A DNA stretch of 37,712 nt, taken from the NCBI GenBank assembly GCA_002862305.1, contig PKCS01000051.1:1-37712 (forward strand), given 5' to 3'. Numbering within the stretch: position 1 is the first letter of the stretch; every line of letters begins with the position of its first letter. Positions 1 through 37,712 of this stretch are shown here, piece by piece. A program made the translations under genes and the position numbers. The notes under the pieces were generated by a model. That model did no database searches. It saw nothing but the letters and a program-made list of their open reading frames with translations, and had not been told where the DNA came from. The stretch comes from Phycisphaerae bacterium. Lineage in GTDB: Bacteria > Planctomycetota > Phycisphaerae > Phycisphaerales > SM1A02.

Positions 1-1
1 C

Positions 2-412
2 GAACGCTACGAGGAGGCCCTCGTGGCGGTTCGTTCCGCAAGGCAGCGGGCGATCACGCGGGGCACCGAGTCGGGATTCCCCTTCCGGGTGGCGGAGGCG
101 AGGATCCTCCGGGAAGCCGGGCGCCCCGGGGAGGCGGCCAACCTGCTCTTCGCGATCCGTGCGGACGAGCACACCCTCGGTTCCACGCGGGAACTGGCGG
201 CGGCCTGCGCCGCGATGGACCGCCACGCGAAGGCCGCGGAGGCCTGGGAACGCTACAACCGCGGGCGACCGGACGACACCGCATCGATGCTCGAGGCCGC
301 ACGATGCTGGATGATGGCGGGCGAGCCGCAGCGAGCGGCCGCGTGGCTGGATCTCGCGGAATCCTCGGGGGTCGAGCCCGCGGAACTGGATCCGATCCGC
401 TCCATGCACTGA
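2..412 (+). CDS. TPR-like repeat protein, 5'-truncated by window edge
   Basis: The reading frame is already open at base 2 and runs 136 codons to a TGA. There is an in-frame GTG at 23, but the residues before it (ERYEEALVAVRSARQRA) already look like a TPR helix, so the true start lies outside the window. The helices are rich in Ala, Arg and Glu, with the TPR spacing of small and large residues (for example the stretches around EAARCWMMAGEPQRAAAWLDLA). TPRs act as protein-interaction scaffolds; the partner cannot be read from this fragment. It converges with the minus-strand SDR gene, 30 bases between stop codons. I am fairly sure that it is a real gene end and that it is helical-repeat; nothing more specific can be said. 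Confidence 0.6.
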   Translation, partial: ERYEEALVAVRSARQRAITRGTESGFPFRVAEARILREAGRPGEAANLLFAIRADEHTLGSTRELAAACAAMDRHAKAAEAWERYNRGRPDDTASMLEAARCWMMAGEPQRAAAWLDLAESSGVEPAELDPIRSMH

Positions 413-442
413 GCACCGGACCACCCATGCGGGCGCGACAGG

Positions 443-1189
443 TCACCTGATCGAGCGACCACCACACAGGTTCAGGACCTGCCCGGTGACGAAGTGCGCA
501 TCGAGCAGCATCCACGCGACGGTCTGCCCCGCCTCCTCGAGGGTGCCGCTGCGCCCGGCCGGGGTCCGTTCCAGGTAGCGGGATTCCTCGGAGGAGGTCA
601 TGTCGCCGGGTGCGAAGGCCACCACGCCGGGAGCGACCCCGTTCACCCGGACATCCGGGGCGAGTTCGCGGGCGAGGCTCTGGACCAGTTGGTGGAGGGC
701 CGCCTTCGAGGCGAGGTAGCCGGCGTATCCCGGGCGAGGCAGGCCCGAGGCATGGATGTCGCCGAGGCAGACGACCGAACCGCCCCCGGGCAGTCGCGAG
801 GACCTCAGGCAGGAGGCAAGACTCGAGGTGAGCATCAAGGGGCCGACCGCATTCACGGCGAAGAGCCCCATGAGCTCGGAGTGCTGGAGGGCGTCGAAGG
901 GGGTGCGGTGGTAGCGGGAGGCGTTGTGCACGATCCCGTCGACCCCCCCGGGACGGATGCGGCTGCAGGCCGCCTCGATCGACTCCTCCGCGTCGAGGGC
1001 GAGCGGCAGGACCTCGACCTCGACCGCCCGCGCCGCCGCCGAGCGGCAGAGGTCGGCGGTCTCCCGGCAGTCGTCCTCCCGGGTGTGGTAGGTCAGCACC
1101 AGGTCGTGCCCCCGCCCCGCAAGCTCGAGGGCGACCGCACGACCGACCCGCCGGGAGGCACCGGTGACGAGGATGCGCGCGACGCTCAT
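443..1189 (-). CDS. SDR-family oxidoreductase, pteridine reductase (FolM/PTR1)-like
   Basis: A 248-residue short-chain dehydrogenase/reductase, the normal size for classical SDRs. Residues 9-16 read TGASRRVG, the TGxxxRxG form of the NADPH loop found in pteridine reductases, with basic residues suited to NADP. An NA(S) motif lies at about 89-91. The catalytic Tyr158 and Lys162 sit in YLASK, and where most SDRs have Ser this protein has Asp144 (CLGDIHASG), as in PTR1 and FolM. The likely reaction is NADPH-dependent reduction of a dihydropterin or dihydrofolate; the exact substrate is inferred. Its ATG overlaps the stop of the small membrane protein upstream by four bases, so the two are probably translated together. 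A generic 3-oxoacyl reductase is the main alternative, but the Asp and the Arg in the loop argue against it. Confidence 0.8.
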   Translation of the reverse strand: MSVARILVTGASRRVGRAVALELAGRGHDLVLTYHTREDDCRETADLCRSAAARAVEVEVLPLALDAEESIEAACSRIRPGGVDGIVHNASRYHRTPFDALQHSELMGLFAVNAVGPLMLTSSLASCLRSSRLPGGGSVVCLGDIHASGLPRPGYAGYLASKAALHQLVQSLARELAPDVRVNGVAPGVVAFAPGDMTSSEESRYLERTPAGRSGTLEEAGQTVAWMLLDAHFVTGQVLNLCGGRSIR

Positions 1190-1458
1190 CGGGCACCTCC
1201 CCCGCGGTGCGGTCGGGACCCGCTGGCGGGGTCTTCCGGATCGACCACCATCCTGCGCGCGGACTCGACCCAGGGATCGACCCCGCGGGTGTCGGGGGAG
1301 GCATCACGACGCTCGTCCACGGGGTGGACCGCGCTCCGGGGCTGCACACCGGTGGTCCGGCGGAGCGAAATCAGGAAAAACCGGAGCAGAACGCCCAGCA
1401 TGCCCAAAAGCAGCAGGATTATCACGATGAGTTCGAGGACGTGAAACATCGCGACCAT
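1186..1458 (-). CDS. Small single-pass membrane protein
   Basis: A 90-residue protein beginning MVAMFHVLELIVII. One hydrophobic helix covers about residues 6-30, rich in Ile, Leu and Gly, followed by basic residues (SLRR) and a polar, Arg/Asp/Pro-rich tail that should be cytoplasmic by the positive-inside rule. The open frame extends further upstream to 1569, but that part would overlap the start of the large divergent gene and lacks protein-like composition, so I chose the ATG at 1458 (ATG at 1449 is also possible). It overlaps the SDR start in an ATGA. I do not recognise a family. The existence of the gene rests on the transmembrane segment and the overlap. Confidence 0.5.
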   Translation of the reverse strand: MVAMFHVLELIVIILLLLGMLGVLLRFFLISLRRTTGVQPRSAVHPVDERRDASPDTRGVDPWVESARRMVVDPEDPASGSRPHRGGGAR

Positions 1459-1531
1459 TGTACCCCGATGGTTTGAATACACTATCGCGGGCGCGGAAAT
1501 TACCCCGGCCATCGTCCGGACCGGGCCAAGG

Positions 1532-4500
1532 TTGAAGAGGGCCACACCCATCGGCGCGACGACCAACAAGCGTGTGCACGGAACCCCGAAGCGGTTCTAC
1601 CGCCTCGCCCTCTACGGGCTGGGTGCGATGCTGCTGCTGTCCATCGCGGGTCTCTTCCTCGCGACCCGGTCCTTCGTCCTGAAGGCGATCGCGGAACCGC
1701 ACGTCGAGGCGACCTTCGGGGGCGACATCGAGATCGGCTCGATCCGCTGGCGCGGGCTCGACGAGCTGGAGATCAACCAGCTCGTGGTGCGGGCCCCGGG
1801 ATGGTCCGGCGAGGCCGCGGAAGTGGTCTTCATCCAGACGGCGCGCATCACCCTCGACCGGGGGGCGCTCCGTACCGGGTCCTTCGAGATCCTCGAGATG
1901 GACGTGGAGGGCATGAACTTCCGGATCGCGGAGCGGGCCGGACGCCCGGGCGAATTCAACGTGCTGGCCCTCCAGCCGGCGGACGCCGAAGGCGAGGGGA
2001 CCCCACCGCGTCGGATCAACGTCCGCGACTTCATCCTCGAGATGGGCGTGGTCGACGCCGATGGCTGGAGGCGCACCGGCACCCTGGGACTGTCCGGGGA
2101 CCTGGTCGCCAACCCGGAGGTTCGCCAGCAGTTCCTCTTCAGCTTCCTGACCAGCGACGTGGACCTCCAGAAGCCCTCGGTGCTGAAGGGCGCCATCGAC
2201 ACCTCGAGCCTCCAGTTCACCGCGTCGATGGACGAGGTGCGGATCACCGATCGATTGCTGGGGATGATGCCGCTGGAACTTCGCCAGGCGACCGAGACGC
2301 TCGACCTGGAGGGCGTGATCGAACGATTCGAGATCTCATGGGACACGAAGCAGGAGCTCTACGCATCACTCGACATCGGGTCGGGGCGCATGATCATCCC
2401 CAGCATCGACCGGGAGGAGACCTGGTCGGTGCTGGATGCCGGGATCGTCGCCCCCGCGGAACGGAATCCGCTCATGGAGATCGACTCGGGCCGCCTCCGG
2501 ATCGAGGAGGAACGCTTCTTCGTCGACGGCTTCCAGGGCAGGCTCGTGGGCAACCTCGACAAGTCCGACCCGATCCCGATCCGGGTGGACTTCGAGATGG
2601 ACCTCTCGGAGCCCCTCGAGGGGGAGGTGGACTGGTCGGATGCCGATGACCTGGCCAGGCATCTGGTGGACGTGGCGCCCTTCGTCCTGGACATCGGGAT
2701 CCCCAACTTCAGGATCCGCTCCGACGGGGAGGGCGTGGTCCTTCCCACCGCGGCGGCGCGGGCCCTCTCCGAATTCGGGGTCGAGGAATGGCGGGTCAAC
2801 ATCAAGTCACGCATCGATCGCGCGCCACCCAGCCTCGGACCCGACGGCACGATGGTGCCGGGGACCATCCAGACCCGGGGCGAGGTGAGCGTCGACAACG
2901 GGAGCGGGCGGTACTCGCGCTTCCCCTACCCCCTCGAGAACGTGCGGGCGAGCATCCAGTTCGTCGATGACCTGGTCACCATCGACCACCTGGTCGGCAC
3001 CGGTCCGGAGGGCGGGTCGGTCATCGTGGAAGGCACCATCGTCGATCCGGGTCCCGCGGCTGCGATCGAAGTGAAGATCACGGGGCGGGACGTGCCCGCC
3101 GACCGGACCTTCCGCTCCGCGCTGGATGGCTGGAGACGTCGGGTCTGGGACCGCTTCTTCGACCAGCATGCGGAGCGCAAGCTGCGCCAGGCCGGGTTGC
3201 TCACCACCAGCCAGGACATCGAGGAAGCGGTCCGTCGACGCACCGAGATCCTGCGGTTGCTCGCCGACCGAGAGGACGCCGACCAGCTCGTGGGACCCGA
3301 GGAATCCCGGCTCGCCGCGGAGGCGGAACGACTCGACCGGATCATCAGGGCCGGCCCCTTCTCCCTGGGGGGGATCTTCTCCTTCGACCTCCGGGTCTCG
3401 AGCCCCGCGGGTGAGAACCAACCGGTGTTCCTGACCGGGGACATCGACATCCTTGAGGGCAACGTGGTGGTGTCGGACTTCCCCTTCCCGATCCACCTCG
3501 AGGAGTCGAAGCTGGTCCTCACCCCGGACGACATCCTCATGCAGGGGGGACTCTTCTTCACCACCCCCCAGGGCGGAACCGGGGTGATCCGGGGCTCGAT
3601 CCACAACCCCGCGACGCCCGAGGACGCCGATCCGATCTCGGTGATCGACGTGAGCTTCGCGGCGCTGCAGGTCGAGGTCACCGAGACCCTGCTGGCGGCG
3701 CTCCCGCCCAGCAAGGGGGACCAGCCCATCGACCCCAACAACTGGCCCGGAGGATGGCGAAGCGAGCCCGCGACCGCCCTCGCGGCGATCGGGCTCGAGG
3801 GGCGGATCGACCTCGAAGGTACCCTCAAGGGGGACCGGGCTCGTCCGGAGGAGGAACCCGACCTGAGGTTCGAGACCCGCCTGAACGGCGGTTCGATCCG
3901 ACCCGATTCGGAGATGTCGGACTTCTTCGCGAGGGCGGGCTTCATCTGGCCCGAAGGCTTCCAGCTGGACTCGTGCGACGCGGTGGTGACCGTGGAACCG
4001 GAGTACGCCACCCTCGAGCGGTTCACCGGCCGGCGTCGAGGCGGGACCGTGGAGGCATCGGGCTTCGTGAGTCGCCAGAGCGAGGCCAGCGGTCTCGAGG
4101 TCGCCTTCGAGGACATCCAGATCGAGGAATACCTGATCGACTTCGTCCCGGACGGTCCGAGATCGAGGGTGGTGGAACTCTGGCAGCGGTTCCAGCCGAA
4201 GGGGATGTTCGACGCGGACCTCAGCTGGAACCAGACGCCGGAGGGTCTCCGCGATTCGGTGGTCCAGGTCGAACCGGCGGAGCTCGCCCTGAACCTCAAC
4301 GGTGACTTGGTCCGGGTGGAGCGGAGGCAGGGCGAGATCTTCGTGAGGCCGAACGACATCACCCTCGAGGAACTGCTGCTCGAGGTGTCCGAGGACGACC
4401 AGCGTCAGGGCCTGGTCAGCCTCAACGGATCCTACGGGGTCCCGCGCGAGGGTCGGCTGCTCGCCCTGGACGGGGCGGTGGAGGACGGACAGTTCGAATC

Positions 4501-5866
4501 GGCGGTGCTCGAGGTCCTGCTCGAACTCATCGGGGTGCCGAGGGTGCTCAGCACCTGGCGGGAACTCGATCCCTCCGGACGATTCGAGAGTCATTTCGAG
4601 TACCGGGGGGTTCCCGTCACGGAGGGTGGCACCCCCGAGTACCGGGTGGACGTCGCACCCTCCAGCCTCAGCCTCACCCTGGAGGGGCAGAGGATCCACG
4701 CCGCCTTCGAGGGTGGAGCGCTTCACATGACTCCCGGACGCTTCGATCTCGAGCACCTGCTGGCCGCGATCCCCGCCCCGGGGATGATCGACATCAACGG
4801 GAACGTGACCGTGCAGGAGACGATCGACGCGGAGCTTCTCCTGTCCTACGACCTGGCGCAGCTGCCCGAGGGGTTCCAGCTCTACCTGCCCCCCCCGCTC
4901 TCGACCGCACTGGAACCACTGGAGTTCGCGACCGACGGCCCGGTGGTCATGCGGGATGCGAGGCTCTCCGGCAGCTGGGCGGACGACGCACCGATCGACC
5001 GCCCCGACCGCTACGAGTTCTCGGGTTCGATCGAGGTGACCGACGGTCGCTTCGAGGCGGGACCGAGCTTCGACGAGATGGACGCCGTGATCGAGCTCGA
5101 GTGCAGTGCGGGCTGGGATCCGGAGCAGGAACGCCTGGTCAAGCGACTACGGGGATCGATCACGGGGGAACGCCTCGACGTGCAGGACCGCGGTCTCCGG
5201 TCCTTCCGGGCCGACATGAGGCTGGGGGAGGATGACGTCTTCCACCTCGAGGAGGCCTTCGGCATGGTCGCGGGTGGAGCCGTCGCGTCGAACCTGCGGC
5301 TGGACCTCCAGGACCTGAGCTGGGACCTCCGGGTGGACCTTGAGGACGGTGCGCTCGAGGTGCTCAGCCGAGGTCACGACGAACAGGTCTCGGAGGGAAC
5401 CGAGGGCATGGTGCTGGGCACCCTTCGGCTCTCGGGGACCGCGGGTGACCCCCAGTCGAAGAGCGGGACGGGCCTGATCCTGATCGAGGAGGGCAAGATG
5501 ACCAACTCGCCGCTCACCCTGCAGATCATCCAGCTCTCCCAGCTGATGCTCCCGGTGAGCTCGAATCTCGAGTCCGCGGAGATCAGCTTCACGATCGAGG
5601 GCAACCGCATGGTGTTCGACGAGTTCTACCTGACCTCCGCCGGCCTGCGCCTGGACGGGACCGGCGAGATGTCGCTCAAGGACTGGGAACTGGCCCTCCG
5701 ATTGTTCCCCCGGGGCACCATCCCCCTCTTCAGCGACCTCATCGGGACAGTGACCGGCACCCTCTACGCGGTGAACGTCGAGGGTACAATCGACGACCCC
5801 AGGGCGAGCCTCGAGGCGCTCCCACTGCTCGGCGACAGTGCGAGGATCGACGACGAGATCCCTTGA
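1532..5866 (+). CDS. Very large AsmA/TamB-like envelope protein
   Basis: A 1444-residue protein with one membrane anchor near the N-terminus (about residues 24-48, LALYGLGAMLLLSIAGLFLA), followed by a long, acidic, beta-rich periplasmic part. Recurring phrases such as 'ITGRDVPADRTF', 'VEASGFVSRQ' and 'LRLDGTGEMSLKDWELALRL' are typical of AsmA-type repeats. The C-terminal 200 residues (GTAGDPQSKSGTGLILIEEG to VNVEGTIDDPRASLEALPLLG) match the AsmA_2-like ending: a low-energy core, a 'leading to zero' strand region and a final 'GTIDDP' motif. AsmA/TamB proteins are thought to bridge the periplasm and carry lipids to the outer membrane; that role is inferred here. The TTG at 1532 has only a weak ribosome site, and a GTG at 1574 is an alternative start. 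It leads the plus-strand run that includes phosphatidylserine synthase, consistent with envelope work. Confidence 0.75.
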   Translation: MKRATPIGATTNKRVHGTPKRFYRLALYGLGAMLLLSIAGLFLATRSFVLKAIAEPHVEATFGGDIEIGSIRWRGLDELEINQLVVRAPGWSGEAAEVVFIQTARITLDRGALRTGSFEILEMDVEGMNFRIAERAGRPGEFNVLALQPADAEGEGTPPRRINVRDFILEMGVVDADGWRRTGTLGLSGDLVANPEVRQQFLFSFLTSDVDLQKPSVLKGAIDTSSLQFTASMDEVRITDRLLGMMPLELRQATETLDLEGVIERFEISWDTKQELYASLDIGSGRMIIPSIDREETWSVLDAGIVAPAERNPLMEIDSGRLRIEEERFFVDGFQGRLVGNLDKSDPIPIRVDFEMDLSEPLEGEVDWSDADDLARHLVDVAPFVLDIGIPNFRIRSDGEGVVLPTAAARALSEFGVEEWRVNIKSRIDRAPPSLGPDGTMVPGTIQTRGEVSVDNGSGRYSRFPYPLENVRASIQFVDDLVTIDHLVGTGPEGGSVIVEGTIVDPGPAAAIEVKITGRDVPADRTFRSALDGWRRRVWDRFFDQHAERKLRQAGLLTTSQDIEEAVRRRTEILRLLADREDADQLVGPEESRLAAEAERLDRIIRAGPFSLGGIFSFDLRVSSPAGENQPVFLTGDIDILEGNVVVSDFPFPIHLEESKLVLTPDDILMQGGLFFTTPQGGTGVIRGSIHNPATPEDADPISVIDVSFAALQVEVTETLLAALPPSKGDQPIDPNNWPGGWRSEPATALAAIGLEGRIDLEGTLKGDRARPEEEPDLRFETRLNGGSIRPDSEMSDFFARAGFIWPEGFQLDSCDAVVTVEPEYATLERFTGRRRGGTVEASGFVSRQSEASGLEVAFEDIQIEEYLIDFVPDGPRSRVVELWQRFQPKGMFDADLSWNQTPEGLRDSVVQVEPAELALNLNGDLVRVERRQGEIFVRPNDITLEELLLEVSEDDQRQGLVSLNGSYGVPREGRLLALDGAVEDGQFESAVLEVLLELIGVPRVLSTWRELDPSGRFESHFEYRGVPVTEGGTPEYRVDVAPSSLSLTLEGQRIHAAFEGGALHMTPGRFDLEHLLAAIPAPGMIDINGNVTVQETIDAELLLSYDLAQLPEGFQLYLPPPLSTALEPLEFATDGPVVMRDARLSGSWADDAPIDRPDRYEFSGSIEVTDGRFEAGPSFDEMDAVIELECSAGWDPEQERLVKRLRGSITGERLDVQDRGLRSFRADMRLGEDDVFHLEEAFGMVAGGAVASNLRLDLQDLSWDLRVDLEDGALEVLSRGHDEQVSEGTEGMVLGTLRLSGTAGDPQSKSGTGLILIEEGKMTNSPLTLQIIQLSQLMLPVSSNLESAEISFTIEGNRMVFDEFYLTSAGLRLDGTGEMSLKDWELALRLFPRGTIPLFSDLIGTVTGTLYAVNVEGTIDDPRASLEALPLLGDSARIDDEIP

Positions 5867-5933
5867 GGCGACTGGCCACCCAGCCACCACGAACCGAGAC
5901 GACCCGGCAGCCCACCAAGGAGGCGCACGCCAG

Positions 5934-6974
5934 ATGAAACGCAGAGAAGACGGCACGATCGACCCGAGCTCGGTCGCGGAGGAGATCGGACGTCGGCTCA
6001 AGGACGCCCCGGTGAGGGAGGCGCGCCAGGTCGGCGAGATGCTGATCACCGCCTACAAGCTGATGGAGGACGAGCTGGACCTCGGCCAGCTCAAGCTCCT
6101 GAACCACGCGATGAAGGAGATGCGGTACGCCTACAAGGTCTTCAACGAGTATCCGGAGGCGAGGAAGGTCTCGATCTTCGGCTCCGCCAGGACGCCCCCC
6201 GACCACCCCGACTACACCTCGGCGCGGTCGTTCGGCAGGAAGCTCGCGGAGAAGGGATGGATGGCGATCACCGGGGCGGGCGACGGGATCATGAAGGCGG
6301 GGCACGAGGGTCCGACCCGGGAGGCCTCGTTCGGGCTGAGGATACGGCTCCCGTTCGAGACCGATGCCAACGACGTCATCCAGGGTGATCCGAAGCTCAT
6401 CAGCTTCAAGTACTTCTTCACCAGGAAGCTGATGTTCGTGAGCAACTCGGACGCGATCGCGGTGTATCCGGGCGGGTTCGGCACCCAGGACGAACTCTTC
6501 GAGAGCCTGACCCTGATCCAGACCGGGAAGAGCGACATCATGCCGGTGGTGCTGCTGCAGGGCCGGGAGGTCGACTACTGGCAGCGATGGGAGCGTGGCA
6601 TCACCGACAACCTGCTCGAGCGGGGTTGGATCAGTCCCGAGGACCCCGGTCTCTACTACATCGCCCCCGACGAGGACGCGGCGATCGAGCACATCCTGAG
6701 GTTCTACCGGCGATTCCACTCGGCACGGTACGTCGGCGACCGCTACGTGATGCGCCTCAAGTCACCGCTGCAACCAGCGCAGGTCGCGGAACTCGCCCGG
6801 GAGTTCGACACCATCATCGAACCGGGCACCCTCCAGCAGGGCGGACCGCTTCGCGGGGAGAAGCGCGAACTCGAACTGACACGCCTGCACTTCGTGCACC
6901 GGCGGTACCGCTTCGGGACCCTGCGCCGCATGATCGACCACGTCAACGGATTCCCCCTCGAGGAACCCGAGTGA
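5934..6974 (+). CDS. LOG-family nucleotide-binding protein (TIGR00730-like)
   Basis: A 346-residue protein of the LOG / lysine-decarboxylase-like Rossmann family. It carries the family phosphate-binding motif as PGGFGTQDE (about residues 179-187), an earlier GSARTPPDHPDY strand-loop (about 83-94) and GAGDGIMKAGHEG in place of the usual GGGPGIMEA. Characterised members hydrolyse nucleoside 5'-monophosphates, releasing the base (cytokinin-type riboside monophosphates in plants and some bacteria). The substrate here is unknown. The N-terminal 80 and C-terminal 90 residues are extra to the 190-residue core. The start is fixed by a strong AAGGAGG at 5917-5923, ten bases before the ATG; the frame is open further upstream, into the end of the AsmA gene, but that part is not used. 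The stop overlaps the next gene's GTG by four bases. Confidence 0.85.
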   Translation: MKRREDGTIDPSSVAEEIGRRLKDAPVREARQVGEMLITAYKLMEDELDLGQLKLLNHAMKEMRYAYKVFNEYPEARKVSIFGSARTPPDHPDYTSARSFGRKLAEKGWMAITGAGDGIMKAGHEGPTREASFGLRIRLPFETDANDVIQGDPKLISFKYFFTRKLMFVSNSDAIAVYPGGFGTQDELFESLTLIQTGKSDIMPVVLLQGREVDYWQRWERGITDNLLERGWISPEDPGLYYIAPDEDAAIEHILRFYRRFHSARYVGDRYVMRLKSPLQPAQVAELAREFDTIIEPGTLQQGGPLRGEKRELELTRLHFVHRRYRFGTLRRMIDHVNGFPLEEPE

Positions 6975-7942
6975 ACCGGGCATCCGGAACGTCGCTGGCG
7001 TTGCTCTCGCTGTCCCTCGCGATGGGTGCCTGCACCTCCGGGAGCCGGAGCACCCCGATCGGGGCGTCCGGGGAGGCGGTGGCGGCGACCGAACCCGCAC
7101 CCGCGGATCCCAGGGGGATGCTGGTCGGGATCGAGCTGATCGACATCCGGGTCGAGGACACCCCGGTGATGAATCGCATGCTGGAGGCCTGCGAGGCGTC
7201 GGGCATCGACCCCGCGACCACTGAGTTGTACCTGGACAACCGGATCATGTTCATCCGGATGACCGAGACCGAGCTGGATCGCCTGCTCGAGCAGGCCTCG
7301 CTGCTGGGCGGGCTGGGAAGCGTCTGGTGCGGGCAGATCCTGGAGTGGAGGCCCATCGTCAAGACCCGGATCGGTCGATCGCTGATGGAGGTGCTGGGCG
7401 AGACGCTGCTCATGGATGACGGCAGTCTCTCGCTGATGGGCCGGGGCTGGGTCGAACCCACCATTTCGGGTGCGCGGACCCGCCTTGAATTCGTCCCGCG
7501 GTATGAATCCGACCTCCGTTCGCCGGTCACGGTGCTGGGGCCCTCGAAAAGGCGCGACCTGCTGTTCCGGGAGCTCTCCGCGGAGCTTTCCATCGCCCCG
7601 GGGGAGGTCATCCTGGTCACCGGTCCCGTCCGCGATCCCGCGGACGGCGGAAACACCGGCACGGAGGCGGCCCCGGCCATCGGGTCGGCCGACGACGAGG
7701 ACCCCCCGCGCCCGATCGTGGAGCTGGTCGAGGAATCGGAATCGACGACCGTCGAGCCCGAGCCGGTGACCGCGGCTCCCCGCATGTCGGAACGCCCGGG
7801 GCTTGGTGACGCCCTCTTCTCCGGACCGCCGAGAATACCGGACGGTACCCCTGAACGCGTTCTCCTGGTCATCGTGCCCCGCATCCCAGCGGGTATGCTT
7901 CTGGACGCGGCACACTCCGATTCAACCGGAAGCGGTTCATGA
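6971..7942 (+). CDS. Predicted lipoprotein of unknown function
   Basis: A 323-residue protein starting with GTG, inside a GTGA overlap with the LOG gene. The signal peptide [14 protein letters not shown] ends in a lipobox, so Cys about residue 22 should be lipidated. After a short Ala/Pro linker comes a folded domain ([16 protein letters not shown], then [20 protein letters not shown]) with alternating hydrophobic strands, and a C-terminal strand ([15 protein letters not shown]) after a Glu/Pro-rich, low-complexity stretch. The strand pattern and the 'LLVIVPRIP' ending recall parts of secretin-family proteins, but I see no secretin signature and do not assign one. It sits between LOG and pssA with overlaps at both ends, so it is certainly transcribed with them. 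Function unknown. Confidence 0.75.
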
Positions 7943-8868
7943 GCACGTCCCCCACCCCGACACCCACCCCACAGCGGATCGAGCGCGGCACCACCCGAGG
8001 CAGGCGACCCCGGAGGGTCCCGCCCATCTCGACGGTCCCGACCCTGATGACCCTCGGCAACCTGCTGTGCGGGTTCGCGGCGATCCACTACGCCACCCAG
8101 GCCGTCGGGGTCACCTCGGTCTTCGGGTGGAGCTCCCTGACGGTGGCGGGTCTCCTGATCTTCGTCGGGATGTTCTTCGACTCGATCGACGGCACCATCG
8201 CCAGGCTGACCAAGAGCACCAGCGAGCTGGGCGCGGTCCTCGACTCCCTCGCGGACGTGGTGACCTTCGGGGTGGCGCCGGCACTGATGATGCTCCGGCT
8301 GATCACCTACTACTACTACGGCCCCGAGGTGGGCGAAAGCATGGTGGTCGGGAACGAGCAGGGGGACGTCTTCTCGAAGCTGGTCTGGGGCATCGCGGCC
8401 GTCTACGTGTGCTGCGCCACCCTTCGCCTCGCCCGGTTCCAGGTCGAGACGCCGAGCGCGAAGGTCGAGGACCACCGGTACTTCAGCGGCCTGCCGACCC
8501 CCGGCGCGGCCGGGGCGGTGGCGAGCCTGATCGTGCTGCACCAGCACCTGCTCTTCAAGGGCCAGGCACTGAACGCGGATGCGGTGACCCTGCCCAGCCT
8601 CTTCGCGCTGGGAGTGCCGGTGGTGACCCTGCTGTGCGCGATCGGGATGGTCTCGCGCATCCGGTACGACCACTTCGCCAACCGATACCTCAGACCCAAG
8701 CGGGACTTCACCCAGTTCGCGCGGATCATGATCCCCCTGGTTTTCCTCATACTCTGGCCACAAATCACCTTCGCAGCTGGATTCACCACCTATGCTGTCT
8801 CGGGACCCGTGGCCGAGCTGGTCCGGAGATCCAATCGCAGGGGCAAGCACGGGACCAGGCCGGCCTGA
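7939..8868 (+). CDS. pssA: CDP-diacylglycerol--serine O-phosphatidyltransferase
   Basis: A 309-residue integral membrane enzyme that joins CDP-diacylglycerol and L-serine to make phosphatidylserine, the precursor of phosphatidylethanolamine. The CDP-alcohol phosphotransferase signature DGxxARx8GxxxDxxxD is complete: Asp84-Gly85, Ala88-Arg89, Gly98, Asp102 and Asp106. Hydrophobic helices flank it (about 33-58, 64-82, 107-125, then several after 150). The '[12 protein letters not shown]' segment before the motif and the length fit the type II (Gram-positive/archaeal-like) PssA class rather than other CDP-alcohol transferases such as PgsA, which lack that opening. The ATG overlaps the lipoprotein stop (ATGA) and trpB starts eleven bases after the stop. 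No psd decarboxylase gene is in view. Confidence 0.88.
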
Positions 8869-8879
8869 CCGGTGACACC

Positions 8880-10091
8880 ATGAGCAACGAACGCGCAGCT
8901 ACTGGGAGGTCGGGACTCGGGGACGGCCGGTTCGGACGGTTCGGGGGCCGGTACGTGCCGGAGACCCTGATCACCGCGCTCGATGAACTCGCCGCCTCCT
9001 ACCTCGAGGCCCGGGGGGACTCCGGATTCGAGCAGGAGCTGGACGAACTGCTCCGCGACTTCGTCGGACGCCCCACCCCGCTGCACCTCGCACCCCGACT
9101 CACGGAACTGGCGGGTGGCGCCCGGATCCTGCTCAAGCGCGAGGACCTCGCCCACACCGGGGCGCACAAGATCAACAACACCATCGGGCAGGCCCTGCTG
9201 GCCAGGCGGATGGGCAAGAAGCGGATCATCGCGGAGACCGGGGCCGGGCAGCACGGGGTGGCCACCGCGACCGCCTGCGCCCGACTCGGACTGGACTGCG
9301 AGATCTACATGGGGGCGGAGGACATCCGTCGCCAGCGGCTCAACGTGTTCAGGATGGAGCTGATGGGCGCCACCGTCCATGCGGTGGACAGCGGCTCGCG
9401 GACCCTCAAGGACGCCACCAACGAGGCGATGCGGGACTGGATGGGCTCGGTCGGCGAGACGCACTACATCCTCGGATCGGTGGTCGGCCCCCACCCCTTC
9501 CCCACCATCGTGCGGGACTTCCAGTCCGTGATGGGCCGGGAATGCCGTCGACAGTGCCTGGAGTCGTTCGGCGACCTCCCGGGGATGGTGGTCGCCTGCG
9601 TGGGGGGCGGTTCGAACGCGGCCGGGATCTTCCATCCCTTCATCGACGACCGGAACGTACGCCTGCACGGGATCGAGGCCGGCGGACGCGGGGGGCAGGC
9701 CGGCGACCACGCCGCCCCCCTCGAGCACGGTGAACCGGGGGTGCTCCACGGATCGATGTCCTACGTCCTGCAGGACCGATGGGGGCAGACCATGCCGGTC
9801 CATTCGTGCTCGGCGGGACTCGACTATCCGGGCGTGGGTCCCGAGCACGCCGCGTGGAAGGATTCCGGCCGGGTGGAGTACTCCTCGGTGGACGACGTCG
9901 AGGCCCTGGAGGCGTTCAAGCTGTTCTCCCGCACCGAGGGGATCATCCCCGCCCTGGAGACCGCCCACGCCATCGCCGGAGCGGTGAAGCTCGCGAAGGA
10001 CATGGCGCCCGCCGACCTGCTGGTGATCAACGTCTCCGGCCGGGGGGACAAGGACGTCGACGAGGTGGTCCGACTCCTGGGTGGGGACTGA
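8880..10091 (+). CDS. trpB: Tryptophan synthase beta chain
   Basis: A 403-residue PLP enzyme that condenses indole with L-serine to give tryptophan. The N-terminal [13 protein letters not shown] opening, the PLP lysine Lys97 in HTGAHKINN, the [10 protein letters not shown] loop (about 121-130) and the glycine-rich phosphate-binding loop GGGSNAAG (242-249) are all intact, and length is normal for the TrpB1 type. The ATG lies eleven bases after the pssA stop. TrpA, its usual partner in the alpha2beta2 complex, is not adjacent, so trp genes are scattered in this genome; trpE is about 8 kb away on the other strand. The gene ends three bases before the convergent nuclease gene. High confidence. 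Confidence 0.97.
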
Positions 10092-10094
10092 GGT

Positions 10095-11159
10095 TCAGGA
10101 ACCCGGGCCGTCGGGCCTGATCTCGACCGCGATCGGGTAGTGATCGGAGGCATGGCCGGACGGGGGCTCGTCGGTTCGCCAGTTGTAGTGCCTGGAGTCC
10201 CCGGGATAGAGGGTGCCCAGCACGAAGGCGCTGCCGGGGACCACCTCGGGATACATCCCCCGGTTGAGCAGGATGTAGTCGATCACCCGGCCGGATTCGT
10301 GCGTCACCCAGAGGGGGGTGTCCTCGTCGGAGTACTCGGTGGCGCGATGCTGCATGGTGTCCACGAGCCCGCTCTCGAGGAGCAGCCGCATCGACTTGTA
10401 GGAATGCTTGGCATTGAAGTCGCCGAGGACCGCGACGTTGCGACCGGGATCCTCAGACTCGATCGCGTCCACCAGCTCCAGCAGCTTGAGCCCCTCCGCC
10501 TCGCGACGATAGGCGTGCGCCTTGCCCCCGGACTTGAGATGGACCACCAGCAGGGTGAACTCGTAGCCGTCTTCGGTGCGCAGGTCGACCCTCAGGGGAC
10601 TGCGCTGGAACACCGTGATGGGTTCGTCGGGGACCGGCTGGAAGCCCGGGCCCCGGCGCTCGACGTCCTCGGTCGAGAGCCCGGGCCAGTTGCTCACCGA
10701 GGTGACGGGGATCCGGCTGAGCACCGACTGCTCGACGCCGCGGTAGTAGCCGGCGTCGAGACTGGCGACGTGGTCGTAGCCGAGATCGGACAGGTAGCGA
10801 TCCCGGAAGCGGATCAGCGCCTCCCGGGACTCCACCTCCTGGAGTGCGAGCACGTCCGCGTCGAGTTCCCGGATCGCCTTCGCGAGCGCCTCGAGCTGGT
10901 CCTCGGAGGAGGCGAGGTCCCGGTCGTCCCACTCGCCCGAGAGCGCGGGATCGTCGACCTCGTCGAAGTAGTTGAGCACGTTGTAGGAACCGATCCGGAT
11001 GGTGCCCTCCGAACGGTCGGGAGCGGCACGCAGGCCGTATCGATGACCGGGCCCGTGGGAATCGGGATCGCTGGTCGCCTGGCCGAAGGCGGTGGAGGAT
11101 GCCAGGAGGCAGGCGGTCGCCAGGAGCGTGGTTCGGGAGGGGGATCCGGCAGTGGTCAT
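10095..11159 (-). CDS. Secreted endonuclease/exonuclease/phosphatase (EEP) family protein
   Basis: A 354-residue protein with a signal peptide (hydrophobic about residues 10-25, cleavage near AFGQA). The EEP fold motifs are in order: IGSYNVLNYF (57-65), Glu108 in LALQEVE, His207 in VVHLKS, Asp247/Asn249 in GDFNAKHS, and Ser338-Asp339-His340 in GHASDHYPI. These are the metal-binding and catalytic residues of DNase I-like and phosphodiesterase enzymes. The substrate could be extracellular DNA, RNA or a phosphoester; the closest resemblance by eye is to extracellular nucleases. Its ATG overlaps the stop of the pyruvate dehydrogenase E2 gene by four bases, an unexpected coupling of a secreted enzyme to central metabolism. 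Confidence 0.87.
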   Translation of the reverse strand: MTTAGSPSRTTLLATACLLASSTAFGQATSDPDSHGPGHRYGLRAAPDRSEGTIRIGSYNVLNYFDEVDDPALSGEWDDRDLASSEDQLEALAKAIRELDADVLALQEVESREALIRFRDRYLSDLGYDHVASLDAGYYRGVEQSVLSRIPVTSVSNWPGLSTEDVERRGPGFQPVPDEPITVFQRSPLRVDLRTEDGYEFTLLVVHLKSGGKAHAYRREAEGLKLLELVDAIESEDPGRNVAVLGDFNAKHSYKSMRLLLESGLVDTMQHRATEYSDEDTPLWVTHESGRVIDYILLNRGMYPEVVPGSAFVLGTLYPGDSRHYNWRTDEPPSGHASDHYPIAVEIRPDGPGS

Positions 11160-12466
11160 ACGAGCAGCATCGCCGGCTTCTCGAGAAGCTCACGCAGGGT
11201 CTGGAGGAACCGGGCGGCCATCGCCCCGTCGATCACGCGGTGATCGAGGCTCAGGGTGAGGGTCATCCGGAGGCCGGGCACCACCTCGCCGTTCTCGACC
11301 ACCGGGACTTCCAACGCACCCCCACAGGCCATGATCGCGCTGTTGGGCGGATTGATGATGGCGGTGAAGTGGTCGACGCCGAACATCCCGAGGTTGGAGA
11401 TGGTGAAGGTCGAGTCCGCCATGTCCTCGGCGGAGAGTCCTCGGGTCCGTGCCTTCTCGGAGAGCTGCCGTGACTGGATGGCGATGTCCCGGATCGAGAG
11501 CTGGTCGGCCCCGCGAATGGTGGCGACCACCAGTCCGCCGCCCCGCTCCTCGGGGAGGGCGATCGCGACGCCCACGTTGATCTGGCCGTGGAGCACCAGC
11601 TTGTCGCCGCCGAAGCTGGCGTTGAAGTACTTGTGGTCCCGGATCGCGAGGGCCGCGGCCTTCACGATGAAGTCGTTGACCGAGGCCTTCGCACCCTCGG
11701 CGGACAGTCGCTGGTTGACCTGTGCGCGCACGTCGACCATCGACCGCATGTCGACCGACATCGAGACCTGGTAGTGCGGGATGGTGGCCTTGCTCTCGAC
11801 GAGTCGCTTGGCGATCGTCTGCCGCATGCCGCTGAGTTCCTCGCTGCCCTCCACGAGCGAGCCGCCACCGAGGGCCATCGGGGCCACCGGCTGCGCTCCC
11901 GCGGGGGCGGCGCCGTTCGCGCGGTGCCCGAGGATGTCGCGCTTGATGATGCGTCCACCGGGACCGCTGCCCGCGATCCGGGCCAGGTCGATGCCCTGTT
12001 CCTCGGCCATCCGGCGGGCGACGGGGCTGACCCGCATCCTCTGGCCGTTGCCGACCGTGGGGGGCATCGGGGGTGCGGGCTGGGGAACCGCGACGACCTC
12101 GGGGGAGGACGGGGGCTCCGAGGGGGCCTCGGGGGCGGCCACGACGGGGGCGACGGCCTCCTCGGTGGCGCCCACCTCCGCGGGGCTGGCGCCCGCCATG
12201 GCATTGACCACCTCGTCGCTCGACTCACCTTCCTCGGCGAGGACCGCGATGGTGGTCCCGACCGGGACCTGCTTGCCCTCGTCGACCAGGAGACCCGCGA
12301 TGACTCCATCGTCGAAGGCCTGCATCTCCATGGTGGCCTTGTCGGTCTCGATGTCGGCGAGGATGTCGCCGGCCGCCACCTCGTCGCCGATCCCGACGTT
12401 CCACTTGATGATGGTTCCGGCCTCCATGGTGTCTGACAGGCGAGGCATGGTGACTTCTATCGACAT
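11156..12466 (-). CDS. pdhC: Pyruvate dehydrogenase E2, dihydrolipoamide acetyltransferase
   Basis: A 436-residue E2 core protein. Order of parts: one lipoyl domain (about 1-80) with the lipoylated Lys43 in ETDKATMEM; an Ala/Pro/Glu-rich flexible linker (about 85-140); a peripheral subunit-binding domain (about 145-180, RVSPVARRMAEEQGIDL); a second linker; and the acetyltransferase core with the catalytic DHRVIDG (408-414, His409). It transfers the acetyl group from E1 to CoA, and also binds E3. The substrate pyruvate is inferred from the E1 genes next to it and from the closeness of E1-alpha and E1-beta to PDH rather than branched-chain types. The gene is 39 bases downstream of pdhB. No lpd (E3) gene is in the window. 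Confidence 0.95.
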   Translation of the reverse strand: MSIEVTMPRLSDTMEAGTIIKWNVGIGDEVAAGDILADIETDKATMEMQAFDDGVIAGLLVDEGKQVPVGTTIAVLAEEGESSDEVVNAMAGASPAEVGATEEAVAPVVAAPEAPSEPPSSPEVVAVPQPAPPMPPTVGNGQRMRVSPVARRMAEEQGIDLARIAGSGPGGRIIKRDILGHRANGAAPAGAQPVAPMALGGGSLVEGSEELSGMRQTIAKRLVESKATIPHYQVSMSVDMRSMVDVRAQVNQRLSAEGAKASVNDFIVKAAALAIRDHKYFNASFGGDKLVLHGQINVGVAIALPEERGGGLVVATIRGADQLSIRDIAIQSRQLSEKARTRGLSAEDMADSTFTISNLGMFGVDHFTAIINPPNSAIMACGGALEVPVVENGEVVPGLRMTLTLSLDHRVIDGAMAARFLQTLRELLEKPAMLLV

Positions 12467-12505
12467 CGGGGGTTGGCTCCGGTGGACTGAGCGACTTGCG
12501 ATTGC

Positions 12506-13489
12506 TCAGGCAGTATACGTGACGGCACGGACGGCTTCGCAGATGCGGTGGGCGTTGGGCAGGTAGGCCTGTTCCAGCTCCACCGCGTAGGGCGTCGGGA
12601 CATCGGCGCTGTGGACCCTGGCCACCGCGTTGTCGAGGTCGTCGAAGCAGTGCTGGTGGACCTGAGCCGCGATCTCCGAACCCGGGGACCCGAAGGACCA
12701 GGACTGGTCGACGACCACGAGGTAGTTGGTCTTCCGGACGCTCTCGACGATGGTGTCGATGTCGAGGGGGCGGATGGTCCGGCCGTCGATCACCTCGCAG
12801 GAGATCCCCTCCTTGGCCAGCTCCTCGGCGGCCTCGAGGCAGAAGTGGACGGGACGGCCGAAGGAGACGATGGTGCAGTCCGTTCCCGGGCGGCGAACCA
12901 GCGCCTGACCGAACGGAATCAGGTATTCCTCCTCGGGCACCTCGTCCTTGAAGGAGAGCAGGCGCTCGGATTCGAGGAAGAAGACGGGATCATCGTCCCG
13001 GATCGCGGTCTTCATCAGGCCCTTCGCGTCCGCGGGGAAGGCGGGGATGACCATCTTCATGCCGGGCACGTTCGAGTAGAGCCCCTCCACGCACCAGGAG
13101 TGGGTGGAACCGAGCTGTCCACCCGCGCCGTCGTTGCCCCGGAAGACGATCGGACAGCCGAACTGGCCACCGGACATGTAGAGCATCTTCGGGGCGTTGT
13201 TCAGGATCGGGTCGGCCGCCACGAGGCTGAAGGACCAGGACATGAACTCGACGATCGGACGCAGTCCGACCATCGTGGCCCCGATGGCCATGCCGGAGAA
13301 TCCACTCTCGGAGATGGGGGTGTCGATGATGCGCTGGGCGCCGAACTCCTCGAGCATCCCGCGACTGACCTTGTAGGCACCGTCGTATTCGGCGACTTCC
13401 TCCCCGAGCAGCATGACCCGCTGGTCACGGCGCATCTCCTCGGACATCGCCTCGTTCAGTGCGTCACGGTATTCGATCACGCGCGTCAT
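12506..13489 (-). CDS. pdhB: Pyruvate dehydrogenase E1 component, beta subunit
   Basis: A 327-residue transketolase-type subunit which, with E1-alpha, decarboxylates pyruvate using thiamine diphosphate. Residues LLGEEVAEYDGAYKVSRGM (about 27-45) and DTPISESGFSG (56-66, with the TPP-activating Glu61) are the PDH E1-beta hallmarks. The C-terminal domain (VVDQSWSFGSPGSEIAAQV) is also normal. The start is the ATG at 13489, four bases after the E1-alpha stop, with a GGGAGGG ribosome site provided by the end of the E1-alpha gene. An ATG six codons upstream overlaps E1-alpha and is less likely. Confidence 0.95.
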   Translation of the reverse strand: MTRVIEYRDALNEAMSEEMRRDQRVMLLGEEVAEYDGAYKVSRGMLEEFGAQRIIDTPISESGFSGMAIGATMVGLRPIVEFMSWSFSLVAADPILNNAPKMLYMSGGQFGCPIVFRGNDGAGGQLGSTHSWCVEGLYSNVPGMKMVIPAFPADAKGLMKTAIRDDDPVFFLESERLLSFKDEVPEEEYLIPFGQALVRRPGTDCTIVSFGRPVHFCLEAAEELAKEGISCEVIDGRTIRPLDIDTIVESVRKTNYLVVVDQSWSFGSPGSEIAAQVHQHCFDDLDNAVARVHSADVPTPYAVELEQAYLPNAHRICEAVRAVTYTA

Positions 13490-13493
13490 GGCC

Positions 13494-14627
13494 TCAGCCC
13501 TCCCCATTCCCGCCGGGCTCTCCCAGCATCTCCGGCTCGGAGGTTCCGTTGTAGGGCCCCCACCGCTCGACGTAGACGTCCTTGTAGAGTTCCTCGGCGA
13601 CGTCCGGCGGGGGCGACGCATCGGCCCACTTGATGGACTCCCGGACCTGCCCCCGGACCTCCTTGGACATCGCCTTGAACCCGTCCTCGTCGAGGAGCTT
13701 CTGGTCGTACAGGTACTCGCGAGCCTTCGCGATGGGACCATCATCCTCGTAGACCTCCTCCTCCTCGCGCGTTCGGTACTTGCGCGGGTCGGACATCGAG
13801 TGCCCCTTGAACCGGTAGGTCCGGATGTCGACGAAGGCCGGTCGGGAGGTGGCTCGCGCCTCGTCCACCACTTCCTTCATCCCGTCGTACACGTTCATCA
13901 CGTCCATGCCGTCGATCTGTGCGGACATCATCCCGTACCCGATCGCCTTGGAGGTGATCTCGTCGGCCATGGTCGTCCCCCGGTGGATCGAGGTCCCCAT
14001 GGAGTAGCCGTTGTTCTCGACCACGAAGATGACCGGGAGGTTGAGCAGACCGGCGAGGTTCATCGCCTCGTGGAGCGCACCCTGGTTCAGGGCCCCGTCC
14101 CCGAGGAAACAGAGGGTCACCCGCTGGCTGCGTCCCCCGTTGATCACCTCGTCGATGTACTTGGTCCCGAAGGCGAGCCCCGCCCCGAGGGGCGTCTGGG
14201 CGCCCACGATGCCGTGCCCCCCGAAGAGGTTGTTGTCCCGGTCGAACATGTGCATGGACCCGCCCTTGCCCTTGGCACACCCGCCGATGCGTCCGAACAT
14301 CTCCGCCATGCAGTACTTGGGGTCCATCCCCCGGGCCAGGGCATGGCCGTGGTCGCGGTAGGCGGTGACGATGGGGTCCTCGTGCTCGACCGCCGCGGTG
14401 CAGCCGACGGCGACCGCCTCCTGGCCGATGTAGACGTGGCAGAAGCCGCCGATCTTCCGATCCTGGTAGGCCTGCATCGTCCGGACCTCGAATTCACGGA
14501 TCAGGACCATCATCCGGAGCCATTCGAGGAGGGTCTGGGGTGGGAGTGAGCGGGCGGCGGAATCGCGCTTCGAGGATTCCGCCTCGACCAGGTGCGAGGT
14601 CCCGATTGCGGTGTGGGCAGCAGACAT
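13494..14627 (-). CDS. pdhA: Pyruvate dehydrogenase E1 component, alpha subunit
   Basis: A 377-residue thiamine-diphosphate subunit. The TPP/Mg motif GDG (176-178) followed by NQGALHEAMNLA and ending at NN (205-206) is complete. The loop RFKGHSMSDPRKYR, which in eukaryotes carries the regulatory phosphorylation serine, is present with Ser in the same place; whether it is used in bacteria cannot be said. The GGHGIVGAQTPLGAGLAFG stretch is diagnostic of PDH E1-alpha. First gene of the pdhA-pdhB-pdhC-nuclease run. The 264 bases before it (14628..14891) should hold its promoter; on the minus strand they contain a TTGACA hexamer about 25 bases before the ATG, but without a convincing -10 match. 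Confidence 0.95.
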   Translation of the reverse strand: MSAAHTAIGTSHLVEAESSKRDSAARSLPPQTLLEWLRMMVLIREFEVRTMQAYQDRKIGGFCHVYIGQEAVAVGCTAAVEHEDPIVTAYRDHGHALARGMDPKYCMAEMFGRIGGCAKGKGGSMHMFDRDNNLFGGHGIVGAQTPLGAGLAFGTKYIDEVINGGRSQRVTLCFLGDGALNQGALHEAMNLAGLLNLPVIFVVENNGYSMGTSIHRGTTMADEITSKAIGYGMMSAQIDGMDVMNVYDGMKEVVDEARATSRPAFVDIRTYRFKGHSMSDPRKYRTREEEEVYEDDGPIAKAREYLYDQKLLDEDGFKAMSKEVRGQVRESIKWADASPPPDVAEELYKDVYVERWGPYNGTSEPEMLGEPGGNGEG

Positions 14628-14771
14628 GGGGTCGTTCCAGCAGTGGTGTAGGTGTCAAAACGGGGGATAGACTGCGATAGGATATCGGCTTCCGGGGTCC
14701 GAAATGGTTGCAAAGGGCCATTAAGGCCATGAAAACCCACGCTGGTTCGCCGCCAGCGGGGCTCCGGTCCC

Positions 14772-14794
14772 AAAAAATCGGGGGCTTGGTGCCC
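14772..14794 (-). terminator. Possible intrinsic terminator after the S41 protease gene
   Basis: On the minus strand GGGC-ACCAA-GCCC forms a short hairpin, followed within a few bases by six T residues (A-run at 14772..14777 on the plus strand). It lies about 100 bases downstream of the protease stop. A second perfect 7-bp stem, CCGACGC/GCGTCGG with a 5-base loop, lies nearby at 14831..14849. The first stem is only four clean pairs, so this is a tentative call. Apart from this and the pdhA promoter, I see nothing in the 264-base gap. Confidence 0.3.
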
Positions 14795-14891
14795 GCCTGC
14801 ATGGTTCGGGACCCGAGAAGCCGGCGACCGCCGACGCCGCACGCGTCGGGGTCAGGGCGACAGGCGCCAAGGCCCACGGGGCCCGGACTCG

Positions 14892-17240
14892 TCAGTCGGA
14901 GCTTTCAACCAGCAGGTCGGTCCGCGGAGCGTTCTTCAGGGCGCGGGCCCTGAGCAGGAGCAGCCCCATCTCGAGTTGCGGGTCCTTGCCCTCGGTGATC
15001 AGCGGAAGCACCTCGGGGCGCTGCTCGCGTTCGTCCTTCGCGATCCACTCCTCGATGAAGTCGGCCTTGCGGCGGAGTTCGGTCGCCTCGAGGATCTGCT
15101 CGGGGGCCATGTCGATGCTGAGGTGCGGGTTCACCCCCCAGTCGTCGGCACCGGGCTTCTTGTGGACCAGTCGCCCGCTGGTCTCCCCGGGCATGGGGGG
15201 CAGCACGTAGTACTGGGTGGTCAGCTTGACCGCCGCCTGCGAGAAGGGGGAGGAGAGGTCGTGGACCGTCTGGACGCTGCCCTTCCCGAAGCTTCGTTCC
15301 CCGAGCACCACCGCGGCGCCGTGCGCCTTGAGCGCACCCGCCACGATCTCGCTGGCGCTGGCGGAACCGCGGTTGACCAGGATGACGGTGGGGAGTCCCA
15401 TGCAGGCGGCCCGGCCGGGCTCGGCCTTGAGCTCCCACACCTGGTTCCGGTTGCGATCCTCACCGGACACGATCGTGCCCGACTCGATGAACAGGTTGGT
15501 GAACTCCACCGCGGACCTCAGCAGGCCGCCGGGGTTGAACCGCAGGTCGAGGATGAGGCCGTTGAGCGGCTGCTCTTCGTGCATCTCCTGGAGGGCGGAC
15601 AGGAAGTCCTGGAAGCTGTCCTCGTTGAAGGAGGTCAGTCGGATGTAGCCGATCCCGTCGGTCTCGTCGATGAACCAGTCCCAGTCGGGTTCGCCGCTGT
15701 CGCTGAGCTCCCGCTTCCACCAGCCGTTGACCGACCGCATCTTGATCTGGTCGCGCATGACCGCGACGTCGAAGGGCTCCTCGACCCCTTCACGCTCGAT
15801 GCGAAGCAGCACCTCCTGGTCGGCGGGGCCGGTGATCTCGTCCACCGCCTGGTTGAGGCTCCAGCCCATGGTGTCCTTGCCCTCCACCGCGACGATGATG
15901 TCACCCGCCTTGATGCCGCTTCGGGCGGCGGGCGAACCCTCGAGGGGATTGACGATCATGACCCGGCGCCGGTCGTCGTGGCGGATGAGGATCCCGACAC
16001 CCACGAAGTCGCCGTCGACCTGCTGCTGGAATCGACGAAGCTCCTCCGGCCAGATGACCTGCGAGTACTCGTCCTGGTACTCCTTCTCGAGGCGATACAT
16101 GGCGCCATCGCCGAATTCACGGATGATCACCGTGGGATCGATCTGCACGGTGCGGTTGTTGGCGAGGAGGATCTCGTCGACGAGCCGGCGACAGGTCTCC
16201 CCGTTGAGGGCGTCGCCGGGCATGTCCTCGATGCGCCGCTCGTGAATCTCCAGGAAGGCGTCGAATCGGTCGACCGCCTCGGAGTTGGCCAGGCCCTCGA
16301 AGTTCTCCTTGAGGGCGGTGGTGGTGACGAAGATCCTCAGGGCCTCGATGCCACCCTCCAGCAGGGGCTTCCAGCCACCGCCGGCGATGTGGTCCCGGGA
16401 GGCCATCAGGAGTGCGCGCTTGAGCATCCGGTCGTTGATGTTGCGAAGCCGTTCCTTCCACTCGTTCGCGAAGGCGTCGTTGAACTCGGGGAACTCGTCC
16501 TCCGGGGCGAGGCGCTGCATCTCCTCCCGGCGGAGTTCATGCAGGGTCCGCTGGGCGTACTGGGCGAGCAGCGAGATCCTCCGGTTCACGTCGTCCAGGG
16601 CGCTGTCGTACTCCTCGTAGAGGGCGTTCTGCCCGGTGTCCTCGTGCAGGGTCCGCAGCCGGTACAGCAGGTCCTGGGCCAGCAGCAGGTCGCCGGCCTC
16701 GACCGAGGATTCGGAATCGACGCGAGCGCGCTCGAGCAGGGCGGTCATGTCCTCCTCGCCGAGAACGCTGTCCCAGTCGTCGGACAGGGTCTGGAGCTCC
16801 ACCGCCGCGGTGAGCGCCTCGACGATCTTCTCGTCCTGCAGATGTTCCTGCATCCGCGCCAGGGCTTCACTCCGGTCCGAGCCCCGATCGATGTCGGCGG
16901 CCTTCAGGTGCGCCCGGTAGGCGTCCACCGCCTCCCGGAGCCGCTGGCTCCGGAGCTCGCTGGTGGATTCGGGGATGCGATCGAGGTAGGTGTCGATCAG
17001 CTCGGAATCCCCGGCCATCGCCGCCGTCCAGATCCCGTTGCTCCACGCATCGACCTCTTCGGGCACCGCCACCTCGGCGGAGACCATCGTGGTCGGGGGG
17101 GCGGGCGCGTCCGCTGGCTCGACCAGCTGCCCGGTGGTGATCGAGCAGAGGCCGAGCGCCGCGAGGGCGGCGATCGACATGGTCCCGGTTCGCGGAGCAG
17201 TACGGGTGTTCTGGGCGTGCATGGGGAGAGGTGACTCCAT
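14892..17240 (-). CDS. S41-family C-terminal processing peptidase with PDZ domain
   Basis: A roughly 782-residue secreted or periplasmic protease, larger than the usual 400-700. An N-terminal signal segment (MSIAALAALGLCSITTG, about residues 21-37) follows a short polar start. About 350 residues of charged helix come next, then a PDZ domain (GVGILIRHDDRRRVMIVNPL through GDIIVAVEGKDTMGW), then the S41 core: DGIGYIRLTSFNEDS, LILDLRFNPGGLL, the catalytic Ser in GSASASEIVAGAL (about residue 624) and the general-base Lys in RSFGKGSVQ, 25 residues later, the standard Ser/Lys dyad spacing. Such proteases cut envelope proteins near the C-terminus. The start could be ATG 17240 or 17222; the open frame further upstream lacks signal-peptide logic. 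It is probably a separate unit from pdhA. Confidence 0.88.
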   Translation of the reverse strand: MESPLPMHAQNTRTAPRTGTMSIAALAALGLCSITTGQLVEPADAPAPPTTMVSAEVAVPEEVDAWSNGIWTAAMAGDSELIDTYLDRIPESTSELRSQRLREAVDAYRAHLKAADIDRGSDRSEALARMQEHLQDEKIVEALTAAVELQTLSDDWDSVLGEEDMTALLERARVDSESSVEAGDLLLAQDLLYRLRTLHEDTGQNALYEEYDSALDDVNRRISLLAQYAQRTLHELRREEMQRLAPEDEFPEFNDAFANEWKERLRNINDRMLKRALLMASRDHIAGGGWKPLLEGGIEALRIFVTTTALKENFEGLANSEAVDRFDAFLEIHERRIEDMPGDALNGETCRRLVDEILLANNRTVQIDPTVIIREFGDGAMYRLEKEYQDEYSQVIWPEELRRFQQQVDGDFVGVGILIRHDDRRRVMIVNPLEGSPAARSGIKAGDIIVAVEGKDTMGWSLNQAVDEITGPADQEVLLRIEREGVEEPFDVAVMRDQIKMRSVNGWWKRELSDSGEPDWDWFIDETDGIGYIRLTSFNEDSFQDFLSALQEMHEEQPLNGLILDLRFNPGGLLRSAVEFTNLFIESGTIVSGEDRNRNQVWELKAEPGRAACMGLPTVILVNRGSASASEIVAGALKAHGAAVVLGERSFGKGSVQTVHDLSSPFSQAAVKLTTQYYVLPPMPGETSGRLVHKKPGADDWGVNPHLSIDMAPEQILEATELRRKADFIEEWIAKDEREQRPEVLPLITEGKDPQLEMGLLLLRARALKNAPRTDLLVESSD

Positions 17241-17507
17241 GGTCTGGGTTCTGGTGCGCTCGTCCGGGGTGGGGGGAGGTCTGTGGGGCCGGGCCCCCTG
17301 GATCCAGTATCTATGAATCGGTGGGGCGGTGAATCCACTTGAATGGGGGACACCACTCCGAGTAGCCAATACTCTTATAGCGCCTCGATGTTCGCTGGTT
17401 CCACGTGAACCCACCCGTTATCAGCCAGATTGGGCAGGAAATCCGTGATTCAACCCGACGGGGCCAGCTCCGACTCACCAGATCCCTCGACCGGGAGCCG
17501 CGCCACC

Positions 17508-18452
17508 ATGCCGGTGCTCCAGCGGTCCGTGCAGTGCCACCGATGCGGCTACGAACTCCGGGGGCTGCCCATGGTCGGGGCGTGCCCCGAATGCGGGGCC
17601 TCGATCGAACGGTCGGTCGAGCTGTCCGGCGACGACGCCACGGCCGCCACCAACCTGCGGGACGGACTGCGCTTCGTCCGTGCGGGCTGGGTGACCGCCT
17701 GCCTCCTGCTGCTCGGCTGTTGCGCGGTACCGGTGGTGCTGCTGACCTGTGCGGTGGGCTCCGGGTTCAGGGTCACGGGGTACCTCATGATCGCCCGGAG
17801 CCGAGCGAGGCATCGCTGGGAACAGCTGCCCAGCGCTCTGCCGGTCGTGATCTGCTCCGGCGTGTGCACGGTGGGCCTCGCCGCCAGCCTCGTGCTGAGC
17901 CTCGTGGGAACCGGCCCGGGTACCGGCCCCGGATTCCCCACGGTGCTGGGGCTGACCTGGCTGGCGGTCTGCGTGGAGGGACTGCTGTGGATGTGGTGGC
18001 TGCGATCGACCGGCGAGGTCCTCGGGCACCCGTACCTGGGGGTCGCCGGGGCGCTGACGATGGCGGTGTGGGTGATCGTGGCGGGGACGTGCGGGGTGGT
18101 GGTCGCGAGCACGGGTTCGCGACCGGCGACGGGCCTTGGGGACGGTGTGATCGGCCTGGTGCTGGTGGTTGGCCTCTCGCTGGGGGCCCTGTGCACGGTG
18201 CTGGTGGGCAACCTGCTCTCGGATCTCCTGCGGCAGATCGAATTCGAGCCGGGATCCCGGCGCGCGGACGAGCTCACGATCCGGATGCAGCTCCAGAAGC
18301 AGCTTCGGACTCCACCGGACCCCGGCCGCATCACGCCGGCGGAATCGAGTGGCACCACCATCGTGCCGGAGCGACCGGGGATCAGCGGGACCCCGCGCAG
18401 GCCGGGGAAGCGGGGCGGCGACCCGCCCCGGAACCCGGGTGGGACCTACTGA
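17508..18452 (+). CDS. Zinc-ribbon multi-pass membrane protein
   Basis: A 314-residue protein that starts with a treble-clef/zinc-ribbon, CHRCGYELRGLP then CPECG, four cysteines in CxxC pairs near the N-terminus. About five hydrophobic helices follow (LLLLGCCAVPVVLLT; VVICSGVCTVGLAASLVL; VLGLTWLAVCVEGLLWMWW; GALTMAVWVIVAGTCGV; GLVLVVGLSLGALC), then a polar, Pro/Arg-rich tail. The CGYxLRGLPxxGxCPECG signature recurs in many planctomycete membrane proteins of unknown job. ATG 17508 has GGGAG ten bases before; GTG 17445 (AGGAA, short spacing) and TTG 17430 are alternative starts. It converges on trpE with a 7-base overlap of the two ends (18446-18452). Function unknown. Confidence 0.72.
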   Translation: MPVLQRSVQCHRCGYELRGLPMVGACPECGASIERSVELSGDDATAATNLRDGLRFVRAGWVTACLLLLGCCAVPVVLLTCAVGSGFRVTGYLMIARSRARHRWEQLPSALPVVICSGVCTVGLAASLVLSLVGTGPGTGPGFPTVLGLTWLAVCVEGLLWMWWLRSTGEVLGHPYLGVAGALTMAVWVIVAGTCGVVVASTGSRPATGLGDGVIGLVLVVGLSLGALCTVLVGNLLSDLLRQIEFEPGSRRADELTIRMQLQKQLRTPPDPGRITPAESSGTTIVPERPGISGTPRRPGKRGGDPPRNPGGTY

Positions 18453-20023
18453 CCCCCCCCACTCCGGTCGGTGGTGAAGGTCCGTTCCGCGAGGTCGATC
18501 GCACGGCCCAGCGCGGCCGCCTTGTTGAGGGTCTCCTGGTACTCCGCGTCGGGACGGGAATCGAGCACGATGCCCGCACCAGCCTGCAGGTCGACCACCC
18601 ACTGCCCTGCCTCCGGCCCCGGGGTCACGACCATGGTTCGCAGGGCAAGCGCGAGGTCCGCCCCACCGGCCAGGCCGACCGCCCCGATGCCGCCGGCGTA
18701 GGGTCCTCGTCTCGTGGGCTCGAGCTCGTCGATGATCTGCATCGCCCGGATCTTGGGGGCCCCGCTGACGGTGCCCACCGGGAGCGTGGCCCGGAGGGCG
18801 TCCCACTGGTCGAGTCCCTCCCGCAGGTGGCCGGTGACGGTCGAGGAGATGTGCATCACGTGGCTGTAGCGTTCGACCTCCATGCAGGCGTCGACCGAGA
18901 CCGAGGCGGTGTCGCAGACGCTGCCGACGTCGTTGCGGGCGAGGTCCACCAGCATCACGTGCTCGGCACGCTCCTTGTCGTCGGAAAGAAGCTCGTGCTC
19001 GAGCTGCCGGTCCTCCGCGGCGTCCACCCCGCGCCTGCGGGTGCCGGCAAGGGGTCGGCTGGTCAGGGTGGAGTCCCGGACCCGGCAGAGGATCTCGGGA
19101 CTCGCGGCGACCAGCATGCAGCCCTCCGCCTGGAGGTAGATCTGATACGGACTGGGGTTCACCACCCGCAGCGCTCGGTAGAGGTCGAAGGGATCGACCC
19201 GGGTTCGCCGGCGGAACCGCTGGCTGAGCACCACCTGGAAGGCGTCCCCGGCGCGAATGTACTCCTGGATGCGCTCGACGGAACGCTCGAACTCGCCGGG
19301 GCCGAAGTTCGACTCCACGTCGGCCTCGGTGCGTGCGGCCACGTCCAGGTCCACCAAGCCGGGGGCGAGGTGGACGGTGTCTCCGGTCAGTCGCCCGACC
19401 AGCGACTCCAGGCGATCGGCGGCATCGGCGTAGGCCGCCTCCGCCCCGGCGTGACGCGTGGGGTCGGACAGCACCATGACCTCGATCACCTTGGACACGT
19501 GGTCGAAGACCACCACCTCCTCGTAGAGGCCGAGGTGCATGTCGGGCAGCTCGCGGTCGTCGCGCGGCGCGGAAGCACCGGGGAGCTTCTCCGGTTCCAG
19601 CCAGCGGACCGAGTCGTAGCCGACGTAGCCGACCCAGCCACCGGTGAAGCAGTCGGGGAGCTCCCCGGCCGGCGTCGCCAGCGGGCGATCGGCGGCGAGT
19701 CGGCGGGGAAGCTCCAGTGGATCCTCCTCGACGCTCTCGACCCGGGTCCCCTCGACGTGGTCGATGACCCGGACCGAGCGACCGCGGGCGACGACCTCGA
19801 GCCGCGGCGCGGCACCGAGGATCGAGGTCCGGCCCACCCGGGCCGCCCCACCCCCCTGCTCCACGCTCTCGAAGAGGAAGCTGGGGGCCATGCGGTCGTC
19901 GTCACGCACCAGGTTCCGGTAGGCGAGCACCGGGGTCAGGCGATCGCTCATGAGGGTGCGGCGCAGCACCACCAGCCCGGTGGCCGTCGCCTCCTGGAGG
20001 TATGAATTTCGATCGGTGGCCAT
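18446..20023 (-). CDS. trpE: Anthranilate synthase component I
   Basis: A 525-residue chorismate-using enzyme that makes anthranilate, with ammonia supplied by TrpG. An N-terminal domain contains FLFESVE, the position of the LLES motif that binds tryptophan for feedback inhibition, so the enzyme is probably Trp-sensitive. The catalytic C-terminal half has GDAFQVVLSQRF, RPLAGTRRRG, DLARNDVG, HISSTVTG and PVGTVSGAPKIRAM, the standard order for TrpE/PabB. The FES motif and overall length favour TrpE over PabB, which often lacks the inhibitor site. Start ATG 20023; the open frame continues further upstream but into the divergent ABC gene. No trpG, trpD or trpC is nearby; trpB is about 8 kb away. 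Confidence 0.9.
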   Translation of the reverse strand: MATDRNSYLQEATATGLVVLRRTLMSDRLTPVLAYRNLVRDDDRMAPSFLFESVEQGGGAARVGRTSILGAAPRLEVVARGRSVRVIDHVEGTRVESVEEDPLELPRRLAADRPLATPAGELPDCFTGGWVGYVGYDSVRWLEPEKLPGASAPRDDRELPDMHLGLYEEVVVFDHVSKVIEVMVLSDPTRHAGAEAAYADAADRLESLVGRLTGDTVHLAPGLVDLDVAARTEADVESNFGPGEFERSVERIQEYIRAGDAFQVVLSQRFRRRTRVDPFDLYRALRVVNPSPYQIYLQAEGCMLVAASPEILCRVRDSTLTSRPLAGTRRRGVDAAEDRQLEHELLSDDKERAEHVMLVDLARNDVGSVCDTASVSVDACMEVERYSHVMHISSTVTGHLREGLDQWDALRATLPVGTVSGAPKIRAMQIIDELEPTRRGPYAGGIGAVGLAGGADLALALRTMVVTPGPEAGQWVVDLQAGAGIVLDSRPDAEYQETLNKAAALGRAIDLAERTFTTDRSGGGQ

Positions 20024-20044
20024 GGTTAGAGGATAGGTGAGTCT

Positions 20045-20062
20045 GCCAATCCACGCATTGGC
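20045..20062. promoter_or_regulatory. Inverted repeat between divergent trpE and ABC-ATPase genes
   Basis: GCCAAT and ATTGGC form a perfect 6-bp inverted repeat around a 6-base spacer. It sits 22 bases before the trpE ATG and 15 bases before the ABC-ATPase ATG, in a gap of only 54 bases which must hold both promoters. Position and symmetry suit a dimeric repressor site, but a 6-bp arm can arise by chance and no regulator is identified. Confidence 0.3.
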
Positions 20063-20077
20063 GTCTACAGTATCGCC

Positions 20078-20842
20078 ATGGCAGAAGGTCCCGAACCAGG
20101 TTCGTTCCCCGCGGGTCCCGAGACCTCGGCTCGCCCCGACTCGATCGCGGAGATCCGCGACATCCGGAAGACCTACTACAAGCCGGACGGATCGGTGCTG
20201 GTGGAGGCGCTCAAGGGGGTGGACGTGACCATCCCGCGGGGCCAGTACCTCTCGATCATGGGCGCGTCGGGTTCCGGGAAGTCGACGCTGATGAACATCC
20301 TCGGCTGCCTCGACACCCCCACCAGCGGAATCTACGAACTCGACGGCACCAACGTGGCCGGCCTCGACGACATCTCCCTCAGCAAGGTCCGCGGACGGAA
20401 GATCGGATTCGTCTTCCAGGCGTTCAACCTCATCAGCGAACTGGACATCGTGGAGAACGTCTCGGTACCCCTGCTGTACCAGGGGGTCCCGAGGTCCGAG
20501 CGCAGGAGGCGGGCCCTGCAGGCGCTGGAGGAGGTCGGCCTCGCGGACCGGACCACCCACCGACCGAGGGAACTCTCGGGCGGCCAGCAGCAGCGGGCCG
20601 CGGTGGCGCGTGCGCTGGTCACCAATCCCGCGATCATCCTCGCCGACGAGCCGACCGGGAACCTCGACTCGAAGACCGAGGCCACGCTGCTGGACCTCTT
20701 CGACGAACTCCACGGGACGGGCATGACCCTGATCATCGTCACCCACGAGCAGGGACTCGCGGACCGAAGCGAACGCACCATCACCCTCCGTGACGGTGAG
20801 ATCGAGCGGGACCAGTTCAACCGGTCCGGGGGGGGACGATGA
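20078..20842 (+). CDS. ABC transporter ATP-binding protein, LolD/MacB type
   Basis: A 254-residue ATPase with every functional motif: Walker A GASGSGKST (62-70), Q-loop Gln114 in FVFQAFNLI, signature LSGGQQQR (166-173), Walker B IILADEPT (186-193) and switch His223 in VTHEQ. The 'FVFQAFNLISELDIVENVSVP' and 'DEPTGNLDSKT' phrases are those of the LolD/MacB/FtsE subgroup (type VII ABC), which drives lipoprotein release, peptide efflux or cell-division signalling through a FtsX-like permease. An N-terminal polar extension of about 22 residues is extra. No permease gene is adjacent; ruvC overlaps the stop by four bases (ATGA). The partner permease must lie elsewhere. Confidence 0.87.
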   Translation: MAEGPEPGSFPAGPETSARPDSIAEIRDIRKTYYKPDGSVLVEALKGVDVTIPRGQYLSIMGASGSGKSTLMNILGCLDTPTSGIYELDGTNVAGLDDISLSKVRGRKIGFVFQAFNLISELDIVENVSVPLLYQGVPRSERRRRALQALEEVGLADRTTHRPRELSGGQQQRAAVARALVTNPAIILADEPTGNLDSKTEATLLDLFDELHGTGMTLIIVTHEQGLADRSERTITLRDGEIERDQFNRSGGGR

Positions 20843-21342
20843 TCCTGGTCGGCATCGATCCGGGACTGAACCTCACCGGGTACGCCTGCGTGGAGGTCAC
20901 CACCGGCGACCCCGAACCCCGACTGCTGGAGGCGGGGGTGATCCGCATGACCAGGGGGGAGTCCATGCCCGCGCGCCTCGGGCATCTCTTCGAGCAGCTC
21001 GAGGCGGTGTTCGAGGAGTTCGCGCCCGGCAAGGTCGTGGTGGAGTCGATCTTCAGCCACCGCTCGTTCCAGAAGGCCGGGCTCCTGATGGGACACGCCC
21101 GCGGCGTGGTGCTGCTCGCGGCACAACGACGAGGCGTCGGCACCGCCGAACTCGCGCCCGCCGAGGTCAAGCGTGCCCTGACCGGCAACGGACGGGCGAC
21201 CAAGGCCCAGATGCAGCAGGCGGTGATGGTGCAGTGCGGACTGCCGGAGCCGCCTTCACCGCCGGACGTGGCCGACGCCATCGCGATCGCGCTCTGCGCC
21301 GGACGACGCGAGCATCTCGAGGCCGCACCGGCCGTCGATTGA
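20839..21342 (+). CDS. ruvC: Holliday junction resolvase RuvC
   Basis: A 167-residue endonuclease that cuts Holliday junctions made by RecA and moved by RuvAB. The four metal-binding acidic residues are all present: Asp7 (GIDPG), Glu69 (KVVVES), Asp143 and Asp146 (PPDVADAIAIAL). The MGHARGVVLLAA helix matches the family GQARGV region. Length is normal. It is coupled to the ABC ATPase by an ATGA overlap rather than to ruvA/ruvB. High confidence from motif order. Confidence 0.95.
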   Translation: MILVGIDPGLNLTGYACVEVTTGDPEPRLLEAGVIRMTRGESMPARLGHLFEQLEAVFEEFAPGKVVVESIFSHRSFQKAGLLMGHARGVVLLAAQRRGVGTAELAPAEVKRALTGNGRATKAQMQQAVMVQCGLPEPPSPPDVADAIAIALCAGRREHLEAAPAVD

Positions 21343-21411
21343 TCCGGCGCGATGGCATGTCGTGCACGCAGGTACACCACGTCCGCGAGCCTCACCGGGA
21401 ACCGGGCAAGG

Positions 21412-21447
21412 AAAAAGGCCCGGTCGAGGCGAACCTCAGACCGAGCC
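21412..21447 (-). terminator. Intrinsic terminator, minus strand
   Basis: The stem has two parts. An outer 9-base arm (plus 21417..21425 with 21439..21447) pairs with a single C/A mismatch; an inner GAGG/CCTC pairs around a CGAA (plus) or TTCG (minus) tetraloop, with one bulged base at 21438. On the minus strand the stem is directly followed by TTTTT (plus A-run 21412..21416). On the plus strand no T-run follows, so it is oriented against ruvC and terminates minus-strand transcription. Confidence 0.65.
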
Positions 21448-21495
21448 CTTCCGGGGGTAAGGTAAGGAGTCGGTGCGAATCCGCACCGTCTCGCT
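21412..21495 (-). ncRNA. Candidate small non-coding RNA with own promoter and terminator
   Basis: The 354-base gap 21343..21696 between ruvC and the PTPS gene holds no convincing protein gene. On the minus strand it has, in order: a -35/-10 pair, a first hairpin CGGTGCG-GATT-CGCACCG (21471..21488, 7 perfect pairs), an open, pyrimidine-rich linker (21448..21470, containing CTCCTTACCTTACC), and a strong second hairpin followed by TTTTT. The start is placed about 7 bases after the -10, near 21495, giving about 84 nt. The linker is complementary to GGTAAGGAG-like ribosome sites, so base-pairing with mRNA leaders is one possible job. There is no minus-strand gene just upstream for this terminator to serve: the nearest, the ACT gene, ends at 22560, beyond the plus-strand PTPS gene. 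Promoter strength and function are inferred. Confidence 0.45.
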
Positions 21496-21501
21496 GATTG
21501 A

Positions 21502-21529
21502 ATAATATCCCAATCCATCGTCGAAGCAA
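21502..21529 (-). promoter_or_regulatory. Predicted sigma-70-type promoter for the small RNA
   Basis: On the minus strand the -10 is TATTAT (plus 21502..21507), five of six matches to TATAAT, and the -35 is TTGCTT (plus 21524..21529), which keeps TTG. They are 16 bases apart. The local stretch is A+T-rich in an otherwise very GC-rich window, which makes the -10 stand out. Confidence 0.4.
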
Positions 21530-21696
21530 GCGCAAGGGGCGAGATTGTGCCCGGCGCCTCGCGCGGCATGACCGGGGCCTGGACGTTTTCCGGCCGGATT
21601 CAGGCGACTGATCCGGGACAACTGCGGCAAAGTGAACGTTTTCGATCCGGGCGTCCCTCCCCCACTCCCGCCCGCGGCCTACATTGCAGTCAACCC

Positions 21697-22533
21697 ATGC
21701 AGTACACCCTCAGCAGGACATGCCGGATCATCGTCTCCGACGCCCCCCCGCCCGCGGCCGGGAGCGGAGTGGGGAACAACCACGCCGGCTGGCCGACCCC
21801 GGCCGGCCTCGGGGCGTGGTACGAGATCGACGTCGAACTCGAAGCCGAACCGGATGCGGAGTCCGGCTACATCATCGGGATCCACGTCATCGACAAGGCG
21901 ATCAGGGAAGCCGCGAGGGAACCGCTTCGCGAGGCGCTCTTCGGCCCACAGGACCGGGGGGTCGGCCTCGCCCGGCTCATACGCACCATCAAGGATCGGG
22001 TCGGGGAGACGCTTGGACGCAGGCCGACCACGCTCCGCTTCAAGCTGAGTCCCCGCCACATGATCACCTGGACCTCGGCATCCAACCTCGACAAGGGAGA
22101 CCACATGACCACCGCCACCGACACCCTGCTGGTGACCGAACACTTCGAGTTCGCCGCCTCCCACCGGCTGCACTGCCCGGAACGCTCGGAGGAATGGAAC
22201 CGCAACGAGTTCGGCAAGTGCAACAACCCCCACGGACACGGTCACAACTACAAGGTCGAGGTCACGGTCAGGACCGAGATGACGCCGGAAGGGACCGCCG
22301 CCATGGACTTCTCCCAGCTCGAGGACGTGGTCGAATCCGCGATCATCGGGCGCTTCGACCACCGGTACCTCAACGAGGAGTGCCCGGAGTTCGAGGACAT
22401 GAATCCTTCGGTCGAGAACATCACCCGGACCTGCCGCGACCTGCTGGTGCAGGAGCTGGAGGGGACTCGGGGATCCCTGGAATGGATCACGGTGTGGGAG
22501 ACCGCGAAGACGTCGTGCACCTGCCGGGGGTGA
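21697..22533 (+). CDS. 6-pyruvoyl-tetrahydropterin synthase family protein with tandem T-fold domains
   Basis: A 278-residue protein made of two T-fold-like halves. The C-terminal half (about 145-278) is a complete PTPS: zinc ligands His156 (ASHRL), His181 and His183 (HGHGHNY); catalytic Cys175 in GKCNNPHG; Asp221-His222; and pterin-anchoring Glu268 in VWETAKT. The spacing from Cys to His matches the animal PTPS pattern. The N-terminal half (about 1-130) has the same strand/helix outline (WYEIDVELEAEPDAESGYII, then LRFKLSPRHMITW) but no zinc histidines or Cys, so it is structural or regulatory. An in-frame ATG at 22105, preceded by AAGGGAGA (22093-22100), could give a separate 142-residue PTPS. 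The reaction is formation of 6-pyruvoyl- or 6-carboxy-tetrahydropterin from dihydroneopterin triphosphate; QueD (queuosine) is the alternative role. Confidence 0.85.
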   Translation: MQYTLSRTCRIIVSDAPPPAAGSGVGNNHAGWPTPAGLGAWYEIDVELEAEPDAESGYIIGIHVIDKAIREAAREPLREALFGPQDRGVGLARLIRTIKDRVGETLGRRPTTLRFKLSPRHMITWTSASNLDKGDHMTTATDTLLVTEHFEFAASHRLHCPERSEEWNRNEFGKCNNPHGHGHNYKVEVTVRTEMTPEGTAAMDFSQLEDVVESAIIGRFDHRYLNEECPEFEDMNPSVENITRTCRDLLVQELEGTRGSLEWITVWETAKTSCTCRG

Positions 22534-22559
22534 CCGCCTCCGGGACGTGGCCGGTCCGA

Positions 22560-23024
22560 CTAGGTCAGTTCCTCACCCGCCATCAGCCTGAACCCCTTCC
22601 GCCTGAGGATCTGCCCGGCGAAGGTGTGGTCGTCGACCGCGAGGGCCAGCAGCTGCAGGGGACCGGCGGGGTGGGTCGGGAGTATCGGGTAGGCGAACCG
22701 TATGTTCAGTTCCGCCCCGAGCAGGAACAGGCAGGCGCTGGTGAGGGTGTGTTCGTCGTCGAGTTCCATCACCAGCAGCTCGACCTCGGAGAAGCTGAAC
22801 CCGTGCTGCTTGAGGAGGTAGCGAGCGGCGTCGGCGTTGTCGAAGATCATCCTGACCACCGCGTGGTCGGAGGAGTCGAGCACGCTCACCGCCACGAGGG
22901 TGACCTGCGGCGCCTCGTCGAAGAGCTGGACCAGCTCGAGCAACTTCCCCACCCGGTTGTCGAGGAACACCCCGAACTGCCGGACCGAGGGTGGTGCGTA
23001 GCCTTGTTCGGTTCCAAGTGACAC
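22560..23024 (-). CDS. ACT-domain protein
   Basis: A 154-residue protein with two ACT-like beta-alpha-beta units. The first runs about 15-75 (RQFGVFLDNRVGKLLELVQL, then VTLVAVSVLDSSDHAVVRMIF), the second about 80-150 (FSEVELLVMELDDEHT, then LNIRFAYPILP and PLQLLALAVDD). ACT domains bind small ligands, usually amino acids, and regulate enzymes. Stand-alone tandem ACT proteins of this kind occur widely in planctomycetes and other bacteria without a known target. GTG start at 23024. It follows mqnD on the same strand after 72 bases, so it may be cotranscribed. The ligand cannot be told. Confidence 0.8.
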   Translation of the reverse strand: MSLGTEQGYAPPSVRQFGVFLDNRVGKLLELVQLFDEAPQVTLVAVSVLDSSDHAVVRMIFDNADAARYLLKQHGFSFSEVELLVMELDDEHTLTSACLFLLGAELNIRFAYPILPTHPAGPLQLLALAVDDHTFAGQILRRKGFRLMAGEELT

Positions 23025-23096
23025 GGTTCGCTGGGATCCCCTCTGTTGGGCGGCAGGGTGAAGGACGGGGGAGAGTATACAGCCCGGGGGAAGGGC

Positions 23097-24005
23097 TCAG
23101 GCCGAGATGAACTCGGGATCCGGGCACGCCGGGAGGTGCCCCTCGTCGGCCGCCTGGATGAGCAGGGCCCGGACCGCCTCGCGACCTCGGGGGCCGTAAT
23201 CCAGCGTCCAGCGGTTCACGTACATGTCCACGAAGGCCCCGGTGATCCCGGCGTCGATCCCACGACCCCATTCCTGCGCCCGGATGATCGATTCCTCGCG
23301 ATGCTCCATGGCATGCTGGAGCGAACTCTCCAGCAGGTCCACGATCTCCCGGGTCGCCCCGGCACCGTGGCGCTCGTCGAGGCCCCGGCGGATCACGTTG
23401 GCCCCGAGGGGGAGCGGGAGCCGGTTGCGTTCCTGCCACCAGACCCCCAGGTCCTGGATCTGGTGGAGACCCTCCTCCTCGAAGGTGAGCTGGCTCTCGT
23501 GGATCACGACCCCGGCATCCACCGCTCCCGAGGCGATCTCCCCGGGTATGCGGTCGAAGAGCATCGGCCTCCACTCGACCTCGGCGCCCTTGAACATGAG
23601 TCGACTCACCAGGTACGCAGTGGTGCGCTCACCGGGGACCGCGATGGTGGGCCGGGAGGCCGCGAGTTCCTCGAGGGTGGTCGGCTGCCGGGCGACCAGG
23701 CGCGGTCCGTATCCGTCACCCAGGCTGGCGCCGCACGCGGTGAGCGCATACCGGTCGGCCACCAGCGGGTAGCAGGCGCACGAGATGCCGGTGATCTCCA
23801 GGGCATCCTGGTCGGCACTCTCGCAGGCACGTCGATTCAGCTCCTCGATGTCCTCGACCACCTGCTCGAAGCGGAACCTCGGGCTCGTGAGCGGAGCCGG
23901 TCCGCGTTCGTGATCGAAGAGGGGCCACCACATGAAGGCATCGTCGGGATCGGGGCTGTGCCCGAGCCTGATGACCGCGCGTCCATCCTGGGAGTTGGTG
24001 TTCAT
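23097..24005 (-). CDS. mqnD: 1,4-dihydroxy-6-naphthoate synthase (futalosine pathway)
   Basis: A 302-residue enzyme of the menaquinone futalosine pathway that converts cyclic dehypoxanthinyl futalosine into 1,4-dihydroxy-6-naphthoate. The opening GHSPDPDDAFMWWPL (15-29) is the MqnD signature, and the periplasmic-binding-protein-like fold follows (TIAVPGERTTAYLV; GAVDAGVVIHESQLTFEEEG; LPLPLGANVIRRGL). The substrate of this step is made by MqnC, which is also in the window (29381..30817), so the two consecutive pathway steps are 5.4 kb apart on opposite strands. I chose ATG 24005 over a TTG three codons earlier; neither has a good ribosome site. Confidence 0.93.
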   Translation of the reverse strand: MNTNSQDGRAVIRLGHSPDPDDAFMWWPLFDHERGPAPLTSPRFRFEQVVEDIEELNRRACESADQDALEITGISCACYPLVADRYALTACGASLGDGYGPRLVARQPTTLEELAASRPTIAVPGERTTAYLVSRLMFKGAEVEWRPMLFDRIPGEIASGAVDAGVVIHESQLTFEEEGLHQIQDLGVWWQERNRLPLPLGANVIRRGLDERHGAGATREIVDLLESSLQHAMEHREESIIRAQEWGRGIDAGITGAFVDMYVNRWTLDYGPRGREAVRALLIQAADEGHLPACPDPEFISA

Positions 24006-24042
24006 GGGGTCCAATCATAGGCCCACCGGCCACCACCGGGAA

Positions 24043-24849
24043 TCAGCAGGACCAGGCCGAGAGCAGGAGGGTGAGGTCTGGCCCGGCGACCTCCCCGTCG
24101 CCGTCGAAGTCGGCGGGGCCCGGTCCGCCCCAGCTGGAGAGCAGGATGGTGAGGTCCGCTCCGCAGATCCTTCCATCCTGGTCGAGATCGAGGACGGGAC
24201 CGGAGGTGGCGCCTTCGTGCACCAGATCGGAGAGGTCGGCGTCGACCCTGATGTCGATCGAGTTCACGCCCGTCGGCAGCGATTCGGGCAGGACCGAGAC
24301 CAGGACCTCCGAGAGGTCCAGGTTGGTGATCGAGAGGGAGCTGCCGCTCTCGGTGAAGGTTCCGGTCAGGTCCGCGTTGTCCGAGGCGATGGTCCGACTC
24401 TCCCCGCTCCCGACCAGGTTGCCCTGGTACGCGTAGGAGATGTCGAGGGTGTACAGCGCGCCGGGGATCGACCACTGGTCGCCCTGCAGCTGGACGGTGT
24501 AGGTCCCCTCGAGCTGGATGATCAGGGTCCCGATCGTCACGTCGATGCTCTCCAGGCAGCCGAAGAAGCCGCAGAAGAACTCGAGGTTCAGCTGTGCGTT
24601 CTCCGCGAGGACCAGGTGGTCCTTGAAGGTGATCGAGTCCCCGGTGCGCTCGACGAGGAACTGGCTCCCGGAGATCTGCGCGGTGGTCGCGGCGGAGGAG
24701 CTCGACGAACCGAAGATCGGGACGTCAAGCGCCATCTCCACGTCGACGGGGATCACGGTGGGTGCTGCGTCGAGGACCACGTCCTCGGCATGCAGTGCTC
24801 CCGCGAGGGGCAGCAGCAGCACCGCGATGAGGGGTCGTCCGGGATTCAT
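24043..24849 (-). CDS. Secreted protein with C-terminal dockerin-like calcium repeats
   Basis: A 268-residue exported protein. A signal peptide (MNPGRPLIAVLLLPLAGALHA) precedes a Ser/Thr/Val-rich beta-type domain with one Cys pair (FFCGFFGC). The last 50 residues carry two near-identical loops, DLDQDGRICGADLTILLSSW and DFDGDGEVAGPDLTLLLSAW, each with the DxDxDG calcium pattern of dockerin/EF-hand repeats, ending in Cys. This ending is very common on secreted proteins of Phycisphaerae and probably mediates surface or protein attachment; its partner is unknown. The middle domain is not recognised. It lies 37 bases upstream of mqnD on the same strand, but a secreted protein is an unlikely functional partner. 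Confidence 0.82.
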   Translation of the reverse strand: MNPGRPLIAVLLLPLAGALHAEDVVLDAAPTVIPVDVEMALDVPIFGSSSSSAATTAQISGSQFLVERTGDSITFKDHLVLAENAQLNLEFFCGFFGCLESIDVTIGTLIIQLEGTYTVQLQGDQWSIPGALYTLDISYAYQGNLVGSGESRTIASDNADLTGTFTESGSSLSITNLDLSEVLVSVLPESLPTGVNSIDIRVDADLSDLVHEGATSGPVLDLDQDGRICGADLTILLSSWGGPGPADFDGDGEVAGPDLTLLLSAWSC

Positions 24850-24983
24850 GCATCACCTCCTCGTGATGGTCCACGGGTCGGGGCCGCGACGGGGCGACCG
24901 GCAAGCCGTCCCGTCCAAGGTAGCGGTGTATCGCCTCGATGCAAGGAAACACCGGACGCATCCGCCGGGGGAGGCGGTGGCGG

Positions 24984-25655
24984 TCAGCGGATGAGGTCGG
25001 GATCGAGCAGGAACGGGTTACCGGCACGTTCCGCCGCCACGCTGGTGGCGGGACCATGGCCGGGGTGCACGGTGGTCTCGTCGGGGAGTTCGAGGATCCG
25101 CGCCAGCGAGTCACGGAGGTGTGCCGGGTTCGAGGTCGGGAAGTCCACGCGTCCGATGGAGCCGGCGAAGAGCGTGTCACCGGCGATGAGTGAACGGGTC
25201 GATGCCTCGAACAGACCGACCGAGCCCGGACTGTGCCCCGGCAGGTGAAGCACCCGCCAGCTGGTGCCCAGCAGATCGACCAGGTCCCCGTCCTCGTACC
25301 GACGGTCGGGTGGCGGGGCGATGCACGGCCACCCCGACATCCCGGAGAGGTTTTTCATCGGATCGAGGTTCCAGTCCTCCTCCAGCGGATGGACCCAGGC
25401 GGGAAGGACTCCGAACTCCTCGAACAGGGCCTCGATGCCCCCGATGTGGTCGTAGTGGCAGTGGGTGAGCAGGAGCCCCCGGGGGACGAGTCCACGCTGG
25501 CGAACGAGCTCGACGAGCGGGCGCGGCTGCATCCCGCAATCGACCACGAAGCAGCCCTCGGGATCCGGCCCATCCGGGGCCGAGACCACGTAGCAGTTGG
25601 TCTCCACCGGACCGAGCGTGAGGACGTCGAGGATCGGACGGGGTGCGTCGTTCAT
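24984..25655 (-). CDS. MBL-fold hydrolase, glyoxalase II-like
   Basis: A 223-residue metallo-beta-lactamase-fold protein. The metal motifs are complete: THCHYDH (His65, His67, Asp69, His70), PGHSPGS (His141), GDTLF (Asp160) and HPGHGP (His200). The layout matches the glyoxalase II / YcbL group of small thioester hydrolases, without the C-terminal helical domain of true glyoxalase II. It probably hydrolyses a glutathione- or other thiol-thioester, or another small ester; substrate unknown. It begins divergently to the HEAT-repeat lipoprotein. Confidence 0.88.
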   Translation of the reverse strand: MNDAPRPILDVLTLGPVETNCYVVSAPDGPDPEGCFVVDCGMQPRPLVELVRQRGLVPRGLLLTHCHYDHIGGIEALFEEFGVLPAWVHPLEEDWNLDPMKNLSGMSGWPCIAPPPDRRYEDGDLVDLLGTSWRVLHLPGHSPGSVGLFEASTRSLIAGDTLFAGSIGRVDFPTSNPAHLRDSLARILELPDETTVHPGHGPATSVAAERAGNPFLLDPDLIR

Positions 25656-25761
25656 TCGGACAGGGTAGTCCGTGACCCGCGGGTGCGCTGGATCGACCCG
25701 GGGGGCCTCGATCCCCGGGCCGCCTTGCCAACTCCCCGGGGGCTCGTATGATCAGCACGTC

Positions 25762-26628
25762 ATGGAAGACCTCCACATCGACGCCGCGCCCTCCCCCGGG
25801 ACTGGATCGAGGCCTGGACTGGTGGCCCTGCCGGGGCTCCTCCTGCTGCTGGGCGGGTGCGCCTCGATCTCCAATGACTTCGCGTCGCTGGGGAACGCGA
25901 TCTTCCCGCCCACCGGAGCCGAGGTCGGCGAGTGGGCCACGGACTTCACCAATCCCGAGCTGCAGCAACGCGGCCTCGTGCTCCTCGGGACCGCGCCCTG
26001 GGCGGGAACCGAGCAGTACCAGCAGCTGTATCGCAGCTGCATCGAGGGTCCGTGGGACCCGCTGGTGAAGGCGGCTGCGATCAAGGCCCTGGGCAGCCAC
26101 GGGGATCCCGACGATGCGTTGCTGATCGCCTCGGAGCTCGAGAACGAGTACCCCTACGTCCGGACGGAGGCGGCCAAGAGCCTGCAGCGGCTGCATGATC
26201 CGCGGGTGCAGGACACCCTCTGGCAGCGGCTGGTCGTGGAGGAGGACCAGGGGGTCCAGATCGAGCTCGCGATCGCCCTGGGCCAGTACCCGTCGGATGC
26301 GGTCTTCCAGGCGCTGGTGCTGGAGCTGGAGAACCGGGAGCTGGCGGTGAACCTCGCGGCCGCCGATTCGCTTCGGTGCCTCACCGGCGTCGACCACGGC
26401 ATCGACGCCATCGAATGGCTGGCCTGGTACGACGCGAATCCGAAGCCCTTCGCGAACGAGGAGGTCTACCTCTACCCGGTCTACACCCGGCCGCTGGGGT
26501 TCCTCGACTGGATCAACATCTTCAACCCCACGATCTGGGAGAAGCCGGGGCTCCCGCGGGGACTCGAGGTGCGCACCGTCCGTTCAACGAGGGATGGCGG
26601 TCCCGCGCAGACCCAGGACGGTTCGTGA
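25762..26628 (+). CDS. HEAT-repeat lipoprotein
   Basis: A 288-residue predicted lipoprotein. The signal LVALPGLLLLLGGC ends in a lipobox with Cys33. The mature part is made of HEAT-like alpha-helical pairs (DPLVKAAAIKALGSHGDPDD; YPYVRTEAAKSLQRLHDPRV; GVQIELAIALGQYPSDAV; LAVNLAAADSLRCLTG), then a Tyr/Trp/Pro-rich ending. The ATG at 25762 is chosen because it places the signal at a normal distance; the frame is open upstream. HEAT repeats bind proteins; the partner is unknown. Seven bases separate its stop from the MATE gene start, so the two are probably cotranscribed. Confidence 0.78.
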   Translation: MEDLHIDAAPSPGTGSRPGLVALPGLLLLLGGCASISNDFASLGNAIFPPTGAEVGEWATDFTNPELQQRGLVLLGTAPWAGTEQYQQLYRSCIEGPWDPLVKAAAIKALGSHGDPDDALLIASELENEYPYVRTEAAKSLQRLHDPRVQDTLWQRLVVEEDQGVQIELAIALGQYPSDAVFQALVLELENRELAVNLAAADSLRCLTGVDHGIDAIEWLAWYDANPKPFANEEVYLYPVYTRPLGFLDWINIFNPTIWEKPGLPRGLEVRTVRSTRDGGPAQTQDGS

Positions 26629-26635
26629 GCGACCC

Positions 26636-28216
26636 GTGAGTGATCCCGACGAGAGCGTCCCGGAGCCCCCCCGCGAGCCATCGGACTACGCGGCGGAATC
26701 CAGTTCGGCGGCCAGTCCCGACGACCCCGGCTCGGCGCTCGGGGGAGTGCTGGAGCAGGAGGCGCTGATCGAGGCGGAGGGACGGATCCGCAGCGGCAAG
26801 CTCGCGGGACGGTCCCTGCTCAGCGCGATCCTGGTGGTGGCGATCCCCGTGCTGTTCCAGCAGTCGATGGCCGCGACGGTGGGATTGTTCGACAAGATCC
26901 TCGCCGGGCGACTCCCGGACCGCATCGTGGAACCAGCCCTGGACGCGATCGGCATCGGTTCCTACATCTCCTGGCTGGTGGGCATCGCGATGGCCGGACT
27001 GGGGATCGGGGGACAGGTCATCATCGCCAGGGCGATGGGTTCCGGGGACCCGAAGGACGCGCACGACGCCCTCGGTCAGTCGATCGGCCTCGCACTGATC
27101 TGGGGGAGCCTGGTCGGGCTGGTGCTCTGGCTCCTGGTGGCTCCCCTGGCCGCGATCTCCGACCTCACCCCGGAGGCCACCGAGCTGCTCGGGGAGTACG
27201 TGCTCACCATCGCGTTCTCCATGCCCCTCTGCGGGGTGCTGATGGTGGGTTCGATGTGCCTGTACGGAGCCGGGGAGACGGTGCTGCCCGCCCTGATCAT
27301 GGTCGCGGTCAACGCGGTCAACGTGGTGTGCAGCTGGCTGCTGTCCGGCGTCGACGTGGGGATCGGCGGCTTCGAGCTGGTCAATCCCACCGGCATCGAC
27401 GCCCTGACCAGCGGCGTGGCGGGCATCGCGGGAGGGACCGCACTCTCCTACCTCACCGGTGCGGGGCTGATCGTGCTCTGCCTGATGCGCGGGGTCCGGG
27501 ACCTCAGCCTGAGACCCACGGCCATGAGACCCACCCGGCTGATGTTCGGGAGGATCCTCAGGATCGGGGTGCCGTCGTTCCTCGAGGGCCTCTCGATGTG
27601 GGGTGTGAACGTCTTCGTGCTGGGATTCATCGGGATCATCGTGGCGACCAATCGCGAGACGGGGGCGGGCCCGGTCGAAGGCCTGGTCGGCGCCCACGCG
27701 GTCGCCATCCAGTGGGAGGCGTTCTCGTTCATGCCGGGATTCGCCCTGGGCACCGCGGCGGGGACGATCGCGGGGCAGTTCCTCGGGGCGGGCAACGTGC
27801 GGATGGCGAGGAAGGCGATCATCACCTGCACCGTGATCGGGATGTCCTTCATGGGGCTGGTCGGAGTGGCCTTCATCCTCTTTGGCTCCGCCCTCACCCG
27901 GTTGATCTCGGACCAGCCGGTGCTGCTCGAGGAGGTCCCCAAGCTCCTGGTGATCTGCGGCTCGATCCAGGTCTTCTTCGCGCTGAACATGGTGGTCCGG
28001 CAGGGACTCCGCGGGGTCGGCGACACCAGGTGGACCCTGATCATCACCACCGTCTCGAGCTACGGCGTCAGGCTCCCGCTGGCCTACGTGCTGGGGGTGG
28101 TCCTCGGCGGCGGCCTGCCGGGGATCTGGCTCGGCCTGTGCGGGGAGATCGTGGTGCGGGGCCTGCTCTTCACCGCCCGGTTCCTGCACGGGGGCTGGAC
28201 CCGGATCAAGGTCTGA
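26636..28216 (+). CDS. MATE-family multidrug/sodium antiporter
   Basis: A 526-residue membrane protein with about twelve helices after a 75-residue, acidic, Pro/Ser-rich cytoplasmic N-terminus that is longer than usual. The two MATE halves are visible: IPVLFQQSMAATVGLFDKIL to ALGQSIGLALIWGSL, and a second half starting RILRIGVPSFLEGLSMWGVN through WEAFSFMPGFALGTAAGTIA and VVRQGLRGVGDTRWTLIITT. MATE proteins export cationic compounds in exchange for Na+ or H+. GTG at 26636 follows the HEAT gene stop by seven bases; the frame is open further upstream, within the HEAT gene. It converges with the glycosyltransferase. Substrate unknown. Confidence 0.9.
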   Translation: MSDPDESVPEPPREPSDYAAESSSAASPDDPGSALGGVLEQEALIEAEGRIRSGKLAGRSLLSAILVVAIPVLFQQSMAATVGLFDKILAGRLPDRIVEPALDAIGIGSYISWLVGIAMAGLGIGGQVIIARAMGSGDPKDAHDALGQSIGLALIWGSLVGLVLWLLVAPLAAISDLTPEATELLGEYVLTIAFSMPLCGVLMVGSMCLYGAGETVLPALIMVAVNAVNVVCSWLLSGVDVGIGGFELVNPTGIDALTSGVAGIAGGTALSYLTGAGLIVLCLMRGVRDLSLRPTAMRPTRLMFGRILRIGVPSFLEGLSMWGVNVFVLGFIGIIVATNRETGAGPVEGLVGAHAVAIQWEAFSFMPGFALGTAAGTIAGQFLGAGNVRMARKAIITCTVIGMSFMGLVGVAFILFGSALTRLISDQPVLLEEVPKLLVICGSIQVFFALNMVVRQGLRGVGDTRWTLIITTVSSYGVRLPLAYVLGVVLGGGLPGIWLGLCGEIVVRGLLFTARFLHGGWTRIKV

Positions 28217-28243
28217 ACCCGGGACCCGGTCGGGGACGGGCGG

Positions 28244-29281
28244 TCAGGCCGCCCGCCTGCCGAACAGGGAACGCCGGCCCAGGAAGCCGATCCAGCGCGC
28301 CCAGGTCCGGAAGTGGGCCGCGCGATGGGGGCCATCGGTGGAGTGCCCCTCCACCCCGGGGGGGCGGCTGGGGCTCGACCCGTCCCCGGCCAGTCGTGCT
28401 CGTGCCTCCGACCAGCGCTCGGCGAGTTCCACCAGGGCCCCCTTGACCGAGGCCTCGAGGCGGACCCGGGTGGACTCCGAATCGAGCGAGGGTTCGGGCA
28501 TCGATCGAAGGTCCTGCAGCATCGCGACCCGCGCGGAGAGCTGGTCCGCAAGCAGCGCCTCCCGGCAGGTCTCCCGGCTCCGGAAGTCGGGACCGGTCGG
28601 GGAAGCGCCGACGCGATAGTCCACCAACGTCTCCTCGAGGTGGAAGCAACCCCCGAGGAGCGCGCCGCGGAAGGCCAGGAGGCCGGCGAGGTCCTCGGCA
28701 CCGCGCGCGGTCGGAACCACGGGGAATTCACGCAACACCTCCGGGCGCATCGCCATCGTGCCGAGGTTCGGCATCGGTGCGTCGAGGCGAAGTGCGAGCT
28801 CGTGGGGCGAGACGGTCCCGCTCCCGGGTCGGCGACCGGCGATGGGCGGTTCGGGCGTCGGGCCACCGAGCCTCGCCCGGTCGGAGGCGACCACGCAGGC
28901 GCCGGTGGAGTCCAGGGCGTGAACCAGTCGGTTGACGCGATCGGGGCGCGACCGGTCCTCCGCCCTCGCGACGACCACGTGCGCCGTCTCCGCGGTGGCG
29001 ACCGCGTCGAGGAGTCTCCGGGGCCCGAGTCGCTCGACGAACCTCGAGGCGACCAGCCGGTGCGGTCCGTCCCCGTGCCGTTCACGCACCCCGCGGATGA
29101 CCTCCCAGGTACGGTCCGTGGACCCGTCGTCGATGACGTCGATCCGGCATCGAGCCCCCTCCTGGCGGAGCAACGAGGCGAGGGCACCCTCGACCAGGTG
29201 CTCCTGGTCGTGCACCACCATGACCACGGTGGTCCGGGGCGGGTCGGTCCCGATGCGGGAAATGACGGTTCTCGGATCCAT
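28244..29281 (-). CDS. Family 2 glycosyltransferase-like protein
   Basis: A 345-residue protein with a GT-A opening: TVVMVVHDQEHLVEGALASL, then IDVIDDGSTDRTWEVI, where the DDGSTD carries the nucleotide-binding acidic residues. Later parts (AMRPEVLREFPVVPTARGAED) fit the acceptor half, but the usual DxD at the strand end reads ARAEDRSRP, so metal binding may differ. The C-terminus is a basic helix (RTWARWIGFLGRRS). Sugar and acceptor unknown. ATG 29281 gives a normal N-terminus; an upstream ATG at 29368 would add a polar extension. It diverges from mqnC (100-base gap) and converges with the MATE gene. Confidence 0.78.
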   Translation of the reverse strand: MDPRTVISRIGTDPPRTTVVMVVHDQEHLVEGALASLLRQEGARCRIDVIDDGSTDRTWEVIRGVRERHGDGPHRLVASRFVERLGPRRLLDAVATAETAHVVVARAEDRSRPDRVNRLVHALDSTGACVVASDRARLGGPTPEPPIAGRRPGSGTVSPHELALRLDAPMPNLGTMAMRPEVLREFPVVPTARGAEDLAGLLAFRGALLGGCFHLEETLVDYRVGASPTGPDFRSRETCREALLADQLSARVAMLQDLRSMPEPSLDSESTRVRLEASVKGALVELAERWSEARARLAGDGSSPSRPPGVEGHSTDGPHRAAHFRTWARWIGFLGRRSLFGRRAA

Positions 29282-29380
29282 CAGGTATCGGATCGGCTCG
29301 TTCGGGAGGCGTCTTGAGGCCCCGAAGCGGTCATTATCCGAACTCCGGGAGGAAATTGGACCTATCATCATGGAACAGCC

Positions 29381-30817
29381 ATGAGCACCCCCCCACCCCT
29401 CCACCAGCACCTCGACGCCCTGGATCCCGGCCTGCTGGGGGCGGTGGTCGACGGTGCGGCGAGGTTGACCCCGGAACAGGCGCTGGACCTCTACCACCGG
29501 TGCGACCCACAGTCGCTCGGGCGACTCGCGGACCGGCGGTGCCGGGCCCTGCACGGCGAGGACCTGCGGACCTACGTGATCGACCGGAACATCAACTACA
29601 CGAACATCTGCACCGCCAAGTGCATCTTCTGCGCGTTCAAGCGAAGCGGCCACGAGGACGATGCCTACACCCTCGACCACGACGCACTGCTGCAGAAGGT
29701 GCGTGAGCTGGTCGAGATCGGCGGGACCCAGATCCTGATGCAGGGCGGCATGAACCCCGACCTGAGCCTCGAGTGGTACGTCGACCTCCTGGGCAGCATC
29801 AAGTCCGAGTTCCCGGGCGTGCACGTCCATGCGTTCAGTCCCCCGGAGTTCATCGAGTTCGTCCGGTTCTTCGACCCCCCGGGCGAGACCCTCAAGCAGA
29901 AGGTCCTCTACGTGATGACCAGGCTCCGGGACGCCGGGCTGGACTCCCTGCCCGGAGGTGGTGGCGAGATCTTCGCCCCCGCGGTCCGCAAGAGGATCGG
30001 ACTCGGCAAGTGCGACGCGGAATCCTGGCTGACGGTCATGCGCGCCGCCCACGAGATGGGCTTCAACACCTCCGCGACCATGATGTTCGGCCACATCGAG
30101 GGGATCGCCGACCGCGTCCACCACATGGAGCTGGTCCGTCGCTGGCAGGACGCCGCGATCGACGAACTCGCCGATCGCGGGGGCGGCCGGTACGTGGCAT
30201 TCATCTCCTGGCCCTTCCAGGCCGACAACACCGTGCTGGGACGACTCCCGGAATGGGGGCTCGACGGTGGCGACGGGGACGCGGATCCCTTCCCCGGAGA
30301 TGCGGTGGCGAGGCTGGACGGCACCGGGAAGAGCATCGACCACAAGGGCTTCGGGCGCAGCCGTCGGATGGCGGGCTCCAGCGCCTACCTCAGGACGCAG
30401 GCGCTCAGCCGGCTCTACCTGGACAACATCTACTCGATCGGCTCGAGCTGGGTCACGATGGGGCCCCACATCGGCCAGATGGGCCTGCTCTGGGGCGCGA
30501 ACGACATGGGGTCGGTGATGATGGAGGAGAACGTGGTCTCCTCCGCGGGCAGCACCCACTGCCTCAACGAGGCGATGATCTGCCGGCTCATCCGCGACGC
30601 GGGCTTCACCCCCGCCCAGCGGGACAACGCCTACGACCTGCTTCGGATCCACGACGGCCCGGACTCGCCGGACCTGGTGGTCGAGGACTGGTCCCTGAAC
30701 CGCCCGGATCGGCTGATCTCGGAAGGGTCCGGCGACGAGCCCGCCGAGCCGGGGTGCGGCGGTTCGCCCGAGGGGGCCAGCGCGCCGATCGACCTCACCA
30801 TCAAGAGCTCGGACTGA
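29381..30817 (+). CDS. mqnC: Cyclic dehypoxanthinyl futalosine synthase (radical SAM)
   Basis: A 478-residue radical-SAM enzyme that cyclises dehypoxanthinyl futalosine in menaquinone biosynthesis. The [4Fe-4S] cysteines Cys77, Cys81 and Cys84 are in CTAKCIFC, preceded by the family phrase DRNINYTN. The C-terminal ENVVSSAGSTHCLNEAMICRLIRDAGFTPAQRDNAY separates MqnC from MqnE. It is about 100 residues longer than usual: an insertion of roughly 40 residues (about 288-325, Gly/Asp-rich then Lys/Arg-rich) breaks the block between FISWPFQADNTVLGR and SSAYLRTQALSRL, and an acidic tail of 40 residues ends it. The ATG has no close ribosome site (GGGAGG lies about 28 bases upstream). Its 3' end overlaps the convergent zinc-ribbon gene by 17 bases. 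Confidence 0.92.
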   Translation: MSTPPPLHQHLDALDPGLLGAVVDGAARLTPEQALDLYHRCDPQSLGRLADRRCRALHGEDLRTYVIDRNINYTNICTAKCIFCAFKRSGHEDDAYTLDHDALLQKVRELVEIGGTQILMQGGMNPDLSLEWYVDLLGSIKSEFPGVHVHAFSPPEFIEFVRFFDPPGETLKQKVLYVMTRLRDAGLDSLPGGGGEIFAPAVRKRIGLGKCDAESWLTVMRAAHEMGFNTSATMMFGHIEGIADRVHHMELVRRWQDAAIDELADRGGGRYVAFISWPFQADNTVLGRLPEWGLDGGDGDADPFPGDAVARLDGTGKSIDHKGFGRSRRMAGSSAYLRTQALSRLYLDNIYSIGSSWVTMGPHIGQMGLLWGANDMGSVMMEENVVSSAGSTHCLNEAMICRLIRDAGFTPAQRDNAYDLLRIHDGPDSPDLVVEDWSLNRPDRLISEGSGDEPAEPGCGGSPEGASAPIDLTIKSSD

Positions 30818-31649
30818 GCGGGGTCCACCGCAGGTAGTCGGGGATGTGGCGCCCGCATTCCGGGCAGTCCGCGGCCTCGCACCGGTAGACGAGGTAGCCG
30901 CAGCGGCACCGTGGCTCGTCGAGCCGGAGGTGCATCCCCAGCTTGCACTGGGGGCAGGTCGAGTCACCGACCCGCATCTCGCATCGGTGTCCGCAGCGTG
31001 GACAGTCGATCGGGATCTCGATCCGGACGGAAAGCCCGGTCTGGTCCAGGTGGCTGTGGCGGCCCCGGACCACGAGGTTCGCGACGGGCAACGACAGGTT
31101 CCCGCAGACGAAGAGCACCACGAGGGCGCCGATCAGCTGGGCATAGACGTCGGGGCCCAGCGCGGAGCCGATCGCTTCGACCAGCTCGTCGAAGAAGATC
31201 GCGGACTCGATCTGGGAAAGCAGGAACAGGTTGACCGCGAGCAGTCCGAAGCAGAGGATCCTGAGCACCCGCCCGGTGAAGCGCCAGTAGAAGACGTATC
31301 CGAGGTGCAGGCAGCTCAGGGAGAGCGCAAGTGAACCGAGCAGGATCATCCCGAGCCACCTGCCCACCGAATCGTCCATCCCGGTACCGACCCAGATCAT
31401 GACCAGCAGCAACCCGCCCGAGACGACCGCGGCCACGGAGGAGACGCCCATGGGGATCCGGAGCATGGGGTGACCGACGTGGTGGAGGCTTCCCGCCAGG
31501 AGCACGATCGTCAGCACCCCGGAGACCACCAGCGAGGACCACAGCAGCATCGCGAAGGGCCCGGAGAAGGAGGCGAAGATGCACGCGATTCCCAGCAGGG
31601 CGGAGAGCGCGTAGCCTCCGAGCATCGACCTGAGCAGCATGGAACGCAT
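30801..31649 (-). CDS. Membrane protein with C-terminal double zinc ribbon
   Basis: A 282-residue protein with about six transmembrane helices first (GGYALSALLGIACIFASF; LLWSSLVVSGVLTIVLLAG; SSVAAVVSGGLLLVMIWVG; LGMILLGSLALSLSCLHLG; RILCFGLLAVNLFLL; QLIGALVVLFVCGNLSL) and then a soluble C-terminus with two cysteine clusters, CPRCGHRCEM..CPQC and CRCGY..CPECG, reversed in order compared with the other two zinc-ribbon proteins here. ATG 31649 is chosen because GGAG lies nine bases before; ATG 31664 is an alternative. Last gene of the minus-strand run; no known function. Confidence 0.75.
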   Translation of the reverse strand: MRSMLLRSMLGGYALSALLGIACIFASFSGPFAMLLWSSLVVSGVLTIVLLAGSLHHVGHPMLRIPMGVSSVAAVVSGGLLLVMIWVGTGMDDSVGRWLGMILLGSLALSLSCLHLGYVFYWRFTGRVLRILCFGLLAVNLFLLSQIESAIFFDELVEAIGSALGPDVYAQLIGALVVLFVCGNLSLPVANLVVRGRHSHLDQTGLSVRIEIPIDCPRCGHRCEMRVGDSTCPQCKLGMHLRLDEPRCRCGYLVYRCEAADCPECGRHIPDYLRWTPLSPSS

Positions 31650-31750
31650 CGTGTCACACTCCATCCGGTGATGCCGCCCCCTCCGGGTGGCTGGATGGAT
31701 TCTAGCATCGTCGTGGGCGATCCCGGACCGAGCGGACCTGGGAACGGGGC

Positions 31751-32647
31751 TCAGAACACCCGGACCAGGATCCAGATCCAGGCGAAGAGGGCGGCGCCGA
31801 GCAGCAAGGCGAAGGCGGCGTTGGCCCCGATGGCGGCGCCGGTCCCCACCTCCTGCGCGGATCGAAGCGACAGCACCCCCAGCACGAAGCACCAGAACGG
31901 CAGGATGAGGCCACCCGCGTAGATCCCCACGCACGGCGCAGCGGCCACGACGAACGGTGCGGAGGCGAACATCATCGCGGCCACCGAGCGCGGCAAGCCG
32001 TGGCGAGCCAGCCCGAACACCGCCAGCACCAGGTGCGCCACCAGCGCCCAGAGCAGTACGAGGAGCAGGAGCCCGACCCCGTAGCCGAGCAGGGACAGGA
32101 CCGACCAGCCGATGGCGACCATCAGGTTGCCCGGTGACTGCCCGATGGCACCCAGCCCGTTGAACACGAACCCGTTCACGAAGAGCAGGATCGGCAGCGC
32201 GCCCCCGACGACCACGACCAGCAGCAGGGGCAGGAAGAACCCCAGCGCCACCGGGAGGCTCCGGTCGACGGGGATGCCCGAGATCAATCGACCGGGCATC
32301 CCGAGGGCCCAGAAGAGGGTCATGAACCAGCGCCTGAACCATCCGTGGTCTCGTCGAAGGCACGGTGGGACGTCCACCACCTGCTGGGCTTCCGGACGGT
32401 CGGAGGCCGGCCGAAGCACCATCGAATCCATCTCCAGCGCCTGCCCGCAGCCCACGCAGAGAAAGTGATCCGGGACGAGGTGCCCCTTGCTGGAGGTACC
32501 GAAGTAGGCCTGGTCGCAGGCGGGGCAGCAGAAGGCCACCGACGCGGGCTCGAAGGCTCGCTCACTCGGGCGGAAGGGGCGTCCACATTCAGGGCAGGGT
32601 CCGGGGGCGATGTTCCAGAGTGGATATTCGCAGCCCCGGCATCGCAT
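31751..32647 (-). CDS. Zinc-ribbon membrane protein (Yip1-like membrane region)
   Basis: A 298-residue protein beginning MRCRGCEYPLWNIAPGPCPE with two CxxC pairs, then a second zinc-ribbon-like pair region (CCPACDQAYFG; CVGCGQALE), then five hydrophobic helices from about residue 130 (LPVALGFFLPLLLVVVVGGA; LLGYGVGLLLLVLLWALVAH; VAAMMFASAPFVVAAAPCVG; ILPFWCFVLGVLSL; AAFALLLGAALFAWIWILV), in a layout like Yip1-family membrane proteins. The ATG is two bases from the ilvE stop, so it is cotranscribed and likely translationally coupled with ilvE. No link to amino-acid metabolism can be read from the protein. Confidence 0.78.
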   Translation of the reverse strand: MRCRGCEYPLWNIAPGPCPECGRPFRPSERAFEPASVAFCCPACDQAYFGTSSKGHLVPDHFLCVGCGQALEMDSMVLRPASDRPEAQQVVDVPPCLRRDHGWFRRWFMTLFWALGMPGRLISGIPVDRSLPVALGFFLPLLLVVVVGGALPILLFVNGFVFNGLGAIGQSPGNLMVAIGWSVLSLLGYGVGLLLLVLLWALVAHLVLAVFGLARHGLPRSVAAMMFASAPFVVAAAPCVGIYAGGLILPFWCFVLGVLSLRSAQEVGTGAAIGANAAFALLLGAALFAWIWILVRVF

Positions 32648-32649
32648 GC

Positions 32650-33519
32650 TCAGTCCTCGGGCGCGTCCGCGGAGACCCTGGCCCGGAACTCCGAGACGAA
32701 TCGCCGCGTGATCGGTCCCACCGTGCCGTCACCGATGACCCGGTCACCGATCCGGGTCACGCCGATCACTTCCGCGGCGGTTCCGGTCAGGAACAGTTCG
32801 TCCGCCTGGTAGACCTCCTCCAGCCGGAAGAGCTTCTCCTGGATCGGGAGCCCGAGGGAGGGGCCGAGGTCGTCGATGAGGAACTGGCGAGTGATGCCGT
32901 TGAGGATGCCCGCGTCGGGGGGAGGGGTGAACACCGCCCCGTCCTTGACCACGAAGACGTTGTCGCCGGTGCACTCGGAGACCCAGCCCTCCATGTTGAG
33001 CATCAGCGCCTCGAGCACCCCGGCATCGATCGCCTCGATCTTGGCGAGGATGTTGTTGAGGTAGTTGAGGCTCTTGATCTGCGGATCGAGGCATTCCCGG
33101 GGGACCCGGCGACGCTCGGCGACGATGATCTGCATGCCCGACTCGTAGAGCTCCTGCGGGTAGAGCTTGATGGTGTCCGCGATGACGAAGACGGTGGGGA
33201 CCGGGCAGAGGAACGGGTGCAGGCCGAGGGTCCCCACCCCGCGGGTGAACACCAGTCGGATGTACCCGTCGGTCAGCTGGTTGGCGGAGACCGTCTCGCG
33301 GATCGCGCGTTCGACCTCCTCCATGCTGTAGGGGGACTGGAGCCGGATCTCCTCCGCGGAATCCCACATCCGGCGGAGGTGGGACCCGAGCTTGAAGATG
33401 CGTCCGTTGTAGATCCGGATGCCCTCGAAGCATCCGTCCCCATAGAGCAGGCCGTGGTCCATCACGCTGACCTTGGCCTCGTCCTGGGGCACCAGTTGTC
33501 CGTCTATCCAGATCTTCAC
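32650..33519 (-). CDS. ilvE: Branched-chain amino acid aminotransferase (class IV PLP)
   Basis: A 289-residue fold-type IV PLP enzyme that transfers the amino group between glutamate and branched 2-oxo acids (last step of Val, Leu and Ile synthesis). The PLP lysine is Lys149 in DPQIKSLNYLNN. GDGCFEGIRIYNG (27-39), ECTGDNVFVVKDG and FLTGTAAEVIGVTRIGDR are the ilvE landmarks. GTG 33519 has GGAG eleven bases before; GTG 33543 is an alternative with no ribosome site. D-amino acid aminotransferase and ADC lyase share the fold but lack the FEGIR region. The ACT protein of the window is not adjacent. Confidence 0.92.
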   Translation of the reverse strand: MKIWIDGQLVPQDEAKVSVMDHGLLYGDGCFEGIRIYNGRIFKLGSHLRRMWDSAEEIRLQSPYSMEEVERAIRETVSANQLTDGYIRLVFTRGVGTLGLHPFLCPVPTVFVIADTIKLYPQELYESGMQIIVAERRRVPRECLDPQIKSLNYLNNILAKIEAIDAGVLEALMLNMEGWVSECTGDNVFVVKDGAVFTPPPDAGILNGITRQFLIDDLGPSLGLPIQEKLFRLEEVYQADELFLTGTAAEVIGVTRIGDRVIGDGTVGPITRRFVSEFRARVSADAPED

Positions 33520-33564
33520 CGTTCGATTCGCTCCATGCCCCACGGAGAGGGGGGAGAGATTGTA

Positions 33565-34899
33565 TCACTCGGTGGGCATCGGTGGTCGAAAGGGGTCGAG
33601 ACGCTCGAGGAGGAAGCTGACGGGATCGGAGGACGGGTCCTCAGGAAGGATTTCCGTGGTTCCGGGGCAGGCGGGACCGGCCGGACCACGCCAGGTGCAG
33701 GAACGGGCCCAACGCTCGAGCAGGTGCTCGTCACCTCGACCGACGCAGACCAGGGTCGAGTAGCGAGGAACCCCGAGGATCGATTCGGCGCGTTGCAGCC
33801 CGACCGAGCGATCCGCGGTGGGACCGACGATGCCGATGCAGTCAGCTGCGTAGTCGATGAGGCGAACGTTCCCGCTCATCCCGGGAGTGCCCGCGACCAG
33901 GTCGACCGCGGAACGCAGTCGGCGGGGGCGTCCGTGGAGGAGCATCCGCGTCGCCGGGCGTTGCAGCAGCTGCTGGACGTCGCAGGGAGTCCCACCGGCG
34001 AACAACCAGTCGAGTGCGGGGGACACGGTACGGGGATGACTGCAGAAGGCGTGCATCCCGCGTTCAACCTGGATGCCGATGGAGGCGTCGGCGGTCCGGA
34101 GCGCGAGTCCGATCCCCAGCACGTGGTCGGGGTCGATGAGCTCGGTTCGCAGCACCTCCTGCCGAGCGGCGTCGACCAGGACCGAGCCCTCGGCGGCGAC
34201 CACCATGTCCACGCTCCCGGAGGATCCGATGAGGGTCGTGGCAGGGTGGGCGGGACGCGAGGTGCTGAGGATGACGCCGAGCCCGGCCTCCCTGAGGCGT
34301 TTCAACAGGCGCAGTCGCTCCGGGTGCGGCGCCCCGGAGCCGTCGAGGAGGAATTCATCGAGCGGGAAGAGCACGCTTCCGGGGCGCGGCCCCGCTCCGT
34401 GTGGCGTGCCGGGGCGATCGTCCAGGGAGCGGATCGCCTCCCGGACGCAGGCCCCGAGCGCGGCGGGACCGTCGGGCTTCCGCAGGAGTGTACGGACCCC
34501 GTCCCGCGCGAGCCGACCCACCACGTCCTCGAGGGCGGCGGCCCGGGAGGGGTCGACGCCGGGAGGGAGGAGGACCAGCAGCAGGGCGGGCGGGTGGTCG
34601 GCCTGCTCGATCCCCCAGACCACCTGGAACATGGCGTCGGCGGGGTCGGCGGCGTCGACCGCATCGACCACCGGTTCATCCGGATCGGGACGGTGCACCA
34701 CCAGGTCGCAGCCGTCGAGCGCGGACTGCCAGTCCCCGGGGATGGACAGGTCCGCCGGGCGCCAGACGACCCCGGGCGGGGTGTCGGCGTCGCGGGGTGC
34801 CGGGAAGGCCACCACCTCGAGCCGGAACCCGGCTTCGGCCAGCTGCTGGATCATCAGCTCGTCGGTTGGCCCCGGACGTCCGGTGAAGCAGATGCGCAT
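33565..34899 (-). CDS. Fusion of a Rossmann epimerase-like domain and a degenerate HAD (Cof-like) domain
   Basis: A 444-residue protein that I do not match to a named family. Residues 1-85 resemble the first half of an NAD(P)-dependent epimerase (MRICFTGRPGPTDELMIQQL, then ALDGCDLVVHR). A middle stretch of about 90 residues is alpha/beta (PPALLLVLLPPGVD, VRTLLRKP). From about 174 it follows a Cof/sucrose-phosphatase-type HAD: VLFPLDEFLLDGSGAPHPER (expected FDLDGTLL), then ILSTSRP for motif II, VVAAEGSVLVD, then DRSVGLQRAESILG and CVGRGDEHLLER for motifs III and IV. The nucleophile Asp is Pro179 and the Lys of motif III appears to be Arg, so phosphatase activity is unlikely. It sits 64 bases after rpoN. 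ATG 34899. Confidence 0.7.
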   Translation of the reverse strand: MRICFTGRPGPTDELMIQQLAEAGFRLEVVAFPAPRDADTPPGVVWRPADLSIPGDWQSALDGCDLVVHRPDPDEPVVDAVDAADPADAMFQVVWGIEQADHPPALLLVLLPPGVDPSRAAALEDVVGRLARDGVRTLLRKPDGPAALGACVREAIRSLDDRPGTPHGAGPRPGSVLFPLDEFLLDGSGAPHPERLRLLKRLREAGLGVILSTSRPAHPATTLIGSSGSVDMVVAAEGSVLVDAARQEVLRTELIDPDHVLGIGLALRTADASIGIQVERGMHAFCSHPRTVSPALDWLFAGGTPCDVQQLLQRPATRMLLHGRPRRLRSAVDLVAGTPGMSGNVRLIDYAADCIGIVGPTADRSVGLQRAESILGVPRYSTLVCVGRGDEHLLERWARSCTWRGPAGPACPGTTEILPEDPSSDPVSFLLERLDPFRPPMPTE

Positions 34900-34963
34900 T
34901 CGCGGGATGGTACCTCGTGGTGAAGACGATCCGGATCGTGGACGCACTTGCGCCGGGGTCGGC

Positions 34964-36523
34964 TCAGGAATGGATCTTCCGGCGACGGGCCGAGGGGATG
35001 CCGAGCTGCTCCCGGTACTTCACCACGGTGCGCCGGGCGATCTTCACCCCTCGTTCGTTGAGCATGTCCGCGATCGACTGGTCGCTGAACGGCTGCTTCT
35101 GGTCTTCCCCGGACACGATCTCACGGACCATCTCCTTGACGGCCTCCCAGCTCATGTCCCGCCCTTCCGAGGTCTCGAGCCCCCCGGAGAAGAACCGCCT
35201 CAGGGGGAAGTAGCCCCGCGGGGTCTCCATCCACTTCTCGGCCACCGCCCGGCTCACCGTCGCGACGTGGATGCCCAGCTGCTCCGCCACGTCGACCATC
35301 GGCAGCGGCTTGAGGTGCTGGGGACCGTGATCGAAGAAGTCGCGCTGGCGCACCAGGACCACGTTGACCACCCGGAGCAGGGTGTTCTTGCGCTGGGTGA
35401 TCGCCTCGATCAGCCAGCCGGCATCGCGCACGTTGCGTTCCACGAACTCGCGGGTGGTGGCGTCGGTCTCCTTGGACCTGGCCATCTCCGAGTATTCCGG
35501 CGAGACCCGGAGGTGGAGGATCGGGTCGTCGGCGAGCACCGCGAGGTACTCGTCACGCTCGGGGTCGTACTCGACCCTGACGTCGGGGATGATGGGGCGG
35601 ACCGCCTCGTCGACCAGCAGCCGGCCGGGGGAGAGCTCGAGGCGGTGCATCCAGTTCTTGGCGTCCTGGATCCGTTCGAGGCTCATGCCGGAGTTGCGCT
35701 GGATGAGCGGCAGCCGGTTCTCGAGCAGGTCCTCGAAGTGCTCGGAGATCAGCCGCCGGGCGTCGGAGCGCCGAAGCTCCTCCTCGTCGTCCTCGGGGGA
35801 CTCCATGCCGTCCAGCTGGAGCAGCAGCGATTCGGGGACGCTGCGGGCCGCGATGCCCGCCGGTTCCAGCTCGGTCTGGACCAGCAGGAGGGCGCGTTCG
35901 AGCAGGTCGAGGGGCAGCTCGATGCCGTGTTCGGAAAGGACCTGCTCCTGGATGGTCTCCAGGTCGGCGTCGAGGAGTCCGTCGTCGCCGACGTATTCGA
36001 TGAGCCGACGCCCGGCCTCGAGGAGCTCGTCGGGAAGCTCGACGAACTTCCACTGGGCGAGCAGCTGCTCGACCAGGCTCTCCCCCCGGGAGGGGGCGTT
36101 GTTCATGGCGGCCATCTTCGAATCGCCGTCCTGGGTGGACTGCACGGAATGCGAGGGGACCGAGGCGGCCTCCGTGAAGGCATCCCCGTAGTCCCGCTCC
36201 ATCCCGTCGAGCCGCTCGAAGTCGGCCGATTCGTCCCCCATCCCCACCACCAGCTCGCGTTCCCCCTCGCGATCGACGCGTTCGTCCTCCCGTCGTTCGC
36301 GTTCGAGTTCCTCCCGCACCCGCTCGGCATCCGGGTCCTCGAGGTCCAGCTGCGGCTCGAGGTTCTCGAGCGCGACGTTGGATTCGAGTTCCTGCTCGAT
36401 CCGCTCCTGCAGCGCGGGCAGCGCCATGTGGAGGATCTCCATCGACTGGATCATCCTCGGGCTCAGCTTCATCTGCTGACCGAGCCGCATGGACTGGCTT
36501 GTATCGAATCTCATCGATCCCAT
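34964..36523 (-). CDS. rpoN: RNA polymerase sigma-54 factor
   Basis: A 519-residue sigma-54. Region I is MRFDTSQSMRLGQQMKLSPR then MIQSMEILHMALPALQERI. An acidic, charged region II (about 50-150) follows, then the core-binding domain (LVEQLLAQWKF, then WMHRLELSPGRLL), the helix-turn-helix (VDVAEQLGIHVATVSRAVAE) and the RpoN box ARRTVVKYRE (496-505) that reads the -24 promoter element. It directs transcription that needs AAA+ activators. ATG 36523 has AGGAA seven bases before. No activator gene, hpf or PTS-Ntr gene is next to it. Genes downstream on the strand are the HAD fusion, then ilvE. Confidence 0.96.
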   Translation of the reverse strand: MGSMRFDTSQSMRLGQQMKLSPRMIQSMEILHMALPALQERIEQELESNVALENLEPQLDLEDPDAERVREELERERREDERVDREGERELVVGMGDESADFERLDGMERDYGDAFTEAASVPSHSVQSTQDGDSKMAAMNNAPSRGESLVEQLLAQWKFVELPDELLEAGRRLIEYVGDDGLLDADLETIQEQVLSEHGIELPLDLLERALLLVQTELEPAGIAARSVPESLLLQLDGMESPEDDEEELRRSDARRLISEHFEDLLENRLPLIQRNSGMSLERIQDAKNWMHRLELSPGRLLVDEAVRPIIPDVRVEYDPERDEYLAVLADDPILHLRVSPEYSEMARSKETDATTREFVERNVRDAGWLIEAITQRKNTLLRVVNVVLVRQRDFFDHGPQHLKPLPMVDVAEQLGIHVATVSRAVAEKWMETPRGYFPLRRFFSGGLETSEGRDMSWEAVKEMVREIVSGEDQKQPFSDQSIADMLNERGVKIARRTVVKYREQLGIPSARRRKIHS

Positions 36524-36667
36524 GGGTGGCTTCCTGCCTGGTGGGGACCCGGTCGAGCAGCGGGCGGTCGTCGGATCCTCCGAAATACTACCGCCTGCCG
36601 GGGACGTCCCGATGGTCTATCGACAATCCGGCGCAAACCGCTGTTCTTTCGGCCCAAGCAGGGGTTT

Positions 36668-37339
36668 TCACCCTCCGGGACGCTGGGTCGGGGTCGCCGG
36701 GGGATCGGAGACGGAGGAACGCCCGTGGATCGCGTCCGCGAGCACGGCGGGGTTGGCGTACTCGATCTGGGAGCCCGAAGGCAGGCCCCGCGCGAGGCGG
36801 GTGACCTGGATCCCCAGCGCCTCGAGGCGCTCCGCGACCAGCAGCGCGGTCGAATCGCCCTCCATGTCGGGGTTGAGTCCGAGGATGACCTCCTCGACGG
36901 GGGAGCCCGTCGCGTTGCGGGCGGGGTCCTGCACGCGATCGATCAGGGCGTCGAGGGTGATGGTGTCCTCCCCGACCCCGGAGAGTGGATCGAGCCGCCC
37001 GAGCAGGACGTGGTAGCCACCACGGTACATCCCGGTCTGCTCGAGGGCGATGAGGTCCCGGGGCTGCTCGACCACCAGCACCCGCGAGTGGTCCCGCTGC
37101 TCGTCGGTGCAGAGCTGGCAGGGATCCGAGTCGGTGAGGTTCCAGCAGATGCTGCAGTGGCCGACGTTGTTCTTGACGTCCTCGATCGCGCGTGCCAGGC
37201 CCATCGCCTCGTCGGTGGAGGCCTTCAGCAGGAAGAAGGCGAGGCGCTCCGCGCTCCGCCGACCGATGCCGGGAAGCGAGGCGAATTCGTCGATCAGTCG
37301 GTCGACCGAGTCGGGGTAGGCTGAACCGGAGGCTGACAT
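36668..37339 (-). CDS. recR: Recombination protein RecR
   Basis: A 223-residue member of RecFOR that helps RecA load at gaps. Helix-hairpin-helix SLPGIGRRSAERLAFF (21-36), C4 zinc finger Cys62, Cys65, Cys74, Cys77 (CSICWNLTDSDPCQLC), and the Toprim part (RVLVVEQPRDLIALEQTG; YHVLLGRLDPLSGVG; EVILGLNPDMEGDSTALLV) are all present and in order. The C-terminal 20 residues are a Ser/Pro/Thr-rich extension. It follows ybaB after 7 bases, the usual ybaB-recR order. Confidence 0.97.
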   Translation of the reverse strand: MSASGSAYPDSVDRLIDEFASLPGIGRRSAERLAFFLLKASTDEAMGLARAIEDVKNNVGHCSICWNLTDSDPCQLCTDEQRDHSRVLVVEQPRDLIALEQTGMYRGGYHVLLGRLDPLSGVGEDTITLDALIDRVQDPARNATGSPVEEVILGLNPDMEGDSTALLVAERLEALGIQVTRLARGLPSGSQIEYANPAVLADAIHGRSSVSDPPATPTQRPGG

Positions 37340-37346
37340 GGTCGGA

Positions 37347-37700
37347 TCAGAGCAGTCCTTCCAGCGCTCCGGCGGGGATCGGAAGGCCGAGTTCGCCGGC
37401 GGCCTGCCCCAGGGAGGACGTGATCATCTCCTGCGCCTTCTCGAGGGCCGCGTTGCAGGCCCCCGTGACGAGGTCCGAGGCGAGCGCCCGGTCCTCCTCG
37501 GAATCACCGTCCACCAACGCCGAGAGCAGGGAGTGGTCGAACTCGATGCGGACGATGCGGAGCCGGCCGTTGGCGACCGCGGTCACCGCCCCCCCACCGG
37601 TCGTGGCTTCCACCTCGCGGGTGGAGATCTCGGCCTTGACCTGCTCGAGCTTCTCCTTGATCCGAGGGAGGTCCTTCATCAATCCGGCCATCCCGGCCAT
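37347..37700 (-). CDS. ybaB: YbaB/EbfC-family nucleoid-associated protein
   Basis: A 117-residue DNA-binding protein of the YbaB family, normal length. MAGLMKDLPRIKEKLEQVKA (4-23) forms the first helix, followed by the typical beta core (GAVTAVANGRLRIVRIEFD) and the C-terminal helix (LVTGACNAALEKAQEMITSS). Dimeric members bend or coat DNA. It lies seven bases upstream of recR. In many bacteria dnaX is the next gene upstream; that would be beyond the window's right edge, and the last 12 bases hold nothing I can assign. Confidence 0.94.
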   Translation of the reverse strand: MAGMAGLMKDLPRIKEKLEQVKAEISTREVEATTGGGAVTAVANGRLRIVRIEFDHSLLSALVDGDSEEDRALASDLVTGACNAALEKAQEMITSSLGQAAGELGLPIPAGALEGLL

Positions 37701-37712
37701 GCCACGCAGTGA

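Follow-up and report, generated by a model that had tools for sequence, protein, structure and literature searches.

The window, meaning the whole stretch of 37,712 nucleotides that was analyzed, contains a 354-base gap between the ruvC gene (end at 21342) and the PTPS gene (start at 21697), whose identities are both borne out by Pfam. A candidate small RNA gene is located inside this gap on the minus strand, with the following features:

21524..21529, minus strand: -35-like element TTGCTT, read directly; TTGCTT is retained in the congeneric loci L003-L005; promoter score of 9.3
21502..21507, minus strand: -10 element TATTAT, read directly; TACTAT or TAGTAT at the equivalent position in congeners
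21412..21495, minus strand: small RNA gene of ~84 nt, with a predicted start 7 nt past the -10 element; conserved in most genomes of the family
21471..21488, minus strand: 5' hairpin, a perfect 7 bp with a GAUU loop, from the predicted fold; sequence not conserved
21453..21470, minus strand: single-stranded linker CTCCTTACCTTACC with C5 at its end; C5 is invariant in the alignment and predicted to be unpaired
21449..21457, minus strand: invariant core CCCCCGGAA, from the alignment; the same in divergent orthologues from the covariance-model search
21448..21452, minus strand: GGAAG, predicted to pair with the U-tail (G-U, G-U, A-U, A-U, G-U)
21417..21447, minus strand: terminator stem-loop (long stem), from fold and covariation
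21412..21416, minus strand: U5 tail of the intrinsic terminator, read directly; the stem touches the T-run in 153 members

The coordinates that an earlier, sequence-only reading had given for the promoter, hairpin, linker, stem, U5 tail, and 84-nt length all agree with the sequence. The -35-like and -10 elements are 16 bases apart, and the part of the linker 5' of C5, CUCCUUACCUUA, is genome specific. The region folds with a free energy of -45.9 kcal/mol (z = -4.55), which none of 200 shuffled sequences equaled. That no minus-strand protein gene lies just upstream had also been stated correctly: the nearest one on the right ends at 22560, approximately 1 kb away, leaving the terminator in the window without an upstream gene to serve.

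Orthologues were recovered in 36 of 60 related genomes by a DNA search with the window region, the matches being mostly restricted to the core, with diverging and unrelated flanks. The core pattern is matched in 122 of 201 Phycisphaerales genomes, compared to approximately ten single matches for a reversed control pattern. Most genomes of the window's family carry an orthologue, mostly as one copy in a syntenic place, and relatives occur across the order Phycisphaerales. When 29 orthologues were aligned, CCCCCGGAA was invariant, the lower stem nearly unchanged, and the upper stem marked by compensatory changes. In this alignment, 97% of the stem cells are paired, 46 cells are doubly changed (8.8 in shuffles), and pairing drops clearly once the partners are slid against each other. 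The compensatory changes that the sequence-only reading had suggested looking for among relatives are thus present, with seven stem pairs altered on both sides and none of 500 shuffles as high.

Across 294 genomes sampled from the phylum, the covariance model scores securely only in the order Phycisphaerales. In a scan of named genomes, almost all matches fell in Phycisphaerales or other Planctomycetota assemblies, and core-pattern matches outside the order are mostly stemless and look like chance. In genomes lacking an exact pattern match, the covariance search added orthologues in which CCCCCGGAA is fixed and variation is limited to the tenth base (GGAAA, GGAAC). This tests invariance more fairly than loci gathered by the exact motif, with some bias left, since the motif had served to train the model. 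The tenth base belongs to the stem, as the GGAAC case has a G opposite. Two other origins of the conservation were discarded. A repeat element does not fit the mostly single, syntenic copies in the window's family, and a hidden peptide (frame PPEGLG) is ruled out by fixed third codon positions and by loop lengths that break the frame. Both the core pattern and the covariance model can serve annotation, as they recover members in most genomes of the window's family.

A strict promoter scan of the window returned no promoter. Nevertheless, the -10 and -35 elements of the window are conserved in the three other congeneric species that have the small RNA, and most relatives show TANNNT 16 to 17 nt past the -35 element. 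When -35/-10 pairs upstream of the core were scored, the mean was 9.6 versus 4.2 for shuffled sequences, and a sigma-70-like promoter scoring above 8 precedes 100 of 144 loci (2 of 144 in shuffles). Measured from the core, the -10 ends concentrate at two positions, -16 and about -40. Of the RNAs predicted for the 100 promoter-bearing loci, 41 have 50 to 59 nt, and a longer, broader class spans 70 to 99 nt; the window RNA belongs to the latter. The predicted lengths are thus about 55 nt, or 75 to 95 nt where a 5' hairpin is present. In most RNAs of the long class, the extra 5' part is predicted to fold into a hairpin near the start (45 leaders; mean z of -2.86). A hairpin of this kind is a usual feature of the long form, and its sequence varies from genus to genus. 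Taken together, the conservation, covariation, and promoter results back the earlier proposal of a stand-alone small RNA with a promoter, a 5' hairpin, and an intrinsic terminator. As judged from sequence, positions 21412-21495 (minus strand) almost certainly represent a real small RNA gene, equipped with a promoter and a terminator of its own.

Across the order, the conserved part is the short core and not the stem. Several copies per genome are present in families f5 and f6 and in parts of f2, and paralogues in other families have CCCCCGGAAG in common, in each case running straight into a terminator stem, the stems being unrelated in sequence. A collection of 153 members, which cannot by itself prove the invariance of the core because it was gathered by the exact motif, has the stem between GGAAG and the T-run, abutting both, and comprises 21 stem types with different stem beginnings. 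The same stem criterion applied to 30 permuted seeds yielded no members. At the sequence level, this architecture of a fixed module on exchangeable terminators is unusual. The predicted unpaired probability of C5 is about 0.74 to 0.96 in the 153 members and approximately 1.0 in the window RNA. Roughly ten bases before C5 are also mostly unpaired in the predictions for these members, and their GGAAG is predicted to pair with the U-tail. The core is preceded by a loose pattern, with a pyrimidine at -8, A or C at -6, T at -3 and -2, and G at -1.

Conservation in the single-stranded part falls on CCCCC, with GGAA immediately after it, and not on the linker that had initially been proposed to pair with ribosome sites. 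As an anti-ribosome-site linker, CUCCUUACC is not conserved even inside the genus, and CTCCTTACC, to which the same role was assigned, differs already in congeneric species. Ribosome sites of the GGTAAGGAG type, the supposed targets, occur in just 1 to 2 of 817 gene starts, which were drawn from 1.18 Mb or about 44% of the window's own genome. The suggested search for complementarity in mRNA leaders showed no excess among these gene starts. One start can form ten pairs with the window-specific linker; it belongs to a protein called SecE-like on the basis of its sequence, and as a single case in 817, the match is no evidence. With respect to the core, at least 8 contiguous pairs are possible at 15 of the 817 gene starts, versus 12.6 expected. 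Likewise, the full complement of the core, CTTCCGGGGG, was no more common than a reversed control in four genomes. In the congener G002, it occurs twice, once at the small RNA gene itself.

In the window's family, the small RNA usually has a divergent PTPS gene on one side and, on the other, a same-strand gene for a lipoprotein-like product with a YdjY domain. The latter (NF040466, no Pfam match) is found downstream in L080, L084, and L097 and separates the small RNA from ruvC in most genomes of the family. In L038, L040, L101, and L104, a same-strand terC-like gene, not the usual YdjY neighbor, begins 25 to 31 nt after the small RNA. In the window, convergent ruvC follows 69 nt past the T-run, and L033 and L148 also face ruvC. 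A search of the window genome, run without a positive control, detected no YdjY gene; congeners carry it after the small RNA. The window genome thus keeps the promoter and the small RNA despite having no detected YdjY gene. For paralogues with other stems, the next gene has the same orientation in approximately 7 cases and the opposite one in approximately 9, with no cis bias.

This neighborhood bears on the mode of action. Since the neighbors of the paralogues are unoriented and the window genome retains the RNA without a detected YdjY gene, action in trans is the likelier mode, and these genomic contexts lead us to regard it as probable. Were the RNA instead a cis-acting leader, it would form the attenuated 5' end of the next gene's mRNA, with regulated termination. 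The same-strand gene, mostly of the YdjY type, directly after the terminator at approximately 80 loci would suit such a leader, as would the short distance to terC in the four loci above. We nonetheless consider a leader unlikely, because the small RNA does not always lie upstream of a same-strand gene (the RNAs of the window, L033, and L148 face ruvC), the paralogues lack an orientation bias, and no antiterminator structure was seen to be conserved as an alternative fold. It is highly improbable that the element acts only at the DNA level or as a generic terminator, for example to insulate neighboring genes, without giving a functional RNA. While a stem and T-run come with any intrinsic terminator, the element has its own promoter immediately upstream, conserved unpaired bases, and a covarying stem, and in the window there is no gene to terminate.

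Our best explanation, held with modest confidence, is an order-wide Phycisphaerales small RNA that acts in trans without Hfq or ProQ, its C5 seed pairing with G-rich mRNA sites. Hfq was detected in 0 of 25 genomes and ProQ in 0 of 21, with positive results in the control genomes, so the chaperone expected of an Hfq- or ProQ-dependent small RNA is not seen in these genomes. The molecule would begin with a 5' hairpin in some members, continue as a short single-stranded stretch up to and including C5, and close with a terminator hairpin, its U-tail held by the invariant GGAA(G). The exposed pyrimidine-rich stretch and C5 would serve as the seed, and we deem base pairing through this C-rich seed evenly poised. 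The sealed 3' tail would protect the RNA, as would the 5' hairpin in the long forms, and sealing of the tail may replace Hfq in 3'-end protection. An invariant GGAA half goes beyond what pairing of C5 or of the tail requires, and because neither the seed nor the tail alone explains it, protein binding is the main rival. The RNA would then be a sponge or scaffold, and CCCCCGGAA beside the hairpin would be the site of an order-specific RNA-binding protein. Nine bases stay fixed while the stem, leader, and neighbors change, no complementary partner emerged from the four genomes or the 817 gene starts, and CsrA, a recognizer of GGA, is encoded in 21 of 21 genomes. Yet families f2 and f4, in which the small RNA is rare or absent, encode CsrA as well. 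Known CsrA sponges expose several GGA motifs, whereas this core has one, predicted to be paired. With no candidate protein identified, we consider protein binding possible but doubtful. Equally tentative is the idea that the CCCCCGGAA module on its interchangeable terminators docks to one dedicated partner, either an RNA-binding protein or a universal RNA, as the hub of a small-RNA network that operates without Hfq and ProQ.

The covariance search against Rfam that had been advised gave no known family at the gathering score, and relaxed thresholds, applied like the gathering ones to the window and 20 diverse related loci, assigned no family either. The window RNA shows a weak full-length match to SorY (RF02651; 22 bits; E value of 0.022), a Rhodobacter small RNA that likewise has approximately 84 nt and two hairpins with a linker. 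Set against a gathering score of 111 and 0 of 20 matching related loci, common descent with SorY has a practically negligible probability, and the resemblance lies in the two hairpins and the linker. A literature search on the motif string and on Phycisphaerales small RNAs, with subscription papers and preprints mostly outside its reach, returned nothing relevant. The lack of an Rfam match and of a description in that literature points to a family that is new but belongs to a familiar kind of molecule. For the PVC group as a whole, few small RNAs are on record, with 8 in a published table (PMC9029176).

The closest parallels are RoxS and FsrA of Bacillus subtilis, both Hfq independent. C-rich regions of RoxS have been shown to bind target mRNAs, and a C-rich region of FsrA is proposed to act at ribosome sites, with confirmed pairing to gltAB (PMC8464778). 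Like them, the RNA described here appears to be short and stand-alone and to have a C-rich stretch in single-stranded form. Unlike those two RNAs, to which it shows no sequence similarity (nor would any be anticipated), it has C5 fused to an invariant GGAA for which pairing with the U-tail is predicted, and its siblings swap the terminator stem. Sibling small RNA sets are known from LhrC and Qrr. As in these sets, families f5, f6, and some f2 have several same-seed copies per genome in differing surroundings, but the seed is another one and the window's family usually has a single copy. CsrB and RsmZ, which sequester CsrA, contain GGA, as does the present RNA, and CsrA is encoded in these genomes; in contrast, the conserved core holds one GGA, predicted to be paired. 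As a compact conserved family, these RNAs provide a handle on small RNA action and stability where Hfq and ProQ are undetected.

Many Phycisphaerales genomes (families f1, f2, f3, f4, and f6) contain two CsrA-type genes, one of which is divergent (~50 bits). In addition, CCCCCGGAAGT is repeated many times, dispersed or in tandem (for example as CCCCCGGAAGTGCCCCCGGAAGT), in the genomes G358, G378, G343, G041, and G060 of families f5 and f6. These copies lack a terminator stem, and the repeat has the core sequence in common with the small RNA. Elsewhere in the window, the translation of a minus-strand reading frame (18446-20746) reads as anthranilate/chorismate-binding-like in its C-terminal part. 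The longest version of this frame probably starts too far upstream, because the N-terminal part is antisense to an ABC transporter gene (20078-20842).
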